The notes beneath the pieces were generated by a model. It was not told the origin of the DNA, searched no databases, and was given only the letters and a program-made list of their open reading frames with translations. Position numbers and translations under genes: made by a program. Positions 1 through 64,000 of a stretch of DNA of 64,000 nucleotides are shown here, piece by piece (position 1 is the stretch's first letter; every line of letters begins with the position of its first letter). The stretch comes from Rhizobium sp. SL86 (GTDB lineage: Bacteria; Pseudomonadota; Alphaproteobacteria; Rhizobiales; Rhizobiaceae), in the NCBI RefSeq assembly GCF_026672545.1, contig NZ_JAPPRJ010000009.1, forward strand, positions 1-64,000, in the 5' to 3' direction.

Positions 1-1
1 G

Positions 2-1189
2 ACCTTCATCTCGGTCATCGCCGGTTTCTCTTTTGTCGGCATCATGCTGGGGGTTGCCACGCTCATCATCGTCATGGCGGTGATGAACGGTTTTCGCACC
101 GAACTCATCTCGCGTATCCTCGGCATCAACGGCCATATGATCATTCAGCCGGTCGATCAACCGCTCACCGATTATGCACAGCTTGCCCAGAAATTTGCCG
201 CCGTGCCGGGTGTCACCATGGCCCTGCCTTTGGTCGAAGGCCAGACGCTCGCGTCGGGCAAACAGGGCGCTGGCTCCGGCGCTTTGGTGCGCGGCATCCG
301 CACCGAAGACCTGGAAAAGTTGAAGGAAGTCTCCGGCAATATCCGTTCGGGTGATCTCACCGGTTTTGCCACCGGCGATGGCGTGCTGGTCGGCTCCAGG
401 CTTGCCGCCTCGCTCGGCATAGGGGCCGGCGACCGCATCACGCTCGTGTCGCCGGAAGGCGACGTGACCCCGATGGGCACCACGCCACGGGTGAAATCCT
501 ACCAGGTCTCCGGCATTTTTGAGATCGGCATGTCGGAATATGACGCCTCGATCATCTACATGCCGCTTGCCGAAGCGCAGGCCTATTTCAACGCCGATGG
601 CATCGTGCAGTCGATCGAGCTCTTCGTCACCAATCCCGACGACATCGATGCGCTGCGCCCGAAGGTGGAAGAGGCGGCCGGCCGCCAGATCTTCATCAGC
701 GACTGGCGCCAGCGCAACCAGACCTTCTTCTCCGCCCTTCAGGTGGAGCGCAACGTGATGTTCATGATCCTGACGCTGATCGTGCTCGTCGCCGCGCTCA
801 ACATCATTTCCGGCCTCATCATGCTGGTGAAGGACAAGGGCAGCGATATCGCGATCCTGCGCACCATGGGCGCCTCGTCGCGCGCCATCATGCGTATCTT
901 CTTCATGACGGGGGCCGCCATCGGCATCGTCGGCACGATTGCCGGGGTTCTGCTCGGTGTCATCGTCTGTCTTAACATCGAGTCGATCCGCCAGTTCTTC
1001 TCCTGGGTCTCGGGCACGGTGCTGTTTGATCCGGAGCTCTATTTCCTCAGCCAGCTTCCGGCGGAAATGAGCGTCAGTGAAACCGTCTCCGTTGTTGTGA
1101 TGGCGCTCACGCTGTCGTTTATCGCCACCATCTTTCCTGCCTGGCGGGCCTCAAGGCTCGATCCGGTGCAGGCGCTGCGTTACGAATAG
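2..1189 (+). CDS. LolC/LolE-type lipoprotein-releasing ABC permease (5' truncated)
   Basis: Inner-membrane permease of the LolCDE machine, which releases outer-membrane lipoproteins from the inner membrane. The frame is open from base 2 with coding-type residues (TFISVIAGFSFVGIMLGV), so the methionine at 44 is internal and the true start lies upstream of the window. A first membrane segment precedes a periplasmic domain of about 220 residues. Three C-terminal membrane segments follow (around codons 245-270, 295-320 and 355-380), and the protein ends in the family-typical PAWRASRLDPVQALRYE. lolD starts 15 bp downstream, as expected for a lolCD operon. Alphaproteobacteria usually have a single permease that could be named lolC or lolE, so no symbol is given. 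Confidence 0.93.
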   Translation, partial: TFISVIAGFSFVGIMLGVATLIIVMAVMNGFRTELISRILGINGHMIIQPVDQPLTDYAQLAQKFAAVPGVTMALPLVEGQTLASGKQGAGSGALVRGIRTEDLEKLKEVSGNIRSGDLTGFATGDGVLVGSRLAASLGIGAGDRITLVSPEGDVTPMGTTPRVKSYQVSGIFEIGMSEYDASIIYMPLAEAQAYFNADGIVQSIELFVTNPDDIDALRPKVEEAAGRQIFISDWRQRNQTFFSALQVERNVMFMILTLIVLVAALNIISGLIMLVKDKGSDIAILRTMGASSRAIMRIFFMTGAAIGIVGTIAGVLLGVIVCLNIESIRQFFSWVSGTVLFDPELYFLSQLPAEMSVSETVSVVVMALTLSFIATIFPAWRASRLDPVQALRYE

Positions 1190-1204
1190 GATCGCGATCC
1201 GCTC

Positions 1205-1888
1205 ATGCCCCGTAAAACCGTCCTGAAGCTCACCGGTATCGACCGTCACTACGGCCAGGGTGATACCGTGCTGTCGATCCTGAAGGCTGCCGATTTCGAA
1301 CTGCATTCCGGCGAGATCGTCGCGCTGGTCGCCCCCTCCGGCACCGGTAAGTCGACGCTTCTGCATTTGGCGGGCCTCCTCGAACATCCCGATTCCGGCG
1401 AGATCTTCATCAATGGCGAGGCCTGCGGCAATCTGCCGGACGAACGGCGGACCGCGATCCGCCGTGGGGATATCGGTTTTGTCTACCAGTTCCACCACCT
1501 GCTGCCGGAATTCACCGCGCTCGAAAACATCATGATGCCGCAGCTGATCGCCGGCCTGCCGAAAAAGGAAGCCGCCGAACGGGCCTCCCAGCTGCTCGAT
1601 TACATGCGCATCGGCCACCGTGCCGATCACCGCCCCGCGGAGCTTTCAGGCGGCGAGCAGCAGCGTGTCGCGATCGCGCGCGCGGTCGCCAATGCGCCGC
1701 TCCTGCTTCTCGCCGACGAACCGACCGGCAATCTCGATCCCGAAACCGCGTCCTATGTCTTCGATGCGCTGGAAGCTTTGGTGCGCCAGTCCGGCCTTGC
1801 CGCGCTGATTGCCACCCACAACCACGATCTCGCCGCCCGGATGGACCGGCGCGTGACGATCGAGGGCGGCAAGATCCGGGATTTCTGA
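1205..1888 (+). CDS. lolD: LolD, ATPase of the lipoprotein-releasing system
   Basis: Cytoplasmic ATPase that powers LolC/E. At 227 aa it has the usual LolD length. Visible motifs are Walker [10 protein letters not shown] (residues 43-51), the ABC signature [14 protein letters not shown] near residue 150, Walker [14 protein letters not shown] and the switch histidine in ATHNHD. The first Walker A glycine is alanine, a change I recall as common in rhizobial LolD. It lies 15 bp after the permease gene. A RIME-like palindromic repeat follows the stop codon and may end the transcription unit. Confidence 0.95.
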
Positions 1889-1896
1889 GGTATCTT

Positions 1897-1982
1897 CCCT
1901 TCTCCCCTTGAGGGGCCGAAGGACAGGTCGAGACGCGTGGCGCGACCCCGGTCGGTGCCCGAAGGACGGATGAGGGGGCGCC
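1897..1982. repeat. RIME-like palindromic intergenic repeat
   Basis: A GC-rich segment between lolD and the convergent DUF2026 gene. It starts with a CTCCCCTTGAGGGG palindrome and contains repeated CCGAAGGAC words and GGATGAGGGGGC. This resembles the short mosaic palindromes scattered between rhizobial genes (RIME family). It shares the CCCCTTGAGGGG core with the elements at 3598 and 3735. Assignment is by resemblance only. Confidence 0.6.
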
Positions 1983-2015
1983 TCACACCTCTTTCCGATC
2001 GCCTCAGACTGCCGC

Positions 2016-2624
2016 CTACCAGCTCCCCACCAGCGCATGCCCGGTCAGCGCAATGCTGCGCTTCGCCCCGCTCTGGTCGCTGACGCTGAGTGCTGCCTGC
2101 ATCTTCTTCGGCGAGGGGCGGAACCACTGGCTGGCGATCGCGGCGAGATCGCCGATCATGCCGTGCGCCTTCCAGTCGGCAAAGCGCCGGGCCATCGCCT
2201 CCGGCTCCGACCGGTAAAAGAAGTCGCCGGACGAGGAGAGATCGTTGATCGAGCCCGCCATCGCCGAGAGCGGCTTCTGGAACATGCGCGAGGCCACGGG
2301 TGCGGTCGTGATCGCATCGGCAAAGGCCGGAGCCATGAAATCGAGCGCAAAGCCCTCCGCCTCCACCCAGCAGTGGAAGTTTTCGCCCGCGCCGGACACG
2401 GACCCGTCCTCCCGGTGATCGGCAAACAGAACCCGCGTGCCATCGAGATGATAGGCGGCCAGCCCACCCTTCGGCACCGCCTGCAGCTTGAAATGCTGCT
2501 TCAGGATAAAAGCGCCGAAGCTCGCAAAATACATCGTGGCGGTGGCCGGATCGGCATTCTGCGCCAGAAGCAGGCTGTTGATGACCTTGTAGATCCGGTG
2601 ATAGTCGCTCTGCTTGATCAGCAT
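2016..2624 (-). CDS. Conserved hypothetical protein, DUF2026-like
   Basis: A 202-residue soluble protein with no signal peptide or membrane segment. It resembles the DUF2026 family, which has no known function; the match is from memory. The middle contains FHCWVEAEGFALDFMAP, which looks like the His/Asp half of a transglutaminase-like (papain-fold) active site (H-x-W-V-E followed by a D about 10 residues on). The expected nucleophilic cysteine upstream is not present: the only cysteine is the one next to that histidine. It may therefore be a non-catalytic relative. It is convergent with lolD. Confidence 0.75.
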   Translation of the reverse strand: MLIKQSDYHRIYKVINSLLLAQNADPATATMYFASFGAFILKQHFKLQAVPKGGLAAYHLDGTRVLFADHREDGSVSGAGENFHCWVEAEGFALDFMAPAFADAITTAPVASRMFQKPLSAMAGSINDLSSSGDFFYRSEPEAMARRFADWKAHGMIGDLAAIASQWFRPSPKKMQAALSVSDQSGAKRSIALTGHALVGSW

Positions 2625-2707
2625 GGTTCTGCCTTACCCGTCTGGAGTGTCGCGTTCCAGTAGGCGAGGTGAGGGCGGATGTAAACGCTGGAGCCGGAAT
2701 GTGCGTG

Positions 2708-3502
2708 TCAGGCCAGCTTTTGTGCATGCACCAGCAGCACGAAGGCGGCAAGGTCCCGCCAGCGTCGGAACCGCGGAAAGGCGGCGCAGACCTCGGCACT
2801 CGGCTGGGGTTCCTCGATCCGGCGGATCTGAAAACCGGCGGCAAGGACGGGGTTTAGATAATCGCTCAGCGTGCGGGGAAAACGCGGCACGGAGAAGGGT
2901 AGCACATCCGCCTTGTCCGGGTTGTCGCCGAACGTCCAGTGTTCGACAAAATGTCCTGTCTCAAAATAGCCGGCAGCGCCGAGTGCCACCGTCTCTCCCG
3001 CCTCGTTTTTCACCCAGCGCAGGCCGGGTGTGATGAAACAGGGATGCAGCACACTGAAGGCCAGAAAGCCGCCCGGAACCAGAAGCCGAAAGGCTTCGCG
3101 CATGGCGCCGGCAAAATCCGGCCCGTCCATCAGCGCCATGGTGGAAATTACCGCATCGAAGGACTGGTCCGGCAGGCCGCAATGGCCGCTGAACGAGGCC
3201 TGATGATAGCGTATGCCGAGCGGGTGTGCCTCCTCGTCGCGTCTGGCAAAGGCCAGCATTTTCTCCGACAGATCGATCCCGGTGATCTTTGCCCCGAGTG
3301 CGGCGAGCCGTCGTGTATTCGTCCCTTCGCCGCAGCCGAAATCCGCCACCCGCAATCCCGCAAGATCCGGCAGGAATTGAGCGAAGGCGGGGAAGGTGAA
3401 AACATCGCGGTAGGCATCGAAGCCCGCCCGCACATCCTTGGCCCACTGTTCGGCGTTGGTGTCCCAATGATCGGCGACATCGTGTTCGGAGAAGGTCGTC
3501 AT
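2708..3502 (-). CDS. Class I SAM-dependent methyltransferase
   Basis: A 264-residue Rossmann-fold methyltransferase. Motif I is VADFGCGEGTNTRRLA, followed by ITGIDLSEKML (acidic residue binding the ribose) and a post-motif region typical of the UbiE/Methyltransf_11 group. The substrate cannot be told. The open frame extends further upstream through RIME repeat DNA to 3793, but the ATG at 3502 begins the family-like MTTFSEHDVADHWD and has GGAG 8 nt upstream, so that start was chosen. The gene lies on the same strand as the DUF2026 gene, 83 bp upstream of it. Confidence 0.85.
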   Translation of the reverse strand: MTTFSEHDVADHWDTNAEQWAKDVRAGFDAYRDVFTFPAFAQFLPDLAGLRVADFGCGEGTNTRRLAALGAKITGIDLSEKMLAFARRDEEAHPLGIRYHQASFSGHCGLPDQSFDAVISTMALMDGPDFAGAMREAFRLLVPGGFLAFSVLHPCFITPGLRWVKNEAGETVALGAAGYFETGHFVEHWTFGDNPDKADVLPFSVPRFPRTLSDYLNPVLAAGFQIRRIEEPQPSAEVCAAFPRFRRWRDLAAFVLLVHAQKLA

Positions 3503-3597
3503 GGGTTTCGCTCCGGTACGTTTGGTGGCGGGAGGGATAACACCATGGGCGCGCGCCGGAAAGCTGGTGGGTGGATCGATGTCTGGCGTGCCGTCCC

Positions 3598-3643
3598 ACC
3601 CCGCTCTGCCCTGCCAGGCATCTCCCCCCTCAAGGGGGAGATC
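3598..3643 (-). repeat. RIME-like repeat, left arm of an inverted pair
   Basis: Reverse-complement copy of the element at 3735-3780 with only a few mismatches. It carries the CTCCCCCCTCAAGGGGGAG palindrome flanked by the CTGCCCTGCC block. The two copies face each other across about 90 bp of unlike sequence, the arrangement described for rhizobial intergenic mosaic elements. Confidence 0.75.
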
Positions 3644-3734
3644 GCATCGCGGCGCCGCTTTCCCGCCCCATGACCGTCGCCATCGAAGAAACCGCTCCGA
3701 CCTCTCCATAGACCGAGCGGCCAAACACTCTGCC

Positions 3735-3780
3735 GATCTCCCCCCTTGAGGGGGAGATGTCCGGCAGGACAGAGGGGGGT
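3735..3780 (+). repeat. RIME-like repeat, right arm of an inverted pair
   Basis: Contains the palindrome CTCCCCCCTTGAGGGGGAG followed by CCGGCAGGACAGAGGGGGG. It is the inverted partner of 3598-3643. Together they could fold into a large stem if transcribed. Such elements are multicopy in rhizobial genomes. Confidence 0.75.
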
Positions 3781-4464
3781 ATCGTGCCGGCACGCCGTCG
3801 CCATCGGATCGTCAACCCGCTGTTGCAAAACATCTTTCCGCAAATCCTCGGGTCAACCACAAGCGCCACGTCAAAAAAATCGCCCGCGCAATTTCCCCAC
3901 CCTCATCCCCCATGCCTACAATCCCCCCGTCCCGCAGCGGATACACCGGCAGGCGTGCCGGCGATGCGGGGCCGGTTCGGGTCATGAGGACAAGACGCAA
4001 AGCCTCATGACCTGAGTCCGTCAACAGGATCCCCCTCCGGCGACCGGGTGGAGGCAATGCGCGTCGGACGTCAGCGCAGTGTCTCCAGAGTTCCCAGCGT
4101 TGCGCGCCGGACGTGCCTTATGGGGCACACAAGGGGATGGAGGTCGGGGGTCGCATCGCCCGTTGTCCGCCCGCGTCGTCCGATCAGGAATGACGCCGGG
4201 AACGGTGATGGCAACGTCTCCCGCCCATCCATCCAGTCAGAGGGATCGACCGGCGGATAAAAATGCCGAACGGGGCGCTGAGAGGTGCCACATTATTATT
4301 TGCTTACGAGGCAGCTTTCAGCGCCCCGGCCGATGCCATCTCCGAAGGGGGATGTGGAGAGAAACAAGGATCAAACCACGGGCCGACAGGTCGCGTGAGG
4401 GCGACACCGTGCCCTGTGGAAAGCGGGCAAAGGTTCTTCTGTTTACCCTTCGTTCAACAAAATC
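3781..4464. other. Gene-free intergenic stretch upstream of the SOS promoter
   Basis: I see no convincing gene here on either strand. The open frames are short and lack both start signals and recognisable proteins. The only clear structure is the perfect inverted repeat at 3980-4012, listed separately. Parts of 4048-4260 could be decayed coding or repeat DNA, but nothing is identifiable. Confidence 0.6.
3980..4012. repeat. Perfect 10-bp inverted repeat (hairpin)
   Basis: GGTCATGAGG at 3980-3989 is matched exactly by CCTCATGACC at 4003-4012, with a 13-nt loop. There is no U-tract on either side, so it is not a standard intrinsic terminator. It could be an operator, a recombination scar or part of a small RNA. 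Confidence 0.6.
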
Positions 4465-4479
4465 GTTCCGCTTTCGTTC
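4465..4479 (+). promoter_or_regulatory. LexA (SOS) box 1, GTTC-N7-GTTC
   Basis: GTTC at 4465-4468 and GTTC at 4476-4479 are separated by exactly seven bases. This is the direct-repeat LexA recognition sequence established for alphaproteobacteria. It lies just upstream of the -35 element at 4486, and a second box lies in the promoter spacer. Confidence 0.8.
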
Positions 4480-4485
4480 TTTTTC

Positions 4486-4514
4486 TTGACGCGAGAACAG
4501 GAATGGAACAAAAT
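4486..4514 (+). promoter_or_regulatory. SOS promoter with LexA box 2 between -35 and -10
   Basis: The -35 element TTGACG (4486-4491) and the -10-like CAAAAT (4509-4514) have a 17-bp spacer. Inside the spacer is GAAC-N7-GAAC (4495-4509), a second perfect alphaproteobacterial LexA box in the opposite sense to box 1. LexA bound here would block RNA polymerase. The predicted transcript starts near 4521, a few bases ahead of the ribosome-binding site of the 28-codon gene. Confidence 0.8.
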
Positions 4515-4542
4515 AAAAACATAACGGAAAAGGAGAATGCAG

Positions 4543-4629
4543 ATGACCGAAATTCTTCGCGATGTTGCCGCTTTCGCCTCCATCATGACCTTCGTTGCCA
4601 GCATCAGCGTTTTGATGCTCGCCATGTGA
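4543..4629 (+). CDS. SOS-controlled 28-residue membrane peptide (SidA-like by size and control)
   Basis: A tiny gene too short for routine gene callers. AAAAGGAG at 4528-4535 gives an ideal Shine-Dalgarno 7 nt before the ATG at 4543; the in-frame ATG at 4537 is too close to it. The product begins with a short polar head MTEILRDV. The remaining 20 residues are almost entirely hydrophobic or small, with no charge, long enough for one transmembrane helix. The gene sits directly behind a promoter with two LexA boxes. Known parallel: Caulobacter SidA, a 29-residue SOS-induced inner-membrane protein that blocks division through FtsW/FtsN. Homology to SidA is not claimed; the similarity is in size, topology and regulation. 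dnaE begins 151 bp downstream and may be partly co-transcribed. Confidence 0.75.
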   Translation: MTEILRDVAAFASIMTFVASISVLMLAM

Positions 4630-4780
4630 CGCTTGGCGCCGGTTCCCCTGGCCGGCCCCCTGGCCAGCTCGTCGCTGGCACACTTCACAGCTTTGCGTCC
4701 CGCCGGTCACGCTTCGGCTGGACTTCACGGTCCCACTGCCGGACAATGCGCCTTCAGACTCGTAAGAAGGCACAGGCAGC

Positions 4781-7700
4781 ATGGCAGAGATGATCGACGG
4801 CACGGTAACGGACGGCGCGGGACGGGCGGAACAGAGCCCGCAATTCGTGCATCTGCGCGTGCATTCGGCCTATTCTCTGCTCGAAGGCGCGCTGCCGCTG
4901 AAGAAGATCCTCGGCAAGGCCACCGCCGACGGCCAGCCGGCGATCGCCATTACCGATACCAACAACCTTTTTGTCGCGCTCGAGTTTTCGCAGAAGGCGG
5001 TGGATGACGGCATTCAGCCGATCATCGGCTGCCAGATGTCGATCGATATGCAGGATCAGGGTGACGAGAAGCGCGGCGGCAATGCCGGTTTCGTCAAACT
5101 GCCCTCGCTCGTGCTGCTGGCGGCCAACGCTGTGGGTTATGAGCGGCTCGTCGATCTCGTCAGCCGCGCCTATCTCGGCGGTGAGGGCTCTCACCAGTCG
5201 GTGCACATCGCCATGTCCTGGCTGGAGGAGGGTGGTGCGGACGGCATCATCGCGCTGACTGGTTTTGCCTCGGGTCCGATCGATCCGCTGCTGAAGGAAG
5301 GCCACCATGCCCAGGCGCTCCAGCGTCTCCTGCGACTGAAGGCCGTCTTTGGCGACCGGCTCTATGTCGAACTGCAGCGCCACGGCAACTATGACCGCCG
5401 CCACGAACGCCGTCTGATCGAGCTCGCTTATGAGCACGACCTGCCGCTGGTGGCGACGAACGAGGCGTTTTTTCCCTCCAAGGGGGAATACGACGCCCAT
5501 GACGCCCTGATGGCGGTGGCCCACAATGCCATCGTCTCCGACGACACCCGCTTCCGTCTGACGCCGGATCATTATCTCAAGAGCCGGGCGGACATGGCAA
5601 AGCTGTTCGCCGATCTGCCGGAAGCCTTGGAGAATACGGTCGAGATCGCACGCCGCTGCTCCTTCGTGCTCAAGACGCGCAAGCCGATCCTGCCGCGTTT
5701 CACCGGGGCGACGGATGATGCGGAGGAGGCCGAACGCGCCGAGTCGGCGGAATTGCGCCGCCAGTCGGTCGAAGGCCTGGAACAGCGTCTGGCAGCACTC
5801 GGTATGGCGGCGGGTTATACCGAACAGGATTACCGCGAGCGGCTGGATTTCGAGCTTTCGGTCATCGAACGCATGAAGTTTCCGGGTTACTTCCTGATCG
5901 TTTCCGACTTCATCAAATGGGCGAAAACGCAGGATATTCCGGTCGGTCCGGGCCGCGGTTCGGGGGCTGGCTCGTTGGTCGCCTATGCGCTGACCATCAC
6001 CGATGTCGATCCCTTGCGGTTCTCCCTGCTGTTCGAACGCTTCCTCAACCCGGAACGTGTCTCGATGCCCGACTTCGACATCGACTTCTGCCAGGACCGC
6101 CGCGAAGAGGTGATCCGTTACGTGCAGCAGAAATACGGCCGCGAGCAGGTGGCGCAGATCATCACCTTCGGTTCGCTGCAGGCGCGTGCGGCGCTGCGCG
6201 ATGTCGGTCGTGTGCTGGAAATGCCTTATGGCCAGGTCGACAAGATCTGCAAGCTGGTGCCGAACAACCCGGCCAATCCGACGCCGCTCTCGAAGGCGAT
6301 CGAGGAGGAGCCGAAACTGCAGGAGGAGGCCGAGCGCGAGCCCGTCGTCGCACGCCTGCTCGATATCGCCCAGAAGATCGAGGGGCTTTACCGCCACGCC
6401 TCGACACATGCCGCCGGCATCGTGATCGGCGACCGGCCGCTGTCGAAGCTGGTACCGATGTACCGCGATCCGCGCTCCGACATGCCGGTCACCCAGTTCA
6501 ACATGAAATGGGTGGAACAGGCGGGCCTGGTCAAGTTCGACTTTCTCGGCCTGAAGACGCTGACGGTCTTGAAGACGGCGGTGGATTTTGTCGCCAAACG
6601 CGGCATCCATGTGGATCTGGCGACGATCCCGCTGGATGACACCAAGACCTACGAAATGCTGTCGCGCGGCGAAACGATCGGCGTGTTCCAGGTGGAAAGT
6701 GTTGGCATGCGCAAGGCGCTGCTCGGCATGAAGCCGGACTGCATTGAGGACATCATCGCCCTCGTTGCCCTCTATCGTCCGGGCCCGATGGAAAACATCC
6801 CGGTCTACAATGCCCGCAAACATGGCGAGGAGGAGATCGAATCGATCCATCCGACGATCGATTACCTGCTGAAGGAAACCCAGGGCGTCATCGTCTACCA
6901 GGAACAGGTCATGCAGATCGCGCAGGTCCTGTCCGGTTATTCGCTTGGCGAAGCCGATCTCCTGCGCCGCGCCATGGGTAAGAAGATCAAGGAGGAGATG
7001 GACAAGCAGCGGGCCCGTTTCGTCGATGGCGCGATCAAGAACGGCGTGTCGAAGGCCCAGGCCGACCTGATCTTTGATCTGCTCGCCAAATTCGCCAATT
7101 ACGGCTTCAACAAAAGCCATGCGGCAGCTTACGCCATCGTCTCCTACCAGACGGCCTATATGAAGGCGCATTACCCGGTCGAGTTCCTCGCCGCGTCGAT
7201 GACCTATGATATGGCCAATACCGAGAAGCTGAACGATTTCCGGCAGGATGCCGCCCGTCTCGGCATCAAGGTCGTGCCGCCGTCGATCCAGACCTCGTTC
7301 CGCAAGTTCGAGACCGGTGAAAACTGCATCTTCTATTCGCTGGCCGCCATCAAGGGTGTCGGCGAATCCGCCGTCGAACATATCGTTGCCGTGCGTGGCG
7401 ATACGCCCTTTGCCAGCATCGAGGATTTCTGCCTGCGGATTGACCCGAAACAGGTGAACCGCCGTGTGCTGGAAAGCCTGATCTATGCCGGCGCCTTCGA
7501 TTGTTTCGGCAAGGACCGCGCCGAGATGGTGACCGGCCTCGACCGCATCATCGGTTATGCGCAGCGCGCCGCCGAAGGCAAGACGAGCGGCCAGCATGAC
7601 ATGTTCGGCTCCTCATCGGCGGCCGGCCCGGAAAAGCTGATCCTGCCGGCCTTCGATCCCTGGACCGCGTCGGAAAAACTGATGCGTGAATACCAGGTGC

Positions 7701-8287
7701 TCGGTTTCTATCTCTCCGCCCATCCGCTCGATACCTACAAGGATGTGCTGGCCAAGATGCGCGTGCAGAACTACGCGGAATTCTCCGCCGCGGTGAAGGC
7801 GGGCGCCAGCGCCGGCCGTCTTGCGGGCACGGTGACGTCGAAACAGGAGCGCAAGACCCGCACCGGCAACAAGATGGGCATCGTCACCTTTTCCGACGCC
7901 ACAGGCCAGTTCGAGGCGATCCTGTTTTCCGAGGCGCTGAACCAGTACCGCGACCTGCTCGAACCCGGCAAGTCGCTGGTCATCACCGTGCAGGCGGACG
8001 AACGGCCGGAAGGTATCGGGTTGCGCATCCAGACGGTGCAGTCGCTGGAGGAAAAGTCGGTGCAGATGCAGAAGGCGTTGCGCGTTTATGTGCGCGATTC
8101 CGGACCCTTGCGCACCGTGGCACGCCACCTCAATGCGAGAGGCGATGGCCTTGTCTCCTTCGTCGTCATCAAGGATGACGGCAAACGCGAGATCGAGGTG
8201 GAACTGACGGAGAAATACCGCATCTCGCCGGAAATTGCCGCCGCGCTGCGCGCCGCGCCGGGCGTTCTCGACGTGGAACTGGTCTGA
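4781..8287 (+). CDS. dnaE: DNA polymerase III alpha subunit
   Basis: Replicative polymerase catalytic subunit, 1168 aa (E. coli 1160). The N-terminal PHP domain starts at FVHLRVHSAYSLLEGA. The palm carries GPGRGSGAGSLVAY and the catalytic PDFDIDF aspartates near residues 425-431. A helix-hairpin-helix region follows (ESAVEHIVAVRGDTPF), then an OB fold beginning around LAGTVTSKQERKTRTGNKM. The length and intact PHP domain indicate the housekeeping DnaE1 rather than the mutagenic DnaE2/ImuC. The start at 4781 is preceded by AGAAGG. It lies downstream of the SOS-type promoter and the 28-residue peptide gene, so a DNA-damage-dependent contribution to its transcription is possible but not shown. 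Confidence 0.97.
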   Translation: MAEMIDGTVTDGAGRAEQSPQFVHLRVHSAYSLLEGALPLKKILGKATADGQPAIAITDTNNLFVALEFSQKAVDDGIQPIIGCQMSIDMQDQGDEKRGGNAGFVKLPSLVLLAANAVGYERLVDLVSRAYLGGEGSHQSVHIAMSWLEEGGADGIIALTGFASGPIDPLLKEGHHAQALQRLLRLKAVFGDRLYVELQRHGNYDRRHERRLIELAYEHDLPLVATNEAFFPSKGEYDAHDALMAVAHNAIVSDDTRFRLTPDHYLKSRADMAKLFADLPEALENTVEIARRCSFVLKTRKPILPRFTGATDDAEEAERAESAELRRQSVEGLEQRLAALGMAAGYTEQDYRERLDFELSVIERMKFPGYFLIVSDFIKWAKTQDIPVGPGRGSGAGSLVAYALTITDVDPLRFSLLFERFLNPERVSMPDFDIDFCQDRREEVIRYVQQKYGREQVAQIITFGSLQARAALRDVGRVLEMPYGQVDKICKLVPNNPANPTPLSKAIEEEPKLQEEAEREPVVARLLDIAQKIEGLYRHASTHAAGIVIGDRPLSKLVPMYRDPRSDMPVTQFNMKWVEQAGLVKFDFLGLKTLTVLKTAVDFVAKRGIHVDLATIPLDDTKTYEMLSRGETIGVFQVESVGMRKALLGMKPDCIEDIIALVALYRPGPMENIPVYNARKHGEEEIESIHPTIDYLLKETQGVIVYQEQVMQIAQVLSGYSLGEADLLRRAMGKKIKEEMDKQRARFVDGAIKNGVSKAQADLIFDLLAKFANYGFNKSHAAAYAIVSYQTAYMKAHYPVEFLAASMTYDMANTEKLNDFRQDAARLGIKVVPPSIQTSFRKFETGENCIFYSLAAIKGVGESAVEHIVAVRGDTPFASIEDFCLRIDPKQVNRRVLESLIYAGAFDCFGKDRAEMVTGLDRIIGYAQRAAEGKTSGQHDMFGSSSAAGPEKLILPAFDPWTASEKLMREYQVLGFYLSAHPLDTYKDVLAKMRVQNYAEFSAAVKAGASAGRLAGTVTSKQERKTRTGNKMGIVTFSDATGQFEAILFSEALNQYRDLLEPGKSLVITVQADERPEGIGLRIQTVQSLEEKSVQMQKALRVYVRDSGPLRTVARHLNARGDGLVSFVVIKDDGKREIEVELTEKYRISPEIAAALRAAPGVLDVELV

Positions 8288-8315
8288 GACCCGTCGCCAG
8301 CGCCGTGCGAAAACG

Positions 8316-9569
8316 TCAGCCGCGCGGCGGGCGGTGGGTCACGGTGATGAAATCCGTGCCCTTGGTCGTCTCCGGGCCGACGCCGGTGTCGGAGATGGTC
8401 AGCGATGTGCCGGTCGAGATCATCGCGCCGATGCGCTGACGAAGATCCTCCGGCACATGAATGCGGTCGAGCACCGCTTTCAGCGCATCCGGCCCTTCGA
8501 CGGCATCGGAGGTGATGCCGAGCCGCTTGCGTGTGGCTTCGGGCAGGTGGTTTGCGAGGCTCAGCCCCTGCCATTCCGCCGTGCCTTTGTCGCGATTGAT
8601 CGCCGTCACGGAGAGGAAATGCGTGCCGAGCGCAACATTGGGGTCTGCAAGGACGATCGGCTCGGACAGCACCTCCTGAAAGCCCTGGCGGACCAGCAGC
8701 TGGCCGGTCGGCGGTTCGGCGCGTCCACTGGAGGCATACAGCGCCGAAAGCACCTCGGCGGTCAATACGGGGCCTTTCGTCGCAAAACCCTTCCAGCGTT
8801 TGTAGGCATCGATCGCGCTGCGCGTGGCCGAACCGAGGATGCCGTCCACCGTCCCCGCATCGAAACCGAGTTCGGTCAGCATCGCCTGCACATCGGCAAT
8901 CGTCTCGCGCTCGCTGCGGCGGGTAATCAGGATGCGCAACGGCGCCGGTTCATCGGCGGCAGAGGCCGCCTCCTTCGGCAGGGGCAACGAGACCGGCGAG
9001 GCCGGCATGTTCATCGCCACTTCCACCTGGCGCACGGCCTGATCGGCTGAGGAGGGCCGCAGCGATGCATCGGAGAGCACATTGCCGGCAGGGCGTTCGG
9101 CCGGCGGGGCAAACAGGGCGGCATGGGTGATCGGCTGAGGCGAAACGGCGGCATCGCTGATGATCACATGCACACCGCGCGTCGTCATCTGGTAGAGCGA
9201 TTTGGCAAAGGCGGCGGGCAGGCGCACGCAGCCGTGCGAGGCGGGATAGTTCGGCACGCTGTTTGATTCATGCAGCGCGATGCCGGACCAGGTCAACCGC
9301 TGCATCCAGGGCATGGGCGCGTTCGAATAGAGGTTCGATTCGTGATACTTGCGCTTTTCGAGAACGGAAAAGATGCCGGTCGGCGTGTCGTGACCTTCCT
9401 TGCCGGTCGAAACCTTCGAGGTCGCGATGACCGTGCCGCCGTCATAGACGGCCAATGACTGGCTGTCCTTCGAAACGATGATCTGCAGAGTCCGTGCATT
9501 GTCCGCGGCGGCGACCGTCGTCGCGCAACTCGACACCAGAGCGAAGATGATCGCCGCACGCTTCAACAT
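8316..9569 (-). CDS. Periplasmic L,D-transpeptidase (YkuD) with peptidoglycan-binding domain
   Basis: A 417-residue exported enzyme expected to make 3-3 peptidoglycan cross-links or attach proteins to murein. An N-terminal signal peptide (MLKRAAIIFALVSSCATTVA) is followed by a YkuD domain (about residues 27-145) with the catalytic SHGCVRL and the preceding HESNSVPNYPA. Towards the C-terminus a PG_binding_1-like segment (VQAMLTELGFDAGTVDGILG) is visible. The gene is convergent with dnaE, 28 bp away. The substrate and reaction type are inferred from the fold. Confidence 0.9.
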   Translation of the reverse strand: MLKRAAIIFALVSSCATTVAAADNARTLQIIVSKDSQSLAVYDGGTVIATSKVSTGKEGHDTPTGIFSVLEKRKYHESNLYSNAPMPWMQRLTWSGIALHESNSVPNYPASHGCVRLPAAFAKSLYQMTTRGVHVIISDAAVSPQPITHAALFAPPAERPAGNVLSDASLRPSSADQAVRQVEVAMNMPASPVSLPLPKEAASAADEPAPLRILITRRSERETIADVQAMLTELGFDAGTVDGILGSATRSAIDAYKRWKGFATKGPVLTAEVLSALYASSGRAEPPTGQLLVRQGFQEVLSEPIVLADPNVALGTHFLSVTAINRDKGTAEWQGLSLANHLPEATRKRLGITSDAVEGPDALKAVLDRIHVPEDLRQRIGAMISTGTSLTISDTGVGPETTKGTDFITVTHRPPRG

Positions 9570-9680
9570 GACACATGAACCCTTAACGCAGTACCAGATG
9601 CGGGAGAATATGAGAGGAAGTTTAAAGAAGGCTTAGGTATGCCGGGAGCCGGTTAAACCTCGCGAAAACGTGATGCCTGT

Positions 9681-10973
9681 TCAGCTTGGTTTCTTCAGGG
9701 TGCCGAAGGTGAAACCGGTTTCCACCGCCGCCTTGCCGAACTTGTCGCGCAGCCGGTCCATGGCTGCTTCGGCGGCCGCCCGGCGGGCCGCCTGCGGATC
9801 GACAAGGTCCGGCGGATCGGCACGGTCGGGATCGCAAAGATCCGTCACCCCGATGCCGATCAGGCGGAATTTCGTGCCGTCGGTTTCCTTGTCCAGCAGG
9901 CTCAAACCGGTGCGGAAAATGCGGTCGGCGAGCTGCGTCGGGTCTTCCAGCCGGCGATTGCGGGTCCGGCTCTTGAAGTCGGCCGTCTTCAATTTCAGAA
10001 CGACGGTGTGGCCGGCAATCGCCTGTTTCTTCAGCCGGTGCGAAACCTTCTCTGACAACGCCCGCAGGATCGGCACGAGATCCTCATGGCGGGAAATATC
10101 GTCGAAAAAGGTGGTTTCGGCGGACACGCTTTTGGCCGGATCGTTCGGATGTACGCTGCGGTCGTCGATGCCGCGCGACAGGCGGTAGAGGCGCTGTCCC
10201 ATGGTGCCGTAACGGCGCATCAGGTCGCCCTCATCCATCCCCTGCAGCTGCCCGATGGTGCGGACGCCGTCCGCCTGCAGCGTCGCGGCAAAGGCCTTGC
10301 CCACCCCCCAGATCGTCGTGACGGGGCGCGGCGCAAGAAAGGCCAAGGCCTCCTCGCGGCCGATCACGGAAAAGCCGCGCGGTTTCTGCAGGTCGGAGGC
10401 GACCTTGGCCAGGAATTTGCAGTAGGAAAGGCCGACCGACAGTGTGATGCCGATCTCGTTTTCCACCCGCCGCACCAGTTTGGCCAGGATGCGGGCCGGC
10501 GGATCGTGATGCAGCCGTTCGGTGCCGGAAAGATCGAGAAAGGCCTCGTCGATGGAGAGCGGCTGGACGAGCGGTGTCAACTCCTGGAACAGCGTGCGGA
10601 CCTGCCGGCCGACGGCGACGTATTTTTCCATGTTGGGCCGGATGACGACGGCGTCCGGACATGCCTCCAGCGCCTTGAACATCGGCATGGCGGAGCGCAC
10701 GCCGCTGATGCGGGCGATGTAACAGGCGGTCGAGACCACGCCGCGTTTGCCGCCGCCGATGATCACCGGTTTGTCGGCAAGTTCCGGATTGTCGCGTTTT
10801 TCCACCGAGGCATAAAAGGCATCGCAGTCGATATGGGCGATCGACAGGTCGTAGAGTTCCCGGTGGTAGAGAAGCCGCGGACTGCCGCAACTGCGGCAAC
10901 GGCGCCTGCCTTCCGGTTGGCCGGTCAGGCAGTCACGGCAGAAGCCCGGATCGTAAGCGGCAAGCGGCGGCAT
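9681..10973 (-). CDS. dinB: DNA polymerase IV (Y family)
   Basis: Error-prone translesion polymerase, 430 aa from the chosen start. Y-family motifs are present: [19 protein letters not shown], a [14 protein letters not shown] block, the SIDEAFLDL catalytic acidic pair, and a C-terminal little-finger domain. An N-terminal extension with two CxxC pairs (CRDC and CRSC) looks like a zinc ribbon, as I recall in other rhizobial DinB proteins. The in-frame ATG at 11006 overlaps a probable -10 element and lies upstream of a LexA box, so the ATG at 10973 was preferred, although no strong Shine-Dalgarno precedes it. Confidence 0.95.
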
Positions 10974-10979
10974 GGCACG

Positions 10980-11030
10980 GAACAAAGGTTGAACGAACGC
11001 CACCATAAGTCCGCACCGCGACCGTTACAA
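10980..11030 (-). promoter_or_regulatory. dinB promoter with LexA box
   Basis: On the minus strand, TTGTAA (11030-11025), a 17-bp spacer and TATGGT (11007-11002) form a reasonable -35/-10 pair. They are followed at once by GTTC-N7-GTTC (10994-10980), a perfect alphaproteobacterial LexA box covering the predicted start point. SOS control of dinB is well established in this group, so this box supports reading the other boxes at 4465-4509 as genuine. Confidence 0.8.
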
Positions 11031-11070
11031 GCACCTGTTTGCGATGAACGTCAGCGGCGAAGACCTGATG

Positions 11071-11715
11071 TCAGGCGCCGGCAAAATGCCGTTGCACCTC
11101 GCGTTCGGCCGCCTGCCAATCAGTGACCTGCACCACATGCGGGCCGGGTTTCGGGGCATGTTTGTGGATATCCGATTGCGGCATCAGATGAACGAGCAGG
11201 CATTCCGGCACGCTTTCGGCAACGGACACATGGTTGTGCGCCATGTCGTCGATGAAGGCGAGGGGAAGGCTGCGCCGGCCGTGCATCTGCCGGACGACGG
11301 GCCCTTTCGGGCTTTCGGTCGCCAGCAGCGGGAAGGTGAGGTCCAGACGGTCGAGCAGGCGCCGGCGCATCTCGGTATAACGCGGCGGCATGGCGGTGAG
11401 AAACACCACATCGGCATCGTCGCCAAGCGTCTTGAGACTTTTGACGGCATCACCAAACGGCGTCTGCCAATCCTCCTGCGCCTCGAAGAAATCGAGGATC
11501 AGCTGGGTCACCAGTGCGTCCGCCAGTGGCCGCTGGTCGATGGTGGAGATGATGTTGCCGTGCAGCCGATAGGAGCGCGGTTCGAGCCGGTGTCCCAGGC
11601 TTTCGAGAAACCGCTGGAAGGGCATCACGAACTCGAGAACCACGTCATCGACATCGCAGACGACAAGCGGCCGGTCGGTCAGGCGCACATGCGCAAGGTC
11701 GACGATCTCGCTCAT
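11071..11715 (-). CDS. HAD-superfamily hydrolase-like protein
   Basis: A 214-residue protein with HAD motifs: motif I VVCDVDDVVLEF, motif II in VVFLTAMPP and motif IV in LAFIDDMAHN. The substrate is unknown; 5'-nucleotidase or phosphatase activity would be usual for the fold. The chosen ATG at 11715 overlaps the stop of the upstream DUF3572 gene in an ATGA arrangement, implying translational coupling. The longer frame running up to 11952 is out-of-frame DNA of that upstream gene. Confidence 0.82.
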   Translation of the reverse strand: MSEIVDLAHVRLTDRPLVVCDVDDVVLEFVMPFQRFLESLGHRLEPRSYRLHGNIISTIDQRPLADALVTQLILDFFEAQEDWQTPFGDAVKSLKTLGDDADVVFLTAMPPRYTEMRRRLLDRLDLTFPLLATESPKGPVVRQMHGRRSLPLAFIDDMAHNHVSVAESVPECLLVHLMPQSDIHKHAPKPGPHVVQVTDWQAAEREVQRHFAGA

Positions 11716-12020
11716 TCGATCTGTCCGGAATCGAGGCCAGGGCCGGAATAGTGATGCCAGGCGCGCACCACCGCCTCGGGTTTCCACTGGCTCGCCTCGC
11801 AGAAGGTCATCAGCGTCGGTTCGTGCGCCATGATGAAATCCACCATGCCGGCCAGAAAACCCGGATCGCTCACCGCACTGCGCATTTGCGTCGGCTGTAC
11901 GCCGGAGAGCGCGAGGAAACGCCCCAGCATGTCGGGTTCGCCAGCCAGCCATTGCAGGATCGCTGCCGCGGTTTCATCCGGTGCCGGAAGGACCTGCGAT
12001 TTTCGGGGGTCGGGATGCAT
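11712..12020 (-). CDS. DUF3572-family protein
   Basis: A small acidic cytoplasmic protein of 102 residues from the ATG at 12020; a TTG at 12050 would add 10 residues. It matches the alphaproteobacterial DUF3572 pattern as I remember it: a helical core with ILQWLAGEPDMLGRFLALSG, then SDPGFLAGMVDFIMAHE and a short C-terminal helix. Function is unknown. It lies divergent from divK, an arrangement I recall from other Rhizobiales, and its stop overlaps the HAD gene start by 4 bp. Confidence 0.8.
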   Translation of the reverse strand: MHPDPRKSQVLPAPDETAAAILQWLAGEPDMLGRFLALSGVQPTQMRSAVSDPGFLAGMVDFIMAHEPTLMTFCEASQWKPEAVVRAWHHYSGPGLDSGQIE

Positions 12021-12146
12021 GCGTTGATAAATTTCCTTTTCCTCAACCAAATGGCTCTAGTGTCGCGACAGCTGATGATGGAATCGGCCTCTCGCAACCT
12101 TATATACTGCTAGGTTGCCGACAAGGCAGGATTTAAGGATGTGCCG

Positions 12147-12518
12147 ATGCCCAAGAGGGTCATGATTGTCGAAGATAACGAGCTCAACATGAAGCTCTTC
12201 CGCGATCTGATAGAAGCCTCCGGATACACGACCATCCAGACGCGCAACGGAATGGAAGCGCTTGATCTGGCGCGCAAGCACCGCCCGGATCTCATCCTGA
12301 TGGATATCCAGCTGCCTGAGGTCTCCGGTCTTGAAGTCACAAAGTGGCTGAAAGAAGACGACGAGCTGCATGTCATTCCCGTCGTTGCCGTCACCGCCTT
12401 TGCCATGAAGGGGGACGAGGAGCGGATCCGCCAGGGCGGTTGCGAGGCTTATGTCTCGAAGCCCATCTCGGTGCCGAAGTTCATCGAGACCATCAAGACC
12501 TATCTGGGCGACGCATGA
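12147..12518 (+). CDS. divK: Single-domain response regulator DivK
   Basis: A 123-residue stand-alone receiver, the exact DivK length. It contains the acidic pocket VEDNE, the phosphoacceptor aspartate in [10 protein letters not shown], the switch threonine VTAFAM and the lysine of VSKPIS. DivK is phosphorylated by DivJ/PleC-type kinases and acts through DivL-CckA to restrain CtrA. The start at 12147 has AAGGA 7 nt upstream; the GTG at 12141 is less well placed. pleD follows 16 bp downstream, the conserved divK-pleD cell-cycle operon. Confidence 0.95.
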
Positions 12519-12534
12519 GCGGGGGCTGTGAGCG

Positions 12535-13902
12535 ATGACAGCACGGATCCTCGTCGTCGATGACATCCCGGCGAACGTCAAGCTGCTGGAGGCACGGCTT
12601 CTGGCAGAATATTTCGACGTTCTGACGGCCGACGACGGGTACAAGGCGCTGGACATCGTCGCCAATACCAATGTCGACATCATCCTGCTCGACATCATGA
12701 TGCCGGGCATGGATGGTTTCGAGGTCTGCGAGAAACTGAAGGCCGATCCGAAGACCGCCCATATCCCGGTGGTCATGGTCACCGCACTCGATCAGCCGGC
12801 AGACCGCGTGCGCGGCCTCAAAGCTGGCGCCGACGATTTCCTCACCAAGCCGGTGAACGATCTGCAGCTCGTGTCGCGGGTAAAAAGCCTGGTCCGGCTG
12901 AAGACATTGAGCGACGAGTTGCGCATCCGCTCCGAGACGGCGCGGCAGATCGGATTTGAGGATTACCTGCGCATGGACAACCTGGAGGCGCCGGGGCAGG
13001 TGCTTCTGATCGATGGACGCGCCAGTTCACAGGAGCGCATCATCAAGGCCCTGAAGCCGGTCGCCGAAGTGACCGCGATGTCCGATCCGCAGGCGGCGGT
13101 TTTCGAGGCGGCAGAGAACCCGTTCGACCTCGTCATCATCAACGGCAGCAGTGAACACTACGATCCGCTACGGCTGTGCGCGCAATTGCGTCAGCTGGAA
13201 CGTACGCGTTTCCTGCCGCTGCTGCTGGCCACCGAACTGGGCGATGAGGATACCATCGTCCGTGCGCTCGATCTTGGCGTCAATGATTACATCGTCCGGC
13301 CGCTCGACCCGAACGAACTCGTGGCGCGGACGCTGACCCAGATCAAACGCAAGCGCTACAATGACCGGCTGCGCTCGAGCGTGCGCCAGACGATCGAACT
13401 GGCGGTAACTGACGGCCTGACGGGCCTCAACAACCGGCGTTATCTCGACAATCATCTGAAGGTGCTGTTCAACCGCGCGGCGGCCAGGGGCCGCGCCCTG
13501 TCGGTCTGCATCACGGATATCGACCGGTTCAAGCAGGTCAACGATACCTATGGGCACGATGCCGGCGACGAGGTGCTGAAGGAGTTCGCCCGGCGTATCC
13601 GCTCGACCGTGCGGGGCGCCGATCTTGCCTGCCGGTATGGGGGCGAGGAATTTGTCGTGGTGATGCCCGACACCGATGCGGCCGCGGCGGCAACGATCGC
13701 CGAGCGCCTGCGCGATATCATCGAGCGGACGCCGTTTTCCTTGCCGGGCACGGATCTCGATCTGACCGTCACCGCTTCGCTGGGGATCGCCACCAATGTG
13801 CCCGGTGTCGAAACGCCCGAGCAACTGTTGAAGAAGGCGGACAAGGCGCTTTACGAAGCCAAAAACAGCGGCAGGAACCGCGTCGTCGCCGCTGCGGCGT
13901 GA
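12535..13902 (+). CDS. pleD: Diguanylate cyclase response regulator PleD
   Basis: A 455-residue protein arranged REC-REC-GGDEF. The first receiver has the phosphorylatable aspartate in DIILLDIMMPGMDGF. The second has LVIINGS in that position and lacks the aspartate, as in the adaptor receiver of Caulobacter PleD. The cyclase active site is RYGGEEFVVV. An RxxD inhibitory I-site (RGAD) lies five residues before GGEEF, so product inhibition is expected. It makes c-di-GMP to drive the polar programme and is co-transcribed with divK. Confidence 0.96.
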   Translation: MTARILVVDDIPANVKLLEARLLAEYFDVLTADDGYKALDIVANTNVDIILLDIMMPGMDGFEVCEKLKADPKTAHIPVVMVTALDQPADRVRGLKAGADDFLTKPVNDLQLVSRVKSLVRLKTLSDELRIRSETARQIGFEDYLRMDNLEAPGQVLLIDGRASSQERIIKALKPVAEVTAMSDPQAAVFEAAENPFDLVIINGSSEHYDPLRLCAQLRQLERTRFLPLLLATELGDEDTIVRALDLGVNDYIVRPLDPNELVARTLTQIKRKRYNDRLRSSVRQTIELAVTDGLTGLNNRRYLDNHLKVLFNRAAARGRALSVCITDIDRFKQVNDTYGHDAGDEVLKEFARRIRSTVRGADLACRYGGEEFVVVMPDTDAAAAATIAERLRDIIERTPFSLPGTDLDLTVTASLGIATNVPGVETPEQLLKKADKALYEAKNSGRNRVVAAAA

Positions 13903-14543
13903 TGTCGCGTCCCGAGCAGTCCGTGCGCTTCGCGAAGTAAAAACGGCCAAATGGTCACCGCGGTGTCATCCAGCAGAAGTTATAGTGCCGCGAACGATCT
14001 GCTGGGCACCTGCCATCAGATGACCGGGCGACTGATCTGCCGATTCGCACTTTACTGCGCATGCAACCGAACTGCCGACGCTCTGACGGATGCCTCGTTG
14101 GGGAGAGGTGACTTCCCTAACGGCATGCAAATACTGAATAATGCTCACCTTTGCACAGTTGAGACTGCGCGAATTTTAACCATGGCGCACGAGTTCTGGG
14201 CTTGCGGTTAAGAATAGGTTGATTTCTGAAAGCTTTTACGCAAGTTTAGCGACAGCGAACCTGTTCCGTTCGGAACATGAGATACCCCATGATGCTCAGG
14301 TCCGCCGCATCTCCTGGGTCGTGGGGTCGGTCGGTCGGTATGCATATCCGCGGTTCCTCGTGCCGCCTTGCATGCCGACCGGCCCCCAAATCCCGTCCTG
14401 AACGGCGATTTCCCGGCTTTTTTCCCGACATACAATGCACTGCAGCATGCTCGACAGTCCCGCGTTCTGCGCCGCGAACCCGATTGGCCTCCTGTGTCGA
14501 TTCGAGCCAAGCGGCTTGGCGTTGTCGTGCAAGAGAAACAAAA
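13903..14543. other. Long intergenic region between pleD and rpmG
   Basis: No supportable protein gene in about 640 bp. Short open frames on both strands lack ribosome-binding sites and family resemblance. It holds a perfect palindrome (14262-14277) and one TTAACCAT word (14176-14183) like a CtrA half-site. The room and isolated position would suit a small RNA, but none can be shown from sequence alone. Confidence 0.55.
14262..14277. promoter_or_regulatory. Perfect 16-bp palindrome, possible operator
   Basis: TGTTCCG and CGGAACA face each other across two bases. Compact perfect palindromes like this are typical of dimeric repressor operators. No adjacent start codon or promoter could be assigned with confidence, so the target is unknown. 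Confidence 0.4.
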
Positions 14544-14575
14544 AAAGGCGCGGTACCTGAGAGTACCGCGCCTTT
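14544..14575 (-). terminator. Rho-independent terminator of rpmG
   Basis: A 13-bp perfect stem (14544-14556 with 14563-14575) with a 6-nt loop. Read on the minus strand it is followed by a run of T residues. It starts about 20 bp after the rpmG stop codon. Confidence 0.92.
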
Positions 14576-14595
14576 AACTGGAACGCTGATCAATT

Positions 14596-14763
14596 TTACT
14601 TGATCTTGGTTTCCTTGAACTCGACGTGCTTCTTGACGATCGGGTCGTACTTGGTCTTCGTCATCTTGTCCGTCATCGTACGGCTGTTCTTCGTCGTGAC
14701 GTAGAAGAAACCGGTATCGGCCGTCGACAGCAGCTTGATCTTGATGGTCGTAGCTTTCGCCAT
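14596..14763 (-). CDS. rpmG: 50S ribosomal protein L33
   Basis: A 55-residue basic protein beginning [20 protein letters not shown] and ending in [13 protein letters not shown], a standard proteobacterial L33 of the zinc-free type (no CxxC pairs). It is a component of the large ribosomal subunit near the E site. It is the last gene of the minus-strand block and is followed by a strong terminator. It was identified by direct translation of a stretch too short for routine ORF calling. Confidence 0.96.
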
Positions 14764-14855
14764 GGTCTTCCTGCCTCTAAATAAAAATCAAGCCGCGGAC
14801 GCCTGAGCTGTCCACGGCGAAATCTGGCGCGAAACTACAAATCGCGCCCGAAAAG

Positions 14856-16040
14856 TCAAGCCCGTTCTCGTCCGAAAAGCAGCCGGCCTATGGATATCAG
14901 CACATAAAGGGCAAAGAAGCCGGCAAGCGCATAGGCAAAGCCGTTGTTTCCGGTGATGTCGATGGCAGCGCCGATCGCCTGCGGACCGGCAACGGTACCC
15001 ACCGCATAACAGAAGACGAAGGCGGCATTGGCGGCTGCAAGGTCCGAGCCGGTGAGTCGCGAACCGAGATGGGCAAGGCCGACCGTGTACAGGCCGGACA
15101 CACAGCCACCCCAGACGAGGAGAAGGCCGGCCATCAGCCACCAGTGCTCGATGAGGAAAGGCAGCGCCAGTGCCCCTGCCAGCCCCGCCAGCGCCATCAG
15201 GAAGAGCATGGGGCGCCGATCCTTCAGCTTGTCGGAGATCATGCCGAAGGGGATCTGGAACACCATGTTGCCGATGCCCATCACCGTCAGCAGCAGGGCG
15301 GCATGCGATTCGTTGAGGCCGGAACGGTTGGCATAGACCGGAAACAGCGAAAGCCCGCCGGCTTCCACCGCGCCGAAGACGAAGACGGCGGCGGTCGCCG
15401 TCGGCACGAGGTAGACATAACGCAGAAAGTGTTTCTGCGGTTTTTCGTCGAGCACCGGGCTTTCGTCGCGGGCGATATAGATCGGCACAAAGGCCAGCAT
15501 GATCGCAGCTGCGCCGATCAGGAAGGGCAGGATGCCCTCGCTGCCGATGGCGGAAAAGATCAGCGGCCCCATCGCAAAGCCGACGGCAAGGACGGTTGCA
15601 TAGATGCCGAGCACCAGCCCACGGCGTTTGGGTGGCGCTGCGGCATTGATCCAGAATTCCGACAGGATGAACAGCGTCGTCGTGGCGCCATGGAAGGCGA
15701 CCCGCAGCGGAAACCACATCCAGAAGGCTTCGGCATAATAGAAGCCGAGCGCGCTGATAGCGGAGATGACGACCGCCCAGAGCATGGTGCGGGCCACGCC
15801 GAAATCATGGGCGAGCCGGGTGGTGATCGGCGCGGCGATCATCGCGGCAACCCCGGCCATGGCCGAGTTCAGCCCGATCAGCGTGGAAGAGATGCCCCGC
15901 TTTTCCAGGATGATACTGAGCAGCGGCAGCCCAAGGCCAATCGCAATCCCGACGGCGCTGATGGCGGAGATCGCGGCGATCAGCGATGGCCAATGGATAT
16001 CTTCCCGGTGGCCAGTGTCACCGTCCGTCCGTTCGGACAT
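14856..16040 (-). CDS. MFS transporter, YcaD-like
   Basis: A 394-residue inner-membrane protein with about 12 hydrophobic segments and the cytoplasmic-loop motif RLAHDFGVARTM between helices 2 and 3. The substrate cannot be told. The start at 16040 (MSERTDGD) has AAGGA 7 nt upstream and is preferred to the ATG nine codons earlier. It lies between the Nudix gene and rpmG, both on the same strand. Confidence 0.88.
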   Translation of the reverse strand: MSERTDGDTGHREDIHWPSLIAAISAISAVGIAIGLGLPLLSIILEKRGISSTLIGLNSAMAGVAAMIAAPITTRLAHDFGVARTMLWAVVISAISALGFYYAEAFWMWFPLRVAFHGATTTLFILSEFWINAAAPPKRRGLVLGIYATVLAVGFAMGPLIFSAIGSEGILPFLIGAAAIMLAFVPIYIARDESPVLDEKPQKHFLRYVYLVPTATAAVFVFGAVEAGGLSLFPVYANRSGLNESHAALLLTVMGIGNMVFQIPFGMISDKLKDRRPMLFLMALAGLAGALALPFLIEHWWLMAGLLLVWGGCVSGLYTVGLAHLGSRLTGSDLAAANAAFVFCYAVGTVAGPQAIGAAIDITGNNGFAYALAGFFALYVLISIGRLLFGRERA

Positions 16041-16069
16041 CGTGGGATCCTTCGAGTGCAAATCCATGT

Positions 16070-16774
16070 CTACAGCCGACTGCGCAGAAACTGACCGTTG
16101 CGATTGGAGTATGTGTAAACATCGCTTCCAAACGGCAAAGACGGATCAGACTCAAGCGAAATCTTCAGATCCCGCGCAACGACCGCAACGATTTCCGGCA
16201 GACGCACCGAATCGAGCGCTGCAAGATCCAGCCAGCGGAAATCCGACAATTCGTCGCTTTCGCGCAGGCTTTGAAGGTCGATGGAAGCTTCATCGACGAA
16301 AGTGGCGAAGAAGCGGTTGTCGAAACGGCGAACGGCACCCGGCGGCGTGACGGCGCGCGCAACGAAGCGCAGGCTGGAGAGGTCGGGGCGATACGGTGTT
16401 TCGGAGAGGGAGGCCGCACCCAGGAGCAGGCCGGTCTCCTCGTACAGTTCTCGGAGTGCGGCGAGCGCCAGGGCCCGTGCCCCGCTTGCGCCCATCGAAG
16501 GCGGACAGCGGCGCAGAAGCAAATCCATCACGGTCGGATTGAGATCCTGCGCGAAGGGCAGGGCATGGTCGCGCTGGTCACGGCGACCGCCGGGGAAAAC
16601 GTAAAGGTCCGGCATGAAGGCGTGGCCGCTGCCGCGCCGGCCGACCAGAACATGCGGCGAGGGGTGGCTGCGATCGATGAGAATCAACGAGGCGGATGCC
16701 TTGGGTCTCAGCCGAAGCGGAGAACCGGGCCGCGCGCGCGCCTCGGCAGGGAGCAAACGATCCGCGGAGGTCAT
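16070..16774 (-). CDS. Nudix hydrolase
   Basis: A 234-residue Nudix protein likely to hydrolyse a nucleoside diphosphate linked to another moiety. The Nudix box is recognisable as the core ALRELYEETGLLLGA (REx2EExGx), preceded by LYVFPGGRRD. The substrate is unknown. The start codon overlaps the DUF983 stop by 4 bp (ATGA), so the two are probably translationally coupled. The topA-rnr-DUF983-Nudix order is one I recall from other Rhizobiales. Confidence 0.9.
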   Translation of the reverse strand: MTSADRLLPAEARARPGSPLRLRPKASASLILIDRSHPSPHVLVGRRGSGHAFMPDLYVFPGGRRDQRDHALPFAQDLNPTVMDLLLRRCPPSMGASGARALALAALRELYEETGLLLGAASLSETPYRPDLSSLRFVARAVTPPGAVRRFDNRFFATFVDEASIDLQSLRESDELSDFRWLDLAALDSVRLPEIVAVVARDLKISLESDPSLPFGSDVYTYSNRNGQFLRSRL

Positions 16775-17238
16775 TCGAGCGGGCCACCGCGACCGGGATC
16801 GAAACTCTCGTCCTCATTGCCGAAGCCGTGCATGCGCAGCGCCCATTGCAGGCCGATGACACCGCCCTTGATCGGCTGCATGGATAAAAGCGCCGTCAGG
16901 ATGGTGATCGGCACCCAGATGGCGAGATGTGTCCACATCGACAGCTGCCAGACCATGTCCGTCATCATGAAGCCGCCGACCGTGACATGGCCGATGATGA
17001 AGATGACGAGATAGGGCGGCAGATCGTCGGCGCGGTGATGGAACATCTCCTCGCCGCAGGCCGCACAGCGATCGACGGGCTTCAGGAAGCTCTTGAACAG
17101 ACGCCCGCTGCCGCAGTTCGGGCAGGTGCATTTCAGGCCGCGCAGGATCGCTTGTCCAAGCGGGCGTTCGGGACGTTCCGATCCGCCGTAGCGGATCGGT
17201 TGTGTGTGGTCATGGGCATGATTGCCAGAGACCGTCAT
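16771..17238 (-). CDS. DUF983 zinc-ribbon membrane protein
   Basis: A 155-residue protein with an N-terminal zinc ribbon (CPNCGSGRLF, then CAACGEEM) and two membrane segments (LVIFIIGHVTVGGFMM and HLAIWVPITILTALLSM), the DUF983 architecture. The function of the family is not established. It lies 10 bp after rnr and overlaps the Nudix gene start by 4 bp. Confidence 0.9.
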   Translation of the reverse strand: MTVSGNHAHDHTQPIRYGGSERPERPLGQAILRGLKCTCPNCGSGRLFKSFLKPVDRCAACGEEMFHHRADDLPPYLVIFIIGHVTVGGFMMTDMVWQLSMWTHLAIWVPITILTALLSMQPIKGGVIGLQWALRMHGFGNEDESFDPGRGGPLE

Positions 17239-17248
17239 CTCATTCCTC

Positions 17249-19609
17249 CTAGCGTCCGCGACGCGGTGGCCGTGTACCCGGTTTGCGCGGCGCCTGCCGG
17301 CCCCTGCGGCCCGACTTGTGGAAGGACCGTGTTGCCGTTCCCATTTTCTGCCCCTCGCTCAGCATTTCGAAGCGGAGCGCTCCGGCCAGCGGTATGGCTT
17401 CGGCCAGTTTGACATCGACTGCGTCACCAAGTTGATAACCGAGACCGGTTTTTTCGCCGATCAGTGCCTGGCGGCTTTCGTCATAATGGAAATAGTCGTT
17501 GCCAAGCGTAGATATGGGCACGAACCCGTCGGCGCCATAGGTGGGCAGCGTGACAAAAAGTCCTGCCTTGGTCACACCGGACACCCGGCCCTTGAACTCC
17601 TGGCCCACCCGTTCGGCCAGGTGATGGGCGATCAGCCGGTTGATCGTGTCGCGTTCGGCGGCCATGGCGCGTCGTTCGAAGGTCGAGATTTCGGCGGCGA
17701 TATCGTCGAGCTGGCCTTCTTCCTCCGGCGTGATCCCGCCTTCGCCAAGCCCCAGCGAACCGACGAGCGCGCGGTGCACGATGAGGTCGGCATAACGGCG
17801 GATCGGCGAGGTGAAATGCGCGTATTTCATCAGGTTGAGGCCGAAATGGCCGATGTTCTCCGGGCTGTAGACCGCCTGGCTCTGGCTGCGCAGCACCATC
17901 TCGTTGACCATCACCTGATGCGGCGTGTCTTCGGCCTTGGCAAGGATTCCGTTGAACGAGTTGGAACGCATCTGTCCGCCCTTGGCCATCGAGATGCCGA
18001 GCGTTGCCAGGAACTCGCGCAACACCTCCTGCTTGGCAAGCGTCGGTGCGTCATGGACACGGTAGACCAGCGGCTGGCGTTTCTTCTCCAGCGTTTCGGC
18101 CGCCGCCACATTCGCCTGGATCATCATTTCCTCGATCAGCTTGTGGGCGTCGAGGCGTTCGGGGATGATCACCTTGTCGACGGTACCGTCGGCTTTGAGC
18201 AGGATCTTGCGCTCCGGCATGTCGAGTTCGAGCGGCTGGCGTCGGTCGCGGCCACGCTTCATGATGGCGTAGGCGTTCCACAGCGGCTTCAGGATGGGTT
18301 CGAGCAGCGGGCCGGTCTTGTCGTCGGGTTTGCCGTCGATTGCGGCCTGCGCCTGCTGATAGGAGAGTTTTGCAGCACTCTTCATCATGATGCGGTGGAA
18401 GGTGTGGCTCGCCTTGCGGCCCTCTCTCGAGAAGACCATGCGCACGGCAAGCGCCGGCCGGTCCTCGCCCTCGCGCAGCGAGCAGAGGTTGTTGGAGATC
18501 CGCTCCGGCAGCATCGGCACGACGCGGTCGGGGAAATAGACGGAATTGCCGCGCTTCAGCGCCTCGCGGTCGAGCTGAGAGCCGGTGCGGACATAATAGG
18601 AGACGTCGGCAATCGCGACGGTGACGATCACGCCGCCTTCATTGTCGGGCGAGGGGTCCGGTTCGGCATAGACGGCATCGTCATGGTCCTTGGCGTCCGC
18701 CGGGTCGATGGTGACGAGCGGCAGGTCGCGCCAGTCCTCGCGCTTCACCATGCTGGCGGGCTTGGCGTCTTCCGCCTCGTCCATCACCGATTTCGGAAAG
18801 ATATGCGGAATGCCGTGCGAATAGATGGCGATCATCGAGATCGCCTTTTCCGAGGCGACCGAGCCGACAACGGAGAGGACCTTGGCGCGCGTCAGGCCAA
18901 ACCGATTGCCGCGCAGCACGTCCGCCTCGATCAGGTCGCCGTCCTTCGCCTCGCCGAGATCGGCGGCGGCGATCTGCATTTCCTCGCCACGCCGGTCGAT
19001 CGGCAGAAGCCGCGCGCCGCCCTCCGGCATCATGCGGATGACACCGAGTGCGGCATTGCGGTGTTTGTCGATGACCTTGACGACGCGGGCGGTATAGGCG
19101 GGGCCGGACCGGTCCTTGTTCGGAAAGATTTTCGCCAGAACCCGGTCGCCGAGCCCGGCCGCCGGCGCTTTTGACTTGCTGCGGTTGTCGGAGGACTGGC
19201 GGATCAGCACCGCCGGCGCCACGCCCTGGTCCTCCATCCATTCGGCGGGACGGCCGATCAGATCGCCGTCCTTGTCGCGGGTGGTGATGTCGAGAACCGT
19301 CATCGGCGGCAGTGCGCCCGGCCGCGTCAGCGCCTTGCGGCTCTTCTGCAGCAGACCTTCGTCCTCCAGATCGCGCAGCAGATCCTTGAGTTCGACACGG
19401 GTGTCGCCCTTCAGGCCGAAAGCCTTGGCGATCTCGCGTTTGGTGGCGCGATCCGGATTGTCGGCGATGAATGCGAGCAGCACCTCGCGCGGCGGTACCA
19501 CGCCCTGCACGATGACCGACGGATCACCGGAAGCGGCCAGTTCCGCGCGAAGGGCAGCCTTACGGCTGAGCGGTGGGGTGGGCTTTGCTTCGCGCGGTCT
19601 CTTGGTCAC
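17249..19609 (-). CDS. rnr: Ribonuclease R
   Basis: A 3'-5' exoribonuclease that degrades structured RNA, 786 aa. After an N-terminal winged-helix segment come cold-shock domains, the RNB domain with catalytic aspartates in DPADAKDHDDAVY, and a C-terminal S1 domain (GRVSGVTKAGLFVTLPTYGADG). A basic Arg/Pro-rich tail follows (RRGRQAPRKPGTRPPRR). The start codon overlaps the topA stop by 4 bp, so rnr is translationally coupled to topA. Confidence 0.96.
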   Translation of the reverse strand: MTKRPREAKPTPPLSRKAALRAELAASGDPSVIVQGVVPPREVLLAFIADNPDRATKREIAKAFGLKGDTRVELKDLLRDLEDEGLLQKSRKALTRPGALPPMTVLDITTRDKDGDLIGRPAEWMEDQGVAPAVLIRQSSDNRSKSKAPAAGLGDRVLAKIFPNKDRSGPAYTARVVKVIDKHRNAALGVIRMMPEGGARLLPIDRRGEEMQIAAADLGEAKDGDLIEADVLRGNRFGLTRAKVLSVVGSVASEKAISMIAIYSHGIPHIFPKSVMDEAEDAKPASMVKREDWRDLPLVTIDPADAKDHDDAVYAEPDPSPDNEGGVIVTVAIADVSYYVRTGSQLDREALKRGNSVYFPDRVVPMLPERISNNLCSLREGEDRPALAVRMVFSREGRKASHTFHRIMMKSAAKLSYQQAQAAIDGKPDDKTGPLLEPILKPLWNAYAIMKRGRDRRQPLELDMPERKILLKADGTVDKVIIPERLDAHKLIEEMMIQANVAAAETLEKKRQPLVYRVHDAPTLAKQEVLREFLATLGISMAKGGQMRSNSFNGILAKAEDTPHQVMVNEMVLRSQSQAVYSPENIGHFGLNLMKYAHFTSPIRRYADLIVHRALVGSLGLGEGGITPEEEGQLDDIAAEISTFERRAMAAERDTINRLIAHHLAERVGQEFKGRVSGVTKAGLFVTLPTYGADGFVPISTLGNDYFHYDESRQALIGEKTGLGYQLGDAVDVKLAEAIPLAGALRFEMLSEGQKMGTATRSFHKSGRRGRQAPRKPGTRPPRRGR

Positions 19610-22278
19610 GTTCCAGTCTTCTTTGTCTTGCTGGCCGCCTTCGGTTTGGCGGCGGTCTTCGTCTTTGCGGCAGTCTTTTTAGCCGGCGCGGCGGCGCCAT
19701 CCGCGGCCTTTGCTTTGGCCGGCGATTTGGCCGCCTTGGTCGCCTTCGCCTTGGCGGCAGGTGTCTTGCCGGCCTTTTCGGCAATCAGCGCCAGCGCTTC
19801 CTCGACCGTCACGCTTTGCGGGTCCTTGCCCTTCGGCAGCGTGGCATTGACCTTGCCCCAGTTGATATAGGGCCCGTAGCGGCCTTCGCGTACGGTCATT
19901 GCACCGCCCTGCGGATGGTCACCCAGTTCCTTCAGCGCCGCGACTGCGGTGCGGCCACGTCCGCCACCCTTACTCTGCTTTTCCGCCAGAACCGTGACGG
20001 CCCGGTTGAGGCCGACGGTAAAGACGTCCTCAACGCTTTCGAGGTTCGCATAGGTGCCGTCATGCAGCAGGAAGGGCCCGTAACGCCCGATGCCGGCAGA
20101 AATCATCTTGCCGGTTTCCGGGTGTTGACCGACATCGCGCGGCAGGCTGATCAGGGCCAGCGCCTTTTCGTGGTCGATCATTTCCGGCTTCCAGCCGCGC
20201 GGCAGGGAGGCACGTTTGGCATCCTTGCCGTCGCCGCGCTGGATATAGGGTCCGAAACGACCCGAGCGCAGCGTCAGTTCCTCGCCCGTCATCGGATCGG
20301 TGCCGAGCGCCTTCGGTTCATTCAGCGTCGAGGCTTCGGCTTCCGCGCCATCGGCCGTCAGCTGGCGTGTGTAGTTGCACTCCGGATAGTTGGAGCAGCC
20401 GACGAAGGCGCCGTATTTGCCGAGCTTCAGCGACAGGTTGCCGCTGCCGCAAACCTGGCAGATGCGCGGGTCCGAGCCATCTTCGCGCTTGGGGAAGACG
20501 AGCGGGGCCAAAGCCTCGTTCAGAGCATCCAGCACGTTGGTGACACGCAGTTCCTTTGTGTCCTCGATCTGGGCAAAGAAGTCCTGCCAGAAATCGCGCA
20601 GGACCTGTTTCCAGTTGAGTTCACCGGCTGAAATCCGGTCGAGTTTTTCTTCCAGGTCGGCGGTGAAGTCATACTCGACATACTTCGTGAAGAAGTTTTC
20701 GAGGAAGGCTGTGACCAGCCGGCCCTTGGAATGCGGGATCAGCTTGCGTTTGTCGATCACGATGTATTCGCGGTCGCTCAGCGTCTTCAGCGTTGCGGCA
20801 TAGGTGGAGGGGCGGCCGATGCCGAGCTCTTCCATCTTCTTGATCAGCGAGGCTTCCGAATAACGCGGCGGCGGCTCGGTGAAATGCTGGCTGGAATTGA
20901 CCTTGTTCTTGGCGAGTGTCTCACGCGCATTGATTTCCGGCAGGCGGCCGTCCTCATCGTCCTCGCCGGCTTCGCCGTCCTCGCGCTTGTCCACATAGGC
21001 TGCCAGAAAACCGTCGAAGCGGACGACAGAGCCGACGGCGCGCAGACCGGCACGATCTGCACCATTGACGGCCGCGATCTCGACGGTCGTGCGCTCCATT
21101 TCGGCTGAGGCCATCTGGCTGGCAATGCCCCGTTTCCAGATGAGTTCGTACAGGCGCAGCTGATCGCCTTCGAGGAAACGGCGCACCTTGTCCGGCGAGC
21201 GGTTGAAGTCGGTCGGTCGAATGGCTTCGTGCGCTTCCTGGGCGTTCTTGGCCTTGGTGGAATAGAAGCGGGCCTTTTCCGGCAGATAACGTTCGCCGAA
21301 CTGGTCGCCGATGGCGCGGCGTGCCGCATCGATCGCTTCTGGTGCCATCTGAACGCCGTCGGTACGCATATAGGTGATGAGACCGACGGTCTCGCCGCCG
21401 ATGTCGACACCTTCGTAAAGTTTCTGCGCCACCTGCATGGTGCGCGACGCTGAGAAACCGAGATTGGAGGAGGCGGCCTGCTGAAGGGTCGAGGTGGTGA
21501 AGGGCGGGCCGGGATTGCGCTTGACCGGCTTTGCTTCGACCGTATCGACGCTGTAGGCCGCGCCGTCGAGCAGCGCCTTCAGGCGACCGGCATCCTCGCC
21601 GTTCTTGACGCCACGCGCCTGCAACCGCTTGCCATCGGCCGAGACGAGCTTGGCTTCGAATTCGTCGCCGCGCGGTGTCTTCAGCAGGGCTGAAATGTTC
21701 CAGTATTCTTCCGGAACGAAACGTTCGATCTCCGACTCACGGTCGCAGACGAGCCTGAGGGCGACCGACTGGACACGACCGGCGGAGCGGGCGCCGGGCA
21801 GCTTGCGCCACAGAACTGGCGACAGGTTGAAGCCGACGAGATAGTCCAGCGCGCGGCGGGCGAGATAGGCATCGACCAGAGCGATATCGATGTCGCGCGG
21901 GTTTGCCATGGCATCCAGCACCGCCTTCTTGGTGATGGCGTTGAAGACGACGCGCTTGACCGGCTTGCCGCCGATCACCCGCTTCTTTTTCAAAAGATCA
22001 AGCACGTGCCAGGAAATCGCTTCTCCTTCGCGATCCGGGTCGGTTGCGAGGAACAGGCCATCGGAGCCTTTGACGGCGTCCGCAATGTCCTTCATGCGTT
22101 TCGCCGAGGCGCCGTCCACTTCCCAGGACATTTCGAAATCCTGGTCGGGAAGCACCGAGCCGTCCTTGGCGGGAAGATCACGGACGTGTCCGAAGGATGC
22201 GAGAACCTTGTAGCCCGGCCCAAGATACTTGTTGATGGTCTTGGCCTTGGCCGGAGATTCTACGACGACAACATTCAT
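19606..22278 (-). CDS. topA: DNA topoisomerase I
   Basis: Type IA topoisomerase that relaxes negative supercoils, 890 aa. The TOPRIM domain begins MNVVVVESPAKAKTINKYLG. The catalytic tyrosine is in GLITYMRTDG. One four-cysteine zinc finger (CQVCGSG and CSNYPEC) and three C-terminal repeats with the GRFGPY/GRYGPF/GRYGPY signature follow. The last 65 residues are a Lys/Ala tail, probably a DNA-binding extension. It heads the topA-rnr-DUF983-Nudix run. A YjhX-family protein, a known topoisomerase I inhibitor family, is encoded at 33530. Confidence 0.97.
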   Translation of the reverse strand: MNVVVVESPAKAKTINKYLGPGYKVLASFGHVRDLPAKDGSVLPDQDFEMSWEVDGASAKRMKDIADAVKGSDGLFLATDPDREGEAISWHVLDLLKKKRVIGGKPVKRVVFNAITKKAVLDAMANPRDIDIALVDAYLARRALDYLVGFNLSPVLWRKLPGARSAGRVQSVALRLVCDRESEIERFVPEEYWNISALLKTPRGDEFEAKLVSADGKRLQARGVKNGEDAGRLKALLDGAAYSVDTVEAKPVKRNPGPPFTTSTLQQAASSNLGFSASRTMQVAQKLYEGVDIGGETVGLITYMRTDGVQMAPEAIDAARRAIGDQFGERYLPEKARFYSTKAKNAQEAHEAIRPTDFNRSPDKVRRFLEGDQLRLYELIWKRGIASQMASAEMERTTVEIAAVNGADRAGLRAVGSVVRFDGFLAAYVDKREDGEAGEDDEDGRLPEINARETLAKNKVNSSQHFTEPPPRYSEASLIKKMEELGIGRPSTYAATLKTLSDREYIVIDKRKLIPHSKGRLVTAFLENFFTKYVEYDFTADLEEKLDRISAGELNWKQVLRDFWQDFFAQIEDTKELRVTNVLDALNEALAPLVFPKREDGSDPRICQVCGSGNLSLKLGKYGAFVGCSNYPECNYTRQLTADGAEAEASTLNEPKALGTDPMTGEELTLRSGRFGPYIQRGDGKDAKRASLPRGWKPEMIDHEKALALISLPRDVGQHPETGKMISAGIGRYGPFLLHDGTYANLESVEDVFTVGLNRAVTVLAEKQSKGGGRGRTAVAALKELGDHPQGGAMTVREGRYGPYINWGKVNATLPKGKDPQSVTVEEALALIAEKAGKTPAAKAKATKAAKSPAKAKAADGAAAPAKKTAAKTKTAAKPKAASKTKKTGT

Positions 22279-22516
22279 AATGGCTCTCTAGGGCGTGCGA
22301 AGGGCGGCAGGCAGGAATGCGCCACCTCAAATCTGACCTCTCGACATGGATGGCCTTTTGTCTGCGGTCAAGAGGCTGCCCCCATTTTTGCCATCACCAC
22401 CATATGCAACCAAAAGAGGAAGTGTCGTTAGTTGCAATCAAAGATAATCTATGCCAGTTTGCGTGCAAGGGTTGGTGATGCTCGTTTAAATGTATCTGTG
22501 GTTGTTGGGGGGCGGG

Positions 22517-22735
22517 ATGGCTATGACGGATCGCGACGGTGCCAATCGCTCTGGTGGAGAGGGGCCGGGTGCAAACCTCGCCTTTATTCGCCAGATGCTC
22601 GGGCAACTGCGTCAGGTGGCGTACCAGGAAAGGGCACAGATGCTCTGCTACCTGATCGAAATGGCCTATATCGAGGCCGGTGAACTGCAGAACGGGCCGA
22701 ATGGTGGCTCAGATCAGCATCGCGAGCGACACTAG
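22517..22735 (+). CDS. Small conserved rhizobial protein of unknown function
   Basis: A 72-residue soluble protein from the ATG at 22517, with GGGG in front as a Shine-Dalgarno. The core [20 protein letters not shown] and the following [14 protein letters not shown] look like a short helical family I recall from many Rhizobiaceae with no assigned role. It is divergent from topA across about 240 bp. Its last 27 bases overlap the 3' end of dprA on the other strand. The start could also be the ATG at 22523. Confidence 0.7.
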
Positions 22736-23860
22736 GCCGCCGGGGTGACGGTGCAGCCGCCCGGCAAGATCGAGTTCCAGCAGAACGAGATAGACGACGG
22801 CGGCCGGCAGCTCCGTATGGCGGATGATGTCGTCCACATCGACCGGTGTCGGGCCGAGCGCATCAACGATCCGGGCGCGGTCGCTGTCGTCGGGCGGTTG
22901 CAGGGGAACACCCTCTCCGGGGTCCTCCGGCTCGTCGACGGTCGGCGGGTCTAAGAGATCGAGATTGGTGAGAGGGGCAAGGGCCTCCAGCACATCGGAG
23001 GACCCGGTCGTGACAATCGCGCCCTGTTTCAGAAGCCCGTTCGTGCCATGGCAGCGGGGATCGAGCGGCGAACCCGGAACGGCAAAGACCAGCCGGCCGA
23101 AATCCGTGGCCATGCGGGCGGTGATCAGCGAGCCGGAACGATCGGCTGCTTCCACCACGACCACGCCAAGCGAAATGCCGGCAATCAGCCGGTTGCGTCT
23201 TGGAAAATCGCGTGCGCGGGGTTCCCAGCCGAACGGCATTTCACTGACCGCGAGCCCGCAGCCCTGGGTAATCTCGTTGAGGAGGCCGAGGTTTTCAGGC
23301 GGGTAGGGCTGGTCGATGCCGCCCGCAAGCACCGCGATCGTGCCGGTCTCGAGGCTGGCGCGATGGGCGGCCGTATCGATGCCACGCGCCAGACCGGAGG
23401 TGACCGTATAGCCGGCACGCCCGCAATCGCGGGCAATCATCGCCGCGAACTTCGAGCCACTGATCGAGGCATTGCGCGAGCCGACGATGCCGACCGAGGG
23501 ACGGGGGGCAACGGAAAAATCGCCCATCATGGCAAGCAGCGGCGGTGCGCCATCGATTTGTCTCAGCGCTGGCGGGTATTCGGGTTCGCCGATGCCGATC
23601 AGCCGGGCGCCGAGGCGGGCAGCCTCTTCCAGTTCCCGTTCCGCCTCCGCAATGGTTGCTATGCGGATGGAGCGCGCGGCGCCGCCGCGTCGGGACAGGT
23701 CCGGCAGCGCCGCAAGGGCCGTCTCTGCCGATCCGAAATGGTTGATGAGATCGCGAAAGGTGGAGGGGCCGACATTGTCGCTGCGGATCAGCCGGAGCCA
23801 GGCGATCCTCTGCTTATCCGACAGCGCAATTCCCTTTCGTCGTGCGCCGTCGGTTGCCAC
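22709..23860 (-). CDS. dprA: DNA-processing protein DprA
   Basis: Loads RecA onto single-stranded DNA during transformation or recombination, 383 aa. The Rossmann-like core shows [10 protein letters not shown], the nucleotide-type loop [14 protein letters not shown] and the signature [19 protein letters not shown]-terminal winged-helix segment ends at LVSLAMLI. The GTG at 23860, 8 bp after the plsY stop, was chosen; extending the frame further only overlaps plsY coding DNA. Its 3' end overlaps the small gene on the opposite strand. Confidence 0.93.
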
Positions 23861-23868
23861 AGCGGAGA

Positions 23869-24486
23869 CTACCCCTTCTGGCCGATCTTGCCTTCGGTGC
23901 CGTTGATCAGCCGCTCGATGTTGCCCTTGTGCTTCCAGTAGGAAATCACGGTCATGACAGCCATGATGAGCGCAACCTTCGGCTCGCCTACTATCCACAA
24001 TGCAACCGGAATGACAAGTGTTGCAACCAGTGCGGACAGCGACGAATACTTGCTGAGCTTGGCGACCGTCAGCCAGACAAAGGCGAAGACCAGAACCATG
24101 GCGGGTGCCACGCCGAGCAGGGTGCCGATATAGGTGGCAACGCCCTTGCCGCCCTTGAAACCGAGCCAGACCGGGAAGAGGTGGCCCATGAAGGCGGCAA
24201 AACCGCCAAGGATGCCGGCTTCCGGTCCCCAGAGCGCCTGAGCAAGAAGGGCCGCCGCCGTCGCCTTGAAGGCATCGAGGAACAGCGTTGCGGCGGCCAG
24301 TTTCTTGTTGCCGGTGCGCAGCACATTCGTTGCGCCGATATTACCGGAGCCGATCGAGCGGATGTCGCCGAGACCGGCCGCCTTGGTCAGAAGCAGGCCG
24401 AAGGGGATCGAGCCCAAGAGATAACCGAGGCCGAGAGCGGCAAGCGCGATCGGCAGGGTGATGGACCAGGTGAAGAGATCAGCCAT
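23869..24486 (-). CDS. plsY: Glycerol-3-phosphate acyltransferase PlsY
   Basis: Inner-membrane acyltransferase using acyl-phosphate to make lysophosphatidic acid, the first step of phospholipid synthesis. At 205 aa with several membrane segments it has the family motifs [25 protein letters not shown] and [10 protein letters not shown]. It lies 12 bp after pyrC and 8 bp before dprA on the same strand. Confidence 0.96.
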
Positions 24487-24498
24487 GCGGGTTCCTCC

Positions 24499-25791
24499 TC
24501 AGAGTGAATGAACGAGGCGGCCGGCGACATAGGTCGCGACGGCACGTCCGCTGAAGCGGGCCTCGTCGAAGGGTGTGTTCTTCGAGCGCGACAGGATCAT
24601 GTCCTTCGACACCAGCCAGGGCTCATCGAGATCGATGAGCGTGATATCCGCCTTGGCGCCCGGCTTCAGCGTGCCGGCGTCAAGGCCGAAGATTTCCGCC
24701 GGTCGTGTCGACAGCGCATGGATGAGCCGCATCAGCGGCACGCGGTCGGCATGATGCAGACGAAGCGCTGCCGACAGCATTGTCTCCAGCCCGATCGCGC
24801 CATCGGCGGCATCGGCAAAGGGCAGGCGTTTGGTGTCGACATCCTGCGGATCATGCGAGGAGACAATAATGTCGATCGTGCCATCGGCCAGCGCATCGAC
24901 CATGGCCTGCCGGTCGTCTTCGGTTCTGAGCGGCGGCGACAGTTTGAAGAAGGTGCGGTATTCGCCGATGTCGTTTTCGTTGAGCGACAGGTGGTTGATC
25001 GAGATGCCGCAGGTGGCCTTGGCGCCGCGGCCTCGTGCAACACGGATCGCCTCGGCCGATTCCGGCACCGAGATCTTCGCCGCATGGTAATGCGCGCCAG
25101 TCAGCGCCGCGATGCGCAGGTCACGTTCCAGCGGGATGAGTTCCGCTTCGCGCGGCGCACCGGACAGGCCGAGCCAGCTGGCAAACAGGCCTTCGTTCAT
25201 CACGCCGTTGACCGCAAGATAGGGATCGCGCGCCTCAAGCGAGACGACAGCGCCGAACTCGCGGGCATAGGTCATGGCGCGGCGCAGCACCTGCGTGTCG
25301 GCAAGCGCATGGCGCCCCTGCGTGAAGGCGACCGCACCGGCAGCCTTCAGCATGCCGATCTCGGTCATCTCCTCGCCGTGCAAACCGCGGGTGAGGGCTG
25401 CGGCCGGATAGACGTTGACGACCGCCTTGTCGCGCGCCGTCTTCTTGACGAATTCGATGAGCGCGATGTCGTCGAGCACCGGATCGGTATCCGGCATCAT
25501 GATGAAGGAGGTGACGCCGCCGGCGGCGGCCGCGCGGCTTGCCGATTCGATCGTCTCGCGGTGTTCAGCCCCCGGTTCGCCGACGAAGACACGGGCATCG
25601 ACGAGGCCGGGTGTTGCGACGAGACCGCTGCAATCCTTCACCTCGGCGCCCTCGGGCGTGCCCTGGTTCAGCGCATCCGCGCCGGCAGCAAGGATCTTTC
25701 CGTCGCTGCCGACCATGATCGTGCCGATCTGATCGAGAGTGCGGGAGGGATCGAGAATGCGGGCATTCTTCAGGACAAGCGGCTTGATCAT
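24499..25791 (-). CDS. Dihydroorotase-like protein lacking the zinc-binding HxH (PyrC')
   Basis: A 430-residue amidohydrolase-fold protein of the PyrC type I family. In active dihydroorotases the first strand ends HVHLREPG; here the same place reads [16 protein letters not shown], so both zinc-binding histidines are gone. The later HxxH region also reads HYHAAK instead of ending in histidine. This pattern is known for the inactive PyrC' partner that assembles with aspartate carbamoyltransferase, for example in Pseudomonas. The overlap with pyrB (4 bp) fits a structural partner. A separate active dihydroorotase would then be needed elsewhere. Database labels would usually say pyrC. Confidence 0.85.
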
Positions 25792-26744
25792 GCGCCCACT
25801 CCTTCGCTGCGCGGGCCCTGGTTCTGCGAGACGAGCAACGTTTCCAGCACCGCCATGCGCACGGCGACCCCCATTTCCACCTGGCTTTCGATGACGCTCT
25901 GCGGTCCGTCCGCGACTTCCGAGGCAATTTCGACGCCGCGGTTCATCGGGCCCGGATGCATGACGAGCGCGTCTTCCTTGGCCGCCTTCAGCTTCTCGGC
26001 ATCCAGGCCGTAGAAGTGGAAGTATTCGCGCACCGAAGGCACGAAGGCGCCGGACATGCGCTCGCGCTGCAGGCGCAGCATCATCACAACATCGGCATCC
26101 TTGAGACCCTCTTCCATGGAGTGGAAGACCTCGACGCCCATCTGGGCGATGCCGGAGGGAAGCAGCGTTGCGGGTGCCACGACGCGCACCCGCGCGCCCA
26201 TTGCGTTGAGCAACAGGATGTTCGAGCGGGCGACGCGCGAATGCAGGACATCGCCGCAGATCGCCACGATGATACGCGAGAGTTTGCCCTTGGCGCGGCG
26301 GATGGTCAGCGCATCGAGCAATGCCTGCGTCGGGTGTTCGTGCTGTCCGTCGCCGGCATTGACCACCGAGCAGGCGACCTTCTGCGACAGGAGGGCTGCG
26401 GCCCCGGCACTGGCGTGGCGGATGACCAGCACGTCCGGACGCATGGCATTCAGCGTCATGGCCGTGTCGATCAGTGTCTCGCCCTTCTTGACCGAGGAGT
26501 TCCCGACGGACATGTTCATGACGTCGGCGCCAAGGCGCTTGCCCGCAAGCTCAAATGAGGATTGGGTGCGGGTGGAGGCTTCGAAGAAAAGATTGATCTG
26601 TGTCAGGCCGCGCAGCGTTGATGTTTTCTTTTCGCGTTGCCGGCTGATCTTGACCGCCTCGTCGGCCCTGTCGAGAAGGAATGTAATGTCCTGCTCGGTC
26701 AGGCCCTTGATCCCGAGGAGATGGCGGTGGGGGAAGAAGACCAC
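25788..26744 (-). CDS. pyrB: Aspartate carbamoyltransferase catalytic subunit
   Basis: Catalyses carbamoyl phosphate plus aspartate to carbamoyl aspartate in pyrimidine synthesis. At 318 aa it shows the carbamoyl-phosphate loop [13 protein letters not shown], then [10 protein letters not shown] and [16 protein letters not shown], and the aspartate-binding LRLQRERM. No regulatory pyrI gene is nearby. Its stop overlaps the start of the inactive-looking PyrC' gene, consistent with the PyrB/PyrC' complex of class A enzymes. Confidence 0.97.
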
Positions 26745-26869
26745 GTAAAACGTCCTCCGCTGGTGTCACGCGGTCTATAGAGACAGGCAGGCCAAGGGGC
26801 AAGCGGATGCTTTCAACGAGAATCCGAGATCCCCATGCAATTTCCGCCAATTTCGATTACAAGCACCCC

Positions 26870-28522
26870 ATGAATCAGATGACCCGGACCGACGATACAT
26901 TCAACGAGCTGAACCAGCCCAGCCTCTGGTCCGGTATCAATGCCTACAGGACAGACCCGCTGATGGTGGATCTGACCGCCGGGCTGCACCGTGCCGCGCG
27001 CGAGGAATTCGATGCGCTCGGGCGTTACGTGACCTCGCCCGAGGCGCAGGAACTGGCGCGTATGGCCAATGAAAGCCCGCCGAAACTGAAGACGCATGGT
27101 CCGCGCGGCGAACGTCTGGATACGGTCGAATACCATCCGGCCTGGCATGCGCTGATGCGCCGCTCGATGGCGAGCGGCCTGCATTCCTCGATCTGGGAGA
27201 ACGCGCCGGAAACACGAAACGCCCAGCACCGGGCGCGTGCGGCACGCTTCTATCTGACGGCGCAGCTCGAATGCGGGCATCTCTGCCCGCTGACGATGAC
27301 GAGTGCCTCGGTTGCCGCCATGATGGCCTCGCCGCGTGTCCACAAGGAGTGGGCGCCGCGCATCCTGTCGCGCAAATATGACAGCTCCAACCGGCCGGCC
27401 TTCCAGAAGAGCGCGATCACGCTCGGCATGGGCATGACGGAAAAGCAGGGCGGCACTGATGTGCGCGCCAACCGCTCGACCGCCGATCGGGTGGGCGAGG
27501 GCGTCTACCGTCTCTCGGGCCATAAATGGTTCATGTCGGCGCCGATGAGCGATGCCTTCATCATGCTGGCCCAGATGCCGGAGGGGATCGGCTGTTTCCT
27601 GGTGCCGCGTCTGCTGGAGGACGGCACCGCGAACGGCCTGCAGTTCCAGCGCCTGAAGGACAAGCTCGGCAACCGCTCGAATGCCTCCTCCGAGGTCGAA
27701 TTCGCCGACGCCTTCGGTTACCTTCTGGGTGAGGCCGGCGGCGGTGTGCGCACCATCCTCGACATGGTGACGCTGACCAGGCTCGATTGCGCGCTGGCAT
27801 CCGCCGGCATCATGCGCGCGTCGCTCGCGGAAGCCGTGCATCACTGCCGTGGCCGCAGCGTGTTCGGCAAGAACCTGATCGACCAGCCGCTGATGACGCG
27901 GGTTCTGGCCGACATGGCGCTCGACGTGGCCGCCGCGACGGCTCTTTCCTACCGGCTGGCGGAAGCCTTCGACAAGGCGGGCAGCAATCCCTCCGATGCG
28001 GCCTATGCCCGTGTCATGACGCCGGTGATCAAATACTGGGTCTGCAAGATCGCGCCCTCGGTGATCTACGAGGCGATGGAGTGCCTCGGCGGCAACGGTT
28101 ATGTCGAGGAACGCCCGCTGGCGCGCCATTACCGGGAAGCGCCGGTCAATGCGATCTGGGAAGGTTCCGGCAATGTGATGGCGCTCGACGTGCTGCGGGT
28201 CTTGAGCCGCGGCCGCGATCTCTTCGACATGGTCTTTGCCTCGCTGGAGCGGGATCTCGGCCCGAGCGGCCGCAAGACGACGGATGTGCTGAGAGCCGCC
28301 ATGGCGCTCGCCGAGCGCGACGAGGGGGCAGCCCGCCTGCTCGTGGAGCAATTGGCGCTTGCCGCGGGGGCGGCCGAACTCTTCCGGCTCGGTGCCGGCA
28401 AGATCGCCGACGCATTCCTGGAGACGCGGCTTGCCGGCGGTTGGCGTACCACCTACGGCATGCTCGATTCGCGCTTCGATGCGTCTTACGTGGTGGATCT
28501 GCTCTATCCGGCCGCCACCTGA
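26870..28522 (+). CDS. AidB-like acyl-CoA dehydrogenase family protein
   Basis: A 550-residue flavoprotein of the AidB / DNA-alkylation-response branch of acyl-CoA dehydrogenases. Typical features are the N-terminal NQPSLWSGINAYRTDPLM, the FAD-site MGMTEKQGGTDVRAN and SGHKWFMSAPMSDAF, and the C-terminal CLGGNGYVEE followed by IWEGSGNVMALDVLR. E. coli AidB binds DNA and is part of the Ada response; a catabolic dehydrogenase role is also possible here. The ATG at 26870 was chosen as the start of recognisable homology. A hairpin follows the gene. Confidence 0.9.
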   Translation: MNQMTRTDDTFNELNQPSLWSGINAYRTDPLMVDLTAGLHRAAREEFDALGRYVTSPEAQELARMANESPPKLKTHGPRGERLDTVEYHPAWHALMRRSMASGLHSSIWENAPETRNAQHRARAARFYLTAQLECGHLCPLTMTSASVAAMMASPRVHKEWAPRILSRKYDSSNRPAFQKSAITLGMGMTEKQGGTDVRANRSTADRVGEGVYRLSGHKWFMSAPMSDAFIMLAQMPEGIGCFLVPRLLEDGTANGLQFQRLKDKLGNRSNASSEVEFADAFGYLLGEAGGGVRTILDMVTLTRLDCALASAGIMRASLAEAVHHCRGRSVFGKNLIDQPLMTRVLADMALDVAAATALSYRLAEAFDKAGSNPSDAAYARVMTPVIKYWVCKIAPSVIYEAMECLGGNGYVEERPLARHYREAPVNAIWEGSGNVMALDVLRVLSRGRDLFDMVFASLERDLGPSGRKTTDVLRAAMALAERDEGAARLLVEQLALAAGAAELFRLGAGKIADAFLETRLAGGWRTTYGMLDSRFDASYVVDLLYPAAT

Positions 28523-28562
28523 GTTACCCACAGCGCAAGCTGTTGTTTGCAGCATCTTTCAG

Positions 28563-28586
28563 CCCGGCGTTAACCATAGCGCCGGG
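28563..28586 (+). terminator. Hairpin downstream of the AidB-like gene
   Basis: CCCGGCG (28563-28569) pairs perfectly with CGCCGGG (28580-28586) across a 10-nt loop, followed by TTTCGTTTGCG. The T-tract is interrupted, so this is a moderate terminator candidate. The loop contains TTAACCAT, a CtrA half-site word, so the segment may have a second role. Confidence 0.5.
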
Positions 28587-28625
28587 TTTCGTTTGCGCTT
28601 TCTTGGTTGATCTCTACGTTTGCGG

Positions 28626-28641
28626 TTAACGAAATGTTAAC
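28626..28641 (+). promoter_or_regulatory. CtrA-type box, TTAA-N7-TTAAC
   Basis: TTAA at 28626-28629 and TTAAC at 28637-28641 are spaced by exactly seven bases, the full CtrA consensus. The second half continues as TTAACCAT, the half-site reported in rhizobia, and another TTAACCAT lies at 28570-28577. It is 21 bp before the GTG of the small membrane-protein gene at 28663, a good position to activate or repress that operon. Confidence 0.65.
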
Positions 28642-28662
28642 CATGCGCCGAAGGGTCGAGCC

Positions 28663-28833
28663 GTGCCGGGAAACCGCGTCTACAGTCTTGCGTTGCTTGT
28701 GACGTCGCTCGTCGTCTTTGCGGTTCTGCCGCTGGATATCGCCGTGCCGGCGATTGTTCTGAGCATGATGGCTCTGGTCCGTTGGAGCGTTATCCCAGTG
28801 GACGACATGGCGATGAAAGGAGAGGCCGCATGA
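28663..28833 (+). CDS. Small two-helix membrane protein, coupled to the DUF6105 gene
   Basis: A 56-residue protein read from a GTG, found by direct translation. Two hydrophobic stretches (about residues 8-22 and 26-42) suggest a helical hairpin in the inner membrane, followed by a short charged tail. AAGGG lies about 8 nt before the start. Its TGA overlaps the next ATG (ATGA), which is itself preceded by AAGGAG inside this gene, so the pair is translationally coupled. A CtrA-type box precedes it. No family was recognised. Confidence 0.7.
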   Translation: MPGNRVYSLALLVTSLVVFAVLPLDIAVPAIVLSMMALVRWSVIPVDDMAMKGEAA

Positions 28834-29159
28834 AGTGGTTTCTGATCCTGTGGGCCGGCCCCGTAGCTCTGCTCGGCGCCTGGTATGGCCTGTCCTATTA
28901 CGACATGAGCTTCGGCTTCTTCATGCTGACGCGCCAGACCCATGATCTGGTCTTCCAGATCTACGGCAACATCCTCGGCATCCCGCCTGCGGATCTGCCG
29001 CCGCTGGTGGCACGCGCGATCGCGTTCGACAGCCTGATCGTGATGGCCATCCTGGCCTTCCGCCGCAGAAAGGCGATCCTGGCCTGGTGGCAGGCGCGTC
29101 AGGCGTCCCGCGTATCGGCACCCGCGGTCAGCAGGGAAAGCCTGTCCAGCGCGCCCTGA
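28830..29159 (+). CDS. DUF6105-like membrane protein
   Basis: A 109-residue protein with a hydrophobic N-terminal segment ([19 protein letters not shown]), a conserved-looking middle [20 protein letters not shown], a second hydrophobic segment and a basic AFRRRKAIL boundary. I recall this pattern as the rhizobial DUF6105 family, with unknown function. The start codon overlaps the stop of the small gene upstream, with AAGGAG 6 nt before the ATG. The last 61 bp overlap the 3' end of ruvX on the other strand. Confidence 0.82.
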
Positions 29160-29590
29160 AGGATGAAGCTCGCTGCCGCCGAATCGATGCGTTCCTTGCG
29201 CTTGGCTCGCGAGACATCCATCTCCAGCAGCGCCCGCTCTGCCGCAACGGTCGACAGGCGCTCGTCCCAGAAGACGAAGGGGATCTCGGTCTTTTCGCCC
29301 ATGGTGCGCACGAAGGCGCGGGTGGCCTGAACGCGCGGGCCGGCGGAACCGTCCATGTTCATCGGCAGGCCGATGACGAAGGCGGCGACCTTCTCCCTGG
29401 CTGCGAATTCGAGCAGCACCTCGGCATCCATGGTGAACTTCACCCGCTTGATGACCGGGCGCGGCGAGGCGAAGCGGCGGCCGAGATCGGACATGGCGAG
29501 ACCGATCGTCTTGGTGCCGAGGTCGAGGCCGGCAATCGCCTGGCCGGGCTGCAGTACGGCTGCCAGCTCCTCGATCGTCAGTGTCGCCAT
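29099..29590 (-). CDS. ruvX: Holliday junction resolvase-like RuvX (YqgF)
   Basis: A 163-residue RNase H-fold nuclease implicated in 16S rRNA 5' end maturation and junction resolution. Catalytic acidic residues are in [25 protein letters not shown] and [11 protein letters not shown]. The ATG at 29590 was chosen because the conserved domain starts 18 residues later; the frame continues upstream without homology. The C-terminal 61 bp overlap the DUF6105 gene on the opposite strand. Confidence 0.93.
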
Positions 29591-29796
29591 CTGTCTTGCC
29601 CTCTGGTTGTCTGCTTGTTTTTGAACGGCATGCGCCGATGCTTCCCATACGCAGGCCAGGACATATATGCTAGCCCGTGGCCAGACAGATCCACGTCCCG
29701 TCGCACTGCGTAAGTCGGACGTGCGGCCCGACGCGTTCACCGCTCGGTCCAGCCGAGCCTTCATACCAAATCACATAGGAAAGACGGAGATTTTTC

Positions 29797-30501
29797 ATGA
29801 AGATCACCTGGCTTGGCCATTCGGCCTTCCGGATTGAAACGGCGGATGCCAAGATCCTGATCGACCCCTTCCTGACCGGTAACCCGTCGTTTGCAGGCCA
29901 TGACCGCAAGATGGCAGCCGACGGAATCACCCACCTCCTGCTCACCCACGGCCATGGCGACCATGTGGGCGATACGGTGGCACTGGCAAACGAGACGGGT
30001 GCCGTGGTGCTTGCCAATGCCGATCTCGCCGCCTGGCTGGGTTCGAAGGGCGTCAGCCGGCTGGAAATGGGCAATACCGGTGGCACGGTAAGCTTCGGCA
30101 GCTTCACCGCCACCTTTACCCAGGCGCTGCATTCATCGGCGCAGATCACCGAGGATGGTGTGTCGCACGCGCTCGGCAATGCCAACGGCCTGATGCTGCA
30201 TTTCGAGGGCGAACCCTCGCTCTTGCATATGGGCGATACCGACATCTTCACCGACATGGGCCTGATCAACGAACTGCACCAGCCGGATATCGGCCTGGTT
30301 CCGGTCGGTGACCGTTTCACCATGGGCGGTGCCGTCGCAGCGCTAGCCTGCCAGCGCTTCTTCGATTTCAAACATGCAATCCCCTGTCATTACGGTTCCT
30401 TCCCGATCATCGAGCAGACGCCGGAGACCTTCGTGAAGGGCATGGAAGGCCTGAAGACCCGGGTGGAGACCCCTAAGGTGGGCACCGTCCTCTCCTTCTG
30501 A
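29797..30501 (+). CDS. UPF0173 metal-dependent hydrolase
   Basis: A 234-residue metallo-beta-lactamase-fold protein. The N-terminal [14 protein letters not shown] is characteristic of the YtkL/UPF0173 group, and the metal site is [11 protein letters not shown] with later histidines in CHYGSFPII. The substrate is unknown. GGAG precedes the ATG. It lies divergent from ruvX and upstream of gatC. Confidence 0.93.
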
Positions 30502-30650
30502 TCCGCAAGGGCTTGAACCAATCGAGGGCCGTGGTCGCGCATGCGGCCGCGGCTTTTCCATATCTGCGGGCAAAGCCCGAACCAAACCCGTTGCGAAGGC
30601 CGGACCGGGCCATTATAGCGGGAGGGAAATCCAGAAGCCGGAGAGAGATC

Positions 30651-30938
30651 ATGTCCGTCGACCTTGCCACCGTGAAGCGCGTTGCGCGTCTGTCCCGTAT
30701 TGCCGTCACCGATGAGGAGGCAGAACGGATGATGGGTGAGCTGAACGGCATTCTCGGCTTTGTCGAACAGCTGTCCGAAGTGGATGTGTCGGGCGTCGAG
30801 CCGATGACCTCGGTCACGCCGATCACCATGCGCCAGCGCGAGGATGCGGTGACCGATGGCGACAAGGCCGCCGATGTTGTCGCCAACGCGCCGAATGCCG
30901 ACCAGAATTTCTTCCTCGTGCCGAAGGTCGTCGAGTAA
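30651..30938 (+). CDS. gatC: Glu-tRNA(Gln)/Asp-tRNA(Asn) amidotransferase subunit C
   Basis: A 95-residue clamp subunit that stabilises the GatA-GatB complex. It starts [17 protein letters not shown], contains [17 protein letters not shown] and ends [10 protein letters not shown], all typical of GatC. gatA follows after 61 bp. gatB is about 2.2 kb beyond gatA, interrupted by acetyltransferase and toxin genes. Confidence 0.96.
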
Positions 30939-30999
30939 GCGCTTCACCTCGCGCCTCCGACCTTTATCCGCCGCCTCCGAATTGAGCTGATTGACCATC

Positions 31000-32481
31000 A
31001 TGACCGACCTGACAAGCCTCACCATCGCCGCTGCCCGTGACAAGTTGAAAGCCCGCGAGATTTCCGCGGTCGAACTGACCGAGAGTTATCTGAACGCGAT
31101 CGATGCCGCCAATGGTGCGCTGAACGCCTATGTGGCGGTGACGCCGGACAAGGCGATCGCCATGGCGAAAACCTCCGACGCACGGCTTGCCGAGGGCAAG
31201 GGCGGTGCGCTGGAAGGCATTCCGCTCGGCGTGAAGGACCTGTTCGCCACCGAAGGCGTGCACACACAGGCCTGCAGCCACATCCTCGACGGTTTCCAGC
31301 CGAAATACGAATCGACCGTTACCGGAAAGCTCTGGGGCGAAGGCGCCGTGATGCTCGGCAAGCTCAACATGGACGAGTTCGCCATGGGCTCCTCCAACGA
31401 GAGCTCCTATTACGGCCCGGTCGTCAACCCGTGGAAGGCGGAAGGCTCCGACGAGAAGCTGGTGCCCGGCGGCTCCTCCGGCGGCTCTGCGGCTGCCGTT
31501 GCCGCGCATCTGTGCGCCGGCGCCACCGCCACCGATACCGGCGGCTCGATCCGCCAGCCGGCCGCCTTTACCGGCACCGTCGGCATCAAGCCCACCTATG
31601 GCCGCTGCTCGCGCTTCGGCATCGTCGCTTACGCGTCTTCGCTCGATCAGGCCGGCCCGATTGCCCGTGATGTGCGCGATGCGGCGATCCTTCTGAAATC
31701 CATGGCCGGTGTCGACAAAAAGGACACGACCTCCGTCGATCTGCCCGTGCCGGATTATGAGGCAGCACTTGGCCAGTCGCTGAAGGGCATGAGGATCGGC
31801 ATCCCGAAGGAATATCGCCTCGACGGCATGCCGGAAGAGATCGAAAAGCTGTGGGCGCAGGGCGCCGAGTGGCTGAAGGATGCCGGTGCCGAAGTGGTGG
31901 AGATCTCTCTGCCGCACACGAAATATGCCCTGCCGGCCTATTATATCGTCGCACCGGCGGAAGCCTCCTCCAACCTTGCCCGGTATGACGGCGTGCGTTA
32001 CGGCCTGCGCGCCGAGGGCCGCGATATCGCCGACATGTACGAAAAGACCCGCGCGAGCGGCTTTGGCAAGGAAGTGCAGCGCCGCATCATGATCGGCACC
32101 TACGTGCTTTCCGCCGGTTATTACGACGCCTATTACCTGAAGGCGCAGAAGGTGCGCACACTGATCAAGCGTGACTTCGAGAATGCCTTCCGCGCTGGCG
32201 TCGACGCGATCCTCGCGCCGATCACGCCGTCCTCGGCCTTCGCGATTGGCGACAAGGAACTCGCCGCCGATCCGGTGAAGATGTACCTGCAGGACGTCTT
32301 TACCATCACGCTGAACCTGGCTGGCCTTCCCGGCATTTCCGTCCCCGCGGGCCTCGACAACAAGGGCCTGCCGCTCGGGCTTCAGGTCATCGGCAAGCCG
32401 TTCGAGGAAGAGACGCTGTTCAAGACGGCCCATGTGATCGAACAGGCCGCCGGCACGTTTTCGCCGAAGGTTTGGTGGTAA
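31000..32481 (+). CDS. gatA: Glu-tRNA(Gln) amidotransferase subunit A
   Basis: Glutaminase subunit of the transamidosome, 493 aa. It is an amidase-signature enzyme with catalytic lysine in GVKDLFAT and the Ser-cisSer region [13 protein letters not shown]. Ammonia released here is passed to GatB. The ATG at 31000 is favoured over the TTG at 30991. The stop codon overlaps the start of the next acetyltransferase gene. Confidence 0.97.
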
Positions 32482-32966
32482 GCGGGTTCTCCATACGCCC
32501 CATGGCGGCCGCCGATCAGTTGGCGGTCTCCGCGGTCGGCTTTGCCGCATGGCAATCGAGCGATGCGTTTCGCGAGAGCGGCCTGCCGCTCGACCGGCTG
32601 GAACAGGTGAGGCTCGCCTATGAGCGCTTTCCCGCCGATGCCACAGACAAGATCACGGTCGCGGAACTCGACGGCCGGATTGCCGGCTGGACGGCGCGGG
32701 AGACGGAGCCCGACTACATTTCCGATCTGTGGGTCGATCCCGCCTGCCAAGGCAAGGGTATCGGCCGAGCACTGGTCGAGCATCTGCTCTCTGTCATGCG
32801 CCGCGAGGGCCTTGAGCGGGCGCGCATTCACACCCACGGCAGCAATGCCGGCGCCATCCGGCTCTATGAGCGGTGTGGCTTTTCGATCGTCTGGCGCGGG
32901 CTTGAATATTCCACAAGTCTCGGCATGGAACGTGAGAAGGTGCATATGGAGAGGGTGCTGGGTTGA
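32475..32966 (+). CDS. GNAT-family N-acetyltransferase
   Basis: A 163-residue acetyltransferase overlapping the end of gatA by a few bases. The acetyl-CoA binding segment is [19 protein letters not shown] and the C-terminal part reads [11 protein letters not shown], as usual for GNAT. The start (TTG 32472, GTG 32475 or ATG 32502) is uncertain; GTG was chosen because the fold begins soon after it. The substrate is unknown. It may be co-transcribed with gatCA. Confidence 0.85.
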
Positions 32967-32987
32967 GCGCGGGTGATTGTCCGAAGC

Positions 32988-33299
32988 TCAACTCCGCATG
33001 GGCGGATAGAGTTTGCGCTGGTGGATGACAGTCAGAATGTCGAGATCCGCCTCCGAGGCTAAGCTATACACGATGGTGTAAGGGAGCCCGGGAATGGCAA
33101 ACTCCCGCGTTCCCTCGACGCTGCCTTCCCGTCCCAAGACGGGGAAGCTTTCCAGCATGACGGTCACCTGGCGTATGCGAGACAGGATCCGGTCTGCTGT
33201 CGGCTCATCGGCTTCGGCAATATAGCGATGGATGTCGATCAGATCGGCCAGTGCTTGCGGTGTGAACCTAACGTTCGAAGCCAAACTGCTCCCATACAT
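32988..33299 (-). CDS. ParE/RelE-type toxin
   Basis: A small basic protein of the ParE/RelE superfamily, 103 residues from ATG 33299. Family features are VRFTPQALADLIDIHRYIAE near the start, then FAIPGLPYTIVYSL and the C-terminal LTVIHQRKLYP. A TTG at 33284 with GGGAG just in front may be the real start (98 aa). It overlaps the antitoxin gene upstream by 17-32 bp, the normal antitoxin-first order. ParE members inhibit gyrase and RelE members cut mRNA; which applies cannot be told. Confidence 0.88.
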   Translation of the reverse strand: MYGSSLASNVRFTPQALADLIDIHRYIAEADEPTADRILSRIRQVTVMLESFPVLGREGSVEGTREFAIPGLPYTIVYSLASEADLDILTVIHQRKLYPPMRS

Positions 33300-33453
33300 C
33301 GGAAGCCGGTATCAGCGTGGAACGATCGTCAGCTTCAGCAAGCGCGGCGCGAATTTTTGCCTCTTTCCAGGCAGCATATTGCTCCGGCGTCACCGACTTT
33401 TCGGTGGGTGGCGCTGTATCTGTTTGTGCTGAACTTTTGCGAAGTCTGGCCAT
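33268..33453 (-). CDS. Antitoxin of the ParE/RelE-type pair (stability-determinant-like)
   Basis: A 61-residue protein starting MARLRKSSAQ. It has a basic N-terminus and a helix EQYAAWKEAKIRAALAEADD resembling the 'stability determinant' antitoxins that partner ParE-like toxins. It precedes and overlaps the toxin gene. The frame remains open upstream to 33552 but enters a terminator hairpin, so the ATG at 33453 is preferred. It would neutralise the toxin and probably repress its own promoter. Confidence 0.82.
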   Translation of the reverse strand: MARLRKSSAQTDTAPPTEKSVTPEQYAAWKEAKIRAALAEADDRSTLIPASDVWEQFGFER

Positions 33454-33489
33454 GGTCGGACAATAACGCAGCCATGGCTGAAAGGCAAA

Positions 33490-33523
33490 GGGCCGGCGCT
33501 CCGCTTTGCCTTTGCGCCGGCCC
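33490..33523 (-). terminator. Strong hairpin after the YjhX gene
   Basis: GGGCCGGCGC (33490-33499) pairs exactly with GCGCCGGCCC (33514-33523), loop 14 nt. On the minus strand the stem is followed by TTTGCCTTT. It lies immediately after the YjhX stop and in front of the antitoxin gene, so it probably insulates the two units. Confidence 0.7.
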
Positions 33524-33529
33524 ATTGTT

Positions 33530-33787
33530 CTATCGGTTATCCTGCTCTGCACGCACCAGAACGAGGCCGCGTTCGGTGATGCGGTAGGGCTGGCCGCCCT
33601 TCGAGGCGATGGCGCGTTTCTGTTTCAGCTTGCGGAAGGTTATCAGGTCGAGGCCGCTAAAGAACCAGCCTTCGCGGGTGATGAGATGCACCCTTTCGAT
33701 CTTGCGCTCATCGTTGCGAAAAAGTTCGATCCTGCCGCCCTGTGCGAGCAGGTGGAGAATGCGCTGTTCGGCGCGGGAAATGTCCAT
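33530..33787 (-). CDS. YjhX-family (TopAI-like) toxin, UPF0386
   Basis: An 85-residue protein, the exact family length, from MDISRAEQRILHLLAQGG. The conserved VHLITREGWFFSGLDL and the C-terminal PYRITERGLVLVRAEQDNR identify the YjhX/UPF0386 family. E. coli YjhX (TopAI) is a toxin that inhibits DNA topoisomerase I and is neutralised by YjhQ, a GNAT-like protein. Here a GNAT gene begins 272 bp away on the opposite strand. Most rhizobial YjhX proteins are uncharacterised, so toxicity is an inference from the family. Confidence 0.9.
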   Translation of the reverse strand: MDISRAEQRILHLLAQGGRIELFRNDERKIERVHLITREGWFFSGLDLITFRKLKQKRAIASKGGQPYRITERGLVLVRAEQDNR

Positions 33788-34058
33788 GGTCGTGAAGTCC
33801 GGAAGGTCCCTTTGGGACGCGACAAGATGGGTCCGGACGCAAGGAAGTTGCGCCGGGGCTCGGTCTTGTTCGGGCAACCTGCGATGCTTTCGACAGGTCG
33901 CCCCTTAGCGGGACTCGGACGAGTTGGACATCAAAACTCCTGTTACAGTCGCAGATTATCGAGAAAAAGCCGCGCTATCAACCTGTTGGGATGAAGGTTT
34001 TGCTTGGAAAGCGGCCGCACCGGTGTTCTACTTGCTGGAGAAACCAGACGGGACGAGT

Positions 34059-34568
34059 ATGCTGACGATCCGCAATGCCCGTGAAGACGATGTGGCGATG
34101 CTTACCGAAATCGGTCTCCGCGCCTGGGCGCAGGCGATGGGTCCGATCGGCGGCAATGACGACATTCGCCAGAACGCCGTGATTGCCTTTTCCGGTTTCG
34201 TCGAATCGTCCTGGCTCACCATCATGGTGGTCGAGGAAAACGGCGTGCCGGTCGGCTGGGCCGCGCGCGAGAACCTGGATGAGGTGATCACCGATTTCTG
34301 GGTCGATCCGGATCATCAGCGCCGCGGTATCGGTACCGCTCTGCTGCAGGAAATGGAAAAGGCGATCCGCGAACAGGATTTCGAGATGGTGAAGCTGGAA
34401 ACCCACGCCCTCAACAATGACGCGGTGTTGTTCTTCGAAAAGAACGGTTTTCACATCAACTGGCTGTCCGTCGCCTATTCGCCGAAGCTCGACCAGGACG
34501 TCCAGTCTGTTGGCATGTCGAAGTCGCTGGTCGAAGAACAAAACGGCCTCTACGGCGCCGAGTTCTGA
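34059..34568 (+). CDS. GNAT-family N-acetyltransferase divergent from the YjhX gene
   Basis: A 169-residue acetyltransferase starting MLTIRNAREDDVAML. The acetyl-CoA site is VDPDHQRRGIGTALLQEM and the C-terminal segment is DAVLFFEKNGF. The frame is open to 33924, but the fold begins at the ATG at 34059. It is divergent from the YjhX toxin gene; whether it acts as its antitoxin, like E. coli YjhQ, is only a hypothesis. gatB follows 109 bp downstream. Confidence 0.87.
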   Translation: MLTIRNAREDDVAMLTEIGLRAWAQAMGPIGGNDDIRQNAVIAFSGFVESSWLTIMVVEENGVPVGWAARENLDEVITDFWVDPDHQRRGIGTALLQEMEKAIREQDFEMVKLETHALNNDAVLFFEKNGFHINWLSVAYSPKLDQDVQSVGMSKSLVEEQNGLYGAEF

Positions 34569-34677
34569 GGGCCGGCACAGGATCGCCGCGCAAGCTTGTC
34601 CGTCGGAAAGCTTGCACCCCCTCGCCATTTGCTCTACCTGACGATCAACCAAACAGACTGCATGAAGAGCCATTCCG

Positions 34678-36183
34678 ATGACGATTGTCGATGTCCGCAC
34701 GCCTGACCCGAAACGCTTCATTCCCGGCGCCACCGGCGACTGGGAAGTGATCATCGGCATGGAAGTGCACGCCCAGGTTCTCTCCAAATCCAAGCTGTTT
34801 TCCGGTGCCTCCACCGAATTCGGCAAGGCGCCGAATTCGAACGTTTCGCTGGTGGATGCCGCCATGCCGGGCATGCTGCCGGTCATCAACGAGGAATGCG
34901 TCCGCCAGGCGGTACGCACCGGCCTTGGCCTGAAGGCGAAGATCAACAACCGCTCGATCTTCGACCGCAAGAATTATTTCTACCCGGACCTGCCGCAGGG
35001 CTACCAGATCTCGCAGTTCAAGGATCCGATCGTCGGCGAAGGCAAGATCGTCATCTCGCTCGGACCCGACCGCCAGGGCCAGTTCGAGGATATCGAAATC
35101 GGCATTGAGCGCCTGCACCTGGAACAGGATGCCGGGAAGCTGATGCACGACCAGCATCCGACCATGTCCTATGTGGATCTGAACCGTTCCGGCGTGGCGC
35201 TGATGGAAATCGTCTCCAAGCCCGACATGCGCTCGTCGGATGAGGCCAAGGCCTATATGACGAAGCTGCGCTCCATCGTGCGCTATCTCGGCACCTGCGA
35301 CGGCAACATGGACGAAGGTTCGATGCGCGCCGACGTCAACGTTTCCGTGCGCCGTCCGGGCGAAGCCTTCGGCACGCGCTGCGAGATCAAGAACGTCAAC
35401 TCGATCCGCTTCATCGGCCAGGCGATCGAATATGAAGCCCGCCGTCAGATCGCCATCCTGGAAGAGGGCGGCACGATCGACCAGGAAACCCGTCTGTTCG
35501 ATCCGGGCAAGGGCGAGACCCGCTCCATGCGCTCCAAGGAAGATGCGCATGACTATCGTTATTTTCCCGATCCGGACCTGCTGCCGCTCGAATTCGACGA
35601 TGCCTTCGTTGAAGAACTGAAGGCGCATCTGCCGGAACTGCCGGACGACAAGAAGGCGCGCTTCGTCGCCGAACTCGGCCTGTCGGTTTATGACGCCTCC
35701 GTGCTCGTCTCGGAAAAGGCCATCGCCGATTATTTCGAAGCGGTTGCCGAAGGGCGCGACGGCAAGACGGCGGCGAACTGGGTCATCAACGATCTGCTGG
35801 GCGCCTTGAACAAAGCCGGTAAAGGCATTGAAGAGACCCCGGTTTCGCCCGCCCAGCTTGGCGGCATCATCGACCTCATCAAGGCGGAAACCATTTCCGG
35901 CAAGATCGCCAAGGACCTCTTCGAGATCGTCTTTGCCGAGGGTGGCGACCCGGCGGACATCGTCGAAGCGCGTGGCATGAAGCAGGTGACCGATACCGGT
36001 GCCATCGAGAAGGCCGTTGACGACATCATCGCCGCCAACCCGGACCAGGTGGCCAAGGTGAAGGCCAAGCCGACGCTTGCCGGCTGGTTCGTCGGTCAGG
36101 TGATGAAGGCAACCGGCGGCAAGGCCAATCCGCAGGCCGTGCAGGCGCTCGTGAAGTCCAAGCTCGGCATCGAGGACGAATAA
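34678..36183 (+). CDS. gatB: Asp/Glu-tRNA amidotransferase subunit B
   Basis: Kinase and tRNA-binding subunit of GatCAB, converting Glu-tRNA(Gln) to Gln-tRNA(Gln). It is 501 aa, with the diagnostic [49 protein letters not shown] and LRYFPDPDL-type blocks (here [14 protein letters not shown]). A C-terminal YqeY-like tRNA-binding domain ends ALVKSKLG. It is separated from gatA by a GNAT gene, a toxin-antitoxin pair, YjhX and a second GNAT gene. Confidence 0.98.
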
Positions 36184-36205
36184 GGGGCGGGACCGCCTCT
36201 GCGAC

Positions 36206-36231
36206 GGCGTCTCGCCTGAAGGCGAAACGCC
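36206..36231 (+). terminator. Hairpin after gatB
   Basis: GGCGTCTCGCC and GGCGAAACGCC form an 11-bp stem with one mismatch and a TGAA loop, 22 bp after the gatB stop. No T-tract follows, so it may be a weak terminator or mRNA 3'-end stabiliser. Confidence 0.4.
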
Positions 36232-36273
36232 CCCGAGGTGCCAGCAAGGCCGCAGGGCCATCCCGGAGGGATC

Positions 36274-36777
36274 ATGGTGTTTTTCGTCCGCAGTGCCAGT
36301 GAGAAGGATGCCGAGGCCATCCGTGAGCTTCTCGTGGAAACCTGGCACGCCACCTATGACGGCTTTTATGGAGAGGCCAAGGTCAACGAGTTGATTGCCG
36401 CCTGGCATTCGCTGTCGGCGATCAAGGCCAATATCGGCAAACGTGACGGCGAATATCTGGTGGCCGATGACGGTCGGCAGATCGGTGGTATCGGTTTTGC
36501 CGCCATGTCGCAGAAGATGACGAAGACGGCGCTGCTGCGCCAACTATACGTGCACCCGTCCTTCCAGGGCCACGGTATTGGCCGCGACATTTTTGCCGAA
36601 CTGGAAACCTGCTTTCCCGATGCCGAGATCATGCGGCTCGAGGTCGAGCCGCGCAACGAGCGGGCGATTTCCTTCTATAACCGTCTCGGTTTTGCCGAGG
36701 TCGACCGCACGAAGAACTGCGGCGGCGAGGCGAGCGGCATCGAAGCGATCATCATGGAAAAACGGCTGTTTGCCTGA
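36274..36777 (+). CDS. GNAT-family N-acetyltransferase
   Basis: A 167-residue acetyltransferase from the ATG at 36274, with GGAGGG directly upstream. It has the acetyl-CoA loop YVHPSFQGHGIGRDIFAEL and the C-terminal RAISFYNRLGF. It is the third GNAT gene near the gat genes and lies 90 bp after gatB. The substrate is unknown. Confidence 0.88.
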   Translation: MVFFVRSASEKDAEAIRELLVETWHATYDGFYGEAKVNELIAAWHSLSAIKANIGKRDGEYLVADDGRQIGGIGFAAMSQKMTKTALLRQLYVHPSFQGHGIGRDIFAELETCFPDAEIMRLEVEPRNERAISFYNRLGFAEVDRTKNCGGEASGIEAIIMEKRLFA

Positions 36778-36789
36778 CAGCCTGCCGCA

Positions 36790-37215
36790 TCACGGCTCGT
36801 ATTCCCGGCCGTTCTCGTCATAGAGAAGGGCGGCCCCGCATTCCATCACGTCGCCGCGAATCTCGCGGTCGCAGGCCGCCTCCGCCGCTTTCAAGGCCAG
36901 CTCGCGGTTTGCCCAGCCGCAGTGGAACTCGGTCCATGACGGTCCGTCACTGGGCTGGATGGCGACGACCACCGTCCAGTTGGCCGGGAAGCAGGCCGCC
37001 ACATCCAGGCAATCCTCCTTGGTACCGCCCTCGGCGATGCACTTCTTTTTGGCGCAGGCCATGGCGCTTGCCACGTCGCGTCCGACACATTGCCCCATGC
37101 TCATTTCCGGCGCATAGGAGAACGCAATCGCCTTGCGCCTGTTTTCCGCCGCGGCCGCCTGGCTCGAGGCAAGGATAAAAAGCGTGCAGAAGCACAGGAT
37201 CAATCTTGTCAGCAT
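36790..37215 (-). CDS. Small exported cysteine-rich protein, DUF4189-like
   Basis: A 141-residue protein with an N-terminal signal peptide (MLTRLILCFCTLFILASSQAA) and a periplasmic domain containing eight cysteines, including MACAKKKC and CGWANRELALKAAEAAC. The spacing suggests a DUF4189-like disulphide fold, from memory only. The ATG at 37215 was preferred to 37224 because GGGGG lies at a normal Shine-Dalgarno distance. Function unknown. It is convergent with the preceding GNAT gene. Confidence 0.75.
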   Translation of the reverse strand: MLTRLILCFCTLFILASSQAAAAENRRKAIAFSYAPEMSMGQCVGRDVASAMACAKKKCIAEGGTKEDCLDVAACFPANWTVVVAIQPSDGPSWTEFHCGWANRELALKAAEAACDREIRGDVMECGAALLYDENGREYEP

Positions 37216-37468
37216 CAGAAACATCCCCCGAAATTTCTGAGATCCAGTAGTGCAGACTCTGCAGCCGAGGGCAAGATGGGGATGGACACGATATGCGGCC
37301 CTGAGGGGTGCTGGAGGCGCGCCATCATGTCACGAGTGGACGGATGGTAACTTCGCAGCGGAGAGCGTCTGATTCTCACTCTGATGCCGGGACCAACACG
37401 AACGGTTCCTCTCGGCACCGTTTGCGACTAACCTAATCTTCTATCGGAAATCGTGGGAGGACAATGCA

Positions 37469-37936
37469 ATGACGTCAGACGAGATCGTGATCCGCCGTGC
37501 GCGGGAAGAGGACCTGCCTCACCTGATTGCGCTGTTTGCGGATGATGCCGTCGGCGGTCATGGCGACACCACCGATCCTGAGGCCCATCACGATTATCTG
37601 CGTGCCTTTCATGCGCTTGATCAGGCGCCGAACGAGCAATTGTTCGTAGCAACGCTGGAGGGGGCCGTCGTTGGTACCTTCCAACTGACATTCCTGCGCA
37701 CGCTTGCCGGACGCGGCGCGCTGAACATGCGCATCGAGGCGGTTCAGACCCGGTCTGATCTGAGGGGTCGGGGAATCGGTGCCCACATGATCGCCCATGC
37801 ATTGGAGGAGGGGAGGCGGCATGGCTGCAAGGCCGCTTACCTCACCTCCAACCTTGCGCGCACCGACGCCCACCGTTTCTATGAGCGGCTCGGGTTCGAC
37901 CGTTCGCATGCCGGCTTCAAGATGGCCCTCAAATAG
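37469..37936 (+). CDS. GNAT-family N-acetyltransferase
   Basis: A 155-residue acetyltransferase starting MTSDEIVIRRAREEDLPHL. The acetyl-CoA site is QTRSDLRGRGIGAHMIAHAL, with C-terminal DAHRFYERLGFDRSHAGFK, the subgroup often found beside stress genes. The substrate is unknown. It is the fourth GNAT gene in about 5.5 kb and lies upstream of the complex I accessory gene. Confidence 0.9.
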   Translation: MTSDEIVIRRAREEDLPHLIALFADDAVGGHGDTTDPEAHHDYLRAFHALDQAPNEQLFVATLEGAVVGTFQLTFLRTLAGRGALNMRIEAVQTRSDLRGRGIGAHMIAHALEEGRRHGCKAAYLTSNLARTDAHRFYERLGFDRSHAGFKMALK

Positions 37937-38034
37937 CGGGGAGGCGCAAGCGAAGCGCTGGACAAGACCGGTCCGACATTGCATAAGCGGGGCAAGGATA
38001 CATTCCTTGTCTCTCGCGAGGACGTTGGAAACTC

Positions 38035-38433
38035 ATGAAAACTCTCCTTCTTCAGATCTTCACCTGGTGGAACGGCCAGACGGTCGGCACCCGCTTCTTC
38101 ACCTGGCGCAACGGCAAGCGCGTCGGCGAAGACGAGTTCGGCAACGTATATTATGAAGGCGGCACGACCTCCTTCGGCCTGCCGCGCCGCTGGGTGATCT
38201 ACAAGGGTTATGCCGATGCCTCGGCCATTCCGCCCGGCTGGCACGGCTGGATGCACTACCGCACCGACACCCCGCCGTCGAAGGATAACTATGTCGCCCG
38301 CGAATGGCAGAAGCCGCATGTCGAGAACATGACGGGCACGCCCTATGCCTACCGTCCGAAGGGGTCTCTGGAGGCCACCGGCGAGCGTCCGCGCGTCACC
38401 GGCGATTACGACGCCTGGACCCCGAGCGCCTGA
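38035..38433 (+). CDS. NADH:ubiquinone oxidoreductase subunit NDUFA12
   Basis: A 132-residue accessory subunit of respiratory complex I, shared by alphaproteobacteria and mitochondria (17.2 kDa subunit). Conserved parts are IFTWWNGQTVGTRFFTWRNG, VGEDEFGNVYYE, RRWVIYKGYADASAIPPGWH and WLHY-type WMHYRTDTPP. It is normally encoded away from the main nuo operon. A DUF2155 gene follows 94 bp downstream, a neighbourhood I recall across Rhizobiales. Confidence 0.95.
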   Translation: MKTLLLQIFTWWNGQTVGTRFFTWRNGKRVGEDEFGNVYYEGGTTSFGLPRRWVIYKGYADASAIPPGWHGWMHYRTDTPPSKDNYVAREWQKPHVENMTGTPYAYRPKGSLEATGERPRVTGDYDAWTPSA

Positions 38434-38527
38434 CGCTCATCTCCGCGCTGACGCCACATTTGCGATATAGCGCATACTGGTCCCACGTCTGTTCTGGGAC
38501 CAGGTCAGCCATGTGGTGGGATTGTTG

Positions 38528-38953
38528 ATGCCGAAACTTTCTGTTCGTCCGTTCGTCATGGCTCTGGCTGCCGGCGCGCTGGTTCTGCCGGTCGCCCATC
38601 CGGTGATGGCAGCGCGCATCGACAATCCGGTGGCGGAATTTGCCGGCATCGACAAGATCACCGGCCGCATCACGAAATTCGACGTCTACGTCAACGAGAC
38701 GGTTCAGTACGGCGCACTCCAGGTGACGCCGAAAGTCTGCTATTCGCGTGACGATACGGAAGCCCAGCGGGTGGACGGTTTCGTCGAAGTCGACGAGATC
38801 ACGCTCGACCGAAAAATCCGCCGCATCTTCACCGGCTGGATGTTTGCCGACAGCCCGGGTCTGAATGCCGTCGAACATCCGATCTATGACGTCTGGCTGA
38901 CCGGCTGCAAGCAGAAATCCGACGTTCCGCCGCCAGCGTCTGCAAAGAAGTAA
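38528..38953 (+). CDS. DUF2155 exported protein
   Basis: A 141-residue protein with a signal peptide (VMALAAGALVLPVAHPVMA) and the DUF2155 core: AEFAGIDKITGRITKFDVYV, then GALQVTPKVCY and IFTGWMFADSPGLNAVEHPI, ending YDVWLTGC. The two cysteines could form a disulphide. The family lies next to the NDUFA12 gene in many alphaproteobacteria and its role is not established. The ATG at 38528 has GGTGGGA upstream. Confidence 0.92.
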   Translation: MPKLSVRPFVMALAAGALVLPVAHPVMAARIDNPVAEFAGIDKITGRITKFDVYVNETVQYGALQVTPKVCYSRDDTEAQRVDGFVEVDEITLDRKIRRIFTGWMFADSPGLNAVEHPIYDVWLTGCKQKSDVPPPASAKK

Positions 38954-38976
38954 CCGACGGCGGGCAAAACGCCCTC

Positions 38977-39597
38977 TCAGGGAAACGGCAGGTGCGGCGA
39001 TTCGGTCGCGGCCTTCAGCATCATCAGATAATCCTGCTTCGGCACGTCGATGGCTCCGAACGTCTTCAGGTGTTCGGTGGTAAACTGCGTGTCGAGAAGC
39101 ATGAAGCCGTTGGCGTTCAGCCGATCGACCAGATGCACGAGGCAGATTTTTGAGGCGTTCGTCCGGCGGGAAAACATGCTTTCGCCGAAGAAGGCGGCTC
39201 CCAGCGATACACCGTAAAGCCCGCCGACCAGTTCACCGTCCTCGAAGGCTTCCACGCTGTGGGCATGGCCCATGCGGTGCAGCTCGGTGTAGAGCTGGCG
39301 GATGGTGGCGTTGATCCAGGTGCTGGGGCGATCATAGGTTTCTTCCGCGCAGCCGGTCATCACGGCTTCGAAACAGGTATCGATGCGGATGTCGAAGGGT
39401 GCGCGTTTGATGGCCTTCTTCAGGCTCTTGGAGACATGGAAGGCGTCCAGCGGCAAGACGCCCCGCATTTCCGGCTCGACCCAGAAGATTTCCGGGTCGT
39501 CTGCCGATTCGGCCATGGGAAAGAGGCCAATGGAATAGGCGCGCAGCAGAACATCCGGTGTGATGGACGGATAATATCTGCCGCGTCGCCCTGCCAT
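38977..39597 (-). CDS. aat: Leucyl/phenylalanyl-tRNA--protein transferase
   Basis: Adds Leu or Phe to N-terminal Lys/Arg of proteins, marking them for the ClpAP N-end-rule pathway. It is 206 aa, with [15 protein letters not shown], the typical [48 protein letters not shown] and LLDTQF. AAGGA lies 7 nt before the ATG at 39597. It lies directly after accC on the same strand, 2 bp apart. Confidence 0.97.
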
Positions 39598-39599
39598 GC

Positions 39600-40949
39600 C
39601 TATCCTTTTGACGTGTCGCTGGCCAGATACTTCTCCAGCCAGTGGATGTCGTAGTCGCCGTTCGCGATATCCTGGTTCGACACCAGGTCCTGGAACAGCG
39701 GCAGCGTCGTCTTGATACCGTCCACGACGAATTCGTCGAGAACACGGCGAAGACGCATCATGCATTCGACGCGCGTGCGGCCGTGCACGATGAGCTTGCC
39801 GATCAGGCTGTCGTAATAGGGCGGGATCTTGTAGCCGGCATAGGCGCCCGAATCGACGCGAACGCCAAGACCGCCCGGAGCGTGGAAATGCGTGATCGTA
39901 CCGGGCGACGGCACGAAGGTGCGCGGATCCTCGGCATTGATGCGGCACTCGATCGCATGACCGGAGAAGGTGATCTCGTCCTGGGTGACCGAAAGACCGG
40001 CGCCGGAGGCAACCCGGATCTGTTCGTGCACGAGGTCGATACCGGTGATGGCTTCGGTGATCGGGTGCTCCACCTGCAGGCGGGTGTTCATTTCGATGAA
40101 ATAGAACTCGCCGTTTTCGTAGAGAAATTCGATCGTGCCGGCGCCCCGGTACTTCATCTTCTTCATGGCGTCGGCGCAGATCTGGCCGATCTTCATGCGC
40201 TGCTCGACATTGAGGGCAGGGGAGTTTGCTTCTTCCCAGACCTTCTGGTGACGGCGCTGCAGCGAGCAATCGCGTTCACCGAGATGGATAGCATTGCCGG
40301 CACCGTCGCCGACCACCTGCACCTCGATATGGCGCGGCTTGCCGAGGTATTTTTCCATGTAGACGGCGTCATTGCCGAAGGCGGCGAGCGCCTCGGAACG
40401 CGCCGTCGATACGGCTTCCTCAAGGTCTGCTTCGGTCTTGGCCACTTTCATGCCGCGACCGCCGCCGCCGGCGGTGGCCTTGATGAGGACCGGGAAACCG
40501 ATCTTGCGGGCGATTTCGAGCGCGTTTTCCGGCAGGACTTCGCCATCGGAACCGGGAACGACCGGAATGCCGAGCTCAACCGCCGTCTTCTTGGCGGTGA
40601 TCTTGTCGCCCATCAGGCGGATGTGTTCTGCCGTCGGCCCGATGAAGGTGATGCCGTGCGCGTCGAGAATGTCGGCGAACTTGGCATTTTCCGACAGGAA
40701 GCCATAGCCGGGATGCACGGCATCCGCGCCGGTGATCTCGCAGGCCGCAACGATCTGGTGGATGTTGAGGTAGCTGTCGCGCGACGGCGGCGGGCCGATG
40801 CACACGCTTTCGTCGGCGAGCCGGACATGCATGGCATTGGCATCGGCCGTCGAATGGACGGCGACGGTTGCAATGCCGAGCTCCTTGCAGGCGCGCAGGA
40901 CGCGCAGGGCAATTTCGCCGCGGTTGGCAATGAGGATTTTCGAGATCAT
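39600..40949 (-). CDS. accC: Acetyl-CoA carboxylase, biotin carboxylase subunit
   Basis: ATP-dependent carboxylation of the AccB-bound biotin, first half-reaction of fatty-acid synthesis. It is 449 aa, with [17 protein letters not shown] at the N-terminus, the ATP-grasp glycine loop [28 protein letters not shown] and the catalytic [16 protein letters not shown]. It lies 9 bp after accB and is followed at once by aat. Confidence 0.98.
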
Positions 40950-40958
40950 GATGACGCC

Positions 40959-41432
40959 TTACTCGATGATAACGAGCGGCTCGCCATACTCGACCGGCTG
41001 CGCATCGTTGACGATGATGTCCGTCACCTTGCCGGAGCGCGGCGCAGGAATCTGGTTCATGGTCTTCATGGCTTCGATGATGAGAAGCGTCTGGCCTTCC
41101 TTGACGGTCGCACCCACTTCGATGAAGGGACGTGAGCCCGGAGCCGGCGACAGATAGGCCGTGCCCACCATCGGTGCGGTGACGGCGTTCGACAGGTCAC
41201 GGGCAGCAGGCGCAGCAGCGGCGGCAGCAGCAGCCGGCGCCGGGGCGGCAGCGGCCGGAGCGGCGTGCTGCGGAACGGCGGCCTGGATATATTGCGGTGC
41301 CTGAATGTTGCGCGAGACGCGGATGCGCAGGTCTTCCTGCTCGACTTCGATCTCGGTCAGATCGGTATCCTTGAGGATGTTCGCCAGATCGCGGATCAAC
41401 CCCTTGTCGATACCGGTTTTCTTCTCAGACAT
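40959..41432 (-). CDS. accB: Acetyl-CoA carboxylase biotin carboxyl carrier protein
   Basis: A 157-residue carrier that shuttles carboxybiotin from AccC to the carboxyltransferase. A short helical N-terminus is joined by an Ala/Pro-rich linker (about residues 65-90) to the biotinyl domain. The biotinylated lysine is in IEAMKTMNQI. The ATG at 41432 (MSEKKTGIDKG) was chosen; the longer frame has no homology. The gene order aroQ-accB-accC matches other Rhizobiales. Confidence 0.97.
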   Translation of the reverse strand: MSEKKTGIDKGLIRDLANILKDTDLTEIEVEQEDLRIRVSRNIQAPQYIQAAVPQHAAPAAAAPAPAAAAAAAAPAARDLSNAVTAPMVGTAYLSPAPGSRPFIEVGATVKEGQTLLIIEAMKTMNQIPAPRSGKVTDIIVNDAQPVEYGEPLVIIE

Positions 41433-41457
41433 GGTCAACCTATATGTTCTGTTGTTC

Positions 41458-41895
41458 TTAGTTGGTGATGTCGCGCAAGGCATGCAATGCCAGCACGTAG
41501 CCTTGCGGGCCCAATCCGCAGATCATGCCCTTGGCCGCGGGTGCAATCATCGACTTGTGACGGAATTCTTCGCGGGCGTGGATGTTCGAGATGTGAACCT
41601 CCACCACCGGAACGGATATCGCGCGAATGGCATCGTGCAGGGCAATCGAGGTGTGGCCGTAGGCGCCGGGATTGATGACAACGCCGACCGCACGGTCGTT
41701 CGCCTCATGCAGCCGGTCCACCAGCACGCCTTCGTGATTGCTCTGGAAACATTCGACCGAAAAGCCCAGTGTCTCGCCGGCGGCGATGCAGTCGCTTTCA
41801 ATGTCCTTCAGGGTCTTGCCGCCATAAATGCCCGGTTCGCGTTTGCCCAGCATGTTCAGGTTCGGTCCGTTGAGGACAAAGATGGTCTTGCTCAT
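41458..41895 (-). CDS. aroQ: 3-dehydroquinate dehydratase, type II
   Basis: Third step of the shikimate pathway, 145 aa dodecameric type II enzyme. Motifs are FVLNGPNLNMLGKREPGIYG with the catalytic tyrosine near its end, then VVINPGAYGHTSIALHDAIR and VEVHISNIHAREEFRHKS. It lies 25 bp upstream of accB in the same direction. Confidence 0.97.
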   Translation of the reverse strand: MSKTIFVLNGPNLNMLGKREPGIYGGKTLKDIESDCIAAGETLGFSVECFQSNHEGVLVDRLHEANDRAVGVVINPGAYGHTSIALHDAIRAISVPVVEVHISNIHAREEFRHKSMIAPAAKGMICGLGPQGYVLALHALRDITN

Positions 41896-42009
41896 GAAAA
41901 TCCCGTCATCAGATCACGGCAACCTATAGACCGGCGAGGCCGCAAGGGAAAGCCCCCGGCTCGGAAACCCGTTGATAACCGGGGATAGATCGCCCTGGCG
42001 GTAAACGGA

Positions 42010-42774
42010 TCAGCAGGTCGCCTTGCCGCAGGCGCGGATATTGGCGATCTTTTGGGACAGTTCCGCGTGGCCGACGGCACCGAAGACGGCCTCTTCGCCG
42101 ACGACGTAGAAGGGCGTGCCGGTGGCGCCAAGCGCATTGGCAAGTTCGTAGGTCGCCCTGACCTGCGGATCGTTCGGCTTGTCTTCCATGGTCTTGCGGA
42201 TATCCGCCTCCTGGACCCCAAGCATCGCCGCCACCTGCAGCGCCGTCTGTTCGGTCGCCCGCGTCTGGCCGCCGAGCAGCGCGCGGTGGAACTGCGGATA
42301 TTTTTCCGGGGCGAGGATGCGAACGGCATTCGCCACACGGTGCGCGGCCATCGAATCCGGCCCCAGGATCGGGAATTCCTTCAGGATGAAGCGGACATTC
42401 TTGTCCTCCGACAGGATCTCCTCCATGTCGGCAAGCGCGCGTTTGCAATAACCGCAATTGTAGTCGAAGAACTCGACCACGGTCACGTCGCCCTTCGGAT
42501 TGCCGAGCGTGATGTCATCGGCGGATGCGAAGATCGCCTGCTTGTTGGCGACAATGCCACTCGTCGTCTGGGCCGCGCGCAGGGCCTCCTGCTTCTTTTC
42601 CAGCGCCTCCTGCACCTCCAGCATGACTTCCGGATTGGCGATCAGGTACTCGCGGATGAAGGCGCCAAATTCCTTCTTCTGCTGCTCGTCCAGCGCATGC
42701 GCCGGGAGCCCGAGCGGAAGGAGGCTGCCGCCTGCCAGCAGGAGCGTGGTGAAAAGCTTCGGAAGCGACGTCAT
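42010..42774 (-). CDS. DsbA-family periplasmic thiol oxidoreductase
   Basis: A 254-residue exported protein. A signal peptide (LFTTLLLAGGSLLPLGLPAHA) is followed by a helical ScsC-like N-terminal segment (FGAFIREYLIANPEVMLEVQ) and a thioredoxin fold with the redox site FDYNCGYCKRAL. The cis-proline loop is visible at GATGTPFYVVG. It probably oxidises or isomerises disulphides in the periplasm; the precise role is unknown. The ATG at 42774 has AGAGGA 5 nt upstream. A longer reading frame upstream lacks homology. Confidence 0.93.
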   Translation of the reverse strand: MTSLPKLFTTLLLAGGSLLPLGLPAHALDEQQKKEFGAFIREYLIANPEVMLEVQEALEKKQEALRAAQTTSGIVANKQAIFASADDITLGNPKGDVTVVEFFDYNCGYCKRALADMEEILSEDKNVRFILKEFPILGPDSMAAHRVANAVRILAPEKYPQFHRALLGGQTRATEQTALQVAAMLGVQEADIRKTMEDKPNDPQVRATYELANALGATGTPFYVVGEEAVFGAVGHAELSQKIANIRACGKATC

Positions 42775-42909
42775 CTTGATCCTCTTCGACGGGGCGTGGC
42801 AGGAGCCAGGCGATTCTGCCGTTTGGCGCAGCATATACCCGCAGACGGGCCGTATCAAAAGGCGCATCGGCGAGCGTGGTGAGGCAAAAGCTCGCAAAGC
42901 GGGCAAAAG

Positions 42910-42942
42910 AAAGACGGCCGCACGATCCGCACGGCCGTCTTT
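42910..42942 (-). terminator. Rho-independent terminator of rne
   Basis: An 11-bp perfect stem, AAAGACGGCCG with CGGCCGTCTTT, loop 11 nt, about 25 bp after the rne stop codon. On the minus strand it runs into TTTCTTTT. Confidence 0.9.
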
Positions 42943-42967
42943 GTCATTCACAGGATGCTGTTGCGGC

Positions 42968-45946
42968 TCACAGGAAGCCGCGACGCTGCCACCAGCCGGC
43001 CTTCTTTGGCTTCGACGGATCCGTGCCGTCGCCATCCGTTGCGACCGCCGACTTCACCACCGGTTCGGACGTGGTGATCGTCGAGGCGCGGTTGGCGCGG
43101 ACCTGGCGGTCTTCCTCGGCGGCAGTGTCAGCCTCGGCTGCAGCCGTTTCGCTGGCGCCAGCTTCTTCTGCCACGGTTTCCGCCTGCGGTGCGGCAGCCT
43201 GCTCGACAACCGGTTCCTCCGAAGCGCTAGGAGCAGCAACCTCGGCGACCGGTTCTGCCGGAGCCTCGGCGGCAGCGACCTCTTCCGGTGCGGCGGAGGC
43301 CTTGCCACGGCGCGTGCGGCGCGGCTTGACCGGCTTTGCCTCGGCGGCGGGAGCCTCGTCGGCCTCGACCGCTTCGGCAACGACGTCCTCGACGGCTGCG
43401 ACCGGTGCCTCAGCATCTACCGTTGCGACCGCGTCAGAGGTTTCGCCAGCCTCGTCATCACCGTCATCTTCGGCGCCGTTCTCACCTTCGCCGCCGGCAA
43501 CGAAACCGTCTTCGCCCTGGCGATTGCGGCGGCCGCCACGTTTGCCGCGGCGACGGCGCTTGCGGCGCTGGCTTTCTTCGCTCTCGGCATCGCCGTCCTG
43601 GTCGGACACGCCGGCGGCGGTTGCAACGCCGTTGTCCTCGTCAGACTCGGCTTCGCCGTCGTCTTCCTCATCCGAGGTGTCGTCGCCATCCTCGTTCTGC
43701 TGAGCGGAGGTTTCGCCGTTGCGATTGCGGTTGCGACGGCGGCGGCGGCGCTTGCGTTTGCGATTGCCGTTCTCTTCGTCGCTGCTGCGGCTTTCCTGAG
43801 GCGCGGCGGCAGCTGGTGCGGCCTCGATCTCTTCCTCTTCGTCCTCCACGATGTCGACGATATCGTCGTCGTCATCGTCCGGCACGGGGGCAAACTGCAT
43901 CAGGCTTTCGATGCGGATCGGGTTGGCAACCGGTTCGCCGCGGTCGATGGCGAAATGTACGGAGCCGAGCGAGCCGTCGGATTCGATGAAGATCGAAACG
44001 CCAAAGCGCTTTTCGTAATCCACCACCGTCGCCCGCTTGTGGTTGAGCAGGTAGAGGGCGATATCCGGCGTGGTGCGGACGGTGATGTCGTGCGTCGTGT
44101 TCTTCAGCAGATATTCCTCAATGCCGCGCAGGACATGCAGGGCAACGGAGGACTGCGAACGGACATGGCCCGTGCCGCCGCAATGCGAGCAGACCTGGGT
44201 CGTTGATTCCAGAACGCTGGCACGGATGCGCTGGCGCGACATTTCGAGAAGGCCGAAATGCGAGATGCGGCCGACCTGGATGCGGGCACGGTCGTTCTTC
44301 AGGCAATCCTTCAGCTTCTTCTCGACCGCGCGGTTGTTGCGCTTTTCTTCCATGTCGATGAAGTCGATGACGATGAGGCCGGCCAGGTCGCGCAGGCGAA
44401 GCTGGCGCGCCACTTCTTCGGCGGCTTCCAGGTTCGTCTGGAGTGCGGTCTCTTCGATCGAATGTTCGCGGGTCGAACGGCCGGAGTTGACGTCGATCGC
44501 CACCAGCGCTTCGGTCTGGTTGATGATCAGGTAACCGCCGGACTTCAGCGTCACCTGCGGCTGCAGCATGCGGTCGAGCTGCGCCTCGATGCCGGAGCGG
44601 GCAAAGATCGGATGCAGGTCGCGGTAGGGCTGAACCACCTTGGCGTGGCTCGGCATCAGCATCTTCATGAAGTCTTTGGCTTCACGATAACCGTCTTCGC
44701 CGGCAACGATGATCTCGGAAATGTCCTTGTTGTAAAGGTCGCGGATCGAACGCTTGATCAGCGAACCTTCCTCGTAGACGAGGCACGGCGCGATCGAGTT
44801 CAGCGTCAGCGTGCGGACGTTTTCCCACAGGCGCATCAGATATTCGAAGTCGCGCTTGATCTCGACGCGGGTGCGGTTGGCACCGGCGGTGCGCAGGATC
44901 ACGCCCATGCCCTGCGGAACCTCGAGCTCGCGGGCGATTTCCTTCAGACGCTTGCGGTCCGTCGGCTGGGTGATCTTGCGCGAAATGCCGCCGCCCCGCG
45001 CCGTGTTCGGCATCAGGACGGAATAACGACCGGCCAGCGACAGGTAGGTGGTGAGCGCCGCACCCTTGTTGCCGCGCTCTTCCTTGGCGACCTGCACGAG
45101 CAGGATCTGCCGGCGCTTGATCACTTCCTGGATGCGGTACTGCTTGCGGGGCTTGCGGTAGACGCGGTCCGGAACCTCTTCCATCGCATCTTCGGCGCCG
45201 ACCGATTCGATCTCTTCCTTCTCGTGATCGTCGTCGTCGTCATCATCGTCGTCATGGCCACGACCGCGAACGTCTTCCGAGATGGCGTCGGTTTCGATCA
45301 TCGCCGCCATGCTGTCCGGCGTGCTGTTGTCCTCGGCATCGACGGTGGTTTCGGCAATTGTCTCTGCCGGTGCGTCGGTGGCGGCGTCTTCGGCAACCGG
45401 TTCGGCTGCCTTCTTGCGGGCGCGGGTCCGGCGCGGTTTTGCCTTCGGCTTTTCCGCCTCGGCGGCAACGGCCTCAGCTTCGGCGGGTTCAGCTGCCGGC
45501 TCTTCGGTCAGGGAAACGTCTGCGGAGGGGGCCTCTTCGCTCTCGCTTCCGAGAGCCGCCTCGACCTGTGCAACGATGCCAACGTCGGGCTGTTCCGCCT
45601 TGGAAAGATCGACGGCCGGTTCGGCGTCGTGATCCCCGTTGTCCGACTGCTTGCGCTGGTCTTCCATCTCCGCCTGCAGGAGAGCCTGACGGTCGGCGAG
45701 CGGGATCTGGTAATAGTCGGGGTGGATTTCGGCAAAGGCCAGGAAGCCGTGGCGGTTGCCGCCGTAGTCAACAAAGGCTGCCTGAAGCGACGGTTCGACG
45801 CGCGTCACTTTCGCCAGGTAGATGTTGCCGCGGATCTGCTTCTTGTGTTGTGATTCGAAATCGAACTCTTCAATCCGGTTGCCCCGGACGACGACTACGC
45901 GTGTCTCCTCTTTGTGAGACGCGTCGATAAGCATTTTGTCTGCCAT
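42968..45946 (-). CDS. rne: Ribonuclease E/G
   Basis: Endoribonuclease organising the RNA degradosome, 992 aa. The catalytic half contains an S1 domain starting near GNIYLAKVTRVEPSLQAAFV, interrupted as usual in alphaproteobacteria by a long acidic/alanine-rich insertion (about residues 90-270). The DNase I-like site VAIDVNSGRSTREHSIEETA and IVIDFIDMEEKRN follow, then the zinc-link CSHCGGTGHV. The C-terminal third is a disordered Glu/Asp/Ala region with Arg-rich patches (KRKRRRRRRNRNRN). A hairpin overlaps its ribosome-binding site. Confidence 0.97.
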   Translation of the reverse strand: MADKMLIDASHKEETRVVVVRGNRIEEFDFESQHKKQIRGNIYLAKVTRVEPSLQAAFVDYGGNRHGFLAFAEIHPDYYQIPLADRQALLQAEMEDQRKQSDNGDHDAEPAVDLSKAEQPDVGIVAQVEAALGSESEEAPSADVSLTEEPAAEPAEAEAVAAEAEKPKAKPRRTRARKKAAEPVAEDAATDAPAETIAETTVDAEDNSTPDSMAAMIETDAISEDVRGRGHDDDDDDDDDHEKEEIESVGAEDAMEEVPDRVYRKPRKQYRIQEVIKRRQILLVQVAKEERGNKGAALTTYLSLAGRYSVLMPNTARGGGISRKITQPTDRKRLKEIARELEVPQGMGVILRTAGANRTRVEIKRDFEYLMRLWENVRTLTLNSIAPCLVYEEGSLIKRSIRDLYNKDISEIIVAGEDGYREAKDFMKMLMPSHAKVVQPYRDLHPIFARSGIEAQLDRMLQPQVTLKSGGYLIINQTEALVAIDVNSGRSTREHSIEETALQTNLEAAEEVARQLRLRDLAGLIVIDFIDMEEKRNNRAVEKKLKDCLKNDRARIQVGRISHFGLLEMSRQRIRASVLESTTQVCSHCGGTGHVRSQSSVALHVLRGIEEYLLKNTTHDITVRTTPDIALYLLNHKRATVVDYEKRFGVSIFIESDGSLGSVHFAIDRGEPVANPIRIESLMQFAPVPDDDDDDIVDIVEDEEEEIEAAPAAAAPQESRSSDEENGNRKRKRRRRRRNRNRNGETSAQQNEDGDDTSDEEDDGEAESDEDNGVATAAGVSDQDGDAESEESQRRKRRRRGKRGGRRNRQGEDGFVAGGEGENGAEDDGDDEAGETSDAVATVDAEAPVAAVEDVVAEAVEADEAPAAEAKPVKPRRTRRGKASAAPEEVAAAEAPAEPVAEVAAPSASEEPVVEQAAAPQAETVAEEAGASETAAAEADTAAEEDRQVRANRASTITTSEPVVKSAVATDGDGTDPSKPKKAGWWQRRGFL

Positions 45947-45956
45947 TGAATATGTG

Positions 45957-45990
45957 CTCCTCGGCGCGGACGAGCATACGCCGAGGAGCC
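45957..45990 (-). promoter_or_regulatory. rne leader hairpin sequestering the ribosome-binding site
   Basis: GCTCCTCGGCG and CGCCGAGGAGC form a perfect 11-bp stem with a 12-nt loop, ending 10 nt before the rne AUG. The GAGGAG Shine-Dalgarno is inside the 3' arm, so the fold should block ribosome access. There is no T-tract, so it is not a terminator. Autoregulation through the 5' leader is known for E. coli rne, but by a different structure. Confidence 0.7.
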
Positions 45991-46633
45991 CGTCATCATG
46001 ACAGGCTGGTCGTGTTCCACGTCCGGTGCGCCGGATAAGAAAGTTCCCGCTGGGTTGTTTCGCGGCAGCGCGGACTGAATGCTTAACGAAGCCGTGGGCT
46101 CCATCCGCTCATTCAGTTTATGCAATTGGTGCCGCAACATCAAAGACCATACGAGAAAGACGATACAGTAGACCCGCCAGGGGTCCGATGAATTTGCTCC
46201 CAACGAGCGTGGGTGGCGAGCCACCCGGTACTGTGCCGGCCACCGCCGGAGTCGGATAGTTTCTCGGGTCAAAGTGTGATGACGGCAGATGCCTTCGGTC
46301 AGCGGCGCCAGAACTGTTACGCTGGCAGCCTATCGACAGACTATCCCGTCGTCACTTAAACCCTCAAAAGCCTTGTAAGTTTTATCTGTCATAATAGCAA
46401 GGGGAAAGCCTGCGCTGCCTTATTATGGATCAAATTCAGCGTCTAAAGACGGCGCCGCTCAGGCTGTGATGGCGCACGCACGCCGCGTGCCGGCTGTGTC
46501 GAACATCCGGCGGCTGCTATACAGCGGCGGTACGGTGAGAATCGGTGGCTCGCTGCAACAGGTGCGCGGAGCCGTACCGGCACAGCAAGCACAGGATGAG
46601 ACAGGCGATACGGTGGACGAGGGGACGGATAGA
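45991..46633. other. rne/amiC divergent intergenic region
   Basis: About 640 bp with no supportable protein gene. On the minus strand it should contain the long rne leader. Further inverted repeats are present: ACTGAATG (46074-46081) with CATTCAGT (46110-46117), and GGGTGG with CCACCC around a CGAG loop (46211-46226). The open frame at 46466-46633 is continuous with amiC but has no homology or signal peptide of its own. Promoters for both genes must lie here, but no -35/-10 pair stands out. Confidence 0.5.
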
Positions 46634-47890
46634 ATGACGGAGCCGCGGACCGGATGGATGCGCAGGCTGGCGGTAAAGGCCGTGGTTGTCACGCTTGCGT
46701 TGCTGGTGCCGATCCTTTCTGCCGCCGTGCCCGTCCGGGCGACGGAGACGGTGGAAAAGGACGCGCTGCTTGCCTTTTCCGCCCGCATTGCCGGTGATGA
46801 TGCCCGCACGCGGGTCGTCATCGATTTTGATGGCCGCCCCGACTTTTCCGTTCATTATGTAGCGTCTCCCGAGCGCATCGTTGTTGAATTGCCTGCAACC
46901 GCCTTCGGTTTTCCGGCCGCGGATCTGAGCCCGCGCGGACTGTTCAAGGATATCCGCTACGGCGCGATGGGCGAGGGGAGTGCGCGCATCGTCTTCACGC
47001 CCCACAAATCGGTGAAACTGGTGCTGGCCGAAGTCCAGAAGAACGAGGGCCACGGATACCGCCTGGTGCTCGATGCGGAGATGACGACGCCGGAAGTGGT
47101 GGCGGAACTGGTGCGCACGCAGCGCTGGACCCAACCCGATCCCACGCCATCGGGAAGTCTCGGTACCGATCCGATGGTCGATGGCGCGCGCGACAGCGTC
47201 TTCACCATTGCTGTCGATGCCGGCCATGGCGGTATCGACAGCGGCGCGACGGGCGCCAAGTCGGGCACGGTCGAAAAGGACCTGACGCTCGCTTTTGCCA
47301 AGACGCTGGAGGAGCATCTGAACCGCAAGCCGGGCGTGAAGGCCTTTCTCACCCGCCGCAACGACACGTTTCTGTCGCTCTCCCAGCGCGTGACGCTTGC
47401 CCGCCAGGGCGGCGCGGATCTGTTCATCTCGCTGCATGCCGACACGCTGGCGCAGAAGAACATTCGTGGCGCGACCGTCTACACCCTTTCCGACACGGCC
47501 TCCGACCGCATGGCGGCAGCACTGGCAGCGCGCGAGAACCTTTCCGACGAACTGGCGGGTTTTTCCATCGAAAGCGGCCCGCCGGAAGTCGCTGACATCC
47601 TGCTCGATCTCGCGCGGCGCGAGACGCAGGCCTTTTCGATCTCGCTCGCCAACCGGGTGGTCGCCTCGTTTGACGGGCAGATCGGCCTCATCAACAATCC
47701 ACACCGCTCGGCTGGTTTCCAGGTGCTGCGGGCGCCGGACATTCCCTCGATCCTCGTGGAGCTCGGTTTCCTCAGCAACGAGGAGGACGAAAAACAGCTG
47801 CTCGATCCGCAATGGCGCGAAAAGGTAGCGGAACGCCTGACCGATGCGGTGATCACCTATCGGCAGCAGACGGTGGCCGGTGGCGGCTGA
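46634..47890 (+). CDS. N-acetylmuramoyl-L-alanine amidase (AmiC type)
   Basis: Periplasmic amidase that splits septal peptidoglycan during cell separation, 418 aa. A signal peptide (VVVTLALLVPILSAAVPVRA) leads to an AMIN domain (about residues 45-150) and an Amidase_3 domain with zinc ligands in VDAGHGGIDSGA, the glutamate in GTVEKDLTLAFA, FISLHADT and the catalytic VELGFLSN. The ATG at 46634 was chosen because the signal peptide begins soon after it and GAGGGG precedes it. mrcA follows in the same direction. Confidence 0.93.
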   Translation: MTEPRTGWMRRLAVKAVVVTLALLVPILSAAVPVRATETVEKDALLAFSARIAGDDARTRVVIDFDGRPDFSVHYVASPERIVVELPATAFGFPAADLSPRGLFKDIRYGAMGEGSARIVFTPHKSVKLVLAEVQKNEGHGYRLVLDAEMTTPEVVAELVRTQRWTQPDPTPSGSLGTDPMVDGARDSVFTIAVDAGHGGIDSGATGAKSGTVEKDLTLAFAKTLEEHLNRKPGVKAFLTRRNDTFLSLSQRVTLARQGGADLFISLHADTLAQKNIRGATVYTLSDTASDRMAAALAARENLSDELAGFSIESGPPEVADILLDLARRETQAFSISLANRVVASFDGQIGLINNPHRSAGFQVLRAPDIPSILVELGFLSNEEDEKQLLDPQWREKVAERLTDAVITYRQQTVAGGG

Positions 47891-48279
47891 TCGGGGCAAG
47901 CGGCTTTTCCGGCAAGCGGGCCGCTTGGCCAGGAAAGAAAGCTGTGTGTTGTGATGCTCTCGTCCCGGTTGGGACGAATAGACTGGCACGGGCCCTATTT
48001 TTCTCACATTCGCACGGTTACTCCGGTGGGGGCGGACGTGAGGCGCGAATCTGTCGACACCGTCCTCGGGGTTGCGCAACGGAAAGCGACCGTGCAAAAG
48101 GCCTAGAAACATGCGAAAGTGCTTTGAAATGAGGTCAAACGGCCGGACGCGCAGACGATCTGCGCATCGCGCCAGTTGAAACCAGTTCAGAGGCTTGACG
48201 ATACCGGTCCGGAAATGCGGAACAACAGCGGGACTTCTGTCTTGTTGGGCTCTCAGCAGAGAATAAGCGGTAGTAGCGA
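47891..48279. other. Intergenic region between the amidase gene and mrcA
   Basis: No gene recognised in 389 bp. Just after the amidase stop, GCAAGCGGC and GCCGCTTG can pair, but no T-tract follows. The mrcA promoter presumably lies in the right half; a TTGACG near 48196 is the only -35-like word seen and has no good -10 partner. Confidence 0.5.
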
Positions 48280-50733
48280 ATGATCAGATTGATTGGATAC
48301 CTGTTTGGCCTGGCCTGTGCTGGCTTTCTTGCGGTGGCGGCGGTTGTTGCCGTCTACCTCAGTGGCGTATCCAGAGATCTGCCGAACTACGAGGTGCTGG
48401 CCTCCTATGCGCCGCCGGTTGCCACCCGCGTGCATGCCGGCAACGGCGCCCTGATGGCCGAATACGCCCGCGAAAAACGTCTCTTCCTGCCGATCCAGGC
48501 GATCCCCGATCGGGTGAAGGCCGCCTTCCTTTCGGCGGAAGACAAGAATTTCTACAACCATCCCGGCGTCGATTTCTGGGGCCTGGCGCGTGCCGTGGTC
48601 AACAACGTGCAGAACATCGGCTCGGGCCGCCGCCCGGAAGGCGCCTCCACCATCACGCAGCAGGTGGCGAAGAACTTCCTTCTGACCGCCGATCAGACGA
48701 TTGACCGCAAGGTCAAGGAAGCCATCCTGTCGTTCCGCATCGAACAGGCCTATTCCAAGGACAAGATCCTCGAACTCTATCTGAACGAGATCTTCTTCGG
48801 CCTGAACTCTTACGGCATTGCCGGCGCAGCACTCACCTATTTCGACAAGTCGGTGACCGAACTGACGATTGCCGAAAGCGCCTATCTCGCCGCCCTGCCG
48901 AAGGGACCTGCCAATTACCATCCCTTCCGTCACGAAAAGGCGGCGATTGAGCGCCGCAACTGGGTCATCGACCGCATGGCGGAGAACGGTTACATCACCG
49001 TCAGCGACGCCGAGGATGCCAAGAAGCAGCCGCTCGGCGTGCAGCCGCGCCGCTCGGGATCCACGCTGTTTGCGTCAGATTATTTCTCCGAGGAAGTTCG
49101 CCGGCAGATCATCGAGAAGTATGGCGACAAGGCGCTCTATGAGGGCGGCCTGTCGGTGCGCACCTCGCTTGACCCGCAGATGCAGGTGATGGCACGCGCC
49201 GCCCTGCAGAAGGGGCTTGAGGATTATGATCAGCGCCGTGGTTTCCACGGTCCGATCCAGAAGATTTCGATGGACGGCGACTGGGGCGAGCCGCTGGCAA
49301 AGATCCCGGCCTTTCGGGACGTGCCGGAATGGAAGCTTGCCGTGGTTCTCGCGGTCTCCGCCTCGCGCGTCGATATCGGCCTGCAGCCGCAGACGGTGGG
49401 CGGCAAGCTGGAAGAGGAACGCAAGCGCGGTTTCATTGCAGCCGACCAGATGCGCTGGGCCTTCCGCGACGCCAAGGGCGAACGCAAGACCTCCAAGACG
49501 CCGGAAGGTGTCGTGGTGCCGGGTGACGTGATCTATGTCGAACCGATCGAAGGGGAGGACAATGCCTACCGCCTGCGCCAGCCGCCGAAGGTACAGGGCG
49601 GCATGGTGGTGATGGATCCGCATACCGGTCGCGTGCTCGCCATGGTCGGCGGGTTCTCGTATGCCCAGTCGGAATTCAACCGCGCCACCCAGGCGATGCG
49701 CCAGCCGGGCTCTTCCTTCAAGCCGCTGGTCTATGCGGCAGCGCTCGACAACGGATATACGCCCGCCTCGGTGATCCTGGACGCGCCGATCGAAGTGGTC
49801 TCCGGCGGCCAGGTCTGGCGTCCGGAAAACTATGGTGGCGATTCGGGCGGTCCGTCGACGCTGCGCACCGGCATCGAGAAATCGCGAAACCAGATGACCG
49901 TTCGTCTTGCCAACGACATGGGCATGGACCTCGTCGCCGAATATGCCGAACGGTTCGGCATCTACGACAAGATGGCGCCGCTCCTGTCGATGTCGCTCGG
50001 TTCCGGTGAAACGACGGTGCTGCGTATGGTCTCCGCCTATGCGGTGATCGCCAATGGCGGCAAGCAGATCAAGCCGACGCTCGTCGACCGGATCCAGGAT
50101 CGTTTCGGCAAGACGATCTTCCGCCATGAGGAGCGCACCTGCGAAGGCTGCAACTTCAACAGCTGGGCCAATCAGGACGAACCGACGCTGGTGGACAACC
50201 GCGAACAGGTTCTCGACCCGATGACCGCCTACCAGATCACCTCGATGATGGAAGGCGTCGTGACCCGCGGGACTGCCGCCGGCAAGATCCCGGTCAAGGA
50301 TCGTCCGGTCGCCGGCAAGACCGGCACCACCAATGACGAAAAGGACGCTTGGTTCGTCGGCTTCACGCCCAACCTCGTCGCCGGCCTTTATATCGGTTTC
50401 GACAATCCGGCACCGCTCGGCCGTGGCGGCACCGGTGGTGGTCTTGCCGCACCGATCTTCGGCGATTTCCTGGCGCAGGCGGCAAAGGTCACGCCGCCCA
50501 GCAAGTTCCAGGTGCCGGAAGGTATGCAGTTCATCGCCGTCAACCGCAAGACCGGCATGTTTGCGCTCGAAGGCGAACCGGATACGATCATCGAGGCCTT
50601 CAAGCCCGGCACCGGTCCGGCCGATACCTTCTCGGTCATCGGCATGGAGGATCAGGTGGCGCCCGAGGAGATCCTGAAGTCCTCGCCGCAGGCGCAGCAG
50701 GCCGTCACCTCCGGGGCGGGCGGCCTCTTCTGA
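48280..50733 (+). CDS. mrcA: Penicillin-binding protein 1A
   Basis: Bifunctional class A enzyme that polymerises and cross-links peptidoglycan, 817 aa. An N-terminal anchor (GYLFGLACAGFLAVAAVVAV) precedes the glycosyltransferase domain with the catalytic glutamate in LSAEDKNFYNHPG and STITQQVAKNFLL. An inserted OB-like segment typical of PBP1A lies at about residues 310-440. The transpeptidase has SSFK (in RQPGSSFKPLVY), the SRN triad in EKSRNQM and VAGKTGTTND. It lies between a septal amidase gene and prfB. Confidence 0.96.
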   Translation: MIRLIGYLFGLACAGFLAVAAVVAVYLSGVSRDLPNYEVLASYAPPVATRVHAGNGALMAEYAREKRLFLPIQAIPDRVKAAFLSAEDKNFYNHPGVDFWGLARAVVNNVQNIGSGRRPEGASTITQQVAKNFLLTADQTIDRKVKEAILSFRIEQAYSKDKILELYLNEIFFGLNSYGIAGAALTYFDKSVTELTIAESAYLAALPKGPANYHPFRHEKAAIERRNWVIDRMAENGYITVSDAEDAKKQPLGVQPRRSGSTLFASDYFSEEVRRQIIEKYGDKALYEGGLSVRTSLDPQMQVMARAALQKGLEDYDQRRGFHGPIQKISMDGDWGEPLAKIPAFRDVPEWKLAVVLAVSASRVDIGLQPQTVGGKLEEERKRGFIAADQMRWAFRDAKGERKTSKTPEGVVVPGDVIYVEPIEGEDNAYRLRQPPKVQGGMVVMDPHTGRVLAMVGGFSYAQSEFNRATQAMRQPGSSFKPLVYAAALDNGYTPASVILDAPIEVVSGGQVWRPENYGGDSGGPSTLRTGIEKSRNQMTVRLANDMGMDLVAEYAERFGIYDKMAPLLSMSLGSGETTVLRMVSAYAVIANGGKQIKPTLVDRIQDRFGKTIFRHEERTCEGCNFNSWANQDEPTLVDNREQVLDPMTAYQITSMMEGVVTRGTAAGKIPVKDRPVAGKTGTTNDEKDAWFVGFTPNLVAGLYIGFDNPAPLGRGGTGGGLAAPIFGDFLAQAAKVTPPSKFQVPEGMQFIAVNRKTGMFALEGEPDTIIEAFKPGTGPADTFSVIGMEDQVAPEEILKSSPQAQQAVTSGAGGLF

Positions 50734-50846
50734 TACCGTCGTGACGAATGTCCGTCCGCGGGGTCTTCGCACCCCCGCGGGCTTTACATCGTGCGCCCCT
50801 GCCACTATGCACGCCCCCATCTGGCCGAAAGGACAAAGACGACACT

Positions 50847-51978
50847 ATGCGCAATGAAACCCTGAATATCATCGACGACATCAAGCAGGCCGTAAGCCTG
50901 CTGAGGAGGCATCTTTGACTGGGACCAGGCGATAAGACGACTGGACTGGTTGAACAACAAGGCAGAGGATCCGAACCTCTGGAACGATGCGTCCGAAGCT
51001 CAGAAGCTGATGCGCGAGCGCCAGCAGCTGGACGATGCGATCAGCGGCGTGAAGTCGCTTGAGCAGCAGCTGAAGGACAATGTCGAGCTCATCGAACTCG
51101 GCGAAGAAGAGGGCGACGACAGCGTCGTACGCGATGCCGAGGATGCGTTGAAGGCGCTGAAGACGGAAGCCTCCCGCCGCCAGGTGGAAGCGATGCTCTC
51201 CGGCGAAGCCGATGGCAACGACACCTATGTGGAAGTGCATTCCGGCGCCGGCGGCACCGAGAGCCAGGACTGGGCCAACATGCTGTTGCGCATGTACAGC
51301 CGCTGGGCCGAGCGCTCCGGCTTCAAGGTCGAAGTGCTGGAAGTGCATGACGGTGACGAGGCCGGCATCAAGTCCGCGACCATTCTCGTCAAGGGCCACA
51401 ATGCCTATGGCTGGCTGAAGACCGAGTCCGGCGTGCATCGCCTGGTGCGGATCTCGCCCTATGACAGCAATGCGCGCCGCCACACGTCGTTCTCGTCGAT
51501 CTGGGTCTATCCGGTCATCGACGACACGATCCAGATCGAGGTGAACGAAAGCGACTGCCGCATCGACACCTACCGGTCGTCCGGTGCCGGCGGACAGCAC
51601 GTCAACACGACCGATTCGGCCGTGCGCATCACGCACTTGCCGACTGGCATCGTGGTGGCCTGCCAGCAGGAACGCTCGCAGCACAAGAACCGCGCCAAGG
51701 CCTGGGACATGCTGCGCGCCCGTCTCTACGAGCAGGAGCTGAAGAAGCGGGAAGACGCCGCCAATGCCGAAGCCGCCTCCAAGACGGATATCGGCTGGGG
51801 TCACCAGATCCGCTCCTACGTTCTCCAGCCCTACCAGCTGGTGAAGGACCTGCGCACAGGCGTCGAAAGCACGGCGCCGGGCGATGTGCTGGACGGCGAC
51901 CTGGATGAGTTCATGGAGGCCGCACTCGCCCACCGCATCAATGGCTGTGCCGGCGTCGAAGTCTCCGACATCGATTGA
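50847..51978 (+). CDS. prfB: Peptide chain release factor 2, programmed +1 frameshift
   Basis: Terminates translation at UGA and UAA. Reading frame one runs 50847-50915 (23 codons) and meets an in-frame TGA at 50916-50918. A +1 slip at CTT TGA C continues in the frame starting 50917 to 51978, giving 376 aa. The internal Shine-Dalgarno AGGAGG at 50904-50909 is three bases before the CTT, as in E. coli prfB, so RF2 autoregulates its own level. The main domain has the GGQ motif in SGAGGQHVN. The codon-recognition tripeptide region reads SPY (E. coli SPF). It is followed by a strong terminator. Confidence 0.96.
50904..50919 (+). promoter_or_regulatory. prfB programmed frameshift site
   Basis: AGGAGG CAT CTT TGA C: an internal Shine-Dalgarno three bases from the slippery CTT, with TGA in the A site followed by C, a weak termination context. 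These are the same elements and spacing as the characterised E. coli prfB site. Confidence 0.95.
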
Positions 51979-52007
51979 GACGAGAGTCTCTATCCTCATC
52001 GAACGAC

Positions 52008-52040
52008 AAAAACGGCGTGTCCCTTGGGCGCGCCGTTTTT
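52008..52040 (+). terminator. Rho-independent terminator after prfB, probably bidirectional
   Basis: AAAAACGGCG (52008-52017) and CGCCGTTTTT (52031-52040) make a 10-bp stem with a 13-nt loop. The flanking A and T runs let it work for prfB and, in reverse, for nadK, whose stop lies 15 bp beyond. Confidence 0.9.
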
Positions 52041-52054
52041 GATTCGGGAAGCGC

Positions 52055-52828
52055 TCAGTAGGAAAACTGTTCCGCCAGAATACGTTCCGACCAGGAATGA
52101 TCGGGATCGGACAGGATGCGGGCGGTCTTCACCGTCGATTCGGCGATGCGGACGGAGAGCACGCTCTTGATCTCCGTATTGTCGGCAACCGCGTTGACCG
52201 GTCGCTTTTCGGGTTCCAGGATGTCGAGCTCGACACAGACCTTGTTGGGCAAAAGCGCGCCGCGCCAGCGCCGCGGGCGAAACGCGCTGACCGGCGTCAT
52301 GGCGAGAAGCGGCGCTTCGAGCGGCAGGATCGGCCCGTGGGCGGAAAGATTGTAGGCGGTCGAGCCGGCGGGCGTCGCAATCATCAGGCCGTCGCAGATC
52401 AGTTCGTCGAGCCGCACATGGCCATCGATGGTGACCCGGAGCTTGGCGGCCTGGTAGGACTGGCGGAAGAGGTAGACCTCGTTGATGGCAAGCGCGATCG
52501 AGGTGCTGCCGTCGGCATTTTTCGTGCGCATCTCCAGCGGATGAAAATCATTCTCCACCGCCTGTTCGATTCGCTGCTCGAGATCCTCGACCCGATAGTC
52601 GTTCATCAGGAAGCCGACGGAGCCACAGTTCATCCCGTAGATTCGTTTGCCGCTGTTGATCGTCTGGTGCAGCGTCTGCAGCATGAAACCGTCACCGCCG
52701 AGCGCGACGATCACGTCGGCCTCGCCGATCTCGTGGTTGCCGTAGAGCCGGGCAAGCTCGTTCAGCGCAAGCTGCGCCTCGGGCGCGGACGATGCCAGGA
52801 AGGAAAGTCTCATGCTGTTCAAAGACAT
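52055..52828 (-). CDS. nadK: NAD kinase
   Basis: Phosphorylates NAD to NADP, 257 aa. Visible motifs are the GGDG loop in VIVALGGDGFMLQTL, the NE/D-type LAINEVYLFR and ATPAGSTAYNLSAHGPIL. The ATG at 52828 has AAAGGGG 6 nt upstream and was preferred to a longer frame without homology. It is convergent with prfB across a shared terminator and divergent from tRNA-Thr. Confidence 0.96.
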   Translation of the reverse strand: MSLNSMRLSFLASSAPEAQLALNELARLYGNHEIGEADVIVALGGDGFMLQTLHQTINSGKRIYGMNCGSVGFLMNDYRVEDLEQRIEQAVENDFHPLEMRTKNADGSTSIALAINEVYLFRQSYQAAKLRVTIDGHVRLDELICDGLMIATPAGSTAYNLSAHGPILPLEAPLLAMTPVSAFRPRRWRGALLPNKVCVELDILEPEKRPVNAVADNTEIKSVLSVRIAESTVKTARILSDPDHSWSERILAEQFSY

Positions 52829-52938
52829 CGGCGCCCCTTTCGCGTCAAAGCCTTGGTACAGGAAAAGCCAAGGCCGCGACAAGCCTTGACAGCGCCATCG
52901 CCGCCCTTCGCTCACATGCGTTTGTTATTTGTCACGTT

Positions 52939-52967
52939 TTGCCCTTTACACACGGGGAGAATATGCT
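52939..52967 (+). promoter_or_regulatory. Putative promoter of tRNA-Thr
   Basis: TTGCCC (52939-52944), a 17-bp spacer and TATGCT (52962-52967), ending 17 bp before the tRNA. The -35 is imperfect, but the position fits. Confidence 0.5.
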
Positions 52968-52983
52968 AACTCCCTCGCCACAT

Positions 52984-53059
<76 letters not shown>

Positions 53060-53423
53060 TCCTTCTTTTTCAAAATTCGCCTTCCGGTCGCGGTTTTCCG
53101 CCACTTTCGCCTGCGTTGTATTAGAAAAAACGAGAATAGCTTCAAATTGAAGTAATTCCTTCAGCGGCGATTACACTCTCTATCCTAGATTTGGGGTGCC
53201 CGGAGGATGCAGTGGCATCGCAACTGAAATGACCTCGGATCCGGGACATGGCGTCTTGTCGCTGACGCGCTGATGGCGGTTGACCGCCCGGGCTGCCGAC
53301 GACGCTCTTGCACATTTCACTGTTGTCGTTGCACCGCACCGGGCTGCTTCTGCCGGGGTCCCGTTTGGGCCTGGCTCGCCGCAGCCGTCCATGCCGTGTG
53401 CCGATACGTCCGGGAGGCGATCG
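53060..53423. other. Intergenic region upstream of cheW
   Basis: No gene recognised. A palindrome CTTCAAATTGAAG lies at 53140-53152. The promoter of the signalling cluster should be here, but no strong -35/-10 pair could be picked. An open frame runs into cheW from 53280 without family resemblance. Confidence 0.5.
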
Positions 53424-53885
53424 ATGTCCACACCTGCATTCAGCAATGTTCTCGAAATCATCGCATTTCGCCTCGGCGAGCAGAATTTCTGCATCCGCAC
53501 CACGGCCGTGCGGGAAATCCGTGGCTGGGCACCGTCGATGCCGATCCCGAATGCGCCGGGTTTCGTGCTGGGTGTGATGAACCTGCGTGGCAACGTCATC
53601 CCGACCATCGATCTGGCTCACCGGCTCGGCATGGCGCCGGCTGAACGCAACGAACGCAGCGCCATCGTCGTGGCGGAAGCGGGCTCCGTGGTGATCGGCC
53701 TCCTCGTCGACCAGGTCACCGACATGCTGAGCGTGCCCGTCAGTCAACTGCAGCCGGTGCCGGAGATCTTCACCTCGTTCGACGGACGTTATTGCGACGG
53801 CATCATCACCCACGAGACGGGCATGATCTGCTTCATCAATCTCGCCCGGCTCTTCGAAAACGACGAGATTCCGCAGGCCGCCTGA
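53424..53885 (+). CDS. CheW-domain protein
   Basis: A 153-residue stand-alone CheW-like SH3-type coupling protein: EIIAFRLGEQNFCIRTTAVR, then VLGVMNLRGNVIPTIDLAHR, VGLLVDQVTDMLSV-type GLLVDQVTDMLSVPVSQLQP and GMICFINLARLF. CheW normally links chemoreceptors to CheA, but neither lies nearby. Instead it precedes a periplasmic SUOX-fold protein, a hybrid kinase and an HD-GYP regulator in one direction. GGGAGG lies about 7 nt before the ATG. It could couple chemoreceptors to this kinase or simply share a promoter. Confidence 0.92.
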   Translation: MSTPAFSNVLEIIAFRLGEQNFCIRTTAVREIRGWAPSMPIPNAPGFVLGVMNLRGNVIPTIDLAHRLGMAPAERNERSAIVVAEAGSVVIGLLVDQVTDMLSVPVSQLQPVPEIFTSFDGRYCDGIITHETGMICFINLARLFENDEIPQAA

Positions 53886-53936
53886 TCCGTTCCAATCTGT
53901 CAGACCCATTCGTCTCTTTTGTGTGGAGGACACATG

Positions 53937-54440
53937 ATGAAAAGACTGAAACCGTTGCTGACCTTTCTCGCGGTGGTGCTGACCGCCCCGCACGCCCTGG
54001 CGCTCGATGCCCCGAAGGGCCCCGTGATCCTGACCGTTCGCGGCACGCTTGCCACTCCCAATGTCGATGGCACGGCCCAGTTCGACCTCGCGATGCTGGA
54101 AAAGCTCGCCGGGCGCAAGGTGGTGACCGAAACACCCTGGACCGAAGGCAAGACGGAGTTTTCCGGACCTCTGCTGCGGGCGATCCTGGAGGCGGCAGGC
54201 GCCAAGGGCAAGACGCTCCTTGTGCGCGCCATCAATGATTATTTCGCCGAAGTGCCGATGGAGGACGCCACAGCGCTCCAGACCATTCTGGCCTCGCGCA
54301 TGAACGGCAAGGTTATGTCCGTCCGGGACAAGGGGCCGTTGTTTCTGATCTATCCCTTCGATCTCGACCCGAAGCTCTACAACGAGAAATATTTCTCCCG
54401 CTCCGTTTGGCAGATCAAGGAGATCGAGGTTAAATCGTGA
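53937..54440 (+). CDS. Periplasmic SUOX/YedY-fold protein without cysteine
   Basis: A 167-residue exported protein with a signal peptide (MKRLKPLLTFLAVVLTAPHALA). The remaining domain resembles the oxidoreductase molybdopterin-binding (SUOX) fold: VRGTLATPNVDGTAQFDLAM, TEFSGPLLRAILEAAGAKG, RAINDYFAEVP and LFLIYPFDLDPKL. The protein contains no cysteine, so the usual Cys ligand to molybdenum is absent and catalysis is unlikely. Its stop overlaps the GTG of the hybrid kinase by 4 bp, suggesting a sensory partner. GGAGGA lies 6 nt before the ATG at 53937. Confidence 0.85.
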   Translation: MKRLKPLLTFLAVVLTAPHALALDAPKGPVILTVRGTLATPNVDGTAQFDLAMLEKLAGRKVVTETPWTEGKTEFSGPLLRAILEAAGAKGKTLLVRAINDYFAEVPMEDATALQTILASRMNGKVMSVRDKGPLFLIYPFDLDPKLYNEKYFSRSVWQIKEIEVKS

Positions 54441-56725
54441 CCAGCAAGACCCCCTTCGGCGGCGACGAGATCCGCAAGGCCAGCCGCACAACCGCGGCCA
54501 TTCAGGTCTTTTCGGTATTTCTTCTGGCGATCCTGGTGTCGGTTTATGTCGACATCTCCCGCCGGCAGAGCGACCTTCGCGACGCCGTGCGGGAAAATGC
54601 GATGTGGTCAGTCTACCAGTTCAACCGCGAAGCCCACGACCTTCATCATCGGCTGGAGCTGATGATCAGTTCGGGGCGGACCGACCGCGCATCGCTCGAG
54701 GAGCTGTCGACCCGTTACGATGTGGTCTATTCGCGCATGAAGATTTTGCGGGAAACGAAGTTCGAGCAGAATTTTCTGTCGGATCCGGCCGTCATCGAAC
54801 AGGTCGACAAGATCCAGCGTCTCATCTTCAACAATGCGCCGATCTTCGATGCGATCCTTGCCGGCGAGGAGATCTCGCAGGCCAGCCTCACCTCCCTGGA
54901 TTACGAGCTGGCGATCCTCTCCCGCGAGACCGCTGACCTTCTCGTCTACACCAACACGACGATCAGTGCCGAACGTGCCGAGGGGCGAATCGAACTCGAA
55001 TCGCTTCAGCGCAAGTCGATGGGGCTGATCGGGCTTCTGGTGCTGTCGGTCGTCCTCCTCATTTTCACCCTGCAGCGGCAGCTGAAGGGCGTCCAGGCCG
55101 CAGGCGTCAGCCTGGAGGCGATGGCCGACAAGCTGACCGTTTCCTATCAGGCGGCCGAGGCGGGCAATCGGGCCAAATCGCAGTTCATGGCGACGATGGG
55201 CCATGAGATCCGCACGCCGCTGAACGCCATCCTCGGCATGGTCGAGCTTCTGGAGTTGACCCGCCTCTCGCCCGAATCGGCTGCGCATGTGCGCACGATC
55301 CGCCGTTCCGGCGAAGCGCTGCTCGACATCATCAACGAAATTCTCGACTACGCGAAGATCGAACACGGCAAGCTGGAACTCGAACAACGCTCCGTCGATC
55401 TTTTGACGCTTGCGGAAACGAGCGCCGAGATGATGCGTGGCCGCGCGACCGAAGCCGGGAACCGCATCGTCGTCGATCTGCCCTATCGCTGGCGTGCCCG
55501 TTACGTGCTGTCCGATCCGACTCGCCTGCGGCAGGTGATCCTCAACCTGATGAGCAATGCGGTGAAGTTCACCGCGCAGGGCACGGTCACCTTGCGCCTG
55601 CGGCAATTCCGGGCACATTCTAGCCTGTGGCTGCGCATCGAAGTGCAGGATTCCGGCATCGGCATCGGCGAGGAAGGCAAAGAGAAGCTGTTCCGTCCCT
55701 TCTCCCAGGTCGATGCCAGCATCAGCCGTAAATATGGCGGCACCGGGCTTGGCCTTACCATCTGCAAGGAAATCATCGACCGTTTCGGCGGCCGGATCGG
55801 CGTCGACAGCGTCACAGGCCAGGGCAGCACGTTCTGGTTCGAGATTCCGGTCGAGGCGGCGGCGGCACCGCACCTGGAGGTCGCCCTGCAGCAGAGCAAG
55901 GTGCTTGCCGACCTGCCCAAACTGAAGATCCTCGTGGCCGAAGACAACAAGGTCAACCAGCAGGTCATTCTGGGTTACCTGAAACACCTGAAGCAGACCG
56001 TGGTCATGGCCGACAATGGCGAGATTGCCCTGGAGCGGGCACGCGCTGAGGCCTTCGATCTCATTCTCATGGACATGCAGATGCCCGTGATGGATGGAAT
56101 CGAGGCGACCACCCGCCTGCGTGCCTCCGGAGGTGCAAGTGCCGACACGCCGATCATCGCTCTGACGGCCAATGCCTCGGAGGAAGATCGCCAGCGGTGC
56201 ATGGACGCTGGCATGGCGGGTTTCCAGGCAAAACCGATCAGCATCGCCATGCTGCACAGGCTGATCTCCGACGTCGAACTGCATCCGGCGCGAGGGCAGG
56301 CGGCAGAGCCGGATGCCGCGGTCGCAACGGTGGTCCCGACGGTGCCGGCGGCTGCCCCGCAGGCCACAGAAACGAGCCCGCCCGCAGCCGTATCCGTCGC
56401 CGCTCGGACGGAAAAACTGGATGCCCTGGCTGCCCGGCGGCAGGAGATCGCCGACATCCTCGGCCCCGAAGCCTTCGACGAGCTGATGGAATCCTTCTTC
56501 GACGATGCGGTGGAGCTGCTCGACAATCTGCGCCGGGAAATGAGCAACGGTCAGCCGGACAGGCTCGATAAGTTGCTTCACAATCTTAAAGGTTCTGCAG
56601 CTAATGTAGGTTTAGCTGATATCGCGGAGAAGTCTCAGGCGCTGCGTCAAACGACGCCAACGCTCAAGGATATCGAAATGCTGAGCAAGGACATCGACGC
56701 GGCAAAGCAATCGATGGCGGCTTAA
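54437..56725 (+). CDS. Hybrid sensor histidine kinase with receiver and HPt domains
   Basis: A 762-residue inner-membrane phosphorelay protein, started by GTG. TM1 (about residues 23-42), a helical periplasmic domain of about 150 residues and TM2 (about 196-214) lead to a HisKA domain with H256 in MGHEIRTPLN. The ATPase domain has N- and G-boxes (NLMSNAVKF, GIGIGEEGK, GTGLGLTI). A receiver follows with D546 in LILMDMQMPV, and a C-terminal HPt has H715 in HNLKGSA. Its overlap with the SUOX-fold gene suggests that protein feeds its periplasmic domain. The HPt codons at 56568-56623 are unusually AT-rich. Confidence 0.95.
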   Translation: MTSKTPFGGDEIRKASRTTAAIQVFSVFLLAILVSVYVDISRRQSDLRDAVRENAMWSVYQFNREAHDLHHRLELMISSGRTDRASLEELSTRYDVVYSRMKILRETKFEQNFLSDPAVIEQVDKIQRLIFNNAPIFDAILAGEEISQASLTSLDYELAILSRETADLLVYTNTTISAERAEGRIELESLQRKSMGLIGLLVLSVVLLIFTLQRQLKGVQAAGVSLEAMADKLTVSYQAAEAGNRAKSQFMATMGHEIRTPLNAILGMVELLELTRLSPESAAHVRTIRRSGEALLDIINEILDYAKIEHGKLELEQRSVDLLTLAETSAEMMRGRATEAGNRIVVDLPYRWRARYVLSDPTRLRQVILNLMSNAVKFTAQGTVTLRLRQFRAHSSLWLRIEVQDSGIGIGEEGKEKLFRPFSQVDASISRKYGGTGLGLTICKEIIDRFGGRIGVDSVTGQGSTFWFEIPVEAAAAPHLEVALQQSKVLADLPKLKILVAEDNKVNQQVILGYLKHLKQTVVMADNGEIALERARAEAFDLILMDMQMPVMDGIEATTRLRASGGASADTPIIALTANASEEDRQRCMDAGMAGFQAKPISIAMLHRLISDVELHPARGQAAEPDAAVATVVPTVPAAAPQATETSPPAAVSVAARTEKLDALAARRQEIADILGPEAFDELMESFFDDAVELLDNLRREMSNGQPDRLDKLLHNLKGSAANVGLADIAEKSQALRQTTPTLKDIEMLSKDIDAAKQSMAA

Positions 56726-56737
56726 GGAGGAGTTGAC

Positions 56738-57799
56738 ATGAAAATACTCGTCGTGGACGACAACAAGACCAATCTCACGCTCCTGAAGAAGCTGGCTACC
56801 AGCGTTGAAAACTGTTCGGCGGTCGGTTTCATCAGCCCGGAGGAAGCGCTTCACGCGATGCCGGAACTGGACTTCGACATCGGCGTCATCGACTTCCAGA
56901 TGCCTGTCTATAACGGTGTCGATCTTCTGATGGAGATCCGCCGCTTCGACAAATACCGTGACAAACCCTTTGTGGTGGTCACGGCGGACAATGATACGGA
57001 AACCAGGATGACGGCGCTCAACGCCGGCGCGATCGATTTTCTCACCAAGCCGATCAATCCGCTGGAGTTCCAGGCCCGCATCCGTAACCTCGTTGCCCTC
57101 ATCGACGCGCGAAACCAGCTGGCCGAAAAGGCGGATTGGCTGCGCAACGAAGTGGACAAGGTGATGCGCGAGCTGCGCGAGCGCGAACAGGAGATCATCT
57201 ACCGCCTGACGCTTGCGGCAAGTTACAAGGATCCGGAGACGGCGCTTCACACGCTGCGCGTCGGTGCCTATTCCGAAGCGATTGCCAGAGCCTACGGCCT
57301 TCCGGCGGAAATCTGTGCCGATATCCGGCTCGCAGCGCCCATGCACGACATCGGCAAGGTCGGCATTCCCGACGCGGTTCTTCTGAAGCGCGGCGTCTAT
57401 ACCGAAAATGAACGCGAGCAGATGCAGTGTCATACCTCGATCGGCAGCCAGATCCTCGGGCAATCGCGCTCGGGTCTGTTGCAACTGGCCGCCGAAATTG
57501 CCGGCGCCCACCACGAGCGCTGGGACGGGCAGGGATATCCGCGCCGCCTGTCGGGTGAGGAAATTCCGCTGGCCGGACGGATCGTCGCGGTCGCCGACAG
57601 TTTCGATGCGCTGACGACCGTGCGGCCCTACAAGGAGGCCTGGAGTGTCGACCGGGCGGTGCAGCACATCAAGGAGCGCGCCGGTTCGCAATTCGATCCG
57701 GCCTGCGTCGATGCCTTCCTGCGGGCGATGCCGACACTGTCTTCGATCATCTCCGGGCATGGCGAGCCTGCACGCGAGCCGGTTCAGGCCGCGGAGTGA
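56738..57799 (+). CDS. Response regulator with HD-GYP phosphodiesterase domain
   Basis: A 353-residue protein expected to hydrolyse c-di-GMP. The N-terminal receiver has phosphoacceptor D52 in VIDFQMPVYNG. The HD-GYP domain shows HDIGKVGIPD (H203, D204), HHERWDGQGYPRRLSG with the DGxGYP signature near residue 263, and RIVAVADSFDALTT. It lies 12 bp after the hybrid kinase with AAGGAGG in front, so the kinase HPt probably phosphorylates this receiver and ties the sensed signal to c-di-GMP removal. This pairing is inferred from position. Confidence 0.95.
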   Translation: MKILVVDDNKTNLTLLKKLATSVENCSAVGFISPEEALHAMPELDFDIGVIDFQMPVYNGVDLLMEIRRFDKYRDKPFVVVTADNDTETRMTALNAGAIDFLTKPINPLEFQARIRNLVALIDARNQLAEKADWLRNEVDKVMRELREREQEIIYRLTLAASYKDPETALHTLRVGAYSEAIARAYGLPAEICADIRLAAPMHDIGKVGIPDAVLLKRGVYTENEREQMQCHTSIGSQILGQSRSGLLQLAAEIAGAHHERWDGQGYPRRLSGEEIPLAGRIVAVADSFDALTTVRPYKEAWSVDRAVQHIKERAGSQFDPACVDAFLRAMPTLSSIISGHGEPAREPVQAAE

Positions 57800-57889
57800 C
57801 GGCCGGTGACAGCGTCATCTTCTTCTGCTGCTGAGGAACCTTCTTCGCGCATTCGCGTTGTTGGCGACATTGGCAAGAATGAGGGGGCC

Positions 57890-58300
57890 ATGTCTTGTAA
57901 GGTTCTGGTGGTCGAGGACCAGCTTCTGATCGCGCTTCATATTGAAGAGGCGGTGCTGGCGCTCGGGCACGACGTGGTGGGCATCGCCGCCAATCGACGC
58001 GATGCGCTGGCCCACGCGGACGACTGCGACGTCGCCTTCGTGGACGTGCAGCTGCAGGACGGCCCGACGGGCCCCGAGATCGGTCGGGCGCTCGCCGAGA
58101 AGGGTATTGCCGTCGTGTTCATGACGGCAAATCCCGAGGCGCTGGCTGACGGCGTGCCGGGCACCCTGGGCGTCATCTCCAAACCGCTCTTCGACCTGGA
58201 ACTGATCGGCGCCATTCAATATGCAGTCGAAGTGAGGGCAGGCGGAAGCCCGCTTCCGCCGGAGCGTCTGCGCCAGTTTCCCCAAACGCGTCCCGTGTGA
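57890..58300 (+). CDS. Single-domain response regulator (receiver)
   Basis: A 136-residue stand-alone receiver: acidic pocket VVEDQ, phosphoacceptor in VAFVDVQLQDG, the switch threonine in VFMTANP and the lysine in VISKPLF. The short C-terminal extension (SPLPPERLRQFPQTRP) has no DNA-binding domain. GAGGGGG precedes the ATG at 57890. It is the last gene of the cluster, 90 bp after the HD-GYP regulator, and could act as a phosphate sink or protein-interaction output. Confidence 0.9.
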   Translation: MSCKVLVVEDQLLIALHIEEAVLALGHDVVGIAANRRDALAHADDCDVAFVDVQLQDGPTGPEIGRALAEKGIAVVFMTANPEALADGVPGTLGVISKPLFDLELIGAIQYAVEVRAGGSPLPPERLRQFPQTRPV

Positions 58301-58330
58301 AACGGGCCTCGCCGAAAAACTCCGATTTCT

Positions 58331-59212
58331 CTATCGTGCAATTTTCGACAGGTGCTGGCGGCTGGCGTAAAGCGCGATCGCCGCAGCATTCGAGACATTG
58401 AGCGATTTGATCGCACCCGGCATGTCGAGCCGTGCCAGCGCGGTTACCGTTTCGCGGGTCTTCTGCCGCAGTCCCTTGCCTTCCGAACCGAGTACGAGCG
58501 CGACCTTTTCCCCGGCAAAGGTGCCTTCGAGCGGCGCGGGGCCTTCCGAATCGAGCCCGATCGTCTGGAACCCGAGTTTGTGCAGTTCCCCAAGCGCGTC
58601 GGCGAGATTGGTCACCTGGATATAGGGAATAAGCTCCAGCGCGCCGGAGGCGGATTTGGCGAGCACGCCCGATTCGGTCGGGCTGTGGCGCTGGGTGGTG
58701 ATCACCGCGCCCGCTTCGAACGCCACCGCCGAGCGCATGATCGCACCGACATTGTGCGGATCCGTCACCTGGTCGAGAACGAGCAGCAGGGGGGTATCCG
58801 TCAGCGCCTCCAGCCGGCGCACGGGAAGCGGCCGGGTTTCCAGCATGACGCCCTGGTGGATGGCGTCCGGCCCGAGCTGCCGGTCGATCTCCTGTGGTGC
58901 GACGATTTCCACAGGGCAGTCGAGCGCTTCCGGCGAAGCAAGCTCCAGCCGGGCGAGCGCATTCTGTGTCACCGAGAGCTTGATCAGCTTGCGCTGTGGA
59001 TTGTCGATGGCGGCGCGCACCGTATGCAGGCCATAGAGAAACACCTGTTCAGGGGCCAGTTGCGGCGGCGTCCAGTCCCCGGCATTCCGGCGCTTTTGCG
59101 GGGCCGGAGTCGGGATTTCGCCGCGTTCGCGCTTGGCGTCGCGGACCTGTCGGCGCAGCGTTGCGTAGTGCGTGTCGCGCGCGGTTTTGTCAGTCGGATC
59201 TTTCTTGCTCAT
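58331..59212 (-). CDS. rlmB: 23S rRNA 2'-O-methyltransferase RlmB (SpoU family)
   Basis: A 293-residue SPOUT methyltransferase expected to modify G2251 of 23S rRNA. A basic N-terminal region precedes the substrate-binding domain (FLYGLHTVRAAIDNPQRK). The knotted catalytic domain has motif 1 LDQVTDPHNVGAIMRSA, motif 2 LVLGSEGKGLR and motif 3 IKSLNVSNAAAIALY. It is divergent from the tRNA-Tyr/tRNA-Gly/tuf unit. Confidence 0.94.
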   Translation of the reverse strand: MSKKDPTDKTARDTHYATLRRQVRDAKRERGEIPTPAPQKRRNAGDWTPPQLAPEQVFLYGLHTVRAAIDNPQRKLIKLSVTQNALARLELASPEALDCPVEIVAPQEIDRQLGPDAIHQGVMLETRPLPVRRLEALTDTPLLLVLDQVTDPHNVGAIMRSAVAFEAGAVITTQRHSPTESGVLAKSASGALELIPYIQVTNLADALGELHKLGFQTIGLDSEGPAPLEGTFAGEKVALVLGSEGKGLRQKTRETVTALARLDMPGAIKSLNVSNAAAIALYASRQHLSKIAR

Positions 59213-59316
59213 GCCGCCTTATATCGAGCGGCGCGCATCAGGCATAGTCCCGGGCGATCCATGACAGGTCGATGACGCGATTTCTTTTTTCCCAAAATTT
59301 TCGTCACAGGTCGTGT

Positions 59317-59345
59317 TGACAGCAGCGAAACTCGCAGTCATATAC
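59317..59345 (+). promoter_or_regulatory. Promoter of the tRNA-Tyr/tRNA-Gly(/tuf) unit
   Basis: A perfect -35 TTGACA (59317-59322), a 17-bp spacer and -10 CATATA (59340-59345). It lies 63 bp upstream of tRNA-Tyr and is one of the clearest sigma-70-type promoters in the window. Confidence 0.8.
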
Positions 59346-59408
59346 GCCGCCGTGACTGCAGCGGACGACGCGGGTCGCAAGCTTGGTCTTCGGTCCAGAC
59401 AGAATACT

Positions 59409-59493
59409 GGAGGGATGCCCGAGTGGTTAAAGGGGACGGACTGTAAATCCGTTGGCTCAGCCTACGTTGGTTCAAATCCAACTCCCTCCACCA
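59409..59493 (+). tRNA. tRNA-Tyr (anticodon GTA)
   Basis: An 85-nt class II tRNA with a long variable arm and encoded CCA. The acceptor GGAGGGA pairs with TCCCTCC. The D-arm reads TGCCCGAGTGGTTAAAGGG, the anticodon loop is CTGTAAA, and the T-arm has GGTTCAAATCC. Confidence 0.97.
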
Positions 59494-59518
59494 TTCTGAT
59501 CTTCGACCGAACAAGCCC

Positions 59519-59592
59519 GCGGGTATAGCTCAATGGTAGAGCAGCAGCCTTCCAAGCTGAATACGCGGGTTCGATTCCCGCTACCCGCTCCA
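59519..59592 (+). tRNA. tRNA-Gly (anticodon TCC)
   Basis: A 74-nt cloverleaf including CCA, 25 nt after tRNA-Tyr. The acceptor GCGGGTA pairs with TACCCGC. The D-arm reads TAGCTCAATGGTAGAGC, the anticodon arm CAGCCTTCCAAGCTG, and the T-arm has GGGTTCGATTCCC. tuf follows, the common tRNA-tuf arrangement. Confidence 0.97.
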
Positions 59593-59766
59593 CTTCTTTA
59601 CGCGTTGACAGGCATCGGCACCGTTGGACGATTACGGTCGCGCCCCTGTCGTGACCACCATCCGCCGTCGCAATTATGTCTTGCGTATCGCACGCGAAAG
59701 CCTTAAACGGCGACACCAAATCCGCGCCCGCGGATCCACCATTCTTTTCGATCACAGGAAGCATCA

Positions 59767-60942
<1,176 letters not shown>

Positions 60943-60994
60943 TCTTTGAAGGTCCGGGCGAGGGGTTCTCTTCTCGCCTGACGTCTGAAAAGAT

Positions 60995-61033
60995 AAAGGG
61001 TCTCGCCGGAAACGGCGGGGCCTTTTCGTTTTT
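60995..61033 (+). terminator. Rho-independent terminator of tuf
   Basis: A GC-rich stem (GGTCTCGCCG with CGGCGGGGCC, two G-T pairs) closed by a GAAA tetraloop and followed by TTTTCGTTTTT, about 55 bp after the tuf stop. Confidence 0.9.
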
Positions 61034-61143
61034 AAGGTCTTCGGAAAAGTGGCGCCCTGTCGATGAAGCCGCAAGCGAGGAGGTGTCTCTTGTCTGGTTT
61101 CGGCGGAAACACGCAATCGGCTGGGGCAGGGCGATTCGTCCGC

Positions 61144-61446
61144 ATGCGAATCGCGCGACCGCGAATCATTCTTGGCCGGGTCATCCTGCTTATCGGCAGC
61201 CTGATACCGATCGCCGATCCGGCGTCTGCCCTTGCCGCCTGTCCCGAGCGACCGGCCTGTCGCGGATGTGGCTGCAAGGGTGGGCCGGGTTACCGCGGGC
61301 CGGATGGGCGCTGCGTCGGGTTTCAGGCGCTCGACAAGGTCTGCGGTCGTCCACCGGAGACACGCTGCAGCTTCGAGAACGCGCCGGGCACCGGAGCCAA
61401 CCGCGATTGCGCGACGGGTGAGGGCGAGGCGAAGAAATCACGCTAA
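61144..61446 (+). CDS. Small exported cysteine-rich protein of unknown function
   Basis: About 100 residues from the ATG at 61144. An N-terminal signal peptide (IILGRVILLIGSLIPIADPA) is followed by a mature part rich in Cys and Gly: CPERPACRGCGCKGGPGYRG, then GRCVGFQALDKVCGRPPETR and CSFENAPGTGANRDC. Eight cysteines suggest four disulphides or a metal site. I recall similar 'CKGGPGYRGPDGRCV' proteins in other Rhizobiales but know no function. It lies between the tuf terminator and tRNA-Trp. The frame is open to 61063, so the start is uncertain. Confidence 0.7.
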   Translation: MRIARPRIILGRVILLIGSLIPIADPASALAACPERPACRGCGCKGGPGYRGPDGRCVGFQALDKVCGRPPETRCSFENAPGTGANRDCATGEGEAKKSR

Positions 61447-61564
61447 CATCTTCCACAGCTTGATGGAAATTCTGGCGCCTGCGTCGAAATTCACTTGCCA
61501 AGCCGGCAATCCCATCTTAAAGGGAGCGCCATGCTTGCAGCGAGACGCTTCGCAGGAAGCATGA

Positions 61565-61640
<76 letters not shown>

Positions 61641-61831
61641 GTTCTTTTCACGGCGACATGTCATCTTCATAGAACCGTGATAATGGGTCGTTGACCCTTG
61701 GCGTCAATTTTCGGGAAATGTCGTTTTTGCTCTTGTGAAAGGCGAAGGCGGCGTTTATGTAGGGTTAAACAGACACGCGGTGCGTGGGGCTGATCTATTC
61801 AGCTTTACGCGCCGTAATCGCGTGGGCAGAC

Positions 61832-62032
61832 ATGGCATCCAAAACCAATCCATTTACGTTTCTGCAGCAGGTTCGCGCCGAGACGTCGAAAGTAACCTGG
61901 CCTTCGCGTCGTGAGACGATGATCTCCACGGCCATGGTGCTGGTGATGGTTATCTTTGCTGCGCTGTTTTTCTTCGCTGCCGACCAGTTGATCGGCTGGC
62001 TGATCAGCCTCGTGCTGAATATCAGCATCTGA
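61832..62032 (+). CDS. secE: Preprotein translocase subunit SecE
   Basis: A 66-residue essential clamp of the SecYEG channel. It starts MASKTNPFTFLQQVRAETSK, has the conserved VTWPSRRETMISTAMV amphipathic part and one transmembrane helix. nusG starts 17 bp downstream. The reading frame is open further upstream without homology. Confidence 0.97.
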   Translation: MASKTNPFTFLQQVRAETSKVTWPSRRETMISTAMVLVMVIFAALFFFAADQLIGWLISLVLNISI

Positions 62033-62049
62033 ATTCTGTGGAGATGAAA

Positions 62050-62580
62050 ATGGCGGCACGTTGGTACATCGTCCACGCGTATTCGAATTTTGAAAAGAAG
62101 GTTGCGGAAGACATCGAGAACAAGGCTCGCCAGAAGGGCTTGGAGCATCTGTTCGAGAAGATTCTGGTGCCGACCGAAAAGGTTGTCGAAGTGCGCCGCG
62201 GCCGCAAGGTCGATAGCGAGCGGAAGTTTTTCCCCGGCTATGTTCTGGTGCGCGCCAACCTGACCGATGAGGCTTATCACCTCATCAAGAACACGCCGAA
62301 GGTCACCGGGTTCCTCGGGTCCGACAATAAGCCTGTTCCGATTCCGGATTATGAAGCCGACCGAATCCTGGGCCAAGTCCAGGAGGGTGTCGAGCGTCCG
62401 AAGGCGTCGATCTCCTTCGAAATCGGCGAGCAGGTCCGTGTTTCGGACGGTCCCTTCGCTTCGTTCAACGGCATCGTTCAGGATGTCGATGAAGAGCGTT
62501 CGCGCCTCAAGGTCGAGGTGTCCATTTTCGGCCGCGCGACGCCGGTCGAGCTTGAATACGGTCAGGTCGAAAAGGTCTGA
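62050..62580 (+). CDS. nusG: Transcription termination/antitermination factor NusG
   Basis: A 176-residue RNA polymerase-binding factor: NGN domain from MAARWYIVHAYSNFEKKVAE with GRKVDSERKFFPGYVLVR, and a C-terminal KOW domain (GEQVRVSDGPFASFNGIVQ). The ATG at 62050 has GGAG 7 nt upstream; GTG 62038 and ATG 62044 are alternatives. It is in the secE-nusG-rplK-rplA order. Confidence 0.97.
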   Translation: MAARWYIVHAYSNFEKKVAEDIENKARQKGLEHLFEKILVPTEKVVEVRRGRKVDSERKFFPGYVLVRANLTDEAYHLIKNTPKVTGFLGSDNKPVPIPDYEADRILGQVQEGVERPKASISFEIGEQVRVSDGPFASFNGIVQDVDEERSRLKVEVSIFGRATPVELEYGQVEKV

Positions 62581-62726
62581 TCCGACGCGGGGAGAAATCC
62601 CCGAATCGCGCGTGGGAGGTGCCGCCTGATAGCCGGGCGCGTTAATCCGAACCACGCAACCGCAGCCGTCACCCCAGTCGGGTGGCACATGGGCCGGGCA
62701 ACCGGTCTGATTAGAAAGGCAGAGAA
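62581..62726 (+). promoter_or_regulatory. rplKA leader region
   Basis: A 146-bp GC-rich gap before rplK with several self-complementary words (for example GGGGAGAAATCCCC). In bacteria, ribosomal protein L1 represses the rplKA mRNA by binding a site in this leader that mimics its 23S rRNA target. The L1 site itself could not be pinned down by eye. Confidence 0.45.
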
Positions 62727-63158
62727 ATGGCTAAGAAAGTCGCCGGCCAGCTCAAGCTGCAGGTCAAGGCAGGGTCCGCTAACCCGTCCCCGCCGATTGG
62801 TCCCGCACTTGGTCAGCGTGGCATCAACATCATGGAATTCTGCAAGGCGTTCAACGCCGCCACGCAGGAAATGGAAAAGGGTATGCCGATCCCGGTCGTC
62901 ATCACCTATTACCAGGACAAGTCCTTCACCTTCGCGATGAAGCAGCCGCCGGTCACCTACTGGCTGAAGAAGGAAGCGAAGATCCAGTCCGGTTCCAAGA
63001 CGCCTGGCAAGGGCGCCAAGGCCGGCACCATCACCAAGGCTCAGGTCCGTGCGATCGCTGAAGCCAAGATGAAGGATCTGAACGCGGCTGACGTCGAAGG
63101 CGCAATGCTGATGGTTGAGGGCTCTGCCCGCTCCATGGGCCTGGAAGTGGTGGCTTGA
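62727..63158 (+). CDS. rplK: 50S ribosomal protein L11
   Basis: A 143-residue stalk-base protein: [20 protein letters not shown], then [20 protein letters not shown] and the C-terminal rRNA-binding [20 protein letters not shown]. It is translated from a start preceded by AAAGGCAGAG. rplA starts 2 bp after the stop. Confidence 0.98.
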
Positions 63159-63160
63159 TC

Positions 63161-63856
63161 ATGGCAAAGCTTGCAAAGCGTATTCAGAAGACCCGCGAAG
63201 GCATTGATCCGACGAAGCTGGTTGCTCTTTCCGACGCCATCTCGCTCGTCAAGGACCGCGCAACCGCGAAGTTCGACGAAACCATCGAAATCGCCATGAA
63301 CCTCGGCGTTGACCCGCGTCATGCCGACCAGATGGTTCGCGGCGTTGTCAACCTGCCGAACGGCACCGGCCGCGACGTTCGCGTCGCCGTCTTCGCACGT
63401 GGCGCCAAGGCTGACGAAGCCAAGGCTGCCGGTGCAGACGTCGTTGGCGCCGAAGACCTCGTCGAAATCGTCCAGGGCGGCAAGATCGACTTCGATCGCT
63501 GCATCGCGACCCCGGACATGATGCCGCTCGTCGGTCGTCTCGGTAAGGTTCTCGGCCCGCGTGGCATGATGCCGAACCCGAAGGTCGGCACGGTCACCAT
63601 GGATGTTGCCGGTGCGGTAAAGGCCTCCAAGGGCGGCGCCGTCGAGTTCCGCGTCGAAAAGGCTGGTATCATCCATGCCGGTATCGGCAAGGCCTCGTTC
63701 GAAGCCAAGGCTCTGGAAGAGAACATCAAGGCATTCGCCGATGCTGTTCTGAAGGCAAAGCCGGCTGGCGCCAAGGGCAACTACGTCAAGCGCGTTGCGC
63801 TGTCCTCGACCATGGGTCCGGGCGTGCGCGTCGAGCCGTCGACGGTCCTCGCTTAA
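63161..63856 (+). CDS. rplA: 50S ribosomal protein L1
   Basis: A 231-residue protein of the L1 stalk and translational repressor of its own operon. It starts [19 protein letters not shown], with [15 protein letters not shown], the signature [20 protein letters not shown] and [16 protein letters not shown]. It is coupled to rplK by near-contact of stop and start codons. Confidence 0.98.
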
Positions 63857-64000
63857 GTTTTTCGCGGCAAGGCTTTCGGGCCTTGTCGTATGAGCAAGAA
63901 TTTCCGGGCCTTCGGGCCCGGAAAGATCCGGGGAAACCCGGATACTCCTGTCCGAGATTGTGGGTGGTTTCGACCTTAATCGTATGACCTGCATGAGACG
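63857..64000 (+). promoter_or_regulatory. Start of the rplJL (L10) leader, cut by the window end
   Basis: Downstream of rplA lie a hairpin GGCAAGG/CCTTGTC (about 63869-63890) and a perfect 10-bp stem TTTCCGGGCC/GGCCCGGAAA closed by TTCG (63901-63924). GATCCGGGGAAACCCGGATA follows. The distal sequence GTGGGTGGTTTCGACC resembles the leader preceding rplJ in alphaproteobacteria. In E. coli the L10/L12 complex binds such a leader to repress rplJL. The gene itself is outside the window. Confidence 0.6.

Follow-up and report, generated by a model that had tools for sequence, protein, structure and literature searches.

A LexA-boxed 28-codon gene upstream of dnaE in Rhizobiaceae is a probable ortholog of Caulobacter sidA

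Introduction

What does a reading frame of only 28 codons, preceded by two LexA boxes and followed by dnaE, encode in a rhizobial genome? The locus lies in a 64,000-nt stretch of Rhizobium sp. SL86 (contig NZ_JAPPRJ010000009.1, positions 1 to 64,000), referred to hereafter as the window. A first-pass annotation of this DNA had proposed that the frame encodes a SidA-like checkpoint peptide under LexA control. SidA of Caulobacter is a 29-aa inner-membrane protein that has FtsW and FtsN as two-hybrid partners and blocks division (PMC4211646), and the filamentation of a Caulobacter lexA deletion strain is due to sidA (PMC12700426). The literature that we searched, which was mostly without subscription papers, names no rhizobial SidA, and in it we found no description of a damage-induced stop in division in rhizobia, agrobacteria or their relatives.

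Results and Discussion

A LexA-boxed promoter and a 28-codon ORF precede dnaE

The features of the locus are collected in Table 1. Both LexA boxes claimed in the first-pass annotation are exact, the promoter is present with box 2 in its 17-bp spacer, and the Shine-Dalgarno sequence and the ORF with a membrane helix are also as described. TTGACG-17-CAAAAT (4486-4514) is the sole promoter-like match within 4380-4800, where 0.1 would be expected, and the final base of box 2 is the first base of the -10 hexamer (4509). The ORF begins with the ATG at 4543 and its stop codon occupies 4627-4629. An in-frame ATG at 4537 (30 aa) was rejected as the start because the Shine-Dalgarno sequence is too near and because 80/80 named relatives have 28 codons. 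The mean Kyte-Doolittle hydropathy of residues 8-28 is 2.21, and we propose a peptide with a short cytoplasmic N-terminus and one membrane helix. Between the stop codon and the dnaE start (4781) there are 151 nt in which no terminator-like site was found, so dnaE may share the transcript of the peptide gene.

Table 1. Features of the peptide locus in the window
Feature	Position	Strand	Basis or remark
LexA box 1 GTTCCGCTTTCGTTC, GAAC-N7-GAAC	4465-4479	-	exact match; upstream of -35
-35 hexamer TTGACG	4486-4491	+	sequence
LexA box 2 GAACAGGAATGGAAC, GAAC-N7-GAAC	4495-4509	+	exact match; in promoter spacer; conserved operator
-10 hexamer CAAAAT	4509-4514	+	sequence
Shine-Dalgarno AAGGAG	4530-4535	+	sequence; 7 nt ahead of ATG
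28-codon gene MTEILRDVAAFASIMTFVASISVLMLAM, proposed sidA ortholog	4543-4629	+	conservation, coding selection, profile similarity
dnaE (DNA polymerase III alpha)	4781-8287	+	TIGR00594 above cut-off, 1219.7 bits; conserved downstream neighbour

The whole window holds four exact boxes against 2.33 expected by chance, and a pair within 45 bp arose in 3 of 300 shuffles. One of the two remaining boxes (10980-10994) is at the 5' end of a dinB-like ORF (9681-11006, - strand). dinB is a classical SOS gene. Because this ORF as called begins upstream of the box, its true start is probably further in. The other box (48772-48786) is within a pbp1A-like ORF (48280-50733) and is probably a chance match.

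The peptide gene is conserved and under coding selection

When 100 related genomes were searched by a tblastn-type method, the peptide was found in 57/57 genomes of the same genus, including the window's own (E<=9e-5), and in one copy per genome save for one genome with a weak extra match. The pN/pS of the ORF was 0.254 for the 56 usable same-genus sequences (51 distinct; one of the 57 loci, with N, was left out), compared to a minimum of 0.55 and a median of 0.88 in 200 column shuffles and to 1.4-4.0 in the other frames and on the reverse strand. The ORF had 28 codons in 55 of these loci and 36 codons in two; in the latter (L057 and L058, from genomes G012 and G018) the peptide is 8 residues longer, with an extra GPGGVPTF. 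At the family level the peptide was matched at E<=1 in 74 of 151 genomes. We analysed 69 of the 76 places found besides the window's own, leaving out 7, and the ORF was exactly 28 codons long in 65 of the 69.

Named genomes were approached through a dnaE alignment scan that was blind to the peptide, and the best 80 of 570 relatives were kept (Rhizobium, Neorhizobium, Agrobacterium, Sinorhizobium/Ensifer, Shinella, Allorhizobium, Pararhizobium and others). A 28-codon peptide gene was upstream of dnaE in all 80 of these best named Rhizobiaceae loci; as the 80 loci and the 57 same-genus genomes are partly the same genomes, the two counts overlap. The presence in 57/57 genomes, the pN/pS of 0.25 and the 80/80 named loci indicate that the 28-codon ORF is a real gene, and judged from the sequence its control by LexA is near certain. 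The first-pass annotation would have been refuted by a reading frame that relatives do not share; the frame is shared, with selection in this frame only. In the profile built from rhizobial peptides (A1), M1, D7 and F17 were invariant and S13 was present in at least 90% of rows. A1 comprises 44 hand-picked peptides from the genus and family loci, with near-duplicates and a box-less group starting MRDLL excluded and one 32-residue peptide trimmed to 28. Conservation along a helical face of the peptide was marginal (p 0.03-0.09). A PLSDB search with the peptide gave weak matches only (best E 0.2), located in named Sinorhizobium and Shinella records.

Scans of the window peptide against Pfam and NCBIfam found no family match, and the named S. 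meliloti record (Ak57), whose gene table is incomplete, lists no gene in the lolD-dnaE region. To this extent the earlier description of the gene as invisible to normal gene callers stands; it must be qualified by a Ribo-seq study of S. meliloti 2011 in which sORF25, a translated and unannotated ORF in the dnaE1 5'-UTR, was reported as a possible uORF and was detected in unstressed cells (PMC10117765). The main text of that paper mentions neither SidA nor LexA. In S. meliloti Ak57, the 28-codon MADFVRDLAAFASMSLFIVSISVIALGL has two exact LexA boxes ahead of it and is the sole complete sense ORF of at least 20 aa that lies wholly between promoter and dnaE. sORF25 is very probably the 28-codon peptide gene of S. 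meliloti. The Ak57 record CP090106.1 (L248; 3.72 Mb) is titled pSymB, carries dnaE and proS, and looks chromosomal.

The conserved operator lies within the core promoter

Among the 57 same-genus loci, the interval -90 to -25 contained an exact box in 17 and a box with one mismatch in the other 40, so that a box at <=1 mismatch was present in 57/57, compared to 7% of shuffled sequences. Of the 69 family loci, 60 carried an exact box between -85 and -30. For the best 80 of 570 named dnaE loci, an exact box was found in the 90 nt ahead of the start in 68 and a box at <=1 mismatch in -90 to -25 in 78. Two exact boxes were seen at 11 of the 57 same-genus loci (the window and 10 others), which shows that the twin exact boxes are not a general trait. 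The conserved feature is a box that comes after TTGAC within the promoter. This arrangement was present at 57/57 same-genus loci by a loose pattern with only the second GAAC fixed, and at 55/69 family loci by a stricter pattern. The box directly after TTGAC places the operator within the core promoter.

Caulobacter sidA occupies the same position

In Caulobacter, dnaE is CC1926 (PMC1839093) and sidA is CCNA_02004 (PMC10769358). These locus tags suggest that sidA and dnaE are neighbours. We take genome G809 to be Caulobacter crescentus, as it has a 100% identical match to PopZ. The dnaE of this genome is directly preceded by a 29-codon ORF that lies behind an exact LexA box and additional near-boxes; the product of this ORF matches the NCBIfam model NF033228 'cell division inhibitor SidA' over its full length (2e-20). 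In 30 Caulobacteraceae genomes searched we obtained 28 dnaE loci; a 29-codon SidA-like ORF was present in 25 and absent in 3, and a box at <=1 mismatch accompanied 25/25 of these ORFs. The order in Caulobacter is therefore sidA-dnaE, and the rhizobial peptide occupies the same slot. At locus L237, presumed to be from Caulobacter crescentus, about 35 nt separate sidA from dnaE, and because of this short gap dnaE may be co-induced there in the SOS response.

The rhizobial profile A1 and a Caulobacter profile of 10 rows (A2) were compared by hhalign. They aligned start to start and without gaps over columns 1-19 (probability 86.6%, E 4.5e-6 for this single comparison), and R6, D/E7, A10, S13 and F17 were common to both in register; R6, A10, S13 and F17 are among the invariant residues of A2. 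When columns 2-29 of A2 were shuffled, none of 200 shuffles attained the score of 23.1 (top shuffle, 14.8). When columns 9-29 alone were shuffled, 1 of 200 attained it (23.3): the N-terminal part holds much of the profile signal, and the helix part contributes some, though not overwhelming, evidence for homology to SidA.

NF033228 itself gave no match to the window peptide at E<=10. Across 57 genomes, of which 35 belong to the window's genus, no sequence exceeded its cut-off, and none of the weak matches listed lay at the peptide. As the cut-off is not reached, we refer to a "SidA-family ortholog" that falls outside the equivalog in NCBI's present definition. SidA and the rhizobial peptide are alike in being the product of a LexA-boxed gene directly upstream of dnaE, in length (29 and 28 residues) and in having a short N-terminus and one helix; they differ in that the FVWMM motif of SidA is absent from the rhizobial peptide and in the gap to dnaE (151 nt in the window, about 35 nt in L237). 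On these comparisons the rhizobial peptide is very likely a SidA ortholog. The first-pass proposal of a SidA-like, LexA-controlled checkpoint peptide is supported beyond analogy, since SidA also adjoins dnaE behind LexA boxes and the profiles align start to start.

The arrangement extends beyond the Rhizobiaceae

An order-level search was carried out with the peptide alone, using neither dnaE nor box. Outside the family, the 21 best peptide matches included 20 with dnaE beside them, and 17 of these 20 loci, which represent nine families, also had an exact box ahead of the peptide ORF. For other orders, we took the dnaE-upstream regions of 89 genomes out of the 157 in which dnaE was matched; 83 were usable and 6 were without a usable dnaE match. 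An exact box was found within 700 nt upstream of dnaE in 20/83 (mean of 1.39 and maximum of 5 in shuffles). In 15/83, from 12 families, a short membrane-helix ORF came after a box, a combination that was never seen in 100 rounds of shuffling. With 63/83 loci lacking an exact box, the box-dnaE arrangement is not universal. When the 15 class-level peptides were compared to a joint profile, 7 matched at E<=0.002 and 8 at E>=0.15. These 8 are putative homologues by their position and operator. A direct class-level homology search with the window peptide gave nothing credible (best E 0.012, short partial matches). It is on balance plausible that SidA is the ancestral peptide by which much of the Alphaproteobacteria check division after DNA damage, a single LexA-boxed helix encoded before dnaE with an operator that has been credited to dnaE, that sORF25 is SidA, and that, where the transcript is shared, the two genes form one SOS operon that both halts division and increases the replicative polymerase.

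Alternative explanations

If the ORF had merely arisen by chance behind a fortuitous promoter, the boxes alone would not speak against it, as exact boxes arise randomly about twice per window; the conservation data (57/57, 80/80, pN/pS, and a box at <=1 mismatch in 57/57) refute this explanation, whose probability is negligible. A different possibility is that the peptide is an SOS division inhibitor convergent with SidA, of independent origin at the same hot spot. The sequences are short, and the 8 of 15 class-level peptides that scored at E>=0.15 against the joint profile would fit such a history. Convergence would have to account, however, for the same neighbour, the same operator placement, a near-identical length and a gapless start-to-start alignment, as well as for intermediate sequences from nine other families of the order, and we regard it as unlikely. 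The peptide might instead be an SOS-induced toxin like TisB or DinQ that collapses the proton-motive force and generates persister cells, with no role at the divisome. Regulation by SOS, the very small size and the single hydrophobic helix are compatible with this, and DinQ is a toxic single-membrane peptide under SOS regulation (PMC3567139). The similarity to the SidA profile, the common gene position and the single-copy, vertical-looking conservation beside dnaE argue against a toxin, as do the conserved R6/D7, S13 and F17, which resemble a binding surface (on weak statistics), making a toxin very unlikely.

The LexA box might also serve dnaE, and the ORF might be a leader, either a uORF or an attenuator, through which translation or transcription of dnaE is adjusted. 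The peptide does lie between box and dnaE at most loci, no terminator-like site follows it, and uORFs were proposed in the Ribo-seq study (PMC10117765). Moreover dnaE, tag and comM are reported as SOS-regulated in Caulobacter and were recovered by an alphaproteobacterial comparative analysis in the same paper (PMC3323433); we take its dnaE entry to refer to this LexA site, with dnaE as the assigned gene. Box and peptide are not always linked to dnaE, however. At 12 of the 69 family loci (L102, L104-L106, L108-L110, L113, L117, L120, L121 and L129) both peptide and exact box were present with no dnaE match in about 1.2 kb on either side, indicating that the box is not simply that of dnaE and tracks the peptide. 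On this basis we reject a box serving dnaE only. By translation, several of these loci adjoin a lipB-like gene and one a carB-like gene; at some of them lolD still lies in front. Selection at the amino-acid level, the fixed length and the invariant D7 and F17 are unlike leader peptides; the RNA fold of the leader/peptide transcript is ordinary (z -0.92), leaving an attenuator unsupported; and no Rfam match was found in 3900-5000. A leader function is thus quite unlikely, and co-induction of dnaE is compatible with the SidA-type explanation.

Proposed mechanism and related systems

Because of its probable orthology to SidA, we propose the same mechanism for the rhizobial peptide. In undamaged cells, LexA dimers on the spacer box (and, in the window, on the upstream box) would hold the gene off. 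DNA damage would activate RecA and lead to self-cleavage of LexA, upon which the strong promoter and Shine-Dalgarno sequence would yield a burst of the 28-residue peptide. The peptide would be inserted as a single helix with its N-terminus in the cytoplasm, might bind the septal cell-wall synthase complex (FtsW, with FtsI/FtsN), and would hold the assembled divisome inactive until repair is over. The comparisons show the gene and its coding selection, the conserved operator and promoter, the synteny with sidA-dnaE and the profile similarity to SidA; for rhizobia we infer damage induction, membrane insertion with this topology, division arrest and an FtsW/FtsN target. There is a good chance that the rhizobial peptide is a division inhibitor that acts via FtsW, and the explanation as a whole, a LexA-repressed rhizobial sidA ortholog that arrests the divisome upon damage, seems likely. 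AlphaFold 3 placed SidA at TM7 of FtsW with low confidence (PMC13396833).

Several other small proteins resemble the predicted product in part. DidA of Caulobacter (71 aa) also has one helix and inhibits the FtsW/I/N complex (PMC4211646); it is longer and SOS-independent (DriD). YneA, SosA, ChiZ and DivS are small damage-induced membrane division inhibitors, and YneA binds FtsW (PMC13396833); in contrast to the rhizobial peptide they are Gram-positive or actinobacterial, and YneA has a LysM domain. TisB and DinQ share the single helix and SOS control with the rhizobial peptide and differ from it in being membrane-acting toxins that have RNA antitoxins and are unconnected to dnaE.

A peptide of this kind is known in SidA. 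The news is its occurrence in rhizobia and, probably, across much of the class, together with its operator and an identity for an orphan sORF. If our reading is true, a single gene would answer how rhizobia and agrobacteria halt division on DNA damage, and a peptide confined to Caulobacter would become a class-wide family, with SidA too diverged for annotation models to detect. The LexA site so far attributed to dnaE would pass to the peptide, and an orphan translated sORF would gain an identity. Dozens of natural SidA variants would be available for mapping the FtsW-binding surface. The arrangement also raises the question of whether division arrest and the supply of replicative polymerase are tied together in one operon.

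Box-less peptides and other matches

At L112, L114, L115 and L119 a peptide match was found with neither box nor dnaE; this is probably a different thing. These four loci and L059 encode box-less SidA-like peptides that start MRDLL and lie away from dnaE. By translation, L115 and L112 seem to have phage-like neighbours, among them a RecE-like protein at L115, and L059 lies after an ArdA-like end. The MRDLL peptides are possibly mobile-element copies, or unrelated. A phage search with one box-less peptide gave no match, and one with a rhizobial peptide gave a single weak match. In Rhizobium phage V1VFA-S (L390, 1180-1308), an annotated hypothetical protein of 42 codons includes a SidA-like stretch that is 43% identical (E 2), maybe by chance. 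A second, more distant dnaE-family gene (TIGR00594, 467 bits), probably dnaE2, is present on another contig (G000:C1:1599540-1602143).
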